Source: Gillisia sp. Hel1_33_143 (GTDB taxonomy: Bacteria; Bacteroidota; Bacteroidia; Flavobacteriales; Flavobacteriaceae). From it: a stretch of DNA of 64,000 bases. Under the pieces are notes generated by a model that was not told the origin of the DNA, ran no database searches, and saw only the letters and a program-made list of their open reading frames with translations. Below, piece by piece: positions 1 to 64,000 of the stretch (within the stretch, counting starts at the first letter, position 1; every line of letters begins with the position of its first letter). The stretch covers positions 1,364,001 to 1,428,000 of the forward strand of contig NZ_LT629737.1 in assembly GCF_900104765.1 (NCBI RefSeq), read 5' to 3'. The translations under genes were made by a program, and so were the position numbers.

Positions 1-974
1 GATTAATGAATATTTACGCGCTCGATAAGACTAACAGATCTATACCATTTACACTTCCATTAATTGGAAATGAGGTTCCTGCAACATGGTTCCAATCTTT
101 AAATGCCTTATTCATTATTATTTTTGGGGTAATAATTGCAAATTTCTGGGCTAAGCGTAAACTTAAAAACAAAGAAGCATCGTCTATTTTTAAGATGGCT
201 ACGGGTGTAATTATCATGGGACTTGGATTTATTTTTATGGCAATGGCAGCTAAAAGCTATACTCCTTATGATGAGAAAGCAGCTATGTACTGGTTGGTAT
301 TAGCTTATTTATTGCACACTATTGGAGAGCTTTGCTCTTCTCCGGTAGCGCTATCTTTTATTACTAAGCTGGCGCCGGTAAAATATGCCTCATTAATGAT
401 GGGAGTTTACTTTGCCGCTACAGGACTTGGAAATAAAGTTGCTGGAGTTATTGGTGAATTTTCTCAGGGAGAGCCTATGGTTGTAGAACTTAATGCAACC
501 ACTTCACAAATGGCTCAAAATTTACAGATCAATGATTCTATTATAACCAAAACACAAGATTTTAGACTTGCTGGAAATGTGTATGAGGAAAATGGTGAAC
601 TTCAGGTGACCACGTTGGATAATAGTCAGCCTATATTGAATTTTATTAAATTCAAAAATGAAGAGAGAACAGAGGAAGTGATCGAAACCTTAAAAGAAGA
701 AAATGTTACTGCAGAGAACCCTTACCATATCTTAATAGATTTTAAGCAAGGGGATGAGAAGAATGGTTATAAAGGTAACTTTATAGTAGAAGAGCTTCAA
801 ACAGATATGGAATATGCTACTTTTTGGGGAATTACAATATTCACCTCAATATTTGGTCTTTTGGTAATCCTACTTCTAAAGCCTTTAAAAAGGCTTACAC
901 ACGGAGTGGAAGATGATGAGAGAGAATTGCCAGAACAAGAGCAGTATGATCTAGGTGAAAAGAACTTTAACTAA
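1..974 (+). CDS. POT-family peptide MFS transporter, C-terminal part (5' cut by window edge)
   Basis: The frame is open to the left edge, so this is the 3' part of a proton-coupled oligopeptide transporter; the visible ATG at 6 is probably an internal Met. The stretch LAYLLHTIGELCSSPVALSF and the following GNKVAG match the same region of the complete POT gene 7 bp downstream. Unlike that paralogue, it carries about 110 hydrophilic residues (roughly residues 152-265 of the visible part) between the last two membrane helices, which on POT topology would be a periplasmic domain. A charged cytoplasmic tail follows. The two genes look like a tandem duplication in one operon, importing di/tripeptides at the inner membrane. 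Family call is firm; the role of the insert is unknown. Confidence 0.88.
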   Translation, partial: LMNIYALDKTNRSIPFTLPLIGNEVPATWFQSLNALFIIIFGVIIANFWAKRKLKNKEASSIFKMATGVIIMGLGFIFMAMAAKSYTPYDEKAAMYWLVLAYLLHTIGELCSSPVALSFITKLAPVKYASLMMGVYFAATGLGNKVAGVIGEFSQGEPMVVELNATTSQMAQNLQINDSIITKTQDFRLAGNVYEENGELQVTTLDNSQPILNFIKFKNEERTEEVIETLKEENVTAENPYHILIDFKQGDEKNGYKGNFIVEELQTDMEYATFWGITIFTSIFGLLVILLLKPLKRLTHGVEDDERELPEQEQYDLGEKNFN

Positions 975-981
975 GGTGTAA

Positions 982-2763
982 ATGGCAACAGCGCAAGTAA
1001 CTCCAACAGATTTCTTTAAAAGTAATGTGTTGGGCCACCCAGCAGGTCTTTTTGTATTGTTCTTTACAGAAATGTGGGAAAGATTCTCTTTCTATGGAAT
1101 GAGAGTTCTCTTAGTGAATTTCTTAACCATGGCAATTGTAGGAGTAGATAATCCTGGATGGGGTTGGTCTGCAGAAAATGCAGGAGCTCTTTTTGGTACC
1201 TACGCAGGTCTTCTATATTTAACGCCTATACTAGGTGGTTTAATTGCTGATAAGTTTACAGGGTATCGTTGGGCAGTAATTATAGGAGCAGCTATTATGA
1301 CGCTAGGTCATGCTTCTATGGCTTTGGAAACCGAATTTTCGCTATATTTTGGATTAGGATTGCTTGTAATAGGAACGGGTTTCTTTAAGCCTAATATTAC
1401 CTCTATTATTTCTGAAATGTATGAAGGCAAATCTGATAAAAAAGATGGAGCTTATACGATTTTCTATATGGGTGTAAACGCAGGTGCTTTCTTCGGAATG
1501 ATGCTTTGCGGATATCTTGCTGAAAAAATTGGATGGAGCTGGGGCTTTGGTCTTGCCGGAATTTTTATGTTTTTAGGAACGCTTCAATTTTGGTTATCTA
1601 AACCTCTTTTTGGAAAAGTCGGTGGAGTGCCAGATAAAGCTTTAGCAGAAAAACATCTTCGTGAAGAGGAAAGTAAAGGAGTATCTCATAAACCTAATCC
1701 ATTTACATTAGTAGATAAGATATTAATTGCTGCTTCTGCCAGTATTGGTTTTATCTATTTATTAAATGATCCTTTATCTAGAATCGGGAACTACAATTTA
1801 TTTCCAGAATTCTTGCCTTTTAATGTAGGTGGAGAACAATTTAGTGGTCCAATTGGGATGGCTATTCTTGGGCTGATATTATTTTTAATATTAGTAATTT
1901 CAAGAATTTCGAGATATGCGCCAATAGTTAGGGATAGGCTAATAGCGGTGATCATCTTCGCTTTTTTTACAGTATTCTTCTTTATGTCTTTTGAGCAAGG
2001 CGCCTCTTCCTTGATCATATTTGCTAGAGATAATGTAGATAGAGTGCTTGTAGGAAGTTCGGCTACTATTTTTAATGTAGTGAATGCATTATTAACTGTG
2101 GTGCCATTGGCAATTATAACTTGGGTATTGTATCTCTTATGGAAACAGACCTACAGTAAAATTCCGGGTTCTAATATTATTTTAGGGATTTGTTTTGCGG
2201 GGATATGGGCGCTTGTTATATGGATGTTAGGAAGAGAGTTTACTGCAGATACCACAGAGATCACTGTATCATGGTTTAGTATTCTAAATTCATTCTTTAT
2301 AATTGTATTTGCATCATTCTTCTCCAAATGGTGGGAGAGTAAATACAATCCGTCTGCAGCATTTAAATATAGTTTCGGGCTAATCTTACTAGGTCTGGGA
2401 TTCGGACTTTTAGCATTAGGGTCTAGCGGAGTGGCAGAAGGAGCTAAGGTGAGCATGATATGGTTAATATTAGCATACCTCTTACACACTTTAGGAGAAT
2501 TATGTTTGTCACCTTTAGGCTTATCTTATGTTAGTAAACTTGTTCCAGCAAGAATGATAGCCTTTATGTTTGGTATGTGGTATTTAGCTATAGCCATTGG
2601 AAATAAGTTAGCAGGATCTTTAGGGGGAATGATAGAAACGGTTACTCAAGAGTATGACCTTTCAACTTTTTTCCTAATATTTACCATAGTGCCTATAGCC
2701 GGTGGAGTACTGGTAGCATTATTAAATCCACTGTTGAAAAGACTAATGCATGATATTCGATAA
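982..2763 (+). CDS. POT-family (PTR2) proton-coupled peptide transporter
   Basis: A complete 593-residue inner-membrane transporter importing di- and tripeptides with protons. The POT signature ExxER lies at residues 30-34 (E30, E33, R34) in the first helix, and a PTR2-type segment (FYMGVNAGAF) lies further on. The hydrophobic profile fits 12 core helices plus the extra helix pair usual in bacterial POTs. The last loop is short, with no insert like that of the upstream paralogue. The ATG is 7 bp after the previous stop, so the two are likely co-transcribed. Exact substrate preference cannot be read from sequence. Confidence 0.93.
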   Translation: MATAQVTPTDFFKSNVLGHPAGLFVLFFTEMWERFSFYGMRVLLVNFLTMAIVGVDNPGWGWSAENAGALFGTYAGLLYLTPILGGLIADKFTGYRWAVIIGAAIMTLGHASMALETEFSLYFGLGLLVIGTGFFKPNITSIISEMYEGKSDKKDGAYTIFYMGVNAGAFFGMMLCGYLAEKIGWSWGFGLAGIFMFLGTLQFWLSKPLFGKVGGVPDKALAEKHLREEESKGVSHKPNPFTLVDKILIAASASIGFIYLLNDPLSRIGNYNLFPEFLPFNVGGEQFSGPIGMAILGLILFLILVISRISRYAPIVRDRLIAVIIFAFFTVFFFMSFEQGASSLIIFARDNVDRVLVGSSATIFNVVNALLTVVPLAIITWVLYLLWKQTYSKIPGSNIILGICFAGIWALVIWMLGREFTADTTEITVSWFSILNSFFIIVFASFFSKWWESKYNPSAAFKYSFGLILLGLGFGLLALGSSGVAEGAKVSMIWLILAYLLHTLGELCLSPLGLSYVSKLVPARMIAFMFGMWYLAIAIGNKLAGSLGGMIETVTQEYDLSTFFLIFTIVPIAGGVLVALLNPLLKRLMHDIR

Positions 2764-2808
2764 CTTCGGAATGATAATTGAATAATATCACATTTTTAAA
2801 ATTATAGC

Positions 2809-3351
2809 ATGAAAAAAACGATTAGCATTTTTATAATGATGTTGGTGGTTGGTTTTACCCAAGCACAGGAAATTAAATGGATGAGCATGAATGATGCTCT
2901 AGCAGCGCAAAAGAAAGCACCAAAAAAGATCATGATGGATGCTTATACAACATGGTGTGGGCCTTGTAAAATGATGGATAAGAATACTTTTACAAATAGA
3001 GATGTGGTAGCATATATCAACGAGCATTTTTATGCGGTAAAATTTGATGCCGAAGGAACCGAAAAAATTAATTATAAAGATTTCACGTATACCAATCCAA
3101 ATCACGATCCTAATAGAAAAGGTAGAAATAGTCAGCATTTTTTAGCAGATGCTTTAAAGATTACTGGTTATCCAAGTCTGGTCTTTTTTGATGAGAATGC
3201 CGATGTTATCGCGCCAATAATGGGGTATAGAACTCCAGAGCAAGTAGAGATCTTTTTAAAGATGATCGCTAAAGATGATTATAAAAAGCTTACAACGTCT
3301 GATGCTTGGGAGAAATACTCCAGCAATTTTAAAGGCACTTTTAAGAATTAA
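2809..3351 (+). CDS. Secreted thioredoxin-family protein
   Basis: A 180-residue thioredoxin-fold protein with an N-terminal signal peptide (cleavage probably after the TQAQ around residue 20), so it acts in the periplasm. The redox motif is C50-G-P-C53, and the cis-Pro region is GYPSLVFF. The CGPC motif is that of a reductant rather than of DsbA. It resembles the Thioredoxin_7/DUF255-like proteins common in Bacteroidota. It lies 45 bp after the POT transporter and converges on comEC. Its substrate is unknown; disulfide reduction in the cell envelope is the likely role. Confidence 0.85.
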   Translation: MKKTISIFIMMLVVGFTQAQEIKWMSMNDALAAQKKAPKKIMMDAYTTWCGPCKMMDKNTFTNRDVVAYINEHFYAVKFDAEGTEKINYKDFTYTNPNHDPNRKGRNSQHFLADALKITGYPSLVFFDENADVIAPIMGYRTPEQVEIFLKMIAKDDYKKLTTSDAWEKYSSNFKGTFKN

Positions 3352-3361
3352 ATAGTTAGCT

Positions 3362-5410
3362 CTATTTTAAAGAGTTTTCTCGAGGATAAAATATATACGC
3401 TCCCTTTTCTGCTGTTGCATGAAAAAGGGAGTTTTTGTTTTCTAGGGTTTTGTGCCAATGTTGCACCAAATATTTATAATTACTTCCATCTGCCACTATA
3501 ACTTCAGGTTGAAGTTTTTCAAGCATTCTGTCTACATTGATCTTCGGAGAATTCCTTAAAATGATGATATCTGATTTATAAGTAGGAATATCATAAATTC
3601 CGGAAGAATCAATTATCAATATTTTATTGTCCCAAATATCTAAAACATTCCCTAAAGCAATTCTTTGTGTAGATATGATTCTTTCTTCAGTATTAAACCT
3701 TGAGAGCATTATTAACTGCGAACTGTCTATCTCTTGGTGACTGTAAAGCGCTAGTTTCTGATGTTTTTTAATCGCTATTAGACTTTGTTCAGTAGAATGA
3801 AAAATTATTGCTTTAAACGGCGTTCTTTCTGCTTTTTCGAATATCAGGCTTGTTTGCAAGATCATGATTGAAAACAGGAATGTTAGTATTCGCTTTGATG
3901 TCCATTTTAATATTAACTGAATTAATGTAAATAACACTAAATAAGTGGTTAAGCATAGGAGTATGGAAAAGGATACATCTTTAATTACAAAGGCTTGAAA
4001 AGAAGAAATGAATGTCACAAAATTATTCATTTGTAAAATGATGAATTCAAAAAGATAAATTAGTATTGCGGGAAGCAGATCTAAGAGACTTAATACGATC
4101 ACTATTAGTCCTAAGCCTAATATTATTCCCAAAAATGGTAGTATTACTATATTGGTCACGAAAAATAATGTCGGAAATTGATGGAAATTGAATAAACTAA
4201 GTGGCAAAACCGCTAGCTGAGCAGCAATACTAACTGTTAGTAATTTCCAGAAATATAAAATAACCTGGTTCTTCGGTTTCCATAATTTTTGTAAAAGAGG
4301 CTGAATACTAGTAATTCCTAAAATTGCCAAATAACTTAGTTGAAATCCTACTTGATAGATGTAATATGGATTGATCAAAAGAAGGAAGAATAATGATATA
4401 AAAACAGAGTTGGTTATATTGGTGTTTCTTCTAAATTGTATTCCAACGGCTATAATTGAGAACATGAAAACTGCTCTTACTACAGATGGTGCTAAGCCGG
4501 TTATTAAGGCGAAGGTCCAGAGAAAAATTAGAATGATCATGAAAGAATAGAATTTACCAAATTTTATTCTTTCTATGGGTTTTAGGATCATAGTGAGCAG
4601 CCATAATAGTATTCCAATATGTAAGCCAGATATCGCTAGAATATGTATAGCACCCGCAGATGCGTAATTTGAAAAGGTGGTTGGCGAAATATCTCTTCTT
4701 TCGCCTAGTAAAAGCGCTTTTATAATGGAAAATTCATTTTTAGTAAAATTTGCTTCCTCCAGTTTTAAAATGATCTCTTTTCTAGACCTTTCAGCAATCC
4801 TAAATATATTGAACTTATTACTGCCAATTATTTGAACGTCTTCTTGTTCACTATAAGCTTGTTTGAGTATTCCGGATCGTTCTAAATAGCTTTTATAGCT
4901 GAACTGATGTGGATTTAAAGGTGCTTTTATGTCTTGAAATTGTATAGGCATCACGAGGATGTCTCCTACTTCTAAAGATTTAGAATTAATGTCTTTCCTT
5001 AAATTTAAAAGAATTTTTCCTTTGGTCTTACGCCTATCTAAGCTAGTGGCGAAGATTATAAATCTTTCGTAGTTGGAAGTTGGTTTTAATACTTCTGCTA
5101 CTGTAGCTGTAAGCGTGTAAAGGTTATTTGATTCTTTATTTAAAGTATGAGCATAATGCTTCGCATGAGTATAGGGAAGTTGTAGTGATGCTGTAAAAAC
5201 TCCTAGAAACAGAAACATCATGAAAAAAGAAATTCCAAAGAAAATATCTGGGAATTTTAATTTCCGGGATCTTAAATATAGGCTAACAAAAATCAGAAAA
5301 ATTAAGAATCCTATAGGCAATAGAATATCCACTGGAATTTTAAAATAAAACTCCAGCACAATTCCAATAAGTAGGGTGATGGAAAGCTTTATTATAGTAA
5401 AATTGAGCAA
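3362..5410 (-). CDS. comEC: ComEC/Rec2-family membrane protein (DNA uptake channel)
   Basis: A 682-residue polytopic protein. Two or more N-terminal helices lead into a DUF4131-like soluble region, then the Competence domain begins with HILAISGLHIG at residues 256-266, the hallmark of ComEC. After the last helices, about 150 C-terminal residues occupy the position of the metallo-beta-lactamase-like domain, but I see no HxHxDH metal site, so that domain looks degenerate or shortened, as in many Bacteroidota members. In competent bacteria ComEC carries single-stranded DNA across the inner membrane. It is the last gene of the surE-lpxB-peptidase run on this strand. Natural competence itself is not shown by the window. 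Confidence 0.88.
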   Translation of the reverse strand: MLNFTIIKLSITLLIGIVLEFYFKIPVDILLPIGFLIFLIFVSLYLRSRKLKFPDIFFGISFFMMFLFLGVFTASLQLPYTHAKHYAHTLNKESNNLYTLTATVAEVLKPTSNYERFIIFATSLDRRKTKGKILLNLRKDINSKSLEVGDILVMPIQFQDIKAPLNPHQFSYKSYLERSGILKQAYSEQEDVQIIGSNKFNIFRIAERSRKEIILKLEEANFTKNEFSIIKALLLGERRDISPTTFSNYASAGAIHILAISGLHIGILLWLLTMILKPIERIKFGKFYSFMIILIFLWTFALITGLAPSVVRAVFMFSIIAVGIQFRRNTNITNSVFISLFFLLLINPYYIYQVGFQLSYLAILGITSIQPLLQKLWKPKNQVILYFWKLLTVSIAAQLAVLPLSLFNFHQFPTLFFVTNIVILPFLGIILGLGLIVIVLSLLDLLPAILIYLFEFIILQMNNFVTFISSFQAFVIKDVSFSILLCLTTYLVLFTLIQLILKWTSKRILTFLFSIMILQTSLIFEKAERTPFKAIIFHSTEQSLIAIKKHQKLALYSHQEIDSSQLIMLSRFNTEERIISTQRIALGNVLDIWDNKILIIDSSGIYDIPTYKSDIIILRNSPKINVDRMLEKLQPEVIVADGSNYKYLVQHWHKTLENKNSLFHATAEKGAYIFYPRENSLK

Positions 5411-5449
5411 ACTTCAATTTTAAAGATCTAGATTAAGATAATTAAAATT

Positions 5450-6025
5450 TTAGATCACCCGACGTGCCATAACAAAATGATCAAACCAATAATTTTCTGA
5501 AAGTGAAGATATTATAACCCCCAATGAAGTGGTAGAGTGAATAAAAAGGATCTGGCCAGGTTGAATTTCAACCACCAGTCCTACATGGTTTACTACCTTT
5601 TTATTTTTATTGGTTTCAAAAAATAAAAGGTCACCAATATTCACATCGTCAAGAGATAATCGCTCTCCCTGTAAAGACATGGCTCTGGAGGTTCTTGGTA
5701 ATGGAATATCTTCCTTAAGAAAAGAGGTGTAAACAAGTCCGGAGCAATCCATACCGTCGCTTGTAGTTCCTCCAAACTTATATTTAGTGCCTTGGTAATC
5801 TAAAGCGTGAGAGGTAATATTATACACTCTGTTGTCTTCAGGAAGTTCTTCGGGCTTAGCAGTTTTTATAGCTACCGCTGGAGCAGGAGGATTGAACTTT
5901 ACTTTTTTAGCTAGTTTACGAGCTTCTTTAGTTTGAGGAATTTGGCTTTTAGATGCTCCACAAGAGGTTAGGAACAATGAGAAAATTAATAGCACAGATA
6001 GAGTTAGGATTCTGCTTCTCATCAA
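5450..6025 (-). CDS. NlpC/P60-family (C40) cell-wall peptidase lipoprotein
   Basis: A 191-residue lipoprotein: lipobox LTSC with C22 as the acylated Cys. After a Pro-rich linker comes an NlpC/P60 domain with catalytic C94 in GMDCSG, H147 in VNHVG and a third polar residue H163 (LFIHS). This papain-like family cleaves peptide stems of peptidoglycan, commonly between D-Glu and the diamino acid. It begins 5 bp after the lpxB stop and precedes comEC, so it is part of the same envelope operon. The substrate bond is inferred from the family. Confidence 0.9.
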   Translation of the reverse strand: MMRSRILTLSVLLIFSLFLTSCGASKSQIPQTKEARKLAKKVKFNPPAPAVAIKTAKPEELPEDNRVYNITSHALDYQGTKYKFGGTTSDGMDCSGLVYTSFLKEDIPLPRTSRAMSLQGERLSLDDVNIGDLLFFETNKNKKVVNHVGLVVEIQPGQILFIHSTTSLGVIISSLSENYWFDHFVMARRVI

Positions 6026-6030
6026 ATATA

Positions 6031-7146
6031 TTAGTGTTTTAAATTATTATAAATAAGTTTTGCGGTTTTTTTACTGGCGCCAGCGCCACCTAATTTCATT
6101 TCTAACTCAAAATACTGCTCATATATTGTGTGGCGAACTTTAGGGTCTAAAATTTTATCGAGTTCGGCACTTAAAGATTTTGTATTAAAATCATTCTGAA
6201 TGAGCTCTTTAACAACCTCTTTATCCATGATAAGGTTTACTAAAGAAATGTACTTTAATTTTATCACCCTACGTGCAATTTGATAGGAAATAGTACTACC
6301 CTTATAGCAAACCACTTCCGGAACTTTAAAAAGTGCCGTCTCTAGAGTTGCAGTCCCCGAAGTTACTAATGCTGCCGTGGCTAAACCTAGAATATCATAA
6401 GTTCTATTCATAACCAAATGCACATTCTTCTTCTTAATGTATTGAGCATAGAATTCTGGTTCCTGACTTGGTGCTCCGGCAATTATAAATTGGTATTCCT
6501 TATAGTTATCTGTTATGCTTAGCATGGTTTCCAGCATTCTAGAGATCTCTTGCTTTCTGCTTCCTGGTAGCAATGCTATAATTGGGCGGTCATCTAATTG
6601 AAACTTCTTTTTGAAACTTTTTGGTTCAACTATATCTTGCTTAGCAATAGCATCTATTAAAGGGTGTCCTACAAAATGTATAGGGAAGTCATGCTTGTTT
6701 TCATAGAAGTCTTTTTCAAAAGGTAAGATCACATACATGTGGTCTATATCTCTTTTAATAGCCGATATTCTGTTTTCTTTCCAGGCCCAAATTTGGGGAG
6801 AGATATAAAAATGTGTAGGAATACCTTCTTCTTTTGCCCATTTTGCAATTCTTAGATTAAATCCTGGATAGTCTATAAAGATCAAGGCATCTGGATTGTA
6901 ATCTTTAATGTCTTGTTTGCAGAAAGAAATGTTCTTTAGAATGGTGCGAAGGTTCATCACTACTTCAGAGAAACCCATAAAGGCCAACTCCCGATAATGT
7001 TTTACTAAAGTGCCGCCGGCAGCTTCCATAAGATCTCCTCCCCAGAATCTAAATTCTGCGTGCGGGTCTTCTTTTTTTAAAGCCAACATCAAATTTGATG
7101 CATGAAGATCTCCAGAGGCTTCGCCAGCAATTAGATAGTATTTCAT
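6031..7146 (-). CDS. lpxB: Lipid-A-disaccharide synthase
   Basis: LpxB, a GT19 glycosyltransferase, joins UDP-2,3-diacylglucosamine to lipid X to form the tetraacyl disaccharide of lipid A at the inner face of the inner membrane. The protein has the usual length (371 residues) and begins MKYYLIAGEASGDLHASNLM, the family's N-terminal signature. IALLPGSRKQEI and the TSGTATLETA segment form the nucleotide-sugar binding half. It lies between a small membrane protein and the NlpC/P60 gene on the minus strand, with gaps of 5-12 bp, so an operon is likely. Confidence 0.96.
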   Translation of the reverse strand: MKYYLIAGEASGDLHASNLMLALKKEDPHAEFRFWGGDLMEAAGGTLVKHYRELAFMGFSEVVMNLRTILKNISFCKQDIKDYNPDALIFIDYPGFNLRIAKWAKEEGIPTHFYISPQIWAWKENRISAIKRDIDHMYVILPFEKDFYENKHDFPIHFVGHPLIDAIAKQDIVEPKSFKKKFQLDDRPIIALLPGSRKQEISRMLETMLSITDNYKEYQFIIAGAPSQEPEFYAQYIKKKNVHLVMNRTYDILGLATAALVTSGTATLETALFKVPEVVCYKGSTISYQIARRVIKLKYISLVNLIMDKEVVKELIQNDFNTKSLSAELDKILDPKVRHTIYEQYFELEMKLGGAGASKKTAKLIYNNLKH

Positions 7147-7158
7147 AGCATTCTAAAT

Positions 7159-7440
7159 CTAAAGTATTTTTGTAATTGCGATGATTACTGCTACTAAAAC
7201 TGTAGCTAATAATACACCTCTCGCTTTATAGATCTCATTCTTTTTGATAAATATAAAAAAAGGAATAAAATTTAATGCAGCACCTAATGCTATGACCTTT
7301 CCTAAGTAATCATTATTTGCGGCCTCGATGAGCGTAGTTTTTATGTCCAGCTCAGAGAATAGAGAGATATATAGAAATATCCCTATTATCGTGGCAAGTA
7401 TCCCCACCAACAGGCCGGTTAGAACTTGTTTCCTAATCAT
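7159..7440 (-). CDS. Small membrane protein of unknown function
   Basis: A 93-residue protein starting at MIRKQVLTGL. I prefer this start because the ATG overlaps the surE stop by 8 bases (ATGATTAG), a coupled arrangement; a longer reading from 7515 would run deep into surE. Three hydrophobic segments (about residues 6-28, 46-64 and 74-92) suggest a three-helix inner-membrane protein. The KKNEIYKARG stretch between helices 2 and 3 is positively charged and probably cytoplasmic. I do not recognise a named family. It sits between surE and lpxB, so it may be a lineage-specific member of that operon. Confidence 0.75.
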   Translation of the reverse strand: MIRKQVLTGLLVGILATIIGIFLYISLFSELDIKTTLIEAANNDYLGKVIALGAALNFIPFFIFIKKNEIYKARGVLLATVLVAVIIAITKIL

Positions 7441-8215
7441 TAAGATTCCAGCTATTAAGGTCTTGAATATAATGATGTGCGGTAAGATCGAACTGTACAG
7501 GCACAACAGAAACATATCCGTTCGCTAAAGCCCATTCATCTGTATCTTCTCCCTTGTCTTCATTTATAAATTCTCCTGTTAACCAATAGTAATCTCTCCC
7601 TTGCGGATTGGTACGTTTATCAAATTCTTCTTTCCAAAGGGCCTTAGCCTGTCTGCAAATTTTTATCCCTTTAATATCTGCCTCTGGAAGTTTAGGTAAG
7701 TTAACATTCAATACCACTCCCTTTGGAAGTCCGTTCTTTAAAACTTTTTGAGTAATAGCTTTGATAAACTTTTTGGTAGGTTCAAAATCTGCGGTGAGCG
7801 AATAATCTAAAAGAGAGAATCCTATAGCCGGTATTCCTTCAATTCCTGCTTCTACCGCAGCGCTCATAGTTCCTGAATAAATTACATTTATGGAGGAATT
7901 TGAACCATGATTTATACCGCTTACACAAAGGTCTGGTTTACGATGTAAAATTTCCTGAGTTGCAATTTTCACACAATCTGCAGGAGTTCCGGAGCAGCTA
8001 TATTCTTTATGAGTGTACTTTTCATTGATCTTAACCGGGTCGCAATAAAGCGTGTCGCTAATAGTTATAGCATGGCCCATAGCGCTCTGTGGGCTATCTG
8101 GAGCAACAACAATTACATCTCCAAGTTGTTTCATTACCTCGATGAGGGTTCTTATTCCTGGTGCAGTTATTCCGTCGTCATTAGTAACTAAGATAAGAGG
8201 CTTATTCTGAGTCAT
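7433..8215 (-). CDS. surE: 5'/3'-nucleotidase SurE
   Basis: SurE is a metal-dependent phosphatase of the survival-protein family that dephosphorylates nucleoside 5'- and 3'-monophosphates in the cytoplasm. The 260-residue protein starts with the conserved LVTNDDGITAPGI (metal-binding Asp pair) and carries SGINHGSN, both active-site elements of the family. It is the first gene of the minus-strand run surE, 93-residue membrane protein, lpxB, NlpC/P60, comEC, and it diverges from the prc-type protease gene across about 150 bp. Confidence 0.95.
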   Translation of the reverse strand: MTQNKPLILVTNDDGITAPGIRTLIEVMKQLGDVIVVAPDSPQSAMGHAITISDTLYCDPVKINEKYTHKEYSCSGTPADCVKIATQEILHRKPDLCVSGINHGSNSSINVIYSGTMSAAVEAGIEGIPAIGFSLLDYSLTADFEPTKKFIKAITQKVLKNGLPKGVVLNVNLPKLPEADIKGIKICRQAKALWKEEFDKRTNPQGRDYYWLTGEFINEDKGEDTDEWALANGYVSVVPVQFDLTAHHYIQDLNSWNLND

Positions 8216-8362
8216 CTTTTGTTTTATTTAAGATTGCTAAAATAATATTTTCCAAAGGAAAGCTTATCTTAGACGTCGAACAAATAAATTGTGAGATTCG
8301 ACGTGATTGGCACAATTTTTTATATAATTACCCTACTATTAATGTTGAAATTTATGCGATTT

Positions 8363-10564
8363 ATGAAAAGGAACTATAAAGTGCTGGTCCTGTTACTGTT
8401 GATGGCCGCGGCTTCCTGCAGTTTTACCACCAAAAAATTTGAAGATCCAAATAAAGACAAACTTTTAATGGATCTTATCACTTATGTTCTTGAACGTGGA
8501 CATTATGATGCAAAAAGTATAGATGATACCTTTTCAAAAGAAGTTTACAAGGATTATTTATCTGACATTGACCCCTTAAAAAGATTTTTCTATAAAAAAG
8601 ACATAGAAGGATTTTCTGCTTATGAAAATCAAATTGACGACCAGATTCGCAATAAAGATCTAAGCTTTTTTGATCTAACTCACGAAACGCTAGTTTCAAG
8701 AATGAAAGAAGTTAGAGTGATCTATAAAGAGATACTTGCAGAACCATTCGACTTTACTTCAGAAGAGGACATTAATACAGATTATGAAGATGTAGAATAT
8801 GTATCTTCTCGAGAAGAGTTAAAAGAACGCTGGAGAAAGCAATTGAAGTTCACTACACTGGGAACTTTTGCAGATCTTAAAGAAGATCAACAAAGAGCAT
8901 TGGCTAATAAATCTTCTAGTGATAAAGAAAATACCGCTGCGGCTTTTACTTCGGAAGGAAACAAAACAGATAAGAAAGTAGAAGCTTTAACTAAAAGATC
9001 TGATGCAGAATTAGAGAAAGAAGCTAGAGAATCTACACTTACCGCTATGGATGAGTATTTTGATTTTAGCGAAGAGATTGAACGTAAAGATTATTTCACT
9101 GTATATCTAAATGCTATTGTAGAAGAATTTGATCCGCATACTTTCTATTTCGCACCACAGGATAAAGATAGATTTGATATCGCTATGTCTGGAAAGTTAG
9201 AAGGGATTGGAGCCAGACTGCAGAAAAAGAGCGATAATATTACTATTATGGAAGTTATTTCTGGTGGTCCGGCATGGATGACAGATAAGTTGAGTGAAGG
9301 TGATGTGATCTTGAAAGTAAAGCAGGAAAAGGAAAAAGATCCTGTGAGTATTGTAGGTATGAGATTAGACGATGCAGTGAATCTTATTAAAGGGCCAAAA
9401 GGAACTAAGGTTACCTTAACTGTGAAGAAAAAAGTTCTTGGAAATATTGAGGATATCACCATTACCAGAGATGTGGTGGAGTTGGAAGAGACGTACGCCA
9501 AATCTGCGGTTGTAGAGAAGAATGGAAAAACCTTTGGGTTAATCAACCTTCCAAAGTTCTATTTTAACATGGAAGATTATAATGAGCGTAATGCAGCATC
9601 AGATGTCAAGCAGGAGATCATCCGTCTTAAAAAGCAAGGAATGGAAGGTCTTGTTTTAGATCTTAGAAATAATGGAGGCGGTTCTTTAAAAACTGTGGTA
9701 GATATTGCTGGTCTTTTTATTGAAAAAGGTCCGGTAGTACAGGTTAAATCTAAAGGTGAAGGTCAGGAGATCTTAGAAGATACAGATGCAAGTATTCTTT
9801 GGGATGGCCCAATGGTCATTCTAGTAAATGAACTTTCTGCTTCGGCTTCAGAAATTCTGGCTGCAGCAATGCAAGATTATAAGAGAGCTGTGATCATAGG
9901 AAGTAAGCAAACTTATGGTAAGGGAACAGTTCAGAATGTAATAGATCTTAATCAAACCGTTAGAAGTAATGAGTATGGAGACCTAGGAGCTCTTAAATTA
10001 ACCACTCAGAAGTTCTATAGGGTTAATGGGGGTTCTACTCAATTAGAAGGTGTAAAGAGTGATGTTGTAGTTCCAGACAGATATAGTTATATTGATGTAG
10101 GGGAGAAGGATAATGAAAACCCTTTACCTTGGGATCAAATAGCTCCTGCAAAATATAAAGTGTGGAGTGGTTATATAGATTTTGATCAGGCTATTTCAAA
10201 TAGTAAGGCCAGAATGCAGAAAAGTGCTCAATTAGGATTGATTGCTCAAAATGCAAAATGGGTGAAAGATCAAAGTGATAGAGATGTTTATTCTTTAAAT
10301 TATAACTCTTATAAAGAAAGAAGAGATTTTATAGAAAATGATGCTAAGAAATTTGATGCGATCTCTAATTATAACTCAAATCTTAACTATACCTCTTTGC
10401 CTTATGAATTAGACCTTGTAAAGAATGATACTATTCTTAAGGAGAAAAGAGATAGATGGCACAAAAGTTTAAGTGGAGATGCTTATGTGGAAGAAGCAGT
10501 GAATGTTCTAGACGATATTAAAGTAAATAATATTAAGAAGGGTAAAGTAGCTCTTAAGAATTAA
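8363..10564 (+). CDS. prc: Carboxy-terminal processing (tail-specific) protease, S41 family lipoprotein
   Basis: A Prc/Tsp-like periplasmic protease. I chose the ATG at 8363 because it gives a proper lipoprotein signal (MKRNYKVLVLLLL, lipobox AASC, Cys 19) and a 733-residue protein; ATGs at 8354 and 8291 are also in frame. Order of parts: N-terminal helical domain, PDZ domain (GIGARLQKK to KVTLTVKKK), then the S41 core with ELSASASE (catalytic Ser) and YGKGTVQ (catalytic Lys), and a C-terminal Tsp-specific domain. It degrades or trims envelope proteins with exposed C-termini. A strong hairpin terminator follows. Confidence 0.93.
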   Translation: MKRNYKVLVLLLLMAAASCSFTTKKFEDPNKDKLLMDLITYVLERGHYDAKSIDDTFSKEVYKDYLSDIDPLKRFFYKKDIEGFSAYENQIDDQIRNKDLSFFDLTHETLVSRMKEVRVIYKEILAEPFDFTSEEDINTDYEDVEYVSSREELKERWRKQLKFTTLGTFADLKEDQQRALANKSSSDKENTAAAFTSEGNKTDKKVEALTKRSDAELEKEARESTLTAMDEYFDFSEEIERKDYFTVYLNAIVEEFDPHTFYFAPQDKDRFDIAMSGKLEGIGARLQKKSDNITIMEVISGGPAWMTDKLSEGDVILKVKQEKEKDPVSIVGMRLDDAVNLIKGPKGTKVTLTVKKKVLGNIEDITITRDVVELEETYAKSAVVEKNGKTFGLINLPKFYFNMEDYNERNAASDVKQEIIRLKKQGMEGLVLDLRNNGGGSLKTVVDIAGLFIEKGPVVQVKSKGEGQEILEDTDASILWDGPMVILVNELSASASEILAAAMQDYKRAVIIGSKQTYGKGTVQNVIDLNQTVRSNEYGDLGALKLTTQKFYRVNGGSTQLEGVKSDVVVPDRYSYIDVGEKDNENPLPWDQIAPAKYKVWSGYIDFDQAISNSKARMQKSAQLGLIAQNAKWVKDQSDRDVYSLNYNSYKERRDFIENDAKKFDAISNYNSNLNYTSLPYELDLVKNDTILKEKRDRWHKSLSGDAYVEEAVNVLDDIKVNNIKKGKVALKN

Positions 10565-10583
10565 ATAGCTCAAATAAATAATA

Positions 10584-10628
10584 AGAAAAACGCTTCAAAG
10601 GTAATATAACTTTTGAAGCGTTTTTCTT
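10584..10628 (+). terminator. Rho-independent terminator after the tail-specific protease gene
   Basis: A near-perfect inverted repeat (AAAAACGCTTCAAAgg ... ttTTGAAGCGTTTTT) with T-rich end, 20 bp after the protease stop codon. The stem is symmetrical and A-rich on its 5' side, so it could also work on the other strand. Confidence 0.85.
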
Positions 10629-10762
10629 TCTAAATAAATTAACAGTTCTGTTTTATTGGTGTATTGAGATACTAGAGATATCAGCTTACGGGGATTGTTT
10701 CAGTACAGAAGGATTTTAAGTCAGATTTAAAATAGTACTGCATTAGTATATAATTTAATCTG

Positions 10763-10770
10763 TAACTTTG
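10763..10770 (+). promoter_or_regulatory. Bacteroidota -7 promoter element before a microprotein gene
   Basis: TAACTTTG matches the Bacteroidota housekeeping -7 consensus TAnnTTTG exactly. It lies 17 bp before the ATG of the 25-residue reading frame at 10788. No clear TTG -33 element is visible, so the call rests on the -7 box and position. Confidence 0.5.
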
Positions 10771-10787
10771 AGATTAATAAAATCAGT

Positions 10788-10865
10788 ATGAAAAGAAAGT
10801 ATATATATCCCGCAATGATACTGCTAGTTGCAGCAGTTATTCTTTTAGTAGAAAGATGTTCTTAA
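10788..10865 (+). CDS. Candidate 25-residue single-helix membrane microprotein
   Basis: A short reading frame encodes a 25-residue peptide: a basic start (MKRKYIYP), about 14 hydrophobic residues (AMILLVAAVILLV) and the end ERCS. This is the shape of a small single-pass membrane protein or a truncated lipoprotein signal. An exact TAnnTTTG box stands 17 bp upstream, and the preceding gene is closed by a strong terminator, so it would be transcribed on its own. It converges on rodA with only 18 bp between stops. There is no family evidence; a chance ORF remains possible. Confidence 0.45.
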   Translation: MKRKYIYPAMILLVAAVILLVERCS

Positions 10866-10883
10866 GAGTTTAAATTGTGCATT

Positions 10884-12134
10884 TTACCAGAACGACATTC
10901 GTTCTGAATCTAATTTTAAGAAGATAAAAAGTAGAATAGTAAAACTCCATAATCCTGAACCTCCATAGCTAAAGAAAGGCAATGGAATTCCAACAGTTGG
11001 AAAAATACCTATTACCATGCTTATATTCACTAAGAAGTGAAAAAAGATAATTCCTGTTACGCAATATCCATACACCCTATTAAAAGTTGATTTTTGTCTC
11101 TCCGCCAACATTATCAGTCTCAACAATAAGAACATAAATAGAGCTACTACAATGCTAGAGCCTACAAAACCCCATTCTTCTCCAACAGTACTAAAGATAT
11201 AATCTGTATGTTGTTCTGGTACAAATTGTCCCTTTGTTTGTGTTCCTTCTGTCCAACCTTTACCAACCCAGCCGCCACTTCCAATTGCAATTTCACTTTG
11301 ATTGGTGTTATAACCTATTCCTTTGTTGTCTACTTCACTTCCTAGAACAATATTAAAGCGGTCTCTGTGTCTTTGTTCAAATACATTTTGAAAGATATAA
11401 TCTACAGAAAAAGAGTAGGCCATAGAAGCTACAAGTATAACCAGGAGAAGTAATACTTTAGGGCGATATCTTTTCTTTAATAGCAGACTTAATACACATA
11501 TTGCCAATACTGCGAGGGTTACGTTTATTGGCCCAAATACTAGTGTAAAAACAAAGATCGCTATGGCAGAGAATCCAAGAATTAGGTAAAGACCTGATAA
11601 ACCCTCTCGGTATAAAGGAAAAAGAAATGCTGCATACACCATGGCACTTCCAGCATCTGGTTGTGGTAGAATGATTAGCGCTGGAATTGCGATGATCATA
11701 AATGCCTTTACCTGACTGGTAAAGAGATATATGTTAGTTTGAATATCACCCAAATATTTTGCTAGGGCTAATGCGGTAGCTACTTTAGCAAATTCTGCAG
11801 GTTGTATACTAATACCACCAAATACATACCAGGAAGTTGCTCCGTTAATGGTTTTACCAAAGAGAAAAAGTCCGGCAATAGAAATTAAAGAGATTATATA
11901 TATAACGCTAGAGAATCGCATATAGAACCTGGCTTCAATAGAGAGGAGCAGTACAATAAGAACAAGGCTTAAAACGATCCATACAGCTTGTTTCCCATAC
12001 GTCTGGCTAAAATCGAAGATAGAGGTAGGGGTACTTCCCAGAGAAGCAGAATAGATATTCATCCATCCAAAGCTTATAAGCAGTAAATATATAATTATTG
12101 TTATCCAGTCAAAACTGATGGAGGTCTTAGCCAT
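10884..12134 (-). CDS. rodA: Rod shape-determining protein RodA (SEDS peptidoglycan polymerase)
   Basis: A 416-residue SEDS-family glycosyltransferase with about ten membrane helices. It polymerises lipid II into glycan strands during cell elongation and works as a pair with PBP2, whose gene lies directly upstream. Family landmarks include the long periplasmic loop with QRHRDRFNIVLG and KGWTEGTQTKGQFVPEQHTD, followed by YIFSTVGEEWGF. The start codon overlaps the mrdA stop by one base (TAATG on the minus strand), showing translational coupling. It is the last gene of the mre operon. Confidence 0.95.
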   Translation of the reverse strand: MAKTSISFDWITIIIYLLLISFGWMNIYSASLGSTPTSIFDFSQTYGKQAVWIVLSLVLIVLLLSIEARFYMRFSSVIYIISLISIAGLFLFGKTINGATSWYVFGGISIQPAEFAKVATALALAKYLGDIQTNIYLFTSQVKAFMIIAIPALIILPQPDAGSAMVYAAFLFPLYREGLSGLYLILGFSAIAIFVFTLVFGPINVTLAVLAICVLSLLLKKRYRPKVLLLLVILVASMAYSFSVDYIFQNVFEQRHRDRFNIVLGSEVDNKGIGYNTNQSEIAIGSGGWVGKGWTEGTQTKGQFVPEQHTDYIFSTVGEEWGFVGSSIVVALFMFLLLRLIMLAERQKSTFNRVYGYCVTGIIFFHFLVNISMVIGIFPTVGIPLPFFSYGGSGLWSFTILLFIFLKLDSERMSFW

Positions 12135-14002
12135 TACTTATTAATTGAAAAAGGTTGACCGCTATATTGCTTGGCGTATTCATCTTCCAGACTGTGGCTT
12201 AATACCCAATCTTCCATATCTGTTCTGGTGATGGTTCCTTTTAGATATTTCTCTACCATTAAACTAGCTATTCTACCAGCATATCTTCCTCCCCAGTATC
12301 CATTTTCAACAAAAACCGCTATTGCAATTTTTGGATTATCTACTGGAGCAAATGCTATAAATATAGAATGATCTGTAAGCTGAGTTTTCTTGCCATCAAT
12401 TTTTGCAAAATTTTCTGCAGTACCAGTTTTTCCTGCAATTTCAATTCCTGGAATTCTTAAAGCTGATGCCGTACCACTCATATAAACCTGATGCATTCCT
12501 TCAATAACCGGCTCGAAATTCTTAGCGTCTACTGTTGTATAATGTTTTTTTGTAAAAGCCTCGTCTGCTATAGCCTGCCCTTCTATCTTTTTTAAGATAT
12601 GAGGTGTATAGAACCATCCTTTATTTGAAATGGTAGCAGTCATATTAGCAAGTTGTATAGGCGTCATTAAGATCTCTCCTTGGCCAATAGCATTAGATAA
12701 AGTTGCAGTAGAAAACCATTTATAGGTTGGGTAATCATAAATTTTATTGTAGTAGTTGGCATCTGGGATCTTACCTGGTCTACCTGTAGAAAGATCTGAT
12801 CCTAGATAACCTCCAAGTCCAAAGCTTTTTAAATGATTAGACCAAACATCCATACCTTCTTGTGGGGTTGGATATTTTTCTATTATTCTTCTATAAACAT
12901 TCGCAAAATAAGCGTTACAAGATTGAGCAATTCCAGGAATCATAGATAATGGGCTGGCATGTGCATGACATCCTAATTTACGACCACGCCCATAGGCGTA
13001 TCCTCTATTACAATAAAATCTATCTTCTGTGGTAACTACATCTTCCTGTAGTGCAATTAAAGCATTGATAGTTTTAAATGGGGAGCCAGGTGGGTATTCT
13101 GCAAGTAGACCTCTATCATATAAAGGCTTTGCAATGGTGTCATAATAAAGTTTTGTGAAGTTTGCAGATCTTTTTCTCCCCATTAATAAAGCGGGATCAT
13201 AAGAAGGTGCAGTAACCATCGCTAAGATTTCGCCCGTTCTTGGTTCTAAAGCAACAATTCCTCCGCGCTTATTTTCCATCAACTTTTCGCCATAAGCTTG
13301 TAGAATTCCATCTATTGTGATATTGATATCTTTTCCTTTTTTTGGAATTGTATCGAAGATCCCATCTTTATAAGCACCTATGTCACGATTAAAACGATCC
13401 TTCTGTATGTATTTAACGCCCTTAATACCACGAAGCAATTCTTCGTAATATCCTTCTACCCCTTGTTTTCCAATAAGGTCACCAGATATGTAATATGGAT
13501 TTTCATCAATTATCTTTTTATTCACTTCTGTAATATACCCTAGAACATTAGATCCATTATGAGTTTGATAATCTCTAAGTGAACGTTTTTGAATATAGAA
13601 TCCTTGATACTTACGCATCTTCTCTTGAAAGTAAGCGTATTCAGATTTTGTAAGCTGTGGAATGATAATAGAAGGTAATCTAGGTGAGTAGATCTTTGCC
13701 TTGTCTAATTTCTTAACTAGATCTTCCGGAGTAATATTTAATATCTTACAGAACTCTGCAGTATCAAAAGCTTTTACGTTTCTTGGTATCGCCATAACAT
13801 CGTAAGATGGCTGGTTAGATACTAGAAGTTCTCCATTTCTGTCAAATATATATCCGCGTTGCGGATAATCATATACTATCTTAATAGCATTATTTTCGGA
13901 AAGTCTTGCAAAGGAGGTATCTACTACTTGTAAATAGAATAGACGCGAAACAAATATCAATCCTGTGGTAACAATTAAAATGTACAGTAATATTCTTCTC
14001 AT
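12134..14002 (-). CDS. mrdA: Penicillin-binding protein 2 (elongasome transpeptidase)
   Basis: A 622-residue class B PBP that cross-links peptidoglycan in the rod complex. One N-terminal helix anchors it in the inner membrane; a PBP dimerisation domain follows, then the transpeptidase domain with S307-P-F-K310, S361-C-N and K525-T-G. Just after the active-site helix a Cys/His-rich segment (C331, C345, H346, H348) could bind a metal; E. coli PBP2 also has a zinc site in roughly this area, though with different residues. It overlaps mreD by 4 bases and rodA by 1 base. Confidence 0.95.
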   Translation of the reverse strand: MRRILLYILIVTTGLIFVSRLFYLQVVDTSFARLSENNAIKIVYDYPQRGYIFDRNGELLVSNQPSYDVMAIPRNVKAFDTAEFCKILNITPEDLVKKLDKAKIYSPRLPSIIIPQLTKSEYAYFQEKMRKYQGFYIQKRSLRDYQTHNGSNVLGYITEVNKKIIDENPYYISGDLIGKQGVEGYYEELLRGIKGVKYIQKDRFNRDIGAYKDGIFDTIPKKGKDINITIDGILQAYGEKLMENKRGGIVALEPRTGEILAMVTAPSYDPALLMGRKRSANFTKLYYDTIAKPLYDRGLLAEYPPGSPFKTINALIALQEDVVTTEDRFYCNRGYAYGRGRKLGCHAHASPLSMIPGIAQSCNAYFANVYRRIIEKYPTPQEGMDVWSNHLKSFGLGGYLGSDLSTGRPGKIPDANYYNKIYDYPTYKWFSTATLSNAIGQGEILMTPIQLANMTATISNKGWFYTPHILKKIEGQAIADEAFTKKHYTTVDAKNFEPVIEGMHQVYMSGTASALRIPGIEIAGKTGTAENFAKIDGKKTQLTDHSIFIAFAPVDNPKIAIAVFVENGYWGGRYAGRIASLMVEKYLKGTITRTDMEDWVLSHSLEDEYAKQYSGQPFSINK

Positions 14003-14505
14003 CGTCTCTTAGGTTTAAACAAACTTAAGCTAATAAGAACAAGTAGGATAGTAAATATTCCTGAGAAGAACGTCTTTTTTAGAATTAAGAAACTGTGTGA
14101 AAAATCAAACATTTCTAATGTAAAAAGTACTAGATGATGTAAAAATACCACAATCATAATGTACCCTATCCTGGCACCATAAGGTGTGTTAGATAGTTTT
14201 ACAGTTTGATAATCATAACTTACTCCAAAGGAGAATCTTAAAATAGTTGGCCTTATGTAAGCAATCAATATACAGGCTGCTGCGTTAATTCCGCCGCTAT
14301 CTTCAAATGTATCTATGGTAAGTCCTAAAAAGAATGAAACTATAATAAATAAGAACTGTGGTGTATTGAAAGGATAGAGTATCAGAAAAATAACATAAAG
14401 GTACGGGTTCACATACCCAAGAAAGTTGATATTATTAAGGAGTAAGACCTGTAATAATATCAAGAAGATAAATCTTAGCGTATTTGTGATTATTGTATTA
14501 GTCAT
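13999..14505 (-). CDS. mreD: Rod shape-determining protein MreD
   Basis: A 168-residue membrane protein with five or six hydrophobic segments and almost no soluble part, placed exactly where mreD is expected between mreC and mrdA. MreD helps link cytoplasmic MreB to the periplasmic wall machinery. The sequence is weakly conserved in general, so position contributes strongly to the call. Its start overlaps the end of mreC by 8 bases, and its end overlaps the PBP2 start by 4 bases. Confidence 0.88.
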   Translation of the reverse strand: MTNTIITNTLRFIFLILLQVLLLNNINFLGYVNPYLYVIFLILYPFNTPQFLFIIVSFFLGLTIDTFEDSGGINAAACILIAYIRPTILRFSFGVSYDYQTVKLSNTPYGARIGYIMIVVFLHHLVLFTLEMFDFSHSFLILKKTFFSGIFTILLVLISLSLFKPKRR

Positions 14506-15319
14506 CTACAGATTCCAATTCTTTAATTTCTGCCTTTATTTTGTTCTCGATTACATATACATAACCAATATTTGTCATATCATTAAACAACTGTATGTTT
14601 ATAGTATAATAGCTTTCGTTGTTGTCTAATTTAAAATCTAAGATCTTCCCAATAGGAATTCCCTGTGGGAATATTAGAGATTTACCACCGGTTACAATAG
14701 TATCTCCTTTCTTAACAGGAGCTAATCTTGGAACATCTATTAATTGAATAATATTTGGGTCTAGACCATCCCATATTAAAGATCCAAAATGATCAGATTT
14801 ATTAAGCTGCGCATTTATCTTGGTGTTACTGTTCAAAATAGAAATAACACGGGCGTAGTTATTAGTTACCTTATCTACAATACCAATAATACCCTGACTG
14901 GTAATAACTCCATCTTCTGAGTTTAAGCCTGAATTTTTTCCGCCTTCAATAGTAATGTAATTATCAATCTTAGAATAATTGTTATTGATCACCTTGGCAA
15001 CTCGAAATTTATAAACACTATTGAAAGAAGTAGAGTCTGTAATTTGCTCTAAGGTGATAGAATCTTTAGTTGCAGCCAGTAAATTGTGAAGCTGTTTATT
15101 CTCATCCATCAAACGTTTGTTATATTCGTCTAGATAAAAATAAGATTGCACACTATTAGCCCAGCCGTATATACCTCCGGTAACAAAATTAGCAGAGCTT
15201 ATAAACTTGCTTTTGTGATAGGAGTGAGACTGGATTGTTAAAAACAAAGAAAGTACCAGCAGCAACAGGAATAAAATATTATTCTTATTGCGGATAAGAA
15301 AATTAAATATCTGCTGCAT
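14498..15319 (-). CDS. mreC: Rod shape-determining protein MreC
   Basis: A 273-residue bitopic protein: short cytoplasmic start, one helix (about residues 13-28), a coiled-coil region around LDEYNKRLMDENKQLHNLLA, then the two beta-barrel periplasmic domains typical of MreC (GVITSQGIIGIVDKV, PVKKGDTIVTGG). It forms the periplasmic scaffold that activates PBP2-RodA. It lies 12 bp after mreB and overlaps mreD. Confidence 0.94.
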   Translation of the reverse strand: MQQIFNFLIRNKNNILFLLLLVLSLFLTIQSHSYHKSKFISSANFVTGGIYGWANSVQSYFYLDEYNKRLMDENKQLHNLLAATKDSITLEQITDSTSFNSVYKFRVAKVINNNYSKIDNYITIEGGKNSGLNSEDGVITSQGIIGIVDKVTNNYARVISILNSNTKINAQLNKSDHFGSLIWDGLDPNIIQLIDVPRLAPVKKGDTIVTGGKSLIFPQGIPIGKILDFKLDNNESYYTINIQLFNDMTNIGYVYVIENKIKAEIKELESVDD

Positions 15320-15331
15320 AAGTGGTTACTA

Positions 15332-16360
15332 CTACTTTATCAAAATTCCCTTATATCTCGCGAGGCTCTTTAAACATATTCCGGTTCCTCTAACAACTGC
15401 TCTAAGTGGATCTTCTGCAATATAAACAGGAAGATCTGTTTTTAATGAAAGTCTTTTATCCAGACCTCTTAACATTGAACCACCACCTGCAAGATAGATA
15501 CCGGTGTTATAAATATCGGCAGCTAATTCTGGAGGAGTTTGAGAAAGCGTTTCCATAACGGCATCTTCAATTCTTAAAATAGATTTGTCTAATGCCTTAG
15601 CGATCTCTCTATAAGAAATTTGAACCTGTTTTGGTTTTCCAGTTAAAAGGTCACGTCCTTGAACGCTCATTTCTTCTGGCGGAACTTCTAGATCTTCGGT
15701 AGCAGCACCAATTTGGATCTTTATTTTTTCTGCAGTTCTTTCACCAACGTATAGGTTGTGTTGCGTACGCATGTAATACACAATATCGTTTGTGAATACA
15801 TCTCCTGCGATCTTAATAGATTTATCACATACAATACCTCCAAGAGCTATAACTGCGATCTCGGTGGTTCCACCTCCTATATCTACAATCATATTTCCTT
15901 TAGGTTGCATAATATCTACACCAATACCAATAGCAGCGGCCATTGGTTCGTGAATTAAGTACACTTCTTTACCGTTAACACGCTCTGCACTTTCTTTTAC
16001 AGCACGCATTTCAACTTCTGTTATACCAGACGGAATACAAATAACCATTCTTAATGCCGGTGTAAACATTTTCTTTTTTAATGCAGGAATTTCTTTAATG
16101 AACATACTGATCATCTTTTCACTGGCATCAAAATCTGCAATTACACCATCTTTAAGCGGGCGAATTGTTTTAATATTTTCATGGGTTTTCCCCTGCATCA
16201 TGGCAGCTTCTTTTCCCACGGCAATAATCTTTCCCGTAGTTCTGTCACGGGCTACAATAGAAGGGCTATCCACAACAACTTTGTCGTTGTGTATTACCAA
16301 GGTGTTTGCTGTTCCTAAATCTATTGCTATTTCTTCAATGAGAAAATCAAAAAATCCCAT
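15332..16360 (-). CDS. mreB: Rod shape-determining actin homologue MreB
   Basis: A 342-residue bacterial actin that polymerises on the inner membrane and directs side-wall synthesis. The phosphate-1 loop (AIDLGTANT), the phosphate-2 region (NMIVDIGGGTTEIAV) and the adenosine loop (YLAGGGSMLRGL) are all present. It is the first of the five shape genes mreB-mreC-mreD-mrdA-rodA on the minus strand and follows purH by 40 bp. I found no clean TAnnTTTG box in that gap, so it may be partly co-transcribed with purH. Confidence 0.97.
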   Translation of the reverse strand: MGFFDFLIEEIAIDLGTANTLVIHNDKVVVDSPSIVARDRTTGKIIAVGKEAAMMQGKTHENIKTIRPLKDGVIADFDASEKMISMFIKEIPALKKKMFTPALRMVICIPSGITEVEMRAVKESAERVNGKEVYLIHEPMAAAIGIGVDIMQPKGNMIVDIGGGTTEIAVIALGGIVCDKSIKIAGDVFTNDIVYYMRTQHNLYVGERTAEKIKIQIGAATEDLEVPPEEMSVQGRDLLTGKPKQVQISYREIAKALDKSILRIEDAVMETLSQTPPELAADIYNTGIYLAGGGSMLRGLDKRLSLKTDLPVYIAEDPLRAVVRGTGICLKSLARYKGILIK

Positions 16361-16400
16361 AGTATTTTATGTAAGTTGAGGTTAGGTAAATGTAATGAAA

Positions 16401-17927
16401 TTAATGTTTAAAATGGCGTGTTCCCGTCATTACCATCGAGATGTTGTTCTCGTTGCAATAATCTACACTCAATTGATCTTTTATAGATCCTCCCGGCTGA
16501 ATAACCGCAGATATTCCTTCATTTCCTGCAATTTCTACACAGTCTGGAAATGGGAAAAATGCATCACTCGCCATAACGGCTCCTTTTAGATCAAAATTAA
16601 AAGAGTTTGCTTTATCTATACTTTGGCGTAATGCGTCTACTCTAGAGGTTTGTCCGGTTCCGCTGGCCAGTAGTTGTTTATTTTTTGCTAGTACGATTGT
16701 GTTAGATTTGGTATGCTTGCAGATCTTAGAAGCAAATATCAAATCATTTAACTCTTCAGAACTTGGTTTATTGTTGGTGGCAGTTGTTAAATCTTCAAGA
16801 GCATCGGTTTTATTATCTCTGTCTTGTACTAAAACTCCATTTAAACAAGTTCTAACCATGTTCTCTGGTAAAGCTACATCTTTAAGAATCAATAATATTC
16901 TATTTTTCTTTCCTTTTAAAATCTCTTCAGCTTCAGTAGAAAAAGAAGGTGCAATGACCACTTCACAGAACAACTGGTGAATTTCTTCTGCAGTTGGTTT
17001 ATCTATTTCCTTGTTGCTAATTAAAACACCGCCAAATGCAGAAACCGGATCTCCGGCCAAAGCATCCATATACGCTTGGTGCAATGTTTCTCTTTGCGCA
17101 AGTCCGCATGCATTATTGTGCTTTAAAATCGCAAAAGTTGGAGCGTCATTTTTAAACTCATTCATCAAGTTTACAGCAGCATCTACATCCAACAAGTTGT
17201 TATACGATAATTCTTTACCGTGCAATTGTTCGAAAACCTCATCAAAATCTCCAAAGAAAGTACCTTTTTGATGTGGATTTTCGCCATATCTAAGTTCTTT
17301 ACCTTGTAAAAAGCTTTGTTTAAAAACATTTTCTTTGGAATTGAAAAAGCTGAAAATAGCAGTATCATAATGTGAAGAAACTTTAAAAGCTTTACCTGCA
17401 AATTTCTTGCGGTCTGCTAGGTTAGTTTCACCATTCTTTTCATTCAACAAATCTAAGAATTCGCTATAATCATCAACTGAAGATACACAGGTTACATCTT
17501 TAAAATTTTTTGCTGCAGCACGAATTAGTGAAATTCCGCCTATATCTATTTTTTCAATGATATCTTCTTCAGAAGCTCCAGATGCAACAGTTTTTTCAAA
17601 TGGATATAGATCTACAATTACGATATCTATTTGAGGGATCTCAAATTGCGCCATCTCTTCAACATCTCCATCATGATCCTGTCTATTTAAAATTCCGCCA
17701 AAAACCTTTGGATGTAAGGTTTTAACTCTTCCTCCTAAAATAGAAGGATAAGAAGTAACATCTTCTACAGGGATTACGTTGATCCCTAGATCTTTAATAA
17801 ATTTTTCGGTACCACCTGTAGAATAGATAGTAACGCCTAACTCATCTAGTTTTTGTGCAATGGGAGCCAAACCTTCTTTACTGAATACAGAAATTAGGGC
17901 TGATTTCGCCAATTTTAAATCGCTCAT
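16401..17927 (-). CDS. purH: Bifunctional AICAR formyltransferase/IMP cyclohydrolase
   Basis: PurH catalyses the last two steps of de novo IMP synthesis. The 508-residue protein has the N-terminal MGS-like IMP cyclohydrolase domain (STGGTEKFIKDLG, RVKTLHPKVFGGIL) and the C-terminal AICAR transformylase domain with AILKHNNACGLA. The C-terminus MVMTGTRHFKH is the usual family ending. A Bacteroidota -7 box lies 23 bp before the start codon. It leads the minus-strand block that continues into mreB, an order also met in other Flavobacteriaceae. Confidence 0.97.
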   Translation of the reverse strand: MSDLKLAKSALISVFSKEGLAPIAQKLDELGVTIYSTGGTEKFIKDLGINVIPVEDVTSYPSILGGRVKTLHPKVFGGILNRQDHDGDVEEMAQFEIPQIDIVIVDLYPFEKTVASGASEEDIIEKIDIGGISLIRAAAKNFKDVTCVSSVDDYSEFLDLLNEKNGETNLADRKKFAGKAFKVSSHYDTAIFSFFNSKENVFKQSFLQGKELRYGENPHQKGTFFGDFDEVFEQLHGKELSYNNLLDVDAAVNLMNEFKNDAPTFAILKHNNACGLAQRETLHQAYMDALAGDPVSAFGGVLISNKEIDKPTAEEIHQLFCEVVIAPSFSTEAEEILKGKKNRILLILKDVALPENMVRTCLNGVLVQDRDNKTDALEDLTTATNNKPSSEELNDLIFASKICKHTKSNTIVLAKNKQLLASGTGQTSRVDALRQSIDKANSFNFDLKGAVMASDAFFPFPDCVEIAGNEGISAVIQPGGSIKDQLSVDYCNENNISMVMTGTRHFKH

Positions 17928-17949
17928 TGTGTTGTGTTTGTTAAGGATG

Positions 17950-17957
17950 CAAAAGTA
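17950..17957 (-). promoter_or_regulatory. -7 promoter element of purH
   Basis: On the minus strand this reads TACTTTTG, an exact TAnnTTTG. It would place the transcript start about 17 bases before the purH ATG. No TTG is seen at the usual -33 distance. Confidence 0.55.
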
Positions 17958-18069
17958 ATTAAATCACTATAAAATTTAGAGATCTAAACTTTTATTTCTT
18001 AAAAAAAATGTAACGAAAAAGTTCTGCCGGCGTCTTATCTTTAATCGATGCAAAACACCTGATTTTACT

Positions 18070-19323
18070 ATGCTGATTTATCTAAGGGTCTTAAAGGAAA
18101 GTTTTTATTTTGCTATTAATGCATTACGAAACAATAAGTTGCGAACCTTTCTATCGCTACTAGGCGTTACTATTGGGATTTTCTCGATTATTGCGGTTCT
18201 CGCTGCGGTAGATTCTTTAGAGCGAAATATCAAAGGAAGTTTGAGTTCTTTGGATAATAGCACCATTATTTTAATGCGATTCTCTTTTGGTCCTACAGAT
18301 ATTCCTCGTTGGAAAACTCAGCAATTTCCAGATGTTACTTATGATGAATATCAATATTTGAAACGAAGCATGCCAGATATGAAAGCGGCAAGTTTTGTAA
18401 TGAATGTGCCAAGAGAAACTTTAAAATATGGAGATAATACTGTTACCTCTGTAGATCTTGGTGCTATAACTAGCGAGTATTATGAGATTGAATCCTTACA
18501 ACTTGCAGAAGGTAGATTTTTTAACGAATCTGAATCTGTAAGTGGTTCTCCGGTAATTGTATTAGGAGATGAAATAGCTACCAATCTTTTTGGAGATCTA
18601 GATCCTTTAGGAAAGGAAATTAGGCTTTATGGTAGGAAGTTCTCTGTAATTGGCGTTCTTAAAAAAGAAGGAACCAGTCTTTTTGGAAATTCTAAAGATG
18701 GGCAGGTGTTTCTTCCAGTAAATATTACCAGAAGAATTTATGGCGATAATAACAAATCTACATTTCCACAGATCATCATCAAACCTGGTGAAGATGCAGA
18801 TAGTGCAGAGTTTATGGCCATTCTTACTCAGAAACTTCGAACGTATCGCGGCTTAAAACCAGATGAAATCAGCAATTTCTTTGTAAATCAGTTAAAAGGG
18901 CTTACAGATTTTATAGATAACATCACTGGGCAGATGAATTTTATTGGCTTAATTATTAGTGGCTTCTCTTTATTAGTGGGAGGTTTTGGAATAGCCAATA
19001 TTATGTTTGTTAGTGTAAAAGAAAGAACTAATCTTATAGGGATCCAAAAATCTCTAGGAGCAAAAAATAGATTCATCTTATCTCAATTTTTATTTGAAGC
19101 CGTGATATTGGCAGTTATTGGAGGTCTTATCGGCCTTTTCCTAGTATGGATAATTTCTATAGTTGCCTCGCAATTCACCGGAGAGTTTGAATTTGTACTT
19201 TCTCCTTGGAATATGTTCTTGGGGACCATCGTATCTGCTGTTATCGGACTGGTTTCAGGAATTATACCTGCTATCTCAGCATCTAAATTAGATCCGGTAG
19301 AAGCCATTAGAACAGGAATGTAG
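18070..19323 (+). CDS. MacB-like ABC transporter permease (FtsX/MacB_PCD)
   Basis: A 417-residue type VII ABC permease: one N-terminal helix (NNKLRTFLSLLGVTIGIFSII), a large periplasmic MacB_PCD domain (about residues 45-270), then three C-terminal helices of the FtsX domain (ISGFSLLVGGFGIANIMFVS, KERTNLIGIQKSLGA, LDPVEAIRTGM). Such permeases use mechanotransmission to drive outer-membrane export of peptides, lipoproteins or drugs. No ATPase gene is beside it in the window, so its nucleotide-binding partner must be encoded elsewhere. It is followed 17 bp later by a serine hydrolase. Confidence 0.9.
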   Translation: MLIYLRVLKESFYFAINALRNNKLRTFLSLLGVTIGIFSIIAVLAAVDSLERNIKGSLSSLDNSTIILMRFSFGPTDIPRWKTQQFPDVTYDEYQYLKRSMPDMKAASFVMNVPRETLKYGDNTVTSVDLGAITSEYYEIESLQLAEGRFFNESESVSGSPVIVLGDEIATNLFGDLDPLGKEIRLYGRKFSVIGVLKKEGTSLFGNSKDGQVFLPVNITRRIYGDNNKSTFPQIIIKPGEDADSAEFMAILTQKLRTYRGLKPDEISNFFVNQLKGLTDFIDNITGQMNFIGLIISGFSLLVGGFGIANIMFVSVKERTNLIGIQKSLGAKNRFILSQFLFEAVILAVIGGLIGLFLVWIISIVASQFTGEFEFVLSPWNMFLGTIVSAVIGLVSGIIPAISASKLDPVEAIRTGM

Positions 19324-19340
19324 CATTTTGATATTTTGAT

Positions 19341-20681
19341 ATGAAGAGATTATTTGTACTGGTTAGTTTTTTATTGATCGGATTTTCTACAATTGCACAA
19401 GAACTAAATACAGCTAAATTAGACAGCCTCTTTTCTTTGATCTCGTTAAAAGATAAAGCGATGGGTAGTTTTTCTATATTTCAAGATGGAGAAGAAATTT
19501 ATAAGCACTCCATAGGTTTTGAAGATATCTCCAAGAATGAACCCGCATCTCACTTAACTAGATATAGAATTGGCTCGGTAAGTAAAACATTTACAGCTGT
19601 CCTGTTTCTAAAACTAGTAGAAGAAGGAAAAGTAGGTTTAGAGACTACACTAGATAATTTTTATCCTGAGATTCCAAATGCACAAAATATTACTATGGAA
19701 TTCTTATTGGATCATCATAGTGGGTTATTTAATTATACCAGTCAGGATTCTTATATAAAATTAATGGAGTCTCCAAGATCTAAAGAAGAAATGCTGCAGC
19801 TATTTATAAAGAATGGTACCATCTTTAGTCCTGGAAGTAGGTTTCAATATTCTAATACCAACTATGCTTTATTAACTTTTATTATAGAAGATCTAGAAAA
19901 GCAAAATTTTGCAACTGTCTTAAAGGAAAGAATAACAAAGCCTTTGGGTTTAAAAAACACCTATTTTGGAGGGAAAATAATCTCTGCAAATAATGAAGCT
20001 TTTTCCTATAAAAAGAGAAGAGCGTGGATGCTTGAAACAGAAACTGATATGAGCAATGCGTTAGGTGCAGGAGGACTAGTTTCTACACCTACAGAAATTA
20101 ATACTTTTTTTACAGCTTTGTTCAATAACAAAGTATTGAAGGCTGAAACTCTAGAACAAATGATAGCTTTAAAAGATAGATACGGCCTCGGAATCTCAAG
20201 AATCCGTTTAGAGGATAAAGAAGGATTTGGACATAGTGGAGGGATTGATGGTTTTTCTGCTATAGGATATTATTTTCCGGAAGAAAAGCTTGCGTATTCA
20301 TTTGTTTTGAATGGCTTGGATATGAATTCAAGTGAATTGATAAAAGGGCCTCTGAGTATATATTTCCACAAAGATTATTCACTACCAGTATTTGAAATGG
20401 AATATAGAACAGATCTCAGTGATCTTCAATCTTATGAAGGCACTTATGCTTCTCCAATGTTACCAATAAAATTAGATGTTTTTATAGAAGACGGCTCTTT
20501 ACTCGTGCAAGGAACAAACCAACCCGCATTCATATTATATGCGGTAGATAAAGACAAGTTTAAGAATGACTTATTGAAACTGAAAATAGAATTTAAGCCT
20601 TCAGAAAGTAAATTAATACTTTCTCAAGGCGGAGGTATTTTTGAGCTTACTAAAGAAAAGGAAGTTATTGCTACAGAATAA
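19341..20681 (+). CDS. Secreted beta-lactamase-family serine hydrolase
   Basis: A 446-residue protein of the class C beta-lactamase/penicillin-binding fold with a Sec signal peptide (ending near TIAQ, residue 20). The catalytic SxxK is S79-V-S-K82; YSN in FQYSNTNYALL is the second motif and GHSGG the third (HxG type). A C-terminal lipocalin-like extension of about 110 residues follows. Members act as D-aminopeptidases, esterases or unspecific hydrolases, so the substrate cannot be named. It may form a two-gene unit with the upstream ABC permease. Confidence 0.87.
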   Translation: MKRLFVLVSFLLIGFSTIAQELNTAKLDSLFSLISLKDKAMGSFSIFQDGEEIYKHSIGFEDISKNEPASHLTRYRIGSVSKTFTAVLFLKLVEEGKVGLETTLDNFYPEIPNAQNITMEFLLDHHSGLFNYTSQDSYIKLMESPRSKEEMLQLFIKNGTIFSPGSRFQYSNTNYALLTFIIEDLEKQNFATVLKERITKPLGLKNTYFGGKIISANNEAFSYKKRRAWMLETETDMSNALGAGGLVSTPTEINTFFTALFNNKVLKAETLEQMIALKDRYGLGISRIRLEDKEGFGHSGGIDGFSAIGYYFPEEKLAYSFVLNGLDMNSSELIKGPLSIYFHKDYSLPVFEMEYRTDLSDLQSYEGTYASPMLPIKLDVFIEDGSLLVQGTNQPAFILYAVDKDKFKNDLLKLKIEFKPSESKLILSQGGGIFELTKEKEVIATE

Positions 20682-20706
20682 TAAGTTTATTAATTGTTAG
20701 TTAGAA

Positions 20707-20740
20707 GAAAAAGTTGCTAGAGAATATCGGCAACTTTTTC
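20707..20740. terminator. Bidirectional hairpin terminator overlapping the end of the fRMsr gene
   Basis: An 11-bp perfect stem (GAAAAAGTTGC ... GCAACTTTTTC) with a 12-base loop sits between the convergent serine hydrolase and fRMsr genes. One arm lies inside the fRMsr coding region and the loop holds its stop codon (20717-20719), so the last codons double as terminator. Confidence 0.75.
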
Positions 20741-21172
20741 ATTTACAAACTCTAAGAAGGCTTCGTCTTCAGCTGTAAACGGGTCTGGAGTATCAGAGTC
20801 TATATCTATTTGCCCAATATTCTCTCCATTCAAGAAAAGAGGTACTACTATTTCAGCTTTTACATGAATGCTGCAAGCAATGTAGTTGTCTTGAGCCTTT
20901 ACATCTGGCACCACAAAATTCTGGTTAGAAACTGCTACTTGCCCGCAAATACCTTTTCCAAATGGAATGATGGTATGATCTGTAGGTTCTCCGGCATAAG
21001 AGCTTAATTTTAATTCTTCTTTATCGCCATTTCTAAAATAAAAGCCTACCCATGTGTAATAAGAAACGTTCTCTTTTAGGAGCTCACAGACTTGAGTTAA
21101 TCTGTCTTCTACACTATTTACATCGTTATCTAAGATGCTTTCTACTTTTGGTCTTAATTCCTGTAATGACAT
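20717..21172 (-). CDS. msrC: Free methionine-(R)-sulfoxide reductase (GAF domain)
   Basis: A 151-residue single GAF-domain protein of the fRMsr (YebR/MsrC) family, which reduces free L-methionine-R-sulfoxide in the cytoplasm with thioredoxin. The two key cysteines are C76 (GKGICGQVAV) and C100 (NYIACSIHVKAEIVVPL); their 24-residue spacing equals that of C94 and C118 in the E. coli enzyme. The third E. coli cysteine (C84) has no counterpart here. An exact TAnnTTTG box lies 17 bp upstream of the ATG, and the gene ends inside a bidirectional terminator. Confidence 0.92.
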   Translation of the reverse strand: MSLQELRPKVESILDNDVNSVEDRLTQVCELLKENVSYYTWVGFYFRNGDKEELKLSSYAGEPTDHTIIPFGKGICGQVAVSNQNFVVPDVKAQDNYIACSIHVKAEIVVPLFLNGENIGQIDIDSDTPDPFTAEDEAFLEFVNEKVADIL

Positions 21173-21188
21173 AGCTACTATTTTTGTG

Positions 21189-21196
21189 CAAAAGTA
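21189..21196 (-). promoter_or_regulatory. -7 promoter element of the fRMsr gene
   Basis: On the minus strand this reads TACTTTTG, an exact TAnnTTTG, about 17 bp before the start codon. It stands back to back with the xrtF promoter 36 bp away. Confidence 0.55.
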
Positions 21197-21231
21197 TTTA
21201 AAAATTATTCAGAGAGGCTTTTCAAAATGTA

Positions 21232-21239
21232 TAAATTTG
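21232..21239 (+). promoter_or_regulatory. -7 promoter element of xrtF
   Basis: TAAATTTG matches TAnnTTTG. It sets the transcript start near 21245 and leaves a leader of about 14 bases before the TTG at 21259. That supports the TTG start, since the ATG at 21227 is upstream of the box and out of frame. Confidence 0.5.
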
Positions 21240-21258
21240 TTAAAATCAGATCCTTAAT

Positions 21259-21804
21259 TTGCTCCAGTTATTCAAAAAATACAAATCGGTTTTAAGGTTT
21301 ATCGTGATCTACCTAGGTAGCTACACAGTACTCTCTATGTTATACCATTTGTATCTGGTTTACTTTAAATCAGATTATTACTATCCAGACCCTGTTACGC
21401 ATTATGTTGCTAGGCTAAGTGAGCGGCTTATTAACATTTTTGGATATGATGCCATGATTACACCGCATCAAAAAGAGCTTTCTATGAAGCTTATTGTAAA
21501 CGAGGTGTATCTGGCTAGAATTGTAGAAGGTTGCAATGCTGTAAGTGTTATGATCTTATTTACTTCTTTCATTCTAGCTTTCTTCGGAAGGTGGAAGATT
21601 ACCCTACTATATATCGTTTTTGGTTGTTTATGTATCTCTGTCATGAATATTGCAAGAATTGCGGTGTTAGCAGCAGGATTATATGAGTTTCCAGAAAATT
21701 CGGATTTCTTACACAGTGTAATTTTTCCGTTAATTATTTATGGGACCGTTTTTATTCTTTGGGTATTATGGGCCAGATTATTCTCTAAATATCAGAATTT
21801 ATGA
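21259..21804 (+). CDS. xrtF: Exosortase family protein XrtF
   Basis: A 181-residue polytopic inner-membrane transpeptidase of the exosortase F type found in Bacteroidota. The exosortase triad is visible: C92 in VEGCNAVSVM, R133 in NIARIAVL and H152 in FLHSVIFP. Exosortases cut C-terminal sorting signals of exported proteins. The start is TTG; no in-frame ATG exists upstream, and the promoter box supports the position. It overlaps the partner gene by 4 bases (ATGA). No protein in the window shows an obvious C-terminal sorting signal for it. Confidence 0.9.
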   Translation: MLQLFKKYKSVLRFIVIYLGSYTVLSMLYHLYLVYFKSDYYYPDPVTHYVARLSERLINIFGYDAMITPHQKELSMKLIVNEVYLARIVEGCNAVSVMILFTSFILAFFGRWKITLLYIVFGCLCISVMNIARIAVLAAGLYEFPENSDFLHSVIFPLIIYGTVFILWVLWARLFSKYQNL

Positions 21805-22268
21805 AAATGAGATATCGATTTATAGGAATAAGCTTGTTGACAGGATTGTTGGTGCTTATAAAATTTTATGAAGAATCTCTTTTTTATGATCCTTTAATAG
21901 ATTTCTACGAGTTAGCATACCTTCATAATGGAGAACCGCAATTTGAACTTCCACGCTTACTTATTAATTTGAGTATGAGATTTTGGTTGAATACCCTTAT
22001 TTCTTTAGGGATTCTTTATGTCGCATTTTTTGAAAAGAGCATCGTGAAGTTTTCACTATTCTTATTTCTGATATTATTTATTTTAGGCATAGGTGCATTT
22101 ATATATGAGCTTCTAAATTTCCATAATGGGAATTACATGGGGCTTTTCTATGTGCGTAGATTCTTGATCCATCCAATTTTCCTTTTAATTTTACTTCCGG
22201 CTTTCTATTATCAGCGACTTAAAAGCAGAAGAAAGAAGAAAAGAATATCTTCAATTATGAATGCCTGA
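21801..22268 (+). CDS. Exosortase F system-associated membrane protein
   Basis: A 155-residue protein with four predicted helices and a short loop rich in aromatic and acidic residues after the first helix (FYEESLFYDPLIDFYEL). It is recognised mainly by its invariable place directly after xrtF, with a 4-base ATGA overlap, in Flavobacteriaceae. The C-terminal tail is strongly basic (KSRRKKKR) and thus probably cytoplasmic. Its molecular role in exosortase F function is not known. Confidence 0.82.
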   Translation: MKMRYRFIGISLLTGLLVLIKFYEESLFYDPLIDFYELAYLHNGEPQFELPRLLINLSMRFWLNTLISLGILYVAFFEKSIVKFSLFLFLILFILGIGAFIYELLNFHNGNYMGLFYVRRFLIHPIFLLILLPAFYYQRLKSRRKKKRISSIMNA

Positions 22269-22302
22269 AGACTAAAGAATCATTTAGAAAATTTGGATTG
22301 AG

Positions 22303-22331
22303 TTGATTATAGAAAATAATCCTTATTTTTG
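22303..22331 (+). promoter_or_regulatory. Promoter (-33 TTG, -7 TATTTTTG) of the HYC_CC_PP gene
   Basis: TTG at 22303-22305 and TATTTTTG at 22324-22331, separated by 18 bp, fit the Bacteroidota promoter. The ATG at 22338 begins only 6 bases after the -7 box, so the transcript may have practically no leader. Confidence 0.55.
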
Positions 22332-22337
22332 TAATTA

Positions 22338-22751
22338 ATGAAAAACGCAGTAAGCAATATTATTTCTTTAGTAATGGCCTTTTTGGTGCTGTTCTCTACC
22401 TTCTCTTTTACGGTAGATCAGCATTATTGTGGCGATTTCTTAGTAGATACTGCAGTTTTCTCTCGTGCCGAATCTTGCGGAATGGAGATGAAATCTTCTT
22501 CTAACCACGACGCAGATCTTTTAGCAGCAGATTGCTGCCATAATAACAAAGTAGAAGTTGCCGGTCAAAACGAATTGAAGATCTCTTTTGATTCTTTAGA
22601 GTTCGGTCAACAAATATTCCTTTCTACATTTACCTATTCTTACCTTACCTTATTTGAAGGATTGCCAAGTGAGGTAACTCCTTTTAAAGATTACTCCCCG
22701 CCCTTGCTGGTGGCCGACATCCAAATTTTGGATCAGGTATTCCTTATTTGA
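22338..22751 (+). CDS. HYC_CC_PP family protein (possible copper-associated envelope protein)
   Basis: A 137-residue exported protein with an N-terminal signal (MKNAVSNIISLVMAFLVLFS). It shows the three marks that name this Bacteroidota family: HYC (TVDQHYCGDF), CC (AADCCHNNK) and PP (DYSPPLL). The Cys and His residues are good candidates for metal binding, and the gene stands directly before the CusA-type pump at the edge of the copper island. A role in copper handling is inference from context. Its own promoter abuts the start codon. Confidence 0.8.
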   Translation: MKNAVSNIISLVMAFLVLFSTFSFTVDQHYCGDFLVDTAVFSRAESCGMEMKSSSNHDADLLAADCCHNNKVEVAGQNELKISFDSLEFGQQIFLSTFTYSYLTLFEGLPSEVTPFKDYSPPLLVADIQILDQVFLI

Positions 22752-22878
22752 TCAAATAATTTTCTAGTTATGAGATGCTTCTGTCATAGTAGCAGCTCTT
22801 AAAGTATTTGTGCGCTTAAATATTTCGGTTTAAGCTGAAGTCAAATATATTTTTCTGAAAATTATTTATTCTGAATTT

Positions 22879-24915
22879 ATGTTCAATAAACTTATTAAGT
22901 ATTTTCTCTATAACAGGTTGGTAACGGTATTGTTGCTAATCTTTGTGATTGGTTGGGGTTTAGTAACAACTCCTTTCAATTGGAATACAGGTTTTCTTCC
23001 TAAAGATCCTGTGCCTGTAGATGCTATTCCAGATATTGGAGAGAACCAACAAATTGTATTTACAGAATGGCCTGGGCGTTCTCCTCAAGATATTGAAGAC
23101 CAGATCACCTATCCGCTAACCACTACTTTATTAGGGATCTCCGGAGTAAAATCTATTAGAAGTACCTCGATGTTCGGGTTTTCCAGCATTTATATCATTT
23201 TTAATGAAGATGTAGAATTTTACTGGTCTCGTTCTCGAGTTCTAGAAAAGTTAAATTCGCTTCAACAAGGTTTGTTACCGCCCTCTGTTTCTCCAACTTT
23301 AGGGCCCGATGCTACGGCCTTAGGCCAAGTATATTGGTATACTCTGGAAGGTAGAGATCCAGAAGGAAAGGTTACCGGAGGTTGGGATCTTCACGAACTG
23401 AGAAAGGTGCAGGATTATTACGTGAAATTAGGACTTAGTTCTGCTCAGGGAGTTTCAGAAGTGGCTTCGGTAGGAGGTTATGTTCAGGAATATCAAATAG
23501 ATGTAAATCCAGATGCCTTAAAAGCTTACAATATTGGATTAGATCAGGTAATGATGGCAGTAAAGAATTCCAATAGGGATATTGGAGCCAAAACGCTTGA
23601 GATCAATAAAGTTGAGTATTTAGTACGCGGATTAGGATATATAAAATCTGTTGAAGATATAGAGAATACCGTAGTTTCTCAGGTAGAGAATAAACCAATT
23701 CTTATAAGAGATCTAGGTGTGGTTCATCTTGGCCCGGAACAGAGACGTGGAGTTTTAGATAAAGGTGGAGCAGAAGTAGTTGGAGGAGTCGTGGTGGCGC
23801 GTTATGGTTCTAATCCGCTTCAGGTTATCAAGAATACTAAGGAAAAAATTAAAGAAATCTCTGCAGGTTTGCCTCAAAAAACTTTGGCAGATGGAACTAT
23901 AAGTAAACTTACCATTGTTCCATTCTACGATAGAACAGAACTTATAAATGAAACTGTTGGAACATTAGAAAAAGCGCTTTCACATGAAATTCTAATCAGT
24001 ATAATCGTGATCATTGTTTTGGTTTTAAATCTTCGCGCCTCTATTTTAATTTCGAGTTTATTGCCGGTTGCGGTGCTCATCACATTTATCGCCATGCGAT
24101 ATTTTGGTGTAGACGCCAACGTAGTAGCGCTTTCAGGAATTGCTATTGCTATAGGGGTTATGGTAGATGTGGGAATCGTATTCGTAGAGAATACTATCAG
24201 GTATTTGGAGATGCCGGAAAATAAAGATGCTAAAGGAGAAAGATTATTAAAGCTCATCAAAAAAGCAACTATTGAAGTTGCTCCTGCAGTCACAACAGCA
24301 TTAGCTACAACTATAGTAAGTTTTATTCCGGTTTTCTTTATGGAGCATGCCGAAGGGAAACTTTTTAGACCTCTGGCTTTCACTAAAACATTTGCCTTAG
24401 GAGCCGCATTTCTTATCGGGATTTTTGTCTTGCCAATGCTCTCTTATTTTGTTTTCAATTTACGAATTCATAGAGATAAGGTCGCGAGAATATGGAATAT
24501 TGCATTGATTGTTATCGGTCTTTTCTTAGCGATATACTTCAGTTTCTGGTTGCCATTAGCTTTAGTAGTAATTGGAATTATAAAACTTGTAGAATATAAA
24601 AACCCTCAATTTTTAGGTAGGTATTCCAACCTGATCACTATCATCATAATTCTTGCAGTTACTCTTTTCTTTTTAACTCAGGAATGGATGCCATTAGGTT
24701 TTCAGAACTCACAATTTGAGAATTATCTGTTTGTAATTGTTTTACTGGCTTTTACACTTACAGTGTTAATGGGAATTGTAAAATTCTATCAATCTATTTT
24801 GAATTGGTGTTTGCTGAATAAAGGCAAGTTTCTATTGGTTCCAATACTTACAATTTTCTTCGGAATACTGATATGGTTAGGCTTTCCGAAGATATTTGGA
24901 TTTGGTGCCGACTGA
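22879..24915 (+). CDS. CusA-type RND permease, N-terminal portion (678 residues, ends at in-frame TGA)
   Basis: Contains the first transmembrane helix, the first periplasmic porter half (NQQIVFTEWPGRSPQDIEDQ, typical of the heavy-metal HAE1/HME group), helices 2-6 with the proton-relay region (ALSGIAIAIGVMVDVGIVFVEN) and an extra hydrophobic insert (about residues 530-670) with several additional helices, which makes the whole protein longer than the usual 1040 residues. Helices 4-6 and the insert are intact, so the fragment could still insert in the membrane, but it cannot form a pump alone. Confidence 0.7.
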   Translation: MFNKLIKYFLYNRLVTVLLLIFVIGWGLVTTPFNWNTGFLPKDPVPVDAIPDIGENQQIVFTEWPGRSPQDIEDQITYPLTTTLLGISGVKSIRSTSMFGFSSIYIIFNEDVEFYWSRSRVLEKLNSLQQGLLPPSVSPTLGPDATALGQVYWYTLEGRDPEGKVTGGWDLHELRKVQDYYVKLGLSSAQGVSEVASVGGYVQEYQIDVNPDALKAYNIGLDQVMMAVKNSNRDIGAKTLEINKVEYLVRGLGYIKSVEDIENTVVSQVENKPILIRDLGVVHLGPEQRRGVLDKGGAEVVGGVVVARYGSNPLQVIKNTKEKIKEISAGLPQKTLADGTISKLTIVPFYDRTELINETVGTLEKALSHEILISIIVIIVLVLNLRASILISSLLPVAVLITFIAMRYFGVDANVVALSGIAIAIGVMVDVGIVFVENTIRYLEMPENKDAKGERLLKLIKKATIEVAPAVTTALATTIVSFIPVFFMEHAEGKLFRPLAFTKTFALGAAFLIGIFVLPMLSYFVFNLRIHRDKVARIWNIALIVIGLFLAIYFSFWLPLALVVIGIIKLVEYKNPQFLGRYSNLITIIIILAVTLFFLTQEWMPLGFQNSQFENYLFVIVLLAFTLTVLMGIVKFYQSILNWCLLNKGKFLLVPILTIFFGILIWLGFPKIFGFGAD

Positions 24916-24963
24916 TTTAATAAAATAGGCTGGAATGTAAGAACTACTTCAGTTTGGACCGGA

Positions 24964-26721
24964 ATGAGCAACACTTTTCCCGGAGTTGGGAAAGAATTTA
25001 TGCCATCTCTAAATGAAGGTAGTTTTTTATTAATGCCCACAGCCATGCCACATGCAGGGATAGAAGCTTCAAAAAACACCTTACAAAGATTAGATATAGC
25101 GGTTGCAGATATTCCTGAAATTGAAATGGCAGTAGGAAAAATGGGGCGAATTGAAAGTGCCTTAGATCCTGCGCCTATCTCTATGTTCGAGAACATCATC
25201 AACTACAAACCGGAATATATACTATCTGAAGATGGAGAGATGATGAAGTTTAAAGTTGATGATAAAGACAGATTTATCACCAAAACAAAAGATTCATTAT
25301 CTAATGAAGCTGCAATTTCAGCAAGAATTAGCAAGCAGGATTTAATAGAAGATGAGGATGGGGAATATTTTAGAAACTGGAGAGTGCAGATACAATCGCC
25401 AGACGATATTTGGGATGAAATTGTAAAACGCACCAATCTTCCGGGAGTTACCTCAGCACCAAAATTACAGCCTATAGAAACAAGGTTGGTAATGTTGCAA
25501 ACTGGAATGCGAGCACCCATGGGAATTAAAGTTTATGGGCCGGACCTTCAAACCATACAGGAATTTGGATTTAAGTTGGAAGCGCTTTTAAAAGAAGTTC
25601 CTTCGGTTAAGAAAGAAGCTGTTTTTGCCGATAGAATTGTAGGGAAACCTTATTTGGAAATCAAAATTGATAGAAATGCAATTGCCCGATATGGTTTGAG
25701 TATAGAAGATGTTCAGCAAACTTTGGAAACGGCTGTCGGTGGTATGGAAATTACCAGCACTGTAGAAGGGAGGGAGCGTTTTCCTGTAAGAGTTAGATAT
25801 CCAAGAGAACTTAGAGATGATCCTGAAAGTATCAAGAAAATATTGGTGCCAACGAGAACAGGAGCTCAAATTCCGTTAGGGGAACTGGCAGATCTTAATT
25901 ATACCAGAGGTCCGCAAATGATTAAGAGTGAAGACACCTTTTTGGTAGGTTATGTGCTGTTCGATAAAAAAGATGATTTTGCTGAGGTGAATGTCGTTAA
26001 CGATGCTCAAGCGCTTATTCAGCAGAAAATAGATTCTGGAGAGCTTGTGGTTCCAGCAGGAGTGAGTTATAAATTCTCTGGAAATTATGAAAATCAGGTG
26101 CGTGCGGTGAAGAGATTGGCGATAGTTATCCCTATAAGTTTGGTTATAATTTTCTTGTTGTTATACTTTCAGTTTAAAACCGTAATCGCTTCTACCATAC
26201 ATTTTTCCGGAGTATTTGTGGCCTTTGCAGGTGGATTTATCATGATCTGGCTTTATGGGCAAACGTGGTTTATGGACTTTGCCATTTCAGGAATGAATAT
26301 GCGAGATCTTTTCCAAATGCATACCATCAACTTAAGTGTTGCAGTATGGGTTGGATTTATTGCGCTTTTCGGAATTGCAACAGACGATGGAGTGCTGATG
26401 GGAACTTATATACATCAGGTTTTTGAGCGTAAAAATCCGAAAACAGTAAAAGAAGTAAGAGAGGCAGTAATGGAAGCCGGATTAAAGAGGGTTCGCCCCG
26501 CAATGATGACTACAGCGGTGACGATCATCGCCTTATTTCCTGTGCTAACTTCTACAGGAAAAGGAGCAGATATAATGGTGCCAATGGCAATTCCAATTGT
26601 TGGAGGAATGATCATACAGATCATGACCATTTTTGTAGTTCCGGTATTACAAGCTTACTGGAGAGAATCTGTAGTTAAAAAGGAAGAACAACAAAATCTA
26701 TCAACTAATAATGAACTTTAA
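24964..26721 (+). CDS. CusA-type RND permease, C-terminal portion (585 residues)
   Basis: Holds the second porter half (GKEFMPSLNEGSFLLMPTAMPHAG, then RIESALDPAPISM), the docking part, and the last helices (IPISLVIIFLLLYFQF; ATDDGVLMGTYIHQVFE; RPAMMTTAVTIIALFPVL). It corresponds to everything after the TGA at 24913; ATG 24964 is the first in-frame Met, 48 bp after the stop. Its C-terminus overlaps the possible first start of the TolC-like gene. If translated by restart it would complement the N-terminal half. Confidence 0.7.
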   Translation: MSNTFPGVGKEFMPSLNEGSFLLMPTAMPHAGIEASKNTLQRLDIAVADIPEIEMAVGKMGRIESALDPAPISMFENIINYKPEYILSEDGEMMKFKVDDKDRFITKTKDSLSNEAAISARISKQDLIEDEDGEYFRNWRVQIQSPDDIWDEIVKRTNLPGVTSAPKLQPIETRLVMLQTGMRAPMGIKVYGPDLQTIQEFGFKLEALLKEVPSVKKEAVFADRIVGKPYLEIKIDRNAIARYGLSIEDVQQTLETAVGGMEITSTVEGRERFPVRVRYPRELRDDPESIKKILVPTRTGAQIPLGELADLNYTRGPQMIKSEDTFLVGYVLFDKKDDFAEVNVVNDAQALIQQKIDSGELVVPAGVSYKFSGNYENQVRAVKRLAIVIPISLVIIFLLLYFQFKTVIASTIHFSGVFVAFAGGFIMIWLYGQTWFMDFAISGMNMRDLFQMHTINLSVAVWVGFIALFGIATDDGVLMGTYIHQVFERKNPKTVKEVREAVMEAGLKRVRPAMMTTAVTIIALFPVLTSTGKGADIMVPMAIPIVGGMIIQIMTIFVVPVLQAYWRESVVKKEEQQNLSTNNEL

Positions 26722-26725
26722 GAAG

Positions 26726-28000
26726 ATGGAAAGTAAAATTAAATATAGAGTGATTTTTCTACTATTCTTGTTTTTAGGATTGGTTGAGAATGATTTGAAG
26801 GCTCAAACCTTAGAGCAATACCTGCAAATAGCTGCAGAAAAAAATCCAAAGGTAAAAGCATCCTACGCCCAATTTGAAGCAGCAATGCAACAAGCGCCTC
26901 AAGTGGCAAGTCTACCAGATCCAACCTTAACTATGAGCGCTTTTGGTAAAATGATCGAGACCCGAGTTGGTGCTCAGGAAGCTAAGTTTTCTTTGATGCA
27001 AATGTTTCCTTGGTTTGGAACTTTAGACGCTAAAAGAGATGCAGCGAATTTAATGGCGGAAGCTAAATTTCAGCAATACTTAGATGTAAGAAATCAGGTG
27101 TTTTTTGAAGTAAAATCGGTGTATGCAGAGATCTACGCCATTCAAAAGACCATTCAGCTAAAACAGGAGAATTTAGAAATATTAGATTCTTATAGAGAGT
27201 TGTCTTTAAGTCGATTTAAAAGTGGAAATGCTCCTATGTCTAACATCGTAAAAGTTGATATTAAAAGGGAAGGAGCTATAACGGAGATCGAGTTGCTACA
27301 GGAACTTATTGAACCTATGCAAACCAAATTGAATTTGTTGTTATCTCAAAATTCTGAAACTCCTATTGAAACTGAAGACACTTTAAGATTTGAGATTCCG
27401 GAACCTCTAGAACTAAAAGAAGAGCTTTTTGATGCTAATCCAATGCTTGTTGTCTTAGATAAACAAGAAGAAGCTTTTAAGATGCAAGAAGTGGTTGCAG
27501 GAAAAAATGCGCTACCTATGATTGGTCTAGGAGTAGATTACTCGATTATTTCTAAAAGAACTGATGCCAATCCTGAGATGAACGGGCAAGATGCTATTAT
27601 GCCAATGCTTTCTATAAGTCTTCCAATTTTTCAGAAGAAATATAGGGCGGCGAAGAAGGAAGCAGCAATTATGAGCGAAAGTGTCGTGCATCAAAAGGAA
27701 GCTCAAAAAAATGAGTTGCAAACTATGTATGAGATGACATTATATGAAGTGAAAAAGGCTAAAAAACTCATTTCGCTTTATGATCGTCAGTTGAAAAGTT
27801 CAGATCAGGCGAATAAATTACTGATCTCCGGTTTTAGCAATGCAATTGCAGATTTTGAAGAAGTGTTGCAAATGAATCAAGATATATTAGGCTTAGAAAC
27901 TCAGCAAGTAGAGGCTTTAAAAGATGGTTTTATAGCCAGCGCAAAATTAGATTATTTACTGGCGAACCAGTCAGATGTAAATATTTCTTCCACTAAATAA
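26726..28000 (+). CDS. TolC-family outer-membrane efflux channel (CusC/CzcC-like)
   Basis: A protein of 424 residues from the ATG at 26726, chosen because it starts a good signal peptide (MESKIKYRVIFLLFLFLG) and follows AAGAAG; an in-frame ATG at 26711 overlaps the pump gene. Two OEP repeats (LEQYLQIAAEKNPKVKASYA; LFDANPMLVVLDKQEEAFKM) form the trimeric barrel-tunnel that joins RND pumps to the outside. It lies between pump and adaptor genes in the order A-C-B, so it very probably serves this copper-type exporter. Confidence 0.9.
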   Translation: MESKIKYRVIFLLFLFLGLVENDLKAQTLEQYLQIAAEKNPKVKASYAQFEAAMQQAPQVASLPDPTLTMSAFGKMIETRVGAQEAKFSLMQMFPWFGTLDAKRDAANLMAEAKFQQYLDVRNQVFFEVKSVYAEIYAIQKTIQLKQENLEILDSYRELSLSRFKSGNAPMSNIVKVDIKREGAITEIELLQELIEPMQTKLNLLLSQNSETPIETEDTLRFEIPEPLELKEELFDANPMLVVLDKQEEAFKMQEVVAGKNALPMIGLGVDYSIISKRTDANPEMNGQDAIMPMLSISLPIFQKKYRAAKKEAAIMSESVVHQKEAQKNELQTMYEMTLYEVKKAKKLISLYDRQLKSSDQANKLLISGFSNAIADFEEVLQMNQDILGLETQQVEALKDGFIASAKLDYLLANQSDVNISSTK

Positions 28001-28008
28001 TAAGAAGA

Positions 28009-29724
28009 ATGGAAACTAAAAAGATAATAGGAATTGTAATTGCCACTTTATTGGTGGGAGCATTGATTGGTTGGTTGATAAAACCAGATTCAGCAGTAAA
28101 TGAAAATGAACTTTCGCAACATGATCACGAAAATTCTGAAGAAGTTGTTTGGACGTGTTCTATGCATCCTCAAATTAGAAGGAGTGAGCCTGGAGCTTGC
28201 CCAATTTGTGGAATGGATCTTATTCCGTTGAATTCTGATGCCGGAAATGAAGGATCTGAAGCCTATCAAATGAGTGAAAATGCAATGAAACTTGCTAATG
28301 TTACTACAATGATAGTTGGAAAAGATAATGCCGAAAAAGAAATTAGATTGAACGGGAAGGTGCAGGTGGATGAGAGAAACGCCTATTCTCAATCTACCCA
28401 TATCCCAGGAAGAATTGAAAGTCTAGCGCTCAATTTTACAGGAGAAAAAGTGAGTAGAGGTCAAACGTTAGCTACTATCTATTCGCCTCAATTAGTAACA
28501 GCACAAGAAGAATTATTGCAGGCAGCAAGTATCAAAGAAAGTCAGCCGGAATTGTTTGAAGCTGCTAAAGAAAAGTTGAGAAATTGGAAAATAGGAAATT
28601 CTCAAATCGAGCGTATTCTTTCTACTGGAAAAGCGATTCAACGGTTTCCTATAAGTGCAGATGTAAATGGAATTGTAACAGAGAAAAAGGTAGAACTTGG
28701 AGATTATGTAGAACGCGGAATGCCTATTTATGAGATTTCAGATCTGTCTAAAGTCTGGGTGCTCTTTGACCTTTATGAAAGTGAATTGAATTGGGTAAAA
28801 GAAGGCAGTGAAATTGAATATACGGTGAATTCTCTTCCGGGAGAGACTTTTAAAGGGAAGATCACCTTTATAGATCCGCTTATAAATTCTCAAACCCGAG
28901 TTGCTAGCGCAAGAGTTGAGGTAAGTAACAAAGATGGGAAACTAAAGCCTGAAATGTTTGTTTCAGGAACTGTAAAAAATTCTGTTGGTGTAAAAGATTC
29001 CGAAGAGATCGTAGTTCCAAAAACTGCGGTGCTATGGACGGGAGAACGATCTGTGGTTTATGTAAAAGAAGAAGATGGATTTACGTTGAGACAGATCACT
29101 TTAGGGCCTGCCTTAAGAGATTCTTATATAGTACAAGCTGGACTTGAAACCGGGGAAGAAATTGTGGCTAACGGAACATTTACCGTAGATGCGGCGGTGC
29201 AACTTTCTGGAAGACCAAGTATGATGAATCCTTCATTTGGAGAAAAAAAGTCGGGTGCTAAGATAAGTTTGAGCGATGATGAAAAAAAGAAAATAGAAGC
29301 ATTGCTTTCAGAATATTTAAAACTAAAAGATGCCTTGGTTGCAGATGATCTTCAGCTTTCAAAAAAAGAAATCGCTGCGATAAAAACGAAGGTTGAAGAA
29401 ATCAATACTATCGGATTAAAAGGAGAAGCAGAGAAGGTTTGGAAAATGGTCAATATTCAACTTATCAATAGAACAAAAGAACTTTCAGAAGCAAAAGATC
29501 TGAAAGAGATACGAGGCGGGTTTGATGAACTTTCTTCAGAGGTGATCATGCTGGTAAGTAAATTACAAGTGTCAACTCCACTTTTTGTATTGCATTGCCC
29601 CATGGCCGATAATAATAGAGGTGCAGACTGGATTAGTCTTTCTAGCGAAGTTCTTAATCCTTATTATGGCAACGCTATGCTTGGATGTGGTGAAGTGACT
29701 AAAACTATAGGAACTCTTGAATAA
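28009..29724 (+). CDS. RND periplasmic adaptor (CusB-like) with metal-binding and DUF3347 domains
   Basis: A 571-residue membrane-fusion protein. Order: N-terminal membrane anchor (residues 4-25), a heavy-metal-binding module with WTCSMHPQI ... CPICGMDL (about 48-75), the HlyD-type hairpin and barrel domains (about 95-410), a helical linker, and a C-terminal DUF3347 domain ending in HCPMADNN ... NPYYGNAMLGCGEV. The two extra modules probably capture copper or a related soft metal and hand it to the pump. The same DUF3347 motif recurs in two separate lipoproteins of this island. Adaptor function is firm; metal identity is inferred. Confidence 0.92.
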   Translation: METKKIIGIVIATLLVGALIGWLIKPDSAVNENELSQHDHENSEEVVWTCSMHPQIRRSEPGACPICGMDLIPLNSDAGNEGSEAYQMSENAMKLANVTTMIVGKDNAEKEIRLNGKVQVDERNAYSQSTHIPGRIESLALNFTGEKVSRGQTLATIYSPQLVTAQEELLQAASIKESQPELFEAAKEKLRNWKIGNSQIERILSTGKAIQRFPISADVNGIVTEKKVELGDYVERGMPIYEISDLSKVWVLFDLYESELNWVKEGSEIEYTVNSLPGETFKGKITFIDPLINSQTRVASARVEVSNKDGKLKPEMFVSGTVKNSVGVKDSEEIVVPKTAVLWTGERSVVYVKEEDGFTLRQITLGPALRDSYIVQAGLETGEEIVANGTFTVDAAVQLSGRPSMMNPSFGEKKSGAKISLSDDEKKKIEALLSEYLKLKDALVADDLQLSKKEIAAIKTKVEEINTIGLKGEAEKVWKMVNIQLINRTKELSEAKDLKEIRGGFDELSSEVIMLVSKLQVSTPLFVLHCPMADNNRGADWISLSSEVLNPYYGNAMLGCGEVTKTIGTLE

Positions 29725-29753
29725 TGCAGTTATAATCTTAACCATTGATTAAA

Positions 29754-30323
29754 ATGATAAAAAATTACTTTATAAAAAACATGGTTTGCGATAGGTGCAT
29801 CAAGGTGGTGAGGGATGAACTTATAAACGAGGGAATAGCCGTGAAAGAAGTGCTTTTAGGAAGCGTATCTGTGGAGACAGAAGATGAGGTGGCAACTCAA
29901 GTTATTATGGAGAAGGTGCTTTCAGAAAACGGATTTATGCTCATCACAAACCCCGAATTTATTTTAGTTGAAAAAGTGAAATTGGAATTGATAAAATTGT
30001 TGGAAGATCTTCCGCTTAATCTAGACGGGAAATTATCAGAATTGTTGGCATCAAAACTAAATTCAGATTACTCCAAAATAAGCAAGATGTTCTCTGTTAC
30101 AGAAAAACTTACTATCGAGAAATATTTTATCAAGTTGAAAATTGAAAAAGCAAAAGAATTGATTCAGGCCAAAGAATTAAATTTTACAGAGATAAGTCAG
30201 CACCTTGATTACAGCAACATGAACTATTTATCTCGTCAGTTTAAAAATGAAACGGGATTGAGTATGAGTGCATATAAAGATTTGAATAAAAATTTTAGGA
30301 TTTCTTTAGACCAAATCCTATAA
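29754..30323 (+). CDS. HMA-domain AraC-family transcriptional regulator
   Basis: A 189-residue protein from the ATG at 29754 (a TTG at 29745 is also in frame). The first 65 residues resemble a heavy-metal-associated domain, with MVCDRCIKVV offering a CxxC site; the C-terminal half is a single AraC-type DNA-binding domain (KLKIEKAKELIQ, ISQHLDYSNMNYLSRQFKNE). It could bind Cu(I) and control the island in which it lies, taking the place of CueR or CopY, which I do not find here. Sensing of copper is inference. Confidence 0.83.
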   Translation: MIKNYFIKNMVCDRCIKVVRDELINEGIAVKEVLLGSVSVETEDEVATQVIMEKVLSENGFMLITNPEFILVEKVKLELIKLLEDLPLNLDGKLSELLASKLNSDYSKISKMFSVTEKLTIEKYFIKLKIEKAKELIQAKELNFTEISQHLDYSNMNYLSRQFKNETGLSMSAYKDLNKNFRISLDQIL

Positions 30324-30397
30324 ATATTATCTGTAATAGTAACAATATAAGGTCGTAACTTCCTATAATTTAGCAATTCAACCAAAAATCAATCACA

Positions 30398-30946
30398 ATG
30401 AAAACTACTTTTTTAAAGTTCACCATGATCATCTTAGCCGTGGTTTCTTTTATTTCCTGTAAAGATGTAAAGGAAAATCAAACGGTAGAGATCAATACAC
30501 CAGAAGAGGTGAAGCAGAATGAAAAGAATCTACCAGATGTTGCAGATCAGGCCTTTTTAGATGGAATGACCAGCAAGGTATGGCAGAATTATCTAGAGAT
30601 AAAAATGGCTTTGGCTAATGATGATGCAGGAACTGTAAAAGATGTTGCCAGAGAAATGGCTAAATCTTTTTCAGCAGAAAGAGTAGCTATGAAAGAGATC
30701 GCTCAGAAAATGGCGGATACGGATGATGTTGAAGTGCAACGCAATCTTTTCGCTCAATTTACAGAAAAAGCAGGGCCTATGTTTGAAGATGCGCTTTCTG
30801 CAGGTACCATCTACCAAAAGTTTTGTCCTATGGCTTTTAATAACCAAGGAGCATATTGGTATGCCGCTGTAGAGGAAGTATCCAATCCATATTTTGGTGA
30901 AAAAATGCCAAACTGTGGAGCTGTGAGCAAGACCATTAAAAAATAA
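30398..30946 (+). CDS. DUF3347-domain lipoprotein
   Basis: A 182-residue lipoprotein (lipobox FISC, Cys 21) whose C-terminal 120 residues match the DUF3347 tail of the CusB-like adaptor: an alpha-helical part, then FCPMAFNNQG ... NPYFGEKMPNCGAV. The conserved Cys, Met and the CG pair suggest a soft-metal site in the periplasm. It is probably a copper chaperone or buffer for the pump. It starts 75 bp after the regulator gene and stands 34 bp before the DUF305 gene. No biochemical function is established for the family to my knowledge. Confidence 0.82.
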   Translation: MKTTFLKFTMIILAVVSFISCKDVKENQTVEINTPEEVKQNEKNLPDVADQAFLDGMTSKVWQNYLEIKMALANDDAGTVKDVAREMAKSFSAERVAMKEIAQKMADTDDVEVQRNLFAQFTEKAGPMFEDALSAGTIYQKFCPMAFNNQGAYWYAAVEEVSNPYFGEKMPNCGAVSKTIKK

Positions 30947-30979
30947 TAAAACCTCAACCAACCAAAAAATCAAAAAAAT

Positions 30980-31474
30980 ATGGAATCATCAGAAAATAAT
31001 CAACATAACATGAAGGGTAACAATTATGCCAAGTTCTTTATGATGCTTGGGTTGTCATTTGTTGCAATGTATATCACTATGTACTTAAATACGTATGAGT
31101 TTGATCATGTATATTTTAGCTTAACTCGTTTCTATATGAGTTGTTTAGGAATAGCAGCCATGGCTGTTATAATGCTATCTTTTATGCTGAATATGTATAA
31201 GAATAAGAAGAAAAATATTGCCATTTACATAGGTAGTTTGGTACTTTTTCTTGGAGCTTTAGGCTTAGTGAGAGCGCAAAGTCCTATAATTGGAGATGTG
31301 CTTTGGATGAAAGCGATGATCCCTCACCACTCTATTGCAATTCTTACCAGTAAAAGAGCAGATATTAAAGATCCTGAGGTGAAAAAGCTGGCAGAAGGAA
31401 TTATAGAAGCTCAAGAAAAAGAGATCGCACAGATGAAAAAAATGCTTTATAGATTGGAGCACGAGAATAAATAA
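30980..31474 (+). CDS. DUF305-domain membrane protein
   Basis: A 164-residue protein with about three N-terminal helices (residues 18-95) and a C-terminal DUF305-type helical part: MIPHHSIAILTSKRA, then EIAQMKKML. DUF305 proteins are ferritin-like helical proteins with the pattern MIPHH and Met/His residues and are often found near copper genes in Bacteroidota and Actinobacteria. The placement of two His and several Met in the helix fits metal binding near the membrane. It is in the same unit as the DUF3347 lipoprotein and the oxidase. Confidence 0.82.
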   Translation: MESSENNQHNMKGNNYAKFFMMLGLSFVAMYITMYLNTYEFDHVYFSLTRFYMSCLGIAAMAVIMLSFMLNMYKNKKKNIAIYIGSLVLFLGALGLVRAQSPIIGDVLWMKAMIPHHSIAILTSKRADIKDPEVKKLAEGIIEAQEKEIAQMKKMLYRLEHENK

Positions 31475-31549
31475 TATTTGATTCATCCTATAGCTAATAA
31501 GTATACCGAAAAACGGGTCAGTTTTAAAGATCGATTTAAAAATAAAAAA

Positions 31550-33934
31550 ATGTTTAATAACTATTATTTACTGACCTTATTATTGATGTCCAGTTTATCT
31601 GGATTTGCTCAAAGAGAACAGTCTGTAGAAGGAAATGTAGATGATCTTCCGGTTCATGAATACAAACTTGTACTTAAAGAAGAAATGGTTAATAAAGCCG
31701 GTAAAGAGGTAATGGGAATGACTGTAAATGGGAGTATTCCCGGTCCTAGCTTAAACTTTCAGGAAGGGGAATATGCTGTTATTTTGGTTACGAACAATAT
31801 GAGTGTAGAAACTTCTGTTCACTGGCATGGAATGCTCTTACCTAACTTCTATGACGGGGTGCCTTATGTAAGTACTCCTCCAATTAAGCCTGGAGAAACT
31901 ATGCGTTATGAATTTGCTATCAAACAATCTGGTACTTATTGGTATCATTCCCATACGATGTTGCAAGAGCAAAGCGGGGTTTATGGTTCAATAGTTATTC
32001 AGCCCAAGGAAGAAACACTTAAGTATGATAAAGATTTGGTGTTATTGTTGTCAGATTGGACCAATGAAAAACCTAAAGATGTACAACGAACTTTAAAACG
32101 TGGAAGCGAATGGTACAGTATTAAAAAAGGTACTGCTACTCCTTTAAATAAAGTTATTGAAAGAGGTGCTTTAGGAGCTCAACTCAATTTTTGGAAACAG
32201 CGAATGGAAGGGGCAGATATTGCAGATATTTATTATCCCGCATTTCTAATAAATGGTAAACAGGAAGTGGATTATCCAGACTTGGAACCCGGAGATAGAG
32301 TACGATTAAGAATTATAGACGGAGCCGCATCTACTTCTTTTTGGATGACCTTTGGAGGAGAAACTCCTACGTTGGTTTCGGCAGATGGAAAAGATGTAGT
32401 GCCGGTTGAGAAAAATAAAACCTTTATTGGAGTTGCAGAAACTTATGATTTTATAGTGACTATTCCTGAAGATGGAAAATTAGAATTCAGGATCATGGCA
32501 CAAGATGGTTCTGGAACTGCATCTGCCTTTTTAGGAAAAGGGAAAGTTTTAGAAGCTGAAAAAATAGCGCGACCAGATAAGATTGCTATGATGCAGAAAA
32601 TGGCCAAAATGGATATGACCATGGGCGCTCCTGCACTTAAATTCAGACCCGGAAAAGATGAACGTTTTGAAATGAAGCAACAATATGGAATGCATATGGA
32701 TGCTTCAACTATGAAAATGGACATGGACCATGATGCCATGAAGATGGATCATTCCGGAATGGAAATGAAGAAAGATACCATGAAAATGGACCACTCCAAG
32801 ATGGATCATTCAGCCAAGAAAATGGATATGAAGAAAGATACCATGAAAATGGGAAATTCTAAAATGGATCAATCAGCCATGAAAATGGATTCTAAGAAAG
32901 GTATGGATATGCCGGGAATAGATATGTTTTCAGAATATAATTACGACTACTTAAAAAGTCCGGAGAAAACAACATATTCTAAAGATCTTCCGGTTAATGA
33001 TATCTTATTGAACTTAACAGGAAACATGCAGCGCTATGTTTGGAGTTTAAATGGAGTTCCGTTAGCAGAAGCTGACAAGATCAAGATAAAGCAAGGAGAA
33101 GTGACTAGAATCACTTTTAATAATCTTACCATGATGCATCACCCAATGCACCTTCATGGTCACTTTTTTAGAGTTATCAATAAGAATGGAGAATATTCGC
33201 CTTTAAAGCACACGGTGAATGTTCCTCCAATGCAACAAACTACCATAGAATTTTATGGGAATGAGTATGGAGATTGGTTCTTTCACTGTCATATTTTATA
33301 TCATATGATGGGTGGAATGGCCAGAATTGTGAGTTATGATACTCCTCGAGATCCAAGAATGAAAGGATATCCAGAATCTAATCTAATTGCTGAAACCAAT
33401 CAATTTTACACTTTGGGTAAGGTAGATGCTGCTTCTCACATGACGAGCTTAAATCTTACCGCTTCCAATATTCGAAATCAGTTTAATTTGAGAGCAGAAT
33501 ATGGATGGAATAAGAATATGGAAGCAGAATTTAGCTATGAATATTATTTATATGATTGGTTGCGAGTTTTTGGAGGGGTGAATTTAGAAAATGAGAACGA
33601 TAAAAGTTTAGACCAATTAAATACCACTGCCATTGCCGGGATACGATATTTTACGCCATATATGTTTGATCTGGATGTAAGAATAGATAACAAACTGAGA
33701 CCTCAAATTAGTCTTGGGAGAGAGATCATGATCTTTCCTAGATTATCTGTATTTGGAGAATATGAATATCAGGCAGATTTTGGGTGGGTAGATGATCTTC
33801 CCGCAGGTTCAAATTATAAAAAGGAAGAGACATTAACCGTTGGAGCTCAATACTTCTTATCTAAGAACTTTTCTGTTATGGGTAGTTATGATAATAGGTT
33901 TGGTGTTGGTGGTGGACTTTCAGTAAGATTTTAA
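31550..33934 (+). CDS. Multicopper oxidase fused to a CopB-like outer-membrane barrel
   Basis: A 794-residue protein from the ATG at 31550, which starts the signal peptide MFNNYYLLTLLL; a TTG at 31478 gives a longer, unlikely start. Three cupredoxin domains carry all copper motifs: HWHGM, WYHSHT, HPMHLHGH and HCHILYHMMGGM (type 1 site). Between domains 2 and 3 lies a Met/His-rich insert of about 110 residues with a duplicated 21-residue block. After the oxidase comes about 170 residues with alternating beta-strands, YFTPYMFDLDV and a terminal Phe, like the copper-resistance barrel CopB. It should oxidise Cu(I) in the periplasm while anchored in the outer membrane. Confidence 0.88.
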   Translation: MFNNYYLLTLLLMSSLSGFAQREQSVEGNVDDLPVHEYKLVLKEEMVNKAGKEVMGMTVNGSIPGPSLNFQEGEYAVILVTNNMSVETSVHWHGMLLPNFYDGVPYVSTPPIKPGETMRYEFAIKQSGTYWYHSHTMLQEQSGVYGSIVIQPKEETLKYDKDLVLLLSDWTNEKPKDVQRTLKRGSEWYSIKKGTATPLNKVIERGALGAQLNFWKQRMEGADIADIYYPAFLINGKQEVDYPDLEPGDRVRLRIIDGAASTSFWMTFGGETPTLVSADGKDVVPVEKNKTFIGVAETYDFIVTIPEDGKLEFRIMAQDGSGTASAFLGKGKVLEAEKIARPDKIAMMQKMAKMDMTMGAPALKFRPGKDERFEMKQQYGMHMDASTMKMDMDHDAMKMDHSGMEMKKDTMKMDHSKMDHSAKKMDMKKDTMKMGNSKMDQSAMKMDSKKGMDMPGIDMFSEYNYDYLKSPEKTTYSKDLPVNDILLNLTGNMQRYVWSLNGVPLAEADKIKIKQGEVTRITFNNLTMMHHPMHLHGHFFRVINKNGEYSPLKHTVNVPPMQQTTIEFYGNEYGDWFFHCHILYHMMGGMARIVSYDTPRDPRMKGYPESNLIAETNQFYTLGKVDAASHMTSLNLTASNIRNQFNLRAEYGWNKNMEAEFSYEYYLYDWLRVFGGVNLENENDKSLDQLNTTAIAGIRYFTPYMFDLDVRIDNKLRPQISLGREIMIFPRLSVFGEYEYQADFGWVDDLPAGSNYKKEETLTVGAQYFLSKNFSVMGSYDNRFGVGGGLSVRF
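32765..32890 (+). repeat. Two tandem 63-bp repeats in the Met/His-rich insert of the oxidase
   Basis: Two adjoining 63-bp units (32765-32827 and 32828-32890) each encode 21 residues of the form MKKDTMKM..SKMD.SA.KMD. They lie in the Met/His-rich insert, similar in composition to the Met motifs of PcoA/CopA, and suggest growth of the insert by duplication. Confidence 0.85.
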
Positions 33935-33957
33935 TTACTAATTAAAATATCAATATT

Positions 33958-34527
33958 ATGAAAAATGTATTTAGAGTATCAATTGTAGCAATGCTGAGTT
34001 TGTTAGCAATTAGCTGCGGAACTACGCAAACAGCTTCTGAAGCTTTGGTAGAAAACGAATTTAGGAATGATGTCTACAAAGAAATAGTAAACGACCAAGC
34101 AAAATTCATGGAATTTATGAATGTTGTTCATAATAGCAAGGAGGCAGATTCTTGGTTACTGAAAGACCATATGCAAATGATGAAAAGTGGGAAAGTGATG
34201 GAAATCATGAAAGCCAACCCAGAGATGCAGTCAAAAATGAAGAAAATGATGCAGGATAAAATGGAGAGCGACCCGGAAATGCAGATGATGATGATGAATA
34301 AAATGAAGGCTAAAATGATGGAAGATCCAACCATGAAAAATACTATGATGCAAAATATGCATGCTGAAATGAAAGCAAATCCGGAAAAGGCTGAAATGAT
34401 GATGGATAAAATGATCCAATTCTTACACGAAAACCCGGCTATGATGGATAAAATGAGAGCGAAAATGAGTGCCCATCAAGCGGAAATGGAAAAACAACAA
34501 AAAGCGGATAACAAGAACAAACAATAA
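33958..34527 (+). CDS. Met-rich lipoprotein with five 18-residue repeats
   Basis: A 189-residue lipoprotein (lipobox AISC, Cys 20). Residues 85-174 form five repeats of exactly 18 residues, with a proline at 88, 106, 124, 142 and 160, each opening a helix of the type [ND]-P-x-M followed by several Met. Met makes up roughly a fifth of the protein. Since 18 residues equal five turns of helix, Met side chains would line one face and could hold Cu(I). It follows the oxidase by 23 bp. I do not recognise a named family; copper binding is inferred from composition and context. Confidence 0.75.
   Translation: MKNVFRVSIVAMLSLLAISCGTTQTASEALVENEFRNDVYKEIVNDQAKFMEFMNVVHNSKEADSWLLKDHMQMMKSGKVMEIMKANPEMQSKMKKMMQDKMESDPEMQMMMMNKMKAKMMEDPTMKNTMMQNMHAEMKANPEKAEMMMDKMIQFLHENPAMMDKMRAKMSAHQAEMEKQQKADNKNKQ
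34210..34479 (+). repeat. Five in-frame 54-bp repeats (18-residue Met units)
   Basis: Units begin at 34210, 34264, 34318, 34372 and 34426, coding residues 85-102, 103-120, 121-138, 139-156 and 157-174. The nucleotide identity is moderate, but the Pro position and the Met spacing are fixed, so the protein period is under selection. Confidence 0.8.
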
Positions 34528-34746
34528 TTAACAAATTAATAATTTAAAAATCTAATTTTGTTGGTAGTTGTTTTCTGAGATGGATTAGCAAAGTTTCTGT
34601 TTCAATATCTTTTTGCTGAGAGCCTTTTCTTTGTTAGGATTGATAACCGTTTTAAGTGATTTTGTCCTTTGGATTATATCATCTCCAACCATTAGAAAAG
34701 TAATAAAATTAAAGAGATAAGAAGTTTAATTAAAAATAGAAATATT

Positions 34747-35334
34747 ATGAAAAATAGAGTAAGAAATGTAGCGATGTTGATCTTTTTAGGAGGAAGTCTT
34801 TTGTTTGCTTCGTGTAAAGACAATAAGAATAATGAAGAAGATACAAATCATGAGATGAATTCTGAAGACCATATGGATCATGGTAATATGATGGACGATG
34901 ATATGCATGACGCTGCAATGACAAAATCTTCAGCTAAGTTCAATAACGATCAGGTTGCTGCCATATATACTTATTATACCGAAATACAAGCAGCTCTGGC
35001 AGCAGATAAACCTCAAGATGCAAAAGACAATGCGAAGCTGATGGTTTCTTCCCTTTCCCAGGTAGAAGCAGCTAATGAAATGCTGGAACCAACCAAAAGA
35101 ATTGCTAATACAGATGATATTAACCAACAGAGGGAAGCCTTTTCCACCCTTACAACCAAGATGGGTGCTATTTTAGAAGGGGCTTTATCTAGTGGTGAAG
35201 TTTACAAATTATACTGCCCAATGGCATTTGAAGGAAAAGGAGACTACTGGTATGCAAATTCTAAGGATATAAGAAATCCATATTTTGGAGCTCAAATGCT
35301 AAAATGCGGGAGAGTGGAAGAAACAATAAAATAA
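34747..35334 (+). CDS. DUF3347-domain lipoprotein with Met/His-rich linker
   Basis: A 195-residue lipoprotein (lipobox FASC, Cys 23). An acidic His/Met-rich linker (residues about 31-60, with HEMNSEDHMDHGNMM) precedes a DUF3347 domain ending in YCPMAFEGKG ... NPYFGAQMLKCG. It is a paralogue of the lipoprotein at 30398, with the added metal-binding linker. The 219-bp gap before it holds no other gene that I can support; a TAATTTTG box at 34553 might be its promoter, leaving a long leader. Role as periplasmic copper carrier is inferred. Confidence 0.82.
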   Translation: MKNRVRNVAMLIFLGGSLLFASCKDNKNNEEDTNHEMNSEDHMDHGNMMDDDMHDAAMTKSSAKFNNDQVAAIYTYYTEIQAALAADKPQDAKDNAKLMVSSLSQVEAANEMLEPTKRIANTDDINQQREAFSTLTTKMGAILEGALSSGEVYKLYCPMAFEGKGDYWYANSKDIRNPYFGAQMLKCGRVEETIK

Positions 35335-35403
35335 TGTTGGCTTTTCAATCGAAATTCACATTAATTTATAATATTCTTAATGCTTATTAATTATTGTTAT
35401 GGT

Positions 35404-35411
35404 TAACTTTG
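35404..35411 (+). promoter_or_regulatory. -7 promoter element of the four-helix copper protein gene
   Basis: TAACTTTG matches TAnnTTTG and stands 22 bp before the ATG at 35434. No clear -33 TTG is seen at the usual distance. Confidence 0.5.
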
Positions 35412-35433
35412 AGAATAATCAAAACCAATAATT

Positions 35434-35754
35434 ATGAAAAATGATACGTTAATACATGCATTAGGAAACTGTATTAATCATTGTAACTATTGTGCAGATG
35501 CATGTTTAGATGAGAAAAATGTGCAAATGATGGTAGATTGTATTAGGACAGATAGGGTTTGTGCCGAAGTATGTTCTACTTTAAACCAGTTACTAGCTAC
35601 AAATTATAAAGATGTAAACGATCTTATAAAATATTGTATTAAAGTTTGTGAGGATTGTGCAGCTGAATGCGGTAGGCATGAAGCAAAACATTGTAAAGAC
35701 TGTGCAAAAGCTTGCCAGGAATGTGTAAGCGCTTGTAAAGCTTATTTAGCTTAG
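35434..35754 (+). CDS. Four-helix bundle copper-binding protein (Csp-like, DUF326)
   Basis: A 106-residue helical protein with 16 cysteines, mostly in CxxxC or CxxC spacing along helices (CINHCNYCADAC, CIKVCEDCAAEC, CKDCAKACQECVSAC). This is the pattern of Csp copper-storage proteins, tetramers that hold many Cu(I) ions inside four-helix bundles. There is no signal peptide, so it is a cytosolic form like Csp3. It has its own promoter box and a terminator behind it. The family call is strong; the number of ions bound is unknown. Confidence 0.9.
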   Translation: MKNDTLIHALGNCINHCNYCADACLDEKNVQMMVDCIRTDRVCAEVCSTLNQLLATNYKDVNDLIKYCIKVCEDCAAECGRHEAKHCKDCAKACQECVSACKAYLA

Positions 35755-35786
35755 ATAATTTTATTAATTAGTTGAATGTGATAGAG

Positions 35787-35809
35787 AACCCGGTAAACCC
35801 GGGTTTTTT
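35787..35809 (+). terminator. Rho-independent terminator after the Csp-like gene
   Basis: Stem AACCCGG/CCGGGTT with a 5-base loop and a following T run, 32 bp after the stop codon. Confidence 0.85.
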
Positions 35810-35900
35810 ACATCTTAAGATTGACTTAAGAATGATTATGCACATTTAAAGTCAACCTGTTTTCTGAATTATTCACAATAAATTTAATAAAATTAAAAAA

Positions 35901-36353
35901 ATGAAAATACTAAAAGTAGTAGGGTGGGTTCTTCTAATCGCATTAATAGCGATTCAATTCATACCATCAAACCTAAATCAAGAAGAAGTAGATTATACAA
36001 CAGATTTTGCTACAGTTTATAATGTTCCAGAAAACGTAAATAGAGTGCTGGAGACATCCTGTTATGATTGTCATAGTAATAATACTAAATATCCGTGGTA
36101 TAATAGAATTCAACCGGTAGCGATGTATTTATCAGATCATGTAGAGGACGGAAAAAAGCATTTTAATTTTAGCGAATTTTCTTCTTATTCTTTAAAAAGA
36201 CAGAAAAAGAAACTTGATGAGGTTGCACATGAAGTGGAAGATGGAGAAATGCCTTTAGATTCATATACTTTAGTTCATTGGGATGCAAAACTTTCTGAAG
36301 CCGATAAAAAATTGGTAATAGATTGGGCAAATGAATTAAATAGCAGTCTTTAA
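35901..36353 (+). CDS. Haem-binding domain protein (Haem_bd, CxxCH)
   Basis: A 150-residue protein with an N-terminal helix (residues 5-20), then a Haem_bd domain: CYDCHSNNTKYPWYN gives the CxxCH attachment site, and YDCHSN/WYN is the family signature. The rest is charged. Such proteins are predicted periplasmic c-type haem proteins of Bacteroidota and often stand near redox or metal genes. It lies between the copper-storage and the Cu-ATPase genes, yet a terminator separates it from the former. Link with copper is by position only. Confidence 0.85.
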   Translation: MKILKVVGWVLLIALIAIQFIPSNLNQEEVDYTTDFATVYNVPENVNRVLETSCYDCHSNNTKYPWYNRIQPVAMYLSDHVEDGKKHFNFSEFSSYSLKRQKKKLDEVAHEVEDGEMPLDSYTLVHWDAKLSEADKKLVIDWANELNSSL

Positions 36354-36507
36354 GATTTAGAAACCATCTATAGATAGAACTTTTGTGAATGTATCAGCTA
36401 TCAATGCTAAGTATAGTTGCATTGTCATAATCTTAGAGGATAATCAGCTATATAAAAGGAATTAGATGGTCTTAGTTCTTAAGGCTAAATAATGAATAAC
36501 TAATAAA

Positions 36508-39480
36508 ATGAAACATATATATAATATAACAGGAATGACCTGCAACGGGTGTAGAGCCCATGTAGAAAAAATCCTGAAGGAAGTTGATGGAGTAGATAAT
36601 GCTGATGTTAATTTGGAACATAATCAGGCTGTGATATTAATGGAGAAACAAATTCCTTTGTCAATTTTTGAGCAGGCCCTTAATGATGATGGCGGGAAAT
36701 ATAAAATTACCGATCTTAAAACTTCTACTACCAATAAAAAGTTAATGACTCATACATATACCGTAACAGGAATGACTTGTGATGGATGTAGAACTCATGT
36801 AGAAAATACGCTTAAGGGTATAAAGGGAGTTGAAGAAGCAGAAGTTAATTTGAAGAAAGAGCTAGCAGAAATTGCGATGCAAAAGCATATTCCTCTAGAA
36901 GTTTTTCAGCAAGCGCTTAAAGATCATGGTGGAAATTATGAGATTCATAACCAAGATCATTCAGCCTCTAAAGATGGTTTGATGACGCATACTTACGCTG
37001 TAGCCGGAATGACTTGTAATGGTTGCAGATCTCATGTAGAAAAAGCATTGCAGGAAGTTGAGGGAGTAGAAGAAGCGCATGTAGATCTTGACAAAGCAGA
37101 AGCTGAGATCAAGATGAAATCTCATATTCCTTTAAAGACTTTTCAAAAAGCATTGCAAGATGATGGAGATCATTATCAGATCTACAAACAAGGTGAGAAA
37201 CCAAATGCATCTTCAGTAAAAATGGTGAAACCAAAAGGGGAAGGTACCGGAACCTTCTATTGCCCAATGCACTGTGAGGGGGATAAGACTTATGACCAAC
37301 CCGGAGATTGTCCGGTTTGTGGGATGGATCTAGTAGAAGAAGTAAGTCTAAATTCAGGCGGTGAAAAATATACCTGCCCCATGCATCCTGAAATTATAGA
37401 AGATGAACCGGGTGACTGCCCTATCTGCGGTATGGATCTCGTACCTATGGAGGCGGATGTTTCTGCTGAAAAGAAATCATATCAAAAACTGCTGCGCAAA
37501 TTTAAGATAGCAGTAGCCTTTACCTTGCCTATCTTTTTGATAGCAATGTCAGACATGATTCCTAATAATCCATTGTATGATGTAATGGAGCTTAAGTACT
37601 GGAATTGGGTGCAATTTGCGCTATCACTTCCTGTAGTTTTCTATGCTACTTGGATGTTCTTTGAAAGAGCGTGGCGCTCTATAAAATTCTGGAACTTGAA
37701 TATGTTCACCTTAATTGGTATAGGTTCTGGAGTAGCATGGAGTTTTAGTGTATTTGGTTTGTTATTCCCAGATTTCTTTCCTGCTCAGTTTAAAACAGAT
37801 GAAGGAACTGTGCATATTTATTTTGAAGCAGCCACGGTAATTTTAACCTTGGTACTTCTTGGTCAGTTATTAGAAGCAAGAGCACATAGTCGTACCAATT
37901 CTGCTATAAAAGCATTATTGAAATTGGCTCCTAATAAAGCTACCAGATTGGTAAATGGAAAGGAAGAAGTTATTGCAACAGACAAAATTGTGGTGGGAGA
38001 TCTTCTTAGGGTAAAACCGGGAGATAAGATTCCTGTAGATGGTGTTATTGAAAAAGGAGAGACAAGTATAGATGAATCTATGATCACCGGAGAACCAATT
38101 CCTGTAGATAAAGCCGAAGGAGATAAAATAACTTCCGGAACTATCAATGGAAATCAAACCTTTACCATGAAGGCTGAAAAGGTAGGAGATGAAACCTTAC
38201 TTTCTCAAATAGTTAAGATGGTGAATGATGCCAGTAGGTCTCAAGCACCAATTCAAAAATTAGCCGATAGAATTTCCGGGTATTTTGTACCTATTGTTGT
38301 CTTTATCTCTCTGTTAACTTTCGCGATTTGGGCTATCTACGGGCCAGATCCAGCCTATGTTTATGCTTTTATAAATGCCATTGCCGTTCTAATAATTGCT
38401 TGCCCGTGTGCTTTAGGGCTAGCCACGCCAATGTCTGTTATGGTGGGAGTTGGTAAAGGAGCACAAAACGGAGTGCTTATTAAAAATGCGGAAGCTTTAG
38501 AGCAGATGGATGACATTGATACACTTATAATCGATAAAACCGGAACCATAACAGAAGGAAAACCTTCAGTAGAAAAAGTGGTAAGTGTTGGAAATAATTC
38601 TTCAGAAGAAAAGGCTATCAAACAAATAGCTTCTGTAAATTCTTTAAGCGAGCATCCACTTGCGCAAGCTACCGTTAAATATGCTGAAGAAAAGAATATA
38701 GAAATATCAGAAGCATCTAATTTCAAATCGGTTACAGGAAAAGGAGTGATGGCTAATTTGGAAGGAAATTCCATTGCGATTGGTAATGATAAACTGATGA
38801 AGCAGATTAATGCAACAATTTCCGAAGAACTTCAAAAACAAATAAGTGCAGAGCAAAAGTTAGGAAAAACGGTATCTTATCTTGCAGTAGATGCTATTAT
38901 TTCCGGCTATGTAACTATTACAGATCCAATTAAGAAGACCAGCAAAAAGGCTATTCAGAATTTGATGGATGCCGGAGTTGAGGTATATATGCTTACCGGA
39001 GATAATGAGAATACTGCCAAAGCAGTGGCAGACGAATTACATTTAAGCGGATTTAAAGCAGGTCTCTTGCCTCAAGATAAACTTAGTGAAGTAAAGCGTT
39101 TACAAGCAGAAGGTAAGAAAGTAGCCATGGCTGGAGACGGTATTAACGATGCTCCTGCCTTAGCGCAGTCTAACGTTGGGATTGCTATGGGTACTGGTAC
39201 AGATGTAGCTATAGAAAGTGCTAAGATCACTTTAGTTAAAGGAGATCTTCATGGGGTGGTAAAAGCGAAAAAACTTAGTAATAAAGTAATGCGAAATATT
39301 AAGCAGAACTTATTTTTTGCGCTTATCTACAATTCTGTTGGAGTTCCTATTGCCGCGGGTGTTTTATATCCGTTCTTTGGATTGTTATTATCACCTATGA
39401 TCGCTGCTTTAGCAATGAGTTTTAGCTCGGTTTCTGTAATTGCTAATGCCTTAAGATTAAAAAATTCTGATCTGGATTAA
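36508..39480 (+). CDS. copA: Copper-translocating P1B-type ATPase with three HMA and two metal-binding modules
   Basis: A 990-residue inner-membrane pump exporting Cu(I). Three HMA domains (about residues 1-70, 80-148, 159-228), each with GMTC[ND]GC, are followed by two heavy-metal-binding modules (CPMHCEG..CPVCGMDL at 252-275; CPMHPEI..CPICGMDL at 290-311). Then come the membrane helices, the actuator loop with TGEP, the ion-binding C632-P-C634, the phosphorylated D676-K-T-G, and GDGINDAP. Most relatives have one or two HMA domains, so the N-terminus is unusually long. A hairpin terminator follows. The 154-bp gap before it shows no gene. Confidence 0.96.
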   Translation: MKHIYNITGMTCNGCRAHVEKILKEVDGVDNADVNLEHNQAVILMEKQIPLSIFEQALNDDGGKYKITDLKTSTTNKKLMTHTYTVTGMTCDGCRTHVENTLKGIKGVEEAEVNLKKELAEIAMQKHIPLEVFQQALKDHGGNYEIHNQDHSASKDGLMTHTYAVAGMTCNGCRSHVEKALQEVEGVEEAHVDLDKAEAEIKMKSHIPLKTFQKALQDDGDHYQIYKQGEKPNASSVKMVKPKGEGTGTFYCPMHCEGDKTYDQPGDCPVCGMDLVEEVSLNSGGEKYTCPMHPEIIEDEPGDCPICGMDLVPMEADVSAEKKSYQKLLRKFKIAVAFTLPIFLIAMSDMIPNNPLYDVMELKYWNWVQFALSLPVVFYATWMFFERAWRSIKFWNLNMFTLIGIGSGVAWSFSVFGLLFPDFFPAQFKTDEGTVHIYFEAATVILTLVLLGQLLEARAHSRTNSAIKALLKLAPNKATRLVNGKEEVIATDKIVVGDLLRVKPGDKIPVDGVIEKGETSIDESMITGEPIPVDKAEGDKITSGTINGNQTFTMKAEKVGDETLLSQIVKMVNDASRSQAPIQKLADRISGYFVPIVVFISLLTFAIWAIYGPDPAYVYAFINAIAVLIIACPCALGLATPMSVMVGVGKGAQNGVLIKNAEALEQMDDIDTLIIDKTGTITEGKPSVEKVVSVGNNSSEEKAIKQIASVNSLSEHPLAQATVKYAEEKNIEISEASNFKSVTGKGVMANLEGNSIAIGNDKLMKQINATISEELQKQISAEQKLGKTVSYLAVDAIISGYVTITDPIKKTSKKAIQNLMDAGVEVYMLTGDNENTAKAVADELHLSGFKAGLLPQDKLSEVKRLQAEGKKVAMAGDGINDAPALAQSNVGIAMGTGTDVAIESAKITLVKGDLHGVVKAKKLSNKVMRNIKQNLFFALIYNSVGVPIAAGVLYPFFGLLLSPMIAALAMSFSSVSVIANALRLKNSDLD

Positions 39481-39512
39481 TGCGGAGAGTTTATAATTTA
39501 AAATATGAGTAT

Positions 39513-39545
39513 AAAAAAGGCGAAATGATATCATTCCGCCTTTTA
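39513..39545. terminator. Terminator between copA and the Spy-like gene
   Basis: AAAAGGCGAAATGATATCATTCCGCCTTTT is a hairpin with A-rich 5' and T-rich 3' flanks, so it can serve both convergent genes. Confidence 0.85.
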
Positions 39546-39563
39546 TCTTATAAGTCTAGAAGA

Positions 39564-40052
39564 TTATTTTCTTCTTCTTTCCTCAGCCTTTTTGCCGTCT
39601 TTATTATTCCATTTCTTATCACCATCTTTTTTCATCTTATGATGTTTTTTAGCTTCGTGTTTATTTGCCATATATTTCCACTTTTTGAATTGATCTTCAT
39701 TTAAGATCTTCTTCATCTTATCTTGCTGCGCCAATTGCATGTCTAAACGACGGTCCATCATTTTAAAACGATCTTTATCTGCCTTAGCATCATGTTTCAT
39801 CGCTTTATGCTCGGCCATCATCTTATCATGCGCTTTTTCATTCTCAGTGAAAAGTTTCTGAAGATCATTTTGCTGAGATTGATTAAGATCTAATTTCAAC
39901 GTCATCTTCTTAGATTTAAGAGTGGCTCTTTGTTCGGCAGTCATCTCAGATCTATCCTGACGATTCTTTCTCTCCTGCATCTGGTCTCTTTGTGCAAAAG
40001 TTGCTACAGAGAATAACATCATTACTATAATTCCTATTTTTTTCATTTTCAA
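39564..40052 (-). CDS. Spy/CpxP-like periplasmic protein, Lys/Met/His-rich
   Basis: A 162-residue exported protein (signal peptide MKKIGIIVMMLFSVATFAQ) made of charged helices, with an LTxxQ-like stretch (LDLNQSQQNDLQKLF), similar to Spy/CpxP chaperones and the periplasmic metal-sensor CnrX/ZraP group. The tail is rich in His, Lys and Met (KHEAKKHHKMKK). It stands at the end of the copper island, convergent with copA. A role as an envelope-stress chaperone or metal buffer is inferred; weak sequence similarity keeps the family call open. Confidence 0.65.
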   Translation of the reverse strand: MKMKKIGIIVMMLFSVATFAQRDQMQERKNRQDRSEMTAEQRATLKSKKMTLKLDLNQSQQNDLQKLFTENEKAHDKMMAEHKAMKHDAKADKDRFKMMDRRLDMQLAQQDKMKKILNEDQFKKWKYMANKHEAKKHHKMKKDGDKKWNNKDGKKAEERRRK

Positions 40053-40132
40053 CTATTTTAAAGTTCTATTATAAGACTAGTAAAGATCAAATTGGTTTAA
40101 TGCTAGGAAGGCTAAAGTGACCATAAAATAAA

Positions 40133-40163
40133 GAAACCTGCTGGGTAAGGGCCAACAGGTTTC
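40133..40163 (-). terminator. Terminator after the zinc metalloprotease gene
   Basis: A 12-bp stem with one mismatch (GAAACCTGYTGG type) and a 7-base loop, 28 bp after the stop of the metalloprotease and before the Spy-like gene; a T-rich run follows on the minus strand. Confidence 0.6.
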
Positions 40164-40190
40164 AAAGTAAAAAACAAAACAAAACAAAAA

Positions 40191-42686
40191 TTAACTCTTT
40201 GCTATAGGGTCTAGAATTAAATCTATGCGTTTTAAAGCATCTAATAGGTGATATCTAGTAAGTTGATCATTAGATCTGTTCACAGCGCTTCTAATGCTAC
40301 GCTGCAGTGTAACCAATTCTCCACGTACAATTGGGCGAATATCACTTTGAGATACATCTACATTGGTTCTGGTAACATAAGATCTAAATCTTGCAGGGAT
40401 CTTGCTCTGTTCTTCTGTCATTAATTTATCCATCTGCTCAATGTAAGCACGCTGTAGGTTTCTTCTGTATAGATCTATAGAACGACCAGAGTTTAGTTCA
40501 CTCCATAGGCCTTTTCTAAGTTCTGTCATCATCTGCACTAAAGAATAGGCTTGCTTTCCATTAATCTCAGAATTTTCAATAAGTCTTCCCATTCTTCCGA
40601 AATCTAACAAGTTGTCTAGAGTTCTTTCTTGAAAACCTCTAACGCGCTCTAGATTCCCATCAAATTCGATCTTATTAAAGATGTCTTGATTGATCAACCA
40701 TTGTGGAGTTGTAAATAATTCATCCTGAAGAAATTTCATGGCTTTCTTTTGATGATCTGCAGGAACATGAGTGTAAACGGCACCATCTTGATCGTATGTT
40801 TTATATTCCTCATATACACCACCAATATTCGCGGTTACATGACCCATGTATCTATTGTACTGACCTAAAACCTGACCATAAAGCGTTTTAAGATCTTCAT
40901 AATCTTTACCATCTTCTGCAGTCCATTCTATAAGATTTGGAACAATTCTCTTCAAATTGGCAATTCCGTATTCACTTGCTAAAACTGCATCGTCACCAAG
41001 ATCTTCCGTTTGAGAGCTTGGGTCTATTACACCGCTTTGCTGACTTCCGAATCTATACATTGGGTCTCCTGCATGTTTCAAGATCCATTGGTCTAGAACA
41101 GGTTTCTCTTCTTTTCCTTTTTTATCTAAAATTGGTCTGTAACCCCATTCTATTGCATATTTATCATAAACACCAATTTCTGGCATTAGAGCAACATCTC
41201 CATCACCAGGTTGTGCCACATAGTTAAACCTAGCATAATCCATAATAGATGGTGCAGTTCCATTTTTCTTAGTGAATTCTGGATCTCTTAGTTTCTCTAC
41301 AGGATAAGCTACACTGCTTCCCATGTTATGAGGTAATCCTAAAGTATGTCCAACTTCATGAGAAGATACAAATCGAATCAATCTACCCATTACTTCATCT
41401 TTAAACTGAACTCCTCTAGCATCTTCATTAATAGCTGCTGTCTGTACAAAATACCAGTTTCTTAATAAGGTCATTACATTGTGGTACCAGTTAATGTCAG
41501 ACTCTAAGATCTCTCCAGATCTAGGGTCGCTTACGTGAGGTCCATTAGCATTTGGAATAGGAGAGGCTAAATATCTTACTACAGAAAATCTTACATCTTC
41601 CGGGCTCCAATCTGGATCTTCCTCTTTTGTAGGAGCATCTTTTGCTATTATCGCATTTTTGAAACCGGCTGCTTCAAATGCTTTTTGCCAATCTTCTATA
41701 CCTTGCTTAATAAAAGGTCTCCATTGCTCTGGAGTAGCTCTGTCTATATAATAAACAATTTGCTTCTTAGGTTCTACCAGTTCACCATTTTTGAACTTAT
41801 CCATGTCCTCAGGCTTCACTTCTAGTCTCCATCGGTCTAAATATCGTACTGTTTTGCTTTCCTGAGCATTTAAACCGTAATCTACTTGTCCTCTCGCAAA
41901 CCATCCTACACGCTGATCAAAATATCTTCTTTCCATAGGAACTACCGGAAGTAAGATCATAGAATTACTGAATTCCATAGAAATAGATCCTGTACTAGAA
42001 TTAGACGGAGGATTTCCTGCATTATAAGTTTTTACGTGGCGAATCTCAATGTTTTCAGGATAACTTCTGATAGTATCTATGTATGATCTGCTATCATCTA
42101 ATCTTGAAACTTTGTATTCTTTACGCTCTCTATCTGGAAGACCAAGTGCCATCACATCTTTAGTGTAAAGATCTGTTACATCTATAACATAACTTTTACT
42201 CAAAGAATCTTTACCCATAGCTTTTATAGGAAAAGATTGAAGAATAGGCTCGAAGTTAGAATTTACAACAGCCTCGTGTATTGGAAGAGAATCTGCAGCA
42301 TAGATCTCGTAAGAAGCTACACGTAACAAGATATTATCGTTCTTTCTTTCCCATTTTTGAACTTGGGTATTCTGCTTACCACCACCAAAACCAATTCCAT
42401 TAGCAGTTTTAGCAATTCTGGTAACAGTTAACATCTCGCGATTTAATAAACTGTCTGGTATTTCATAAAAATAATTGTCGTCTACCTTGTGAACAGTAAA
42501 CATACCTTTGTCCGACTTTGCGTCTTTAGTGATCACTTTGTCAAAAGGTTTGATACCATCTTTTTTAGACTCTGGTTTTGCTGAAGCTGAGGCTGGAGCT
42601 TTTTTATTTGGCTGAAATACGGCACATCCCGAAACAGACAAAGACAAGGCAACCATCAAAAGCTTGAGAGAGAAGTTTTTCGTCAT
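40191..42686 (-). CDS. Zinc-dependent metalloprotease lipoprotein (DUF5117/DUF4953 type)
   Basis: An 831-residue lipoprotein (lipobox VSGC, Cys 21) with the metzincin-like site HEVGHTLGLPHN. The upstream DUF5118/DUF5117 region (KWERKNDNILLRVASYEIYA; MLLPVVPMERRYFDQRVGWF) and downstream part (DYARFNYVAQPGDG) fit the large family of Bacteroidota secreted zinc proteases. It probably acts on the cell surface or in the periplasm on peptides or proteins. The gene stands alone between two terminators; its substrate is unknown. Confidence 0.9.
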   Translation of the reverse strand: MTKNFSLKLLMVALSLSVSGCAVFQPNKKAPASASAKPESKKDGIKPFDKVITKDAKSDKGMFTVHKVDDNYFYEIPDSLLNREMLTVTRIAKTANGIGFGGGKQNTQVQKWERKNDNILLRVASYEIYAADSLPIHEAVVNSNFEPILQSFPIKAMGKDSLSKSYVIDVTDLYTKDVMALGLPDRERKEYKVSRLDDSRSYIDTIRSYPENIEIRHVKTYNAGNPPSNSSTGSISMEFSNSMILLPVVPMERRYFDQRVGWFARGQVDYGLNAQESKTVRYLDRWRLEVKPEDMDKFKNGELVEPKKQIVYYIDRATPEQWRPFIKQGIEDWQKAFEAAGFKNAIIAKDAPTKEEDPDWSPEDVRFSVVRYLASPIPNANGPHVSDPRSGEILESDINWYHNVMTLLRNWYFVQTAAINEDARGVQFKDEVMGRLIRFVSSHEVGHTLGLPHNMGSSVAYPVEKLRDPEFTKKNGTAPSIMDYARFNYVAQPGDGDVALMPEIGVYDKYAIEWGYRPILDKKGKEEKPVLDQWILKHAGDPMYRFGSQQSGVIDPSSQTEDLGDDAVLASEYGIANLKRIVPNLIEWTAEDGKDYEDLKTLYGQVLGQYNRYMGHVTANIGGVYEEYKTYDQDGAVYTHVPADHQKKAMKFLQDELFTTPQWLINQDIFNKIEFDGNLERVRGFQERTLDNLLDFGRMGRLIENSEINGKQAYSLVQMMTELRKGLWSELNSGRSIDLYRRNLQRAYIEQMDKLMTEEQSKIPARFRSYVTRTNVDVSQSDIRPIVRGELVTLQRSIRSAVNRSNDQLTRYHLLDALKRIDLILDPIAKS

Positions 42687-42756
42687 AAACTTGGTTTTAA
42701 TTAGTTTTTTAGTTGAAAATGAAATGATCTTAAGTACGCAAAATATTGCTATAATT

Positions 42757-42784
42757 GAAAAAAGACCACCATTAGGTGGTCTTT
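42757..42784 (-). terminator. Terminator after lysS
   Basis: AAAGACCACC ATTA GGTGGTCTTT: a 10-bp stem, 81 bp after the lysS stop; the T run lies at 42757-42763 on the minus strand. Confidence 0.85.
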
Positions 42785-42864
42785 AGACTCTTATAATTTC
42801 AAAAGGTTTAATTAGAAGTTAAAGAAATGTGAATGTTTTTAATTTCACTTCTCTTTATTTGATT

Positions 42865-44565
42865 TTAATTGAACCAATTTTCTACTTCCTCGAGTTGAAG
42901 TGCAGCTATTGGGAGTTTGTTCTTTTTACGCAAGCCGTTCAGTTTTTGGTGAACTTGGGTTGCTTTATTTTCTTTTAATTTAGAAACACTTATAAATTCA
43001 TGCATCACAGTATCTACCCATTCTTGTGGCACCCCGATCTTAATGAAATCTTCAGGTTTTGGAGTAGGAGCTTTCTTTTCCGGTTTCATTTGTGGAAAGA
43101 ATAAAACTTCTTGTATGGATTGTTTGTTGGTAAGGAACATAATTAATCTGTCCATTCCTATTCCAAGTCCAGATGTTGGTGGCATTCCATATTCTAAAGC
43201 TCTCAAGAAATCATTATCGATAAACATCGCTTCATCATCTCCTTTTTCTGAAAGCTTTAATTGCTCTTCAAAACGCGCACGTTGGTCTATAGGATCATTC
43301 AACTCAGAATATGCATTAGCAACTTCTTTTCCACAAACCATCAATTCAAAACGCTCTGTAAGCTCCGGATTATCTCTGTGCTCTTTACATAACGGACTCA
43401 TTTCTTTTGGATAATCTGTAATAAATGTTGGTTGGATATAATTCCCTTCACATTTCTCTCCGAAGATCTCATCTATAAGTTTTCCTTTACCCATAGTATC
43501 ATCTACATCGATGCCCATTCCTTTAGCAGCTTCGTACAGTTCTTTTTCAGACTTTCCTGTAATATCAAATCCAGTGAATTCAATAATTGCATCGGTCATG
43601 GTCACTCGTTTATAGGGCGCCTTAAAGTTTACATTATGCGTTCCAAAAGTAGCTTCGGTCTTCCCGTTTACTTCCATAGCACAGTGCTCTAAAAGATTTT
43701 CAGTGAATTCCATCATCCAGTTGTAGTCTTTGTAAGCTACATAGATCTCCATCGCAGTAAACTCTGGATTATGAGTTCTATCCATACCTTCATTTCTGAA
43801 GTTCTTAGAGAATTCATATACCCCATCAAAACCACCAACTATCAATCTTTTTAGATATAATTCATTCGCAATTCTAAGATACAAAGGCATATCCAACGCA
43901 TTGTGATGCGTAATAAAAGGTCTTGCCGCAGCTCCCCCAGGAATTGGTTGCAATACCGGAGTTTCTACTTCAAAATAGCCACTTTCGTTAAAGAAGTTAC
44001 GCATGGCATTAAAAAGCTTGGTACGCTTTACAAAGATCTCTTTCACCTTTGGATTTACCGCTAGATCTGCATAACGCTGGCGGTATCTTTGTTCAGGATC
44101 GTTAAACTCATCAAAGGTTTTACCTTCTTTATCTGTTTTTGGAAGCGGAAGTGGTCTTAAGGATTTACTCAATAAAGTAAAATCTTTAACCATAATGGTT
44201 TTTTCACCTACCTGAGTATTGAAAAGTTCTCCTTCAATTCCTATAAAATCACCTATATCAAGCAACTTCTTATAAACATCGTTGTACTTAGATTTATCTT
44301 CTCCGGTGCAAATTTCATCACGGTTAAAATAAACCTGAATCTTTCCATGAGAATCCTGAATTTCTGCAAAAGATGCTTTTCCTTGAATACGGCGAGACAT
44401 TAATCTCCCGGCAACAATTACTTTTTCACCTTCAGTAAAATCAGATTTAATTCCAGAGGTAGTATGACTTACCGGAAATAAAGCGGCAGGATATGGATCG
44501 ATATTTAATTTACGTAATGCGGAAAGTTTCTCCCTTCGTACAATTTCTTGTTCAGATAGCTGCAT
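42865..44565 (-). CDS. lysS: Lysyl-tRNA synthetase, class II
   Basis: LysS charges tRNA-Lys with lysine. I start it at the ATG at 44565 ([14 protein letters not shown]), giving 566 residues and the normal family N-terminus; ATG 44595 and a TTG at 44625 are also in frame, but the TTG lies upstream of the probable transcript start. An OB-fold anticodon domain comes first ([23 protein letters not shown]), then the class II core: motif 2 around [18 protein letters not shown], motif 3 [13 protein letters not shown]. About 70 extra C-terminal residues follow the core. Confidence 0.95.
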
Positions 44566-44610
44566 AAGATCTTTTTGTTTAAATAACTTACCCATTAGGA
44601 TAAGAAGTTG

Positions 44611-44641
44611 CAAATATAATGACAATCAGGCAACCAATCAA
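44611..44641 (-). promoter_or_regulatory. Promoter of lysS (-7 TATATTTG, -33 TTG)
   Basis: On the minus strand TATATTTG occupies 44611-44618 and TTG 44639-44641, 20 bp apart. It is back to back with the yqaE-lipB promoter on the plus strand. Confidence 0.6.
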
Positions 44642-44703
44642 TTAGATTTCAAATTGAAAATCTGCTTTTCTGCAATCTGCTATATCAGGAGTTTTATAAG
44701 TCT

Positions 44704-44711
44704 TATCTTTG
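44704..44711 (+). promoter_or_regulatory. -7 promoter element of the yqaE-lipB unit
   Basis: TATCTTTG matches TAnnTTTG exactly, 29 bp before the yqaE ATG. Confidence 0.55.
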
Positions 44712-44740
44712 CATTGTAAAAATTTAAAACAGCAATTTAA

Positions 44741-44896
44741 ATGAGTTTATGGAGAGTGCTCTTGTCAATTTTATTTCCTCCCCTTGCAGTGTATGATAGG
44801 GGTTGTGGTTCAATTTTGATAGTTTTAATATTAACTCTTTTAGGTTGGGTGCCGGGTGTAATTGCTGCACTAATCATTTTAAATAAAAGCAAGTAA
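44741..44896 (+). CDS. yqaE: YqaE/Pmp3-family small membrane protein
   Basis: A 51-residue protein with two hydrophobic helices; LFPPLAVYDRGCG and LTLLGWVPGVIAALII match the YqaE/Pmp3 (UPF0057) family of stress-linked membrane proteins. Its length is normal for the family. The stop overlaps the lipB start codon (TAATG), so the two genes are translationally coupled, and an exact -7 box stands upstream. Yeast Pmp3 affects membrane potential and salt tolerance; the bacterial role is not known. Confidence 0.9.
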   Translation: MSLWRVLLSILFPPLAVYDRGCGSILIVLILTLLGWVPGVIAALIILNKSK

Positions 44897-45594
44897 TGAA
44901 TAAGAAGGTAGAGGTTCGAGATCTAGGATTAAAAGATTACAAGGAGACCTGGGATTATCAAGAACAGGTTTTTAAAGAAATTCTAGATCTAAAGATCAGA
45001 AATAGGAGAGAGAATCTTGATCTGGAAACGCCTAATTATTTGTTGATGGTGGAGCATCCACATGTCTATACTCTAGGAAAAAGTGGCGATCTGGAAAATC
45101 TTCTACTTTCTGAGGCGCAATTGAAATCTAAAAATGCTAGTTTCTATAAAATAAATAGAGGAGGAGACATCACTTATCATGGTCCCGGACAATTGGTGGG
45201 GTATCCAATTTTAGATCTTGAAAATTTCTTTACTGACATTCATAAATATTTAAGATTTCTGGAAGAGGCTATAATGTTAACGCTTTTGGAGTATGGTTTA
45301 AAACCACAGCGCAGTAAAGGCGAAACCGGAGTCTGGTTGGATGTAGATACACCTTTTGCTAGAAAGATATGTGCAATGGGCGTTCGTGCTAGTCGATGGG
45401 TTACCATGCATGGATTTGCATTGAACGTAAATGCCGATCTTGGTTATTTTGACAATATTATTCCCTGCGGAATTAAAGGCAAAGCGGTAACTTCATTAAA
45501 TGTAGAACTTGGCCAAAAAGAGGTTTCTATGAAAGAAGTTGAAGAAAAAGTGTTGAAGCATTTTGCTAAGCTTTTTGAAGCAGAACAGGTATAA
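44896..45594 (+). CDS. lipB: Octanoyl-[ACP]:protein N-octanoyltransferase
   Basis: LipB transfers octanoyl groups from acyl carrier protein to lipoyl domains, the first step of lipoic acid cofactor synthesis. The 232-residue protein shows VEHPHVYTLGKSGD, RGGDITYHGPGQLVGYPI, the catalytic Lys in ARKICAMGVRASRW and the catalytic Cys in IIPCGIKGKAVTSL. It follows yqaE with a one-base stop/start overlap and converges on the large lipoprotein gene with 8 bp between the stops. Confidence 0.96.
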   Translation: MNKKVEVRDLGLKDYKETWDYQEQVFKEILDLKIRNRRENLDLETPNYLLMVEHPHVYTLGKSGDLENLLLSEAQLKSKNASFYKINRGGDITYHGPGQLVGYPILDLENFFTDIHKYLRFLEEAIMLTLLEYGLKPQRSKGETGVWLDVDTPFARKICAMGVRASRWVTMHGFALNVNADLGYFDNIIPCGIKGKAVTSLNVELGQKEVSMKEVEEKVLKHFAKLFEAEQV

Positions 45595-45602
45595 GTAGGT
45601 TT

Positions 45603-48053
45603 TTAAAGATCATAGATTAGTACAGCGTTTTCATCTCCTTTAACAGAAAACTGTATTGAATTTCCACTATTGTTAAGATCTAAATTAGAAGTTCCAAAAA
45701 CAGGGAAGCCCGGTAGAAGTTCACCATCCTTATTAAAGATATAAACCTTTTTAGCCTGAGTATCTGTAATTCCGATAAAAGTCTTACCATTTACATTGAA
45801 TATTTGTGGTTTGGTATAAATCCCAAAGTCTAGATTTACCTCATTCTTATCGATCTTCAGGATGTTTTCAGACAAGGTTACCTTGAGGTCTTCTTTAACC
45901 ACTAATTTTAAGTGGACAGAATTCTCTACAGAAGATCTTGTAACCTTACCTTTTTCATTTATAGTTACTATTTTTCCATCCTCATTTACATTAACAAAGT
46001 TTCTAACTTCTGGATACCACTGGTTTTCGCCAAATTTTATCTTGTCTTTCACAGGGATTCTAGTTTTTCCCTGTCTGCTTAAAATATGAACCTGTCCATT
46101 TTCTTCTGAAACAAGGATGTAATCTTTTCTGTTTATTCTGATGTGTTTTGGAGGTAAAACTATCGTAGTTTTTGTCTTATTAAAATTGAATCCATCTACC
46201 CCTCGTGCCTTGGCATCTAGCATGTAGACCTGATTTTTTTGAGTGATAACAAATCTGTAATCTCTTTTGCTATCATAATCAAAAATACTAAGAGGTTGGG
46301 TGATGGCATCTTTATAATTTTTAGGAAAAGGTTTTACATCATTCCCATTCCTATCTAAAACTTCAAAAGAATTTTGAGTGGTAAAAGCCATTTGTAGATT
46401 TCCATTCTTGTATAGGTCTATCTGCTCAATGGCACCAATAATTCTTCCGTCCAGTTTTTTCTTCCAAAGAACTTTTCCATCGGTATTTAATAAATACAGT
46501 TCATTTTTTTCATTTTGAACCGCCACTTCCAGACTTTTGGTGTCGTGGTTTTTTACAAGAAAAGGTGTTGTGGCAATCTTACCATCTATTTTTAAAGGGG
46601 AATTTGCTTTTACAGTAGTAGAGACACCAGAGGGAATACTTCCGCTTTTTTTACTCATAACCGCATGAATATGAGAAAAATTGGAATCTTGAACGAATTG
46701 TACTGCCACTACTGGATAATCTTTAAGGTCTACTTTTTCCAGATCCTCCAAAAGTTCATCATTCACTACCTTTTTTAAGGCCTCTGTAAAATGTGAATTA
46801 TTACCTACTATTAATAGACTGGAAGAACTGGCTAATTGTGAAACCGTCTCTTTGTAATAACCTTGTTTACTTAAGGTGGAATTATTTTGATAGCTAGAGA
46901 TCAAATTTTCCAAAACGGTTATAGTTTCACCAAACAGTACAAATTCATCTGTAAAAGCATAGTATTTTAATTTCATTGGTGATACTAAAGGGGCTAAGAA
47001 TTGAGAGTAATCTATATTGTTACTATAAATGGAAATATCTCTAAACTCAGAAGCTATATCCTGAGAATTGGAAATGGCATCGAAAGCCAATTCTGGATCT
47101 GTAGTGGTAAGAACAAGAGTGTTGCCGTATGTGTTAAAAATCACACCGGCTTCTCGTGTATAATTTAAAATATTGGTTTCAGGCAATTCTAAAGAATCAA
47201 TTCTTGAAGCTTCTAGATTTTTATACAGTTTGCCAAAGTTTTGATAAGTAAAAGAATAAAATCCGCTGGCAGATGTTGGAGTGATGTCTGCTATTCTATT
47301 GGCTTGAGCAGTAATGTTGTCGAACAGCTTTAAACTGTTGTCTGCATCTTTACCGGAAATAGAGATCCCGTTTAGTTGAATGTCTTTTGAGTTAATATCA
47401 AAATCTAAAGACATCCATCCATCGCTAAAGTTGAGGGGAAGCGAATTTTCTTTAAATGTATTTTTTAGTGTCCTATCTAGTTGATCCTGATTAATTAGAA
47501 TTGAAGTTTTGCTCTTATCTGCCGCCGCTAGTGCTTTTGAAAAGGTTTCACTGTTTTCTTCCTTTCTATTGATGCTTTCTAATAAAAGTGTTCTGGAATT
47601 ACTCGCTATAAAGTCTCCATTTTTTACGGTTGTAAAAACCATTAAATTATCTAGAGTATATTTCTTGAAAGTTTCGCCTTCAATAGTTAAGGTTTCTACG
47701 GTTTTATTCTTTGTAGAATCAAGGTCAAAGAAACCTTCTTTAAATTCAGTAATATATAGGTATTCATAACCCGATTTGGATTTTGTAAAACTAAGTAAAG
47801 AAGATTTACCTGAAGAGGTAAATTTACTGATGTTCCTTAGTTCTTCTATAGGAAGGGATTTTAATAAAGTAATATTCTTTTGAAAAAACGCAGTGCTGTC
47901 TATCTTATTTATAAAAGTATACAGATCATTAGACTGAATTATAAAATCTGCCTTCTCAGAAACAAACTGTAAAGAGTTAGATTCTGAAGTTTTGTCTTGT
48001 TTGCAAGAGATAATAAGAAATAGGAATAAGTAGACTGCGTAATATTTTTTCAT
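45603..48053 (-). CDS. Large lipoprotein of unknown function with beta-propeller-like C-terminal half
   Basis: An 816-residue lipoprotein (lipobox ISC, Cys 17). Residues 20-470 show no family I recognise: alternating strands and helices with Ser/Thr-rich loops. The later half has repeated patterns of the PQQ/WD40 type (LLNTDGKVLWKKKLDG; NGNDVKPFPKNYK; LVSEENGQVHILSRQGK; IFNKDGELLPGFPV), suggesting a beta-propeller as in BamB. It follows rnhB on the minus strand. Its place is probably the periplasmic face of the inner or outer membrane; function is unknown. Confidence 0.8.
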   Translation of the reverse strand: MKKYYAVYLFLFLIISCKQDKTSESNSLQFVSEKADFIIQSNDLYTFINKIDSTAFFQKNITLLKSLPIEELRNISKFTSSGKSSLLSFTKSKSGYEYLYITEFKEGFFDLDSTKNKTVETLTIEGETFKKYTLDNLMVFTTVKNGDFIASNSRTLLLESINRKEENSETFSKALAAADKSKTSILINQDQLDRTLKNTFKENSLPLNFSDGWMSLDFDINSKDIQLNGISISGKDADNSLKLFDNITAQANRIADITPTSASGFYSFTYQNFGKLYKNLEASRIDSLELPETNILNYTREAGVIFNTYGNTLVLTTTDPELAFDAISNSQDIASEFRDISIYSNNIDYSQFLAPLVSPMKLKYYAFTDEFVLFGETITVLENLISSYQNNSTLSKQGYYKETVSQLASSSSLLIVGNNSHFTEALKKVVNDELLEDLEKVDLKDYPVVAVQFVQDSNFSHIHAVMSKKSGSIPSGVSTTVKANSPLKIDGKIATTPFLVKNHDTKSLEVAVQNEKNELYLLNTDGKVLWKKKLDGRIIGAIEQIDLYKNGNLQMAFTTQNSFEVLDRNGNDVKPFPKNYKDAITQPLSIFDYDSKRDYRFVITQKNQVYMLDAKARGVDGFNFNKTKTTIVLPPKHIRINRKDYILVSEENGQVHILSRQGKTRIPVKDKIKFGENQWYPEVRNFVNVNEDGKIVTINEKGKVTRSSVENSVHLKLVVKEDLKVTLSENILKIDKNEVNLDFGIYTKPQIFNVNGKTFIGITDTQAKKVYIFNKDGELLPGFPVFGTSNLDLNNSGNSIQFSVKGDENAVLIYDL

Positions 48054-48083
48054 ACAGTAGAAAATTTTAACTAAGGTGCTAAG

Positions 48084-48683
48084 TTATAATTCTAGTTTCA
48101 ATTGATCGGGTAGCAGTTTAAAAGTTTGTCTATGATATTGAGTAGTTCCATACTTTGCAATAGCTTCTCTGTGTTCTTTGGTTGGATAGCCTTTATTCTT
48201 TTTCCAATTATACATGGGGTATTCTAGGTCTATTTTTTTCATATACTCATCTCTATAAGTTTTAGCCAGTATAGATGCAGCTGCAATATTTAAGTATTTC
48301 CCATCACCTTTCACTACACAGAGATGAGGAATGTCTTTATATGTTTTAAATCTGTTGCCATCTACAAGAATATGTTCTGGAATAGAAGATAGAAGATCTA
48401 TGCTATGATGCATGGCAAGGAATGAGGCATTTAAAATGTTAATTTCATCAATTTTATGATTATCTACATGTGCCACGCCATAGCAAACAGCCTTTTTTTC
48501 GATAATTAGCCTTAATTCGTCTCTATTTTTACCTGTTACGATCTTAGAATCATTTAAAATTTTATTTTTAAATCTTTTGGGTAAAATAACAGCTGCTGCA
48601 ACCACGGGACCAGCAAGACAGCCTCTTCCGGCTTCATCTGTACCACATTCTAATTGACTTTTGGAATAGGAATTTCTTAACAT
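48084..48683 (-). CDS. rnhB: Ribonuclease HII
   Basis: RNase HII nicks RNA-DNA hybrids, mainly at single ribonucleotides in DNA. The 199-residue protein carries the catalytic DEAGRG ([20 protein letters not shown]), and later ILVDGNRFK and [22 protein letters not shown], all typical. It is the first gene of a two-gene minus-strand unit with the large lipoprotein (30-bp gap) and diverges from susC. Confidence 0.96.
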
Positions 48684-48706
48684 TAAGATAATAATTTAAA
48701 AATATT

Positions 48707-48724
48707 TACGCAACCTACGCAACC
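48707..48724. repeat. 9-bp tandem direct repeat TACGCAACC before susC
   Basis: TACGCAACC occurs twice in immediate succession (48707-48715 and 48716-48724). The second GCAACC, followed 15 bp later by CATCTA (48740-48745), resembles an extracytoplasmic-function sigma-type promoter. No TAnnTTTG box is present before susC. The reading as a promoter is inference. Confidence 0.4.
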
Positions 48725-48745
48725 ATTTGGTTTTTTGTGCATCTA

Positions 48746-48775
48746 CTTAACAGCGTTGTGTTAAGATTTTAACAC
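48746..48775. promoter_or_regulatory. Overlapping inverted repeats before susC
   Basis: CTTAACA (48746-48752) pairs with TGTTAAG (48759-48765), while GTGTTAA (48758-48764) can pair with TTAACAC (48769-48775). The middle arm is shared, so the two hairpins exclude each other, or the arms serve as operator half-sites. It lies 77 bp before the susC ATG. Confidence 0.5.
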
Positions 48776-48851
48776 TTCAAGATCTTAGATTAGTACTTCA
48801 TTAAGGAATATCAACGGTCTTGGGCGCAGGCTAATTCAAATTAACAAAATA

Positions 48852-51800
48852 ATGAAAAAAAAATTAAATGTAATTCTAACACTATTTTTAGTGTTTGTGG
48901 TGCAATTAACCTTTGCACAGGAAAAAACCGTTACCGGAACGGTTAGCGATAATCAGGGGTTACCTCTTCCAGGGGTAAACGTTATTGTTAAGGGTACAAA
49001 CAATGGAACACAAACAGACTTTGATGGAAATTTCCAAATTTCTACTGCTACAGGTCAGGTGATTGTATTCTCTTATGTTGGTTTTGCAACCCAAAGTCAA
49101 ACAGTAGGTGCTTCTAATACTATTAATGTAACATTAGATGTAGATGCTGCCGCTTTAGATGAAGTAATTGTACTTGGATACAGCACTAAAGGTGTTGAAG
49201 AAGTTACAGGTTCATCTGTTCAATTAGGTGGTGAAGAAATAGCTAAGTCTCCTGCAGTTTCTGTAGAACAAGCTTTACAAGGTAAAGTAGCTGGTCTTCA
49301 AATCTCTCAATCTTCTGGTACTCCTGGTTCTATTCAGGATATCCGTATTAGAGGTATAAGTTCTATCAACGGAGCTAATGATCCTTTATATGTAATTGAT
49401 GGAGTGCCGGTTTCTAACAACAACATTTCAGGAAGTGCTAACTATTCTTCTTTAAACCCATTAGCATCTATCAACAGTCAGGATATCGCAAGTATTACTG
49501 TACTTAAAGATGCATCTGCTACTGCTGCTTATGGAGCACGTGGATCTAACGGGGTTATTGTTGTTACAACTAAGTCTGGTGCATCTGGAGATACTAGTTT
49601 CACATTCTCTTCTCAAGTAGGTTTCCAAAATGACGCTTATAACAAGAGAGACGTTTTAACTGGTCCTCAGAGATATGAATTATTAGGTGAAGCTTTATTG
49701 CGTTCTTATGGACCTAATGGAACTGTAAGAGATCTTGGAGTAACTACTCCTGCTGAAGCTCGTGGTTTAATTCCATCTATTGATGCGAATTATGATGGTA
49801 CTTCTGTGTACGATTGGGCTGGAGAAATTAGAAATGAAGATGCTTTAACTCAAAACTATACTTTTTCTGCTTCTGGTGGAGGTGAAAAGTCTAGCTTCTA
49901 CGCTTCTTTAGGTTACAACAATACTGAAGCTACAGTAATTGGAAGTGATTTCGAAAGAATTAATGGGTCTTTAAACTTTGACAGAGATTTAAGAAGCAAC
50001 TTAAAATTATCTCAGTCTATCAATGTTTCTAACATTACTCAAAACCCGGTATTAGAAAACGGTACTTTCTTCTCGAATCCTTTTATTACTAGAGTTCTTA
50101 TGAACCCTTTCAATAATATTCGTAACGATGATGGTACTTATAATATCGATCTTCCTTTTGGTTCTCTTCCAAACATCTTCTACGTTAACGAAAACAACGT
50201 AACTAGAAATGCATTAACAAGAGCTATTACAAACACCAAATTAGATTGGGAATTATTTGATGGTCTTACTTTCTCTAATAGATTAGGTTTAGATTACCAA
50301 TTAAACGAATACAACAACTACAATAACAGATACGAAGGTGACGGTGCTGAAGTAAACGGAACTATCGCTGTGTCTGATGAAAAGAACTTTAACTTGGTTT
50401 ACCAAGGATCTTTAAACTATGGCTTCAAATTAGGTGAAGATCATAACTTTGATTTTACTGCTCTTTTTGAATACCAAAAAAATCAGAACTCTTACTTATT
50501 TGGATCAGGAGAAAACTTCCCAGTAGATGGTCTAATTCAAATTAACACTGCAAGTGCTAACTTTGATGCAGATTCACAATTTAGTGACTGGTATAATGTT
50601 TCTTATTTAGGGTTAATTAACTATAACTATGCTGGTAAATATGTGGTAGATGGAACAATTCGTCGTGAAGGTTCTTCTAGATTTGCTCCAGGAAATAGAT
50701 TTGGTACTTTTGGATCTGTAGGTGCAGCTTGGAATATTCACAGAGAAGACTTTATGTCTAACTCAGTTTTTAACACGTTAAGACTAAGAACTTCTTATGG
50801 TATTACAGGTAACAACGGTGTAGGTCTTAATGCTTACCAACCATTGTTAACGTATAGTGCAAACTATGCAGATAACGGAGCAGGTTTCCCATCACAATTT
50901 GGAAATGCAGATCTTACTTGGGAAAAAGGTGAATCTTTTGACTTAGGAGTTTCTTTTGGATTACTTCAAAATAGAGTTTCTGGATCTTTTGCTTACTACA
51001 ACCGTAGAACATATGATCTTTTATTAGATGTGCCATTATCTTTAACTACCGGGTTTGATGTACAAGCTAGAAACGTAGGAGAAATGGTGAATAAAGGTAT
51101 CGAAGCAGAACTTGCTGTTGATGTTATTAAAACTGAAGACTTTACTTGGAATGTATCTGCTAACTACGCAACTGTAGATAACGAAGTTACCGAACTTGCT
51201 GTAGGTGCAGATGGTAATGATTTAGATACTGAAGCTGGAAGTAGCTACAAAACTACTCGTACAGGATTACCTTTACGTTCTTGGTTCATGAGAACTTGGG
51301 CTGGTGTAGATACAGAAACTGGTGCTCCAACTTGGTATGTTAACGGTAGAGATGGAGAAGTTACTTCAAACTACAACGCTGCTCAAAGAGTAGATCAAAA
51401 TGCAAGTGCTTTACCAACTTATTCTGGAGGTTTAGGAATGAGATTTGATTATAGAGGTTTCTTTGCTGAAGGAAATGCTTACTTTGCAGGTGGACACAAG
51501 ATCTACGAGCAATACGCGCAATTCTACTTAAGAACTAACTCATTTACATTAGGAACTTACAATGGTGCTGCAGAATTATTAGAGAGATGGCAACAACCAG
51601 GTGACGTTACAGACGTTCCAAAAGTAGATTACGGTACAAATGATAACTTCCATAATACATCATCTCGTCATTTATATGATGGTGACTATGTAAGATTGAA
51701 AAATGTTGCTGTAGGTTATTCTTTACCTTCTAGATTTGTAGAAACTATTGGTCTTGATGGGTTAACACTTACATTACGTGGAACAAATGTTGCTACATGG

Positions 51801-51911
51801 GTTAAGGATGATGGTTTAAAGCTAGATCCAGAAGTAAGAGCAAATGGATATACTGCATTAACTACACCTCCGGTTGAATCATATACTTTAGGTGTTAACA
51901 TTAAATTTTAA
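48852..51911 (+). CDS. susC: SusC/RagA-family TonB-dependent outer-membrane transporter
   Basis: A 1019-residue outer-membrane importer. A Sec signal peptide ends near residue 22 (LTFAQ); then a CarboxypepD_reg-like domain (VTGTVSDNQGLPLPGVNVIV), the TonB plug (PAVSVEQALQGKVAGLQIS, IRIRGISSINGANDPLYVID) and a 22-strand barrel ending in aromatic Phe (NIKF). It works with the SusD-like lipoprotein encoded 5 bp downstream, taking up oligosaccharides, peptides or other large nutrients with TonB energy. No glycoside hydrolase or sensor gene is nearby, so the substrate is open. Confidence 0.95.
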   Translation: MKKKLNVILTLFLVFVVQLTFAQEKTVTGTVSDNQGLPLPGVNVIVKGTNNGTQTDFDGNFQISTATGQVIVFSYVGFATQSQTVGASNTINVTLDVDAAALDEVIVLGYSTKGVEEVTGSSVQLGGEEIAKSPAVSVEQALQGKVAGLQISQSSGTPGSIQDIRIRGISSINGANDPLYVIDGVPVSNNNISGSANYSSLNPLASINSQDIASITVLKDASATAAYGARGSNGVIVVTTKSGASGDTSFTFSSQVGFQNDAYNKRDVLTGPQRYELLGEALLRSYGPNGTVRDLGVTTPAEARGLIPSIDANYDGTSVYDWAGEIRNEDALTQNYTFSASGGGEKSSFYASLGYNNTEATVIGSDFERINGSLNFDRDLRSNLKLSQSINVSNITQNPVLENGTFFSNPFITRVLMNPFNNIRNDDGTYNIDLPFGSLPNIFYVNENNVTRNALTRAITNTKLDWELFDGLTFSNRLGLDYQLNEYNNYNNRYEGDGAEVNGTIAVSDEKNFNLVYQGSLNYGFKLGEDHNFDFTALFEYQKNQNSYLFGSGENFPVDGLIQINTASANFDADSQFSDWYNVSYLGLINYNYAGKYVVDGTIRREGSSRFAPGNRFGTFGSVGAAWNIHREDFMSNSVFNTLRLRTSYGITGNNGVGLNAYQPLLTYSANYADNGAGFPSQFGNADLTWEKGESFDLGVSFGLLQNRVSGSFAYYNRRTYDLLLDVPLSLTTGFDVQARNVGEMVNKGIEAELAVDVIKTEDFTWNVSANYATVDNEVTELAVGADGNDLDTEAGSSYKTTRTGLPLRSWFMRTWAGVDTETGAPTWYVNGRDGEVTSNYNAAQRVDQNASALPTYSGGLGMRFDYRGFFAEGNAYFAGGHKIYEQYAQFYLRTNSFTLGTYNGAAELLERWQQPGDVTDVPKVDYGTNDNFHNTSSRHLYDGDYVRLKNVAVGYSLPSRFVETIGLDGLTLTLRGTNVATWVKDDGLKLDPEVRANGYTALTTPPVESYTLGVNIKF

Positions 51912-51916
51912 GAAAA

Positions 51917-53320
51917 ATGAAAAAGAGTTTTAAATACATATTTACAATTGCTTTAGGATTAGGGATTCTTTCTTCTTGTTCTGAAGACAATTTAGATCCA
52001 ACTTTACAGCAATCTAAAGATATTGACCTTAGTGTTAATACTGTAAATGATCTACAGGCCGTAATTAATGGAGCCTATAACAGAATATCTCTTACAGATT
52101 ATTACGGGAGAGATAAGATAATTTTAGGAGAGGTTTTTGCTGATAATGCTTCTTCTAACGCGAATTCAAACCGTTTCGTAACAGAAGCTAGAATGGACTT
52201 GCTGGCAACTTCTGGTATTTCAGAAACATTGTGGGCAAGAATGTACTCGGTTATTGGTTCTGCGAACATTGTAATTAATGCTAGTGATATTAGCGGAGAT
52301 GAAGCTACTATCAATCAGATAAAAGGTCAAGCTTACGTTATTAGAGCTTTAGCTCATTTTGATCTAGTTACTTTCTACGGGCAACAAAATGTGAATGGTG
52401 GAAGTCTTTCTTCTGCAGGTGTTCCTTACGTAACTGCTTTTAGAGATGAGAACTCATTATTCCCAGCTCGTAATTCTGTACAAGAAGTAAGAGATATGGC
52501 TTATGCAGATTTAGAAATGGCTAAAAGCTTAATGGATGATAGTGTTGGAAATGTTGAGTTTATCAATACCTATGCTGCAAGTGCTATTGAAGCTAGAATC
52601 GCTAACTATTTTGGTGACTGGCAGAGATCTAAAGATGCTGCGGAAGAAGTAATTCTTTCTGGTAACTTTAGTGTAGTAGATGAATCTTCATTCTTAAATT
52701 CTTTTGCTATTGATGGGGCAGCTAATTCAATATTTGAAATAGCAAACTCAGAAACAGATAACGAAGGTATTGACGGTCTTGCTAACATTTACCAAGCTAC
52801 AAACTATGGTGATGTTATCGCTTTACCAAATTTAGCTGCTATCTATGAAGATGGTGATGTTAGAGGGGTATCTACAGATGATAAAGAAGGTGTAATTACT
52901 TTATATGCAAATGGAACTTTGAGAAATACTGGAAAATATCCATCTTTATCTCCATTTAAAGATAATATCTCTGTTGTGAGATATGAAGAAGTAGTTTTAA
53001 TATATGCTGAAGCTTTATTAGAAACTGGTGGTACAGATGCTCTTATGTATCTTAACATGATTCCTTCTAATAGAGGAGCATCAGAATATTCTGAGGCTAC
53101 TAAAGCTAACATCTTGTTAGAAAGAAGAAAAGAATTAGCTTTTGAAGGATTTAGATTCCATGACTTAGCTAGAACTAAAATGGATATTCCTTTTGTAGAT
53201 GTACAATTACAATTACATCAAGGTCCTGCATACGGAAGTTATAACTTTGCAATGCCAATTCCTCTTGCAGAAGATGATGCAAATGCTAATTTAGATCAGA
53301 ATTTTGGTTACGGAGACTAA
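51917..53320 (+). CDS. susD: SusD/RagB-family nutrient-binding lipoprotein
   Basis: A 467-residue surface lipoprotein (lipobox LSSC, Cys 21 or so) that forms the lid over SusC. Features: alpha-helical TPR-like fold, IKGQAYVIRALAHFDLVTFYGQ near residue 140 and the C-terminal ILLERRKELAFEGFRFHDLART, both hallmarks of SusD. It starts 5 bp after susC and ends before a terminator, so the pair forms a two-gene unit. Confidence 0.95.
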   Translation: MKKSFKYIFTIALGLGILSSCSEDNLDPTLQQSKDIDLSVNTVNDLQAVINGAYNRISLTDYYGRDKIILGEVFADNASSNANSNRFVTEARMDLLATSGISETLWARMYSVIGSANIVINASDISGDEATINQIKGQAYVIRALAHFDLVTFYGQQNVNGGSLSSAGVPYVTAFRDENSLFPARNSVQEVRDMAYADLEMAKSLMDDSVGNVEFINTYAASAIEARIANYFGDWQRSKDAAEEVILSGNFSVVDESSFLNSFAIDGAANSIFEIANSETDNEGIDGLANIYQATNYGDVIALPNLAAIYEDGDVRGVSTDDKEGVITLYANGTLRNTGKYPSLSPFKDNISVVRYEEVVLIYAEALLETGGTDALMYLNMIPSNRGASEYSEATKANILLERRKELAFEGFRFHDLARTKMDIPFVDVQLQLHQGPAYGSYNFAMPIPLAEDDANANLDQNFGYGD

Positions 53321-53345
53321 TTAGTTCTTGTAATCTTATAATATT

Positions 53346-53371
53346 AAACCGCCCATTATGGGCGGTTTTTT
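53346..53371 (+). terminator. Terminator after the susCD pair
   Basis: AAACCGCCCATTATGGGCGGTTTTTT: an 11-bp stem with 4-base loop and T run, 26 bp after the susD stop. Confidence 0.9.
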
Positions 53372-53408
53372 GTTTTTATACAAACTCCTTCTGTTCGCTT
53401 AATTATTT

Positions 53409-53416
53409 TACTTTTG
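53409..53416 (+). promoter_or_regulatory. -7 promoter element of the putative porin gene
   Basis: TACTTTTG matches TAnnTTTG, 19 bp before the ATG at 53436. Confidence 0.5.
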
Positions 53417-53435
53417 TAGAAGTTGATATATAAAA

Positions 53436-55379
53436 ATGAAGCACCTTATTTTAGTTCTGTTTATTCTGGTACCTATAATCTTATTTGCTCAGGATCCTGC
53501 ACCAAATACACCTACCCAAAAATCTCAGCAAGGGCCTGTTGGAAATAATAGTGCTGCAAGCCAAGATGTGCAAAAACAAGACTCTGCCGCAAAACCACCT
53601 ATATCATTATATAGGATCATAACAGTTAAAAGAGATACAGTTATCCTAGATACTTCTTTAACCATTCAGAAAGATTATAAGTTCAACTATCTCAGAAAAG
53701 ACAATTTTGAATTACTTCCTTTTAATAATGTTGGTCAAACCTATAATTCTTTAGCTAGAGATATTAAAAGTGAAGTGCTTATTCCAGAATTTGTAGCGCA
53801 GGCTCGTCATTTCAATTTTATGGAAGTAGAAGATATTTATTATTATCAGGTTCCAACTCCGCTCACAGAAGTTTATTTTAAGACCGTTCCCGAGCAAGGT
53901 CAAACCTTAGATGCATTCTTTACCATGAACACTTCAGAAAGATTAAATTTTTCTGTGGCTTATAAAGGACTTCGTTCACTGGGTAAATATCAAAATGCAC
54001 TTACTAGTACTGGAAACTTTAGAGCGACATTTAATTATAATACCAGTGATGATAGGTACAGAATTAAAACACATTTTGTGTCTCAAGATCTATTAAACCA
54101 GGAAAATGGTGGATTGAGTGAAGATGCGCTTCAGCAATACCTAGATAAGGAACCAGAATTTGATGATAGATCTTTGTTGGAAATGAAATATGAAAATGCG
54201 GAGAATATACTTTATGGCAAAAGATTTTATTTAGATCAGGAGTATGATCTGGTAAAGGGAACTTCTAATGCTATTACGCTTCAACATATTTTAGATTTTA
54301 GCGATCAGAAATATATCTTTAGGCAAGATGAAGCTACACCAGAATATTATGGGGCTTCCTTTAGAGCTTCTAATTTAGAAGATAGAGTTTTGTCTAGACA
54401 CATTAAGAATGTAGTAGGAGTTACCTATGAAAATTCTTTGCTTGGTAAACTAACCGCTAAGGGACAACACTCTTATTATAATTATGGATACAATTCCGTT
54501 ATTTTTTTAGAAGAAGATAAGATCAATAATAGAATTGAGGGGGATAATTTTGGATTTGGTGCCGCTTATGAGAAAACTATTGGAGGATTTGATATCTATG
54601 CAGATGCCATGGCAAATATTGTTGGAGATTTTACTGGGTTCTATCTTACAGGGGGTGCAGGATATAAATTAAATCAAAACAATCAGCTAAGTGCAGAGAT
54701 CAACATTAATGATCATGCTCCAAACTATAATTATCTATTGTATCAAAGTGATTACCTCAATTATAATTGGAGTAACGATTTTAGCAATCAAAGTCAGAGA
54801 AGTTTAAGTCTGCAGTTAAGGTCTTTAGATCTATTTAATGTCGAGGCAAGTATCAATCAAATAGATAATTATGCATATTTTGGAGTAGACGAGTCTAATG
54901 GCGTAAAACCTTTTCAATATAACGGTACCGTTAATTATTTAAAGGTGAAATTAGGGAAGGAGCTTACTTATGGTAAATTTGCATTAGATAATACAGTAAT
55001 GTATCAAAATGTAACTTCAGGTAAAGATGTTTTTAATGTACCAGACCTTGTTACTAGAAATACACTCTATTTTAAAGATCACTGGTTTCAAAGAGCATTA
55101 TATGTACAGACAGGATTAACATTTAAATATTTTAATGCGTATAATATGAATTCTTATGATCCGGTTCTGGCCGAGTTCTACGTTCAAAATAATGAGGAGC
55201 TTGGTGGCTATCCTATGGTAGACTTCTTTTTTAATGGACGGGTAAGGCAAACCAGGATCTTCTTTAAATTGGAAAATGTAAATACGCTTATTAATGGTAA
55301 TAACAATTTTACTGCGCCGTCTTATCCATATAGAGATTTCTTAGTTAGATTTGGGTTAGTGTGGGATTTCTTTTTATAA
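53436..55379 (+). CDS. Putative porin (Bacteroidota outer-membrane barrel)
   Basis: A 647-residue protein with a Sec signal peptide (ending near FAQ, residue 19), a Gln/Ser/Pro-rich linker, and a long beta-barrel with many alternating strands and aromatic girdles, ending in FL-type C-terminal aromatic residues (LVWDFFL). It matches the Bacteroidota 'putative porin' family. Such barrels probably mediate diffusion across the outer membrane; specificity is unknown. It has its own promoter box after the susD terminator and is followed by about 980 bp of rRNA leader. Confidence 0.82.
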   Translation: MKHLILVLFILVPIILFAQDPAPNTPTQKSQQGPVGNNSAASQDVQKQDSAAKPPISLYRIITVKRDTVILDTSLTIQKDYKFNYLRKDNFELLPFNNVGQTYNSLARDIKSEVLIPEFVAQARHFNFMEVEDIYYYQVPTPLTEVYFKTVPEQGQTLDAFFTMNTSERLNFSVAYKGLRSLGKYQNALTSTGNFRATFNYNTSDDRYRIKTHFVSQDLLNQENGGLSEDALQQYLDKEPEFDDRSLLEMKYENAENILYGKRFYLDQEYDLVKGTSNAITLQHILDFSDQKYIFRQDEATPEYYGASFRASNLEDRVLSRHIKNVVGVTYENSLLGKLTAKGQHSYYNYGYNSVIFLEEDKINNRIEGDNFGFGAAYEKTIGGFDIYADAMANIVGDFTGFYLTGGAGYKLNQNNQLSAEININDHAPNYNYLLYQSDYLNYNWSNDFSNQSQRSLSLQLRSLDLFNVEASINQIDNYAYFGVDESNGVKPFQYNGTVNYLKVKLGKELTYGKFALDNTVMYQNVTSGKDVFNVPDLVTRNTLYFKDHWFQRALYVQTGLTFKYFNAYNMNSYDPVLAEFYVQNNEELGGYPMVDFFFNGRVRQTRIFFKLENVNTLINGNNNFTAPSYPYRDFLVRFGLVWDFFL

Positions 55380-55710
55380 TCTCATTGTCTTATTAGATTT
55401 ATCCATCTCGTATTAATAGTAGATCTTTTTTATTTACTAAAATATATATATTTTTTTGTGCGTTACCCTTTCTTTGGTCGGGTCGGGCGCTATGCTTGTA
55501 GTTATTAAAAGCCGGAAAGAGCTTTTACTAAGCTACCGCTTCGCTCCCTAACGCGTGTAGTTGAGATAGCTACAATTTCCAATTTGAACAAGAATTATAG
55601 GTTCTTGGCGTTAGATCTGGAAACTGCGATAAAATAATCAGAAGTTTAACGTTCGAAGTTTCAAAGCGTTAAGGCTACGTTAAAGAAATATTAGAAAAAA
55701 GATAAAATAA
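55380..55710. other. AT-rich spacer upstream of the rRNA promoters
   Basis: No gene supported. An AT-rich tract (about 55430-55460) and a hairpin AAAAGC..GCTTTT (about 55508-55527) are the only notable parts. It may act as an upstream element for the rRNA promoters. Confidence 0.5.
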
Positions 55711-55712
55711 AG

Positions 55713-55745
55713 CTTGGTTATAAGAAAGAAAGCGGTGTATATTTG
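55713..55745 (+). promoter_or_regulatory. rRNA promoter P1
   Basis: CTTG (55713-55716) and TATATTTG (55738-55745), 21 bp apart; the box is followed by CAGCCGCTT. First of three near-identical promoters. Confidence 0.7.
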
Positions 55746-55872
55746 CAGCCGCTTTAGGCGCCACTGGTTAAGTGATGTAAGAAGCTTTGTTCTTTGTATA
55801 GTGATGAGTACCCGGTTAAAAAGCCTTGTTATTTTTAAAGATTTAAAGAGGCTAAAAAAAACTTAAAATAAG

Positions 55873-55905
55873 TTTGCTGGTTAGAGAAAAAGAGTTGTAC
55901 ATTTG
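55873..55905 (+). promoter_or_regulatory. rRNA promoter P2
   Basis: TTTG (55873-55876) and TACATTTG (55898-55905), 21 bp apart; followed by CATCCGCTT. It lies 160 bp after P1. Confidence 0.7.
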
Positions 55906-56033
55906 CATCCGCTTTGAGAATGACATGAAGGTGTTGTTTGAGGAGTGAGAAAGTTCTTTACTAGTGTGGGTTGCGACGGTTTTTACTTCCTAATAAGAGG
56001 TTAAAAAAAACTTCAAAAAACTTTAAAATAAAG

Positions 56034-56066
56034 TTTGGAAGTTAAAGAAAAAGCGTTGTATATTTG
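56034..56066 (+). promoter_or_regulatory. rRNA promoter P3
   Basis: TTTG (56034-56037) and TATATTTG (56059-56066), 21 bp apart; followed by CAGCCGCTT. It lies 161 bp after P2 and about 300 bp before the 16S gene. Confidence 0.75.
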
Positions 56067-56196
56067 CAGCCGCTTACACAGCGGATACGATCACTACAAA
56101 ATACTGAATTGAAATCCCGGGATAGGGTAGTAAAAAAAAGAAGGTTCAACTCCTTTAATTTCACAATGAGCTCTTCGTTAAGAGGAGATCAACTAA

Positions 56197-56212
56197 GTTC
56201 ATTGATATATTG
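56197..56212 (+). promoter_or_regulatory. boxA-like element in the rRNA leader
   Basis: GTTCATTGATATATTG, which recurs with one change (GTTCATTGACATATTG) before 23S at 58378. The paired position, leader and 16S-23S spacer, is that of boxA antitermination sites; the match to the E. coli sequence is only partial. Confidence 0.5.
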
Positions 56213-56365
56213 AATTGACAGCGCGTTTCAAATGTTGTTCGTAAGAACGGCAGAAGAAACCAAAAGAATACGAATCAAGACTAGAATAGAATTTTGAGCT
56301 GTTATTATCTTTTCGGAGATAGTAATAGAAGAAGACCTTGTAATTGTTATATTATTTAAAGATTA

Positions 56366-57886
<1,521 letters not shown>

Positions 57887-58019
57887 TAGAGTATTGCTTA
57901 TTAAAGAGCAATCGCAGTTACAAAGCAGATCTCTTAAGATTTTGTTTTTGTCTTGATTCCTGTCAATTTAATTATTAAAGAATAAAGGGAGACCTTGAGA
58001 AATGTCTCTTAAATTAGAC

Positions 58020-58093
58020 AGTCTCATAGCTCAGCTGGTTAGAGCGCTACACTGATAATGTAGAGGTCGGCAGTTCGAGTCTGCCTGAGACTA
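58020..58093 (+). tRNA. ileT: tRNA-Ile (GAT anticodon)
   Basis: A 74-nt cloverleaf: acceptor AGTCTCA/TGAGACT, D-arm GCTC..GAGC, anticodon stem CTACA/TGTAG with loop CTGATAA, and T-arm GGCAG..CTGCC with TTCGAGT. CCA is not encoded. It lies in the 16S-23S spacer. Confidence 0.96.
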
Positions 58094-58203
58094 CTTTTTA
58101 TAGCGAGAGTTATAAAAGATGTTCATTAAAATTATAGGAAATTTTAGAAGTTGAGAATTCTAATCATTTTAATTCTGAATTCATAGTTCTGAATTTCGAA
58201 AAT

Positions 58204-58277
58204 GGGGGATTAGCTCAGCTGGCTAGAGCGCCTGCCTTGCACGCAGGAGGTCATCGGTTCGACTCCGATATTCTCCA
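58204..58277 (+). tRNA. alaT: tRNA-Ala (TGC anticodon)
   Basis: A 74-nt cloverleaf: acceptor GGGGGAT/ATTCTCC with two wobble pairs, D-arm GCTC..GAGC, anticodon stem CCTGC/GCAGG with loop CTTGCAC, T-arm ATCGG..CCGAT. CCA is not encoded. It follows tRNA-Ile in the spacer, as in most rrn operons. Confidence 0.96.
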
Positions 58278-58377
58278 CTATTCCTAGATCTTTTAGGTAT
58301 AGGTAATTCAAACAACCAGGATACACTAGTATACTTCGTTTGGTTATCATCGAAAAGAGGTCGTTTAAGGGAAAAAC

Positions 58378-58393
58378 GTTCATTGACATATTG
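58378..58393 (+). promoter_or_regulatory. boxA-like element before 23S
   Basis: GTTCATTGACATATTG, one base different from the leader copy at 56197. It may guide antitermination or rRNA processing. Confidence 0.5.
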
Positions 58394-58527
58394 GGAAATA
58401 AAGAATACGAGAAACATTAGGTGCTTACAAGTTAATTGTAAGTGCAAAAGAATAAATAATAATCGTTGTTATTAGAACTGCTGCACGGCGTTTTAATAAT
58501 AACAGAGTAAATTAGGTAAAAGCACAT

Positions 58528-61348
<2,821 letters not shown>

Positions 61349-61354
61349 TGCAGT

Positions 61355-61378
61355 TCCCATCCTAGTAATAGGATGGGA
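61355..61378 (+). other. Hairpin between 23S and 5S rRNA
   Basis: Perfect 10-bp stem TCCCATCCTA/TAGGATGGGA with GTAA loop, just after the 23S end. It could be a processing or pausing hairpin; no T run follows, so it is not a simple terminator. Confidence 0.6.
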
Positions 61379-61500
61379 GCGAAAAACCTATCTAATTGCA
61401 TTGTTATTTATCTAATTTTCTTCTATTGTTTATTTCCTATATATGTTATGTTATTAGAAGTTAGTTATACACTTTGGAGTGTATCACTGCTTAAAGATTT

Positions 61501-61609
<109 letters not shown>

Positions 61610-61614
61610 TTTTG

Positions 61615-61649
61615 AAAACCCCTTCATCACCAGATGAAGGGGTTTTTTT
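61615..61649 (+). terminator. rRNA operon terminator
   Basis: Stem AACCCCTTCATC/GATGAAGGGGTT with 4-base loop and seven T, right after 5S. Confidence 0.9.
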
Positions 61650-62032
61650 ATACCCTATACTCAAATAGGAACAACCCAGCGTTACACATAATAAAACCCC
61701 TTCCGGATAGCGATATCCCGGAAAAGGGTGTTGTTGTTTTATATACCCAATTCGCAACACTTCAGTTCCTATAAAAAATACAAATCCCCATCTGGAGATT
61801 ACCTCTGGATGGGGTGGTGTGTTTTTATATTAGAATTTTATGCTGACTCGGCCAGGGATTGTAGCAAGCTACCACGTAGCGCGAAAAGCCCGGTGATAAA
61901 CCATCAGGTTTAGCGGGACGCATTAATCAATAGAGATACTACTATTATATTGCTAAAGTATTATGTTCTCTAACGTGCTATATATAACTTGAGGAGTAGA
62001 TTTTACTGAGTGTTATAAAGTGTAGATCTAAA
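61650..62032. other. Hairpin-rich spacer after the rRNA operon
   Basis: No protein gene supported. Contains CCCCTTCCGG..CCGGAAAAGGG (61697-61728), CCCCATC..GATGGGG with an inner GAG/CTC (61786-61814), GTAGC-AA-GCTAC (61861-61872) and a structured hairpin TAAACC-ATCA-GGTTTA with outer CCCG/CGGG (61889-61917). The first two echo the C-rich stem of the main terminator and may be backup terminators. Confidence 0.55.
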
Positions 62033-62055
62033 AAAAGCAGCCCTAAGGCTGCTTC
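62033..62055 (-). terminator. Terminator of the acyl-CoA dehydrogenase gene
   Basis: AAGCAGCC/GGCTGCTT stem with 4-base loop, then T run on the minus strand, 23 bp after the stop. Confidence 0.85.
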
Positions 62056-62077
62056 AAAATATATATTAAGATAATTA

Positions 62078-63220
62078 CTATTTATTTAAAATACTTCGGG
62101 AAATTACGATCTTCTGAATTTCTGAGGTTCCTTCATAGATCTGCGTAATTTTAGCATCACGCATTAAACGTTCTACATGATATTCTTTTACATATCCGTT
62201 CCCTCCATGCACTTGTACAGCTTCTACAGAAACATCCATAGCAACTTGGGATGCATATAGTTTAGCAATGGCTCCTGAAAGGTCATAATCACCACCATTA
62301 TCTTTATCACAAGCTGCTTTCATCACCAAATGTCTTGCAGCTTCTATAGAAACATGCATATCTGCTAATTTAAACGCTATAGCCTGGTGATTGCAAATCT
62401 CAGTACCAAATGCTTTTCTAACCTTTGAGTATTCTAAAGCCAATTCATAAGCTCCAGCAGCAATTCCTAATGCTTGCGCTGCAATACCTATTCTTCCACC
62501 CGCTAGAGTTTTCATCGCAAATTTAAACCCAAATCCATCTTCTCCTATTCTATTTTCTTTTGGAACTTTAACATCGTTAAAAATAAGGGAATGTGTATCA
62601 CTACCTCTTATTCCTAATTTTTGTTCTTTGGGTCCTATCTCAAATCCTTCCCAGGTTTTTTCTACTATAAAGGCATTGATACCTTTATGCTTTTTCTCCT
62701 TGTCTGTTTGTGCTATAACTAAATAAAAGTCTGCAGAACTACCGTTAGTAATCCAGTTTTTAGTTCCGTTTAAAATGTAGTGATCTCCTTTGTCTATTGC
62801 TGTAGTTCTTTGAGAAGTTGCATCACTTCCTGCTTCCGGTTCAGATAAACAAAAAGCTCCTATAGATTCTCCAGTAGTAAGTTTAGTAAGATATTTCTTT
62901 TTTTGCTCTTCAGATCCAAAAGTATCCAGTCCCCAACATACTAAAGAGTTATTTACGGACATTACTACAGATGCAGATGCATCTATTTTAGAAATTTCCT
63001 CCATTGCAAGAACGTAAGATACAGTGTCCATTCCACCACCGCCATATTCTGGAGATGCCATCATTCCAAGAAATCCTAATTCTCCCATTTTTTTGATCTG
63101 AGAGGATGGGAATTCCTGTTTTTCATCACGCTCAATCACCCCTGGTAACAGTTCAGATTTTGCAAAATCTCTTGCTGCATCCCGAATCATTATATGCTCT
63201 TCTGTAAGTTTAAAATCCAT
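62078..63220 (-). CDS. Acyl-CoA dehydrogenase
   Basis: A 380-residue FAD enzyme that puts a 2,3 double bond into acyl-CoA, with electrons passed to ETF. Family signatures: CLSEPEAGSDATSQRT, WITNGSSADFYLV, QALGIAAGAYELALEYSKVRKAFG, QVHGGNGYVKEYHVERLMRDAKITQIYEGTSEIQ with the catalytic Glu in the final YEGT. The length and that active-site position fit short-chain or butyryl-CoA types. It has a good promoter upstream and its own terminator. Substrate chain length is uncertain. Confidence 0.94.
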   Translation of the reverse strand: MDFKLTEEHIMIRDAARDFAKSELLPGVIERDEKQEFPSSQIKKMGELGFLGMMASPEYGGGGMDTVSYVLAMEEISKIDASASVVMSVNNSLVCWGLDTFGSEEQKKKYLTKLTTGESIGAFCLSEPEAGSDATSQRTTAIDKGDHYILNGTKNWITNGSSADFYLVIAQTDKEKKHKGINAFIVEKTWEGFEIGPKEQKLGIRGSDTHSLIFNDVKVPKENRIGEDGFGFKFAMKTLAGGRIGIAAQALGIAAGAYELALEYSKVRKAFGTEICNHQAIAFKLADMHVSIEAARHLVMKAACDKDNGGDYDLSGAIAKLYASQVAMDVSVEAVQVHGGNGYVKEYHVERLMRDAKITQIYEGTSEIQKIVISRSILNK

Positions 63221-63257
63221 ATGGTCAATTTATTTTAAAAATTCAATTTTTTGTCAG

Positions 63258-63288
63258 CAAAGATAAGATTTTGACCCCTATTATTCAA
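63258..63288 (-). promoter_or_regulatory. Promoter of the acyl-CoA dehydrogenase gene
   Basis: On the minus strand TATCTTTG (63258-63265) and TTG (63286-63288) are 20 bp apart. The ATG follows 37 bp downstream. It is the cleanest housekeeping promoter match of the window apart from the rRNA set. Confidence 0.65.
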
Positions 63289-63312
63289 TAAAGAATAATT
63301 ATTTTTACGAAT

Positions 63313-64000
63313 ATGAAAAAAAATAGGTTTAAAGTTTTGGGGGTAATGTCTGGAACATCTCTAGATGGAATCGACATTGCTCTTGTTACATTTACTAGGT
63401 CTAAATCTTGGAGTTTCTCCATAGAAAATGCTTCCACTTATTCGTACTCTGCTATATGGAAGACTAGACTGTCAAATGCAATTCATTTTAATGACGAACA
63501 ATTAGCTGTTTTAAATAATGATTATACTGCTTATTTAGCTGCACAAATAAATAAATTCAAAGAAGAGAATGGTGTCAACAATTTAGATGCCGTATGTAGT
63601 CACGGGCATACTATTAAGCATGAACCTGAAAATAATTATACGCTCCAAATTGGCAATCTTCCTGAATTGACAACTTTAATAAAAGAGAATGTGGTTTGTG
63701 ATTTTAGGGTAGGTGATGTTGCATTGGGAGGTCAAGGTGCACCCTTAGTTCCCATTGGAGATGATCTGTTGTTTAATGAATATAACTATTGCTTAAACTT
63801 GGGTGGGTTCGCAAATATTTCTACAGAGAATATCACTAGAATTGCCTACGACATTTGCCCTGTGAACACCGTTTTAAATTTTTATGCTGAAAAGTTAGGT
63901 TATGATTATGATGATGAAGGAAAGATTGCTAGAGCTGGCCAATTGAATATAGAACTTTTAGAAGAACTTCAAAATTTAGATTTCTATAAAAAAGATCCAC
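63313..64000 (+). CDS. anmK: Anhydro-N-acetylmuramic acid kinase (3' cut by window edge)
   Basis: AnmK opens and phosphorylates 1,6-anhydro-MurNAc in cell-wall recycling, giving MurNAc-6-phosphate. The reading frame from ATG 63313 stays open to the window end (about 229 codons of the usual 350-370). The start MKKNRFKVLGVMSGTSLDG is the ATP-binding signature of the family; VCSHGHTIKHEP, DFRVGDVALGGQGAPLVP and NLGGFANIS follow in order. It diverges from the acyl-CoA dehydrogenase gene. Confidence 0.95.
   Translation, partial: MKKNRFKVLGVMSGTSLDGIDIALVTFTRSKSWSFSIENASTYSYSAIWKTRLSNAIHFNDEQLAVLNNDYTAYLAAQINKFKEENGVNNLDAVCSHGHTIKHEPENNYTLQIGNLPELTTLIKENVVCDFRVGDVALGGQGAPLVPIGDDLLFNEYNYCLNLGGFANISTENITRIAYDICPVNTVLNFYAEKLGYDYDDEGKIARAGQLNIELLEELQNLDFYKKDP

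Follow-up and report, generated by a model that had tools for sequence, protein, structure and literature searches.

Why would a small lipoprotein encoded among copper genes be built from methionine-rich units of one fixed length? The window, i.e. the whole 64,000-nucleotide stretch of Gillisia sp. Hel1_33_143 DNA analysed here, contains such a gene at 33958..34527 on the forward strand, which begins with ATG, encodes 189 amino acids and is present as one copy in the genome. A preliminary description had read the product as a lipoprotein with five exact 18-residue helical repeats and had suggested a repeated Cu(I)-thioether scaffold.

A methionine-rich lipoprotein with evenly spaced prolines

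In lipoproteins, the signal peptide ends before the cysteine of the lipobox. The 189-residue protein has a signal peptide at residues 1–19 (33958..34014, +) that precedes the lipobox cysteine Cys20, and a Cys is found there in most relatives, so the assignment as a lipoprotein was borne out by the sequence. A helical N-domain follows at approximately residues 26–87 (34033..34218, +), as judged from conserved alignment columns and predicted helices, and is common to a second Met-rich family. The remainder is a Met-rich tail with five units, all on the forward strand and each delimited by the proline spacing, a predicted helix and a methionine face: residues 88–105 (34219..34272), 106–123 (34273..34326), 124–141 (34327..34380), 142–159 (34381..34434) and 160–177 (34435..34488), the last without a closing N/D-P. 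The unit sequences are PEMQSKMKKMMQDKMESD, PEMQMMMMNKMKAKMMED, PTMKNTMMQNMHAEMKAN, PEKAEMMMDKMIQFLHEN and PAMMDKMRAKMSAHQAEM.

The protein has prolines at residues 88, 106, 124, 142 and 160 and no others, exactly 18 residues apart as first described, and when five prolines were placed at random in the mature part, equal spacing by any constant occurred in 0 of 200,000 placements. Residues 70–177 contain 32 methionines. The self-identity of residues 71–175 was 0.32 at a lag of 18 and 0.35 at a lag of 36, with the remaining lags from 1 to 40 at 0.08–0.23. The methionines were also said to occupy similar places in each unit, and this agreed with the Met–Met pairs in the tail, which peaked at lags 18 (16 pairs) and 36 (15 pairs), with lag 14 as the next best (13 pairs) among lags up to 39. 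The term exact repeat holds for the length of the five units, which is identical, but not for their sequences, which differ. Tandem Repeats Finder found no 54-bp array in the window gene, though it did find one in relatives.

A family without a name and without a single period

A scan with A2 in one genome per species, which was seeded by a pair of short peptide patterns and does not amount to a census, gave 69 loci, all from Bacteroidota by title. When the window protein was the query, 10 of 99 genomes, its own included, were matched; a search with A1 matched 34 of 299 genomes from a Flavobacteriaceae-level set at 1e-5, and a search with A3 matched 8 of 395 genomes sampled across the phylum at 1e-10. 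The alignment A3 holds the window protein and 67 distinct proteins from loci L016–L084, each at 150 bits or more, and omits identical copies, the weak relatives in L082 and L084 and the second Met-rich family. In its 68 rows, Cys20 is at least 90% conserved and columns of the N-domain are conserved as well. The constant features of the family are the short N-domain and units of the form P-E-M-x3-M-x3-M(-x3-M). Methionine occupies positions 3, 7, 11 and 15 in 90, 98, 98 and 88% of 85 distinct 18-residue units, and positions 3, 7 and 11 in 94, 100 and 100% of 18 distinct 14-residue units.

The exact 18-residue period was considered as a family hallmark and was rejected. With unit spacing measured between prolines beyond residue 60 that are preceded by N, D, E, K, H or S, the distances over all A3 rows were 18 (111 cases), 50 (42), 15 (30) and 14 (22) residues plus minor classes. 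The period was pure in only 10 of the 68 proteins, and these form one clade; the remaining rows mix 14, 15, 18 and longer gaps. Homologues lacking the period, which the preliminary description would have taken as evidence against it, are thus the majority, and the period stands only within the clade of the window protein. In a tree of the 68 proteins this 10-row clade had an SH-aLRT value of 100 by a quick method; the window protein groups first with three Gillisia proteins and one from a bin named as Flavobacterium, and two proteins from Christiangramia and three from Lutibacter join next. In all ten rows the tail contains steps of 18 residues only, four in succession, and five of the rows carry extra prolines upstream of this run. 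Outside the clade, the protein in L075 has four steps of 18 followed by 14 and 27. In Aequorivita (three genes in L067, and L036) a 54-bp array with 3.0–3.1 copies at 85–87% was found by Tandem Repeats Finder, so the 18-codon block is a duplication unit there.

The claim that no named family has this repeat stood up, as no Pfam or NCBIfam model reached its cut-off with the window protein. Matches to DUF6841 (E 0.0064), RecA_C, SATase_N and CofD_related were all under the curated cut-offs and were judged to be composition noise. The window protein and the protein in L031 had no match among PLSDB plasmids, and we found no paper on the family in a literature search that left subscription journals and preprints mostly outside its coverage. 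The proteins are a real, conserved family that is nameless in Pfam and NCBIfam.

Two pairs of loci from records with different genus names share about 91% DNA identity over approximately 15.7 kb: L031 and L043 (Christiangramia and Luteirhabdus) and L045 and L081 (Psychroflexus and Mesonia). One of these four is a metagenome bin. This similarity across genera suggests that the copper island has spread horizontally.

A second family of nameless Met-rich lipoproteins, A4, is often encoded near the repeat gene (L036:11239-11700, L058:7189-7614, L060:9129-9635 and ten others). The two families were matched by hhalign at 98.2% (E 5e-14) over the signal, the N-domain and part of the tail, from shallow alignments of biased composition, and their N-domains look related. 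In contrast to the repeat family, A4 has no N-P units and has an invariant Cys at position 123.

Predicted helices and selection on methionine

The helical units expected for the protein were predicted by AlphaFold2 from 68 aligned sequences (mean pLDDT 81.7, pTM 0.37), with one helix per unit at residues 88–104, 106–122, 124–140, 142–158 and 160–188 and a break at the single N or D residue before each proline. The model was less sure for the protein in L031, from the other main branch (pLDDT 70.4, pTM 0.31), and had breaks of a similar kind. As the pTM values are low, the models do not give the packing of the helices. Foldseek returned 0 matches in the PDB at E 10 for these two models, and a search with A3 against the sequences of solved structures gave C4HR1_4r (E 0.0034) and stathmin-4 as the best hits, which were judged to be generic helix matches. 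When the window units were placed on an ideal helix, the methionines fell on one face, with a vector strength of 0.47 that was reached in 0 of 5000 shuffles, and the acidic residues lay about 147 degrees away; over the 85 distinct family units the angle from methionine to acidic residues was about 171 degrees.

The repeat gene is under purifying selection, with a dN/dS of 0.10–0.13 between the window and L016, L017 and L019. In the same comparisons, 28–29 of 32 methionines in the repeat region were kept, versus 55–56 of 76 other residues. In the family, Met makes up 29% of the tail and L+I+V+F 3.3%, with no Cys, whereas in the N-domain of these proteins the shares are 5.9% and 22.1%. In the 37 columns with a Met majority, 2139 of 2464 residues were Met and 150 were L, I, V or F, though these columns were selected for Met (at least 50% Met and at least 60 filled rows). 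Since methionine is kept as methionine and rarely becomes L, I, V or F, the pattern points to a constraint on the thioether itself, with the reservation that the columns were picked for Met.

This pattern bears on a reading in which the methionines provide greasiness and flexibility rather than metal ligands. The N-P-capped helices would then form a Met-rich hydrophobic groove, as in STI1-like chaperones, and hold exported or membrane proteins under copper stress. With the Pfam XPC-binding model, which describes a Rad23 domain of STI1 type, matches at E ≤0.1 were obtained for 54 of 68 members (best 1.3e-8). Scanned singly, 6 of 11 members passed its cut-off, and these 6 gave no match when reversed. 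The capped helices thus do bear a resemblance to STI1-type domains, which likewise have short Met-rich helices opened by N-P. The STI1 grooves of ubiquilin are described as methionine-rich, with conserved prolines at turns, in the part of the source drawn on here (PMC13083928). However, the match spans only about 30 residues, and neither the window protein nor that of L017 matched the model; L020, L024, L029 and L068 matched below the cut-off only, so that within the window clade L020 and L024 fall short of it. The L020 protein also passes the cut-off of the unrelated SATase_N, and such sequences can therefore pass cut-offs by chance. A generic hydrophobic surface would not be expected to show so few changes from Met to L, I, V or F, and Foldseek gave no PDB match for either of the two models, both of low pTM. 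We consider a chaperone function quite unlikely, and the resemblance to the eukaryotic, protein-binding domains is read as more probably convergence than distant homology.

Linkage to copper genes

In the window, the repeat gene lies in a copper island whose genes, with one exception at the edge, are on the forward strand. At the upstream end is a CusA-like RND pump (22879..26721, named by eye) in two ORFs, 22879-24915 and 24964-26721, with a short gap that may be a frameshift, a sequencing error or a true split. It is followed by an outer-membrane efflux protein (26711-28000) and a CusB-like adaptor (28009-29724), a pair with matches to PF02321, PF16576 and PF11827. The adaptor carries DUF3347 and a heavy-metal-binding domain and so links the two free DUF3347 genes of the island to efflux. 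Next are an AraC-type regulator (29745..30323; PF12833, 40.9 bits), a DUF3347 lipoprotein-like gene (30398..30946; PF11827, 31.8 bits, above cut-off), a CopM-like DUF305 membrane protein (30980..31474; PF03713, 43.7 bits, above cut-off; NCBIfam CopM, 47.6 bits, under the cut-off of 90) and a CopA-type multicopper oxidase (31478..33934) with three Pfam Cu-oxidase domains above cut-off and 417 bits with TIGR01480, under its cut-off of 479. The end of the oxidase and the start of the repeat gene are separated by 23 bases. Downstream are a second DUF3347 gene (34747..35334; PF11827, 40.2 bits, above cut-off), a Cys-rich four-helix copper-storage-like gene with DUF326 (35434..35754; PF03860, above cut-off; TIGR04401 Csp1, 49 bits, under the cut-off of 100), a haem-binding domain protein (35901..36353; PF14376, 172 bits) and a heavy-metal P-type ATPase with three HMA domains (36508..39480; PF00122 and PF00403). 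Scans for promoters (18 versus 16.8 in shuffles) and terminators (2 versus 2.0) gave no excess, and the operon structure is therefore based on gene spacing alone.

About 200 additional residues at the C-terminus of the window oxidase (approximately residues 620–818) end in Phe and match Porin_4 at 20.3 bits, under the cut-off of 27; they may form an outer-membrane barrel joined to the enzyme. The best oxidase ORF is at least 700 amino acids long in 45 of 52 oxidase-bearing loci. On the reverse strand at 39564-40052 is a Met/Lys/His-rich exported protein with 17.9 bits for LTXXQ, under the cut-off of 24.3; it lies where the island ends and may be a chaperone for metal stress of the Spy/CpxP kind.

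The expected co-occurrence with copper genes held in the relatives. A copper-type gene was present in 63 of the 69 loci, which span many genera and include some that are near-identical, and in 0 of 20 random 16.4-kb loci, which came from four genomes of the single genus of the window and were kept clear of 60 kb around one repeat gene per genome. A multicopper oxidase match was present in 52 of the 69 loci. Among the 299 genomes, a CopA-type oxidase was called at 1e-60 in 28 of 34 with a repeat match versus 42 of 265 without (Fisher 7.6e-15), and in 13 of 14 with a strong repeat match (E 6e-50 or better, a threshold set after the matches had been viewed) versus 57 of 285 (2.9e-8); as the loci and the genomes are related, these P values overstate independence. 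None of the 299 genomes had a TIGR01480 match at the NCBI cut-off, so these oxidases were called under that cut-off. In 9 of the 14 strong genomes the repeat gene and an oxidase match were no more than about 4 kb apart.

One reading of this proximity is that the repeat protein works specifically for the adjacent oxidase, as a copper donor or a partner in maturation that loads Cu(I) into the enzyme or supplies it with Cu(I) as substrate. The short gap in the window, the oxidase matches in three-quarters of the loci and an oxidase immediately upstream of 19 of 70 repeat genes are in line with it. Yet 17 of the 69 loci have no oxidase match within the locus DNA, one genome (G227) has the repeat family without the oxidase, and in two others (G294 and G332) the two genes are far apart or on separate contigs. 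The varying unit number also suits a capacity better than a fixed docking partner, and we regard a donor role as unlikely.

The copper linkage is strong but not absolute. The preliminary description had counted homologues without a link to metal genes against it, and there are a few: no copper-type gene was found within the locus DNA of L041, L044, L056, L059, L060 and L084 (6 of 69), of which L044 has just 224 bases upstream and L084 holds a weak relative. L062 was counted as copper-linked through a DUF305 gene alone. The Algoriphagus copies in L059 and L062, and probably L041, adjoin genes that by eye are aldehyde dehydrogenase-like.

Some of the exceptional loci have stress or redox genes (aldehyde dehydrogenase-like and universal-stress-like by eye), and L059 encodes a VKOR-domain protein. 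Together with a tail that is very rich in Met and free of Cys, they would suit a sacrificial oxidant sink, in which Met absorbs peroxide or hypochlorite from copper cycling and is repaired by methionine sulfoxide reductases. Pfam scans of 12 distinct window proteins revealed no such reductase, a sink would have no use for the strict one-face register of the helices, and the genes to which the family is linked are copper genes; this role is very improbable.

By motif counts, an amino-acid permease-like gene precedes 26 of 70 repeat genes and a DUF302-like gene follows 30 of 70, in a similar order in many loci. In L031 both were confirmed with Pfam, a permease (L031:6660-7964; PF13520) before and DUF302 (L031:8816-9202) after the repeat gene. 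A survey of copper genes in Bizionia argentinensis describes an oxidase, an RND pump and an ATPase, with no Met-rich protein shown in the part drawn on here (PMC11213822). The Bizionia argentinensis locus L083 does encode such a protein, and the surveyed cluster looks like the same cluster.

A probable copper buffer

We favour the reading that the repeat lipoprotein is a periplasm-facing, lipid-anchored buffer for Cu(I), and probably also for Ag(I), with metal binding inferred from the sequence and its setting. In Bacteroidota, acidic residues directly after the lipobox Cys bear on where a lipoprotein is located. The window protein has none directly after Cys20, and the anchor is therefore placed, by inference, at the periplasmic face of the outer membrane. 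The i, i+4 methionine stripes on neighbouring short helices would create many weak thioether sites, which would catch free Cu(I) and hold it until it is converted by the oxidase or exported by the Cus pump. A log beta of 8.18 marks the single Cu(I) sites of tri-Met mimics as weak, and Met-rich domains are described as acting like a "Cu sponge" in the part of the source used here (PMC11840665).

The closest known counterparts include small exported proteins that, like the repeat protein, lie in metal clusters. SilE, a periplasmic protein with Met/His motifs, binds six Ag+ and folds to helix, and SilE and PcoE share with the repeat family their repeated helical motifs with ligands i, i+3/i+4 apart; in the part of the report drawn on here, SilE has a 20-residue signal, is disordered without metal and is not described as a lipoprotein (PMC5008109). 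In contrast, the repeat family has a lipobox and N/D-P-capped units and is nearly pure in Met (H 3.2%, M 29%). Among the Pfam and NCBIfam matches of the window protein there was no model for SilE or PcoE, and the two were set apart by their descriptions. CopM and other DUF305 proteins are, in the portion of the literature used here, Met-rich exported proteins beside copper genes with a preference for Cu(I) (PMC4335983). They differ in having DUF305 with an H-H motif; the repeat protein matched neither DUF305 in Pfam nor CopM in NCBIfam, and the DUF305 gene of the window at 30980-31474 is a separate one. The Met-rich domain of CueO-type oxidases also has many methionines and collective weak Cu(I) binding, as far as the source drawn on describes it (PMC11840665), but it is an insert in an oxidase, whereas the repeat protein is a separate lipoprotein with capped periodic units. 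The repeat lipoprotein most likely works like SilE and is built differently, i.e. it is a metal sponge of a known kind in a new build.

Because the sites repeat, the capacity of such a buffer could change by gain or loss of units. As 18 residues make five helical turns and 14 make about four, blocks could be gained or lost while the Met stripe stays on the same face. More tentatively, the family may be a modular copper-buffering scaffold in which the unit number sets the capacity, an independent bacterial, metal-binding counterpart of the methionine groove of eukaryotic STI1 domains. Once characterised, the repeat family would add a part to copper handling in Bacteroidota. It could serve as a clean system in which periodic helices bind through thioethers only, and the unit number would become testable as a dial for metal capacity.
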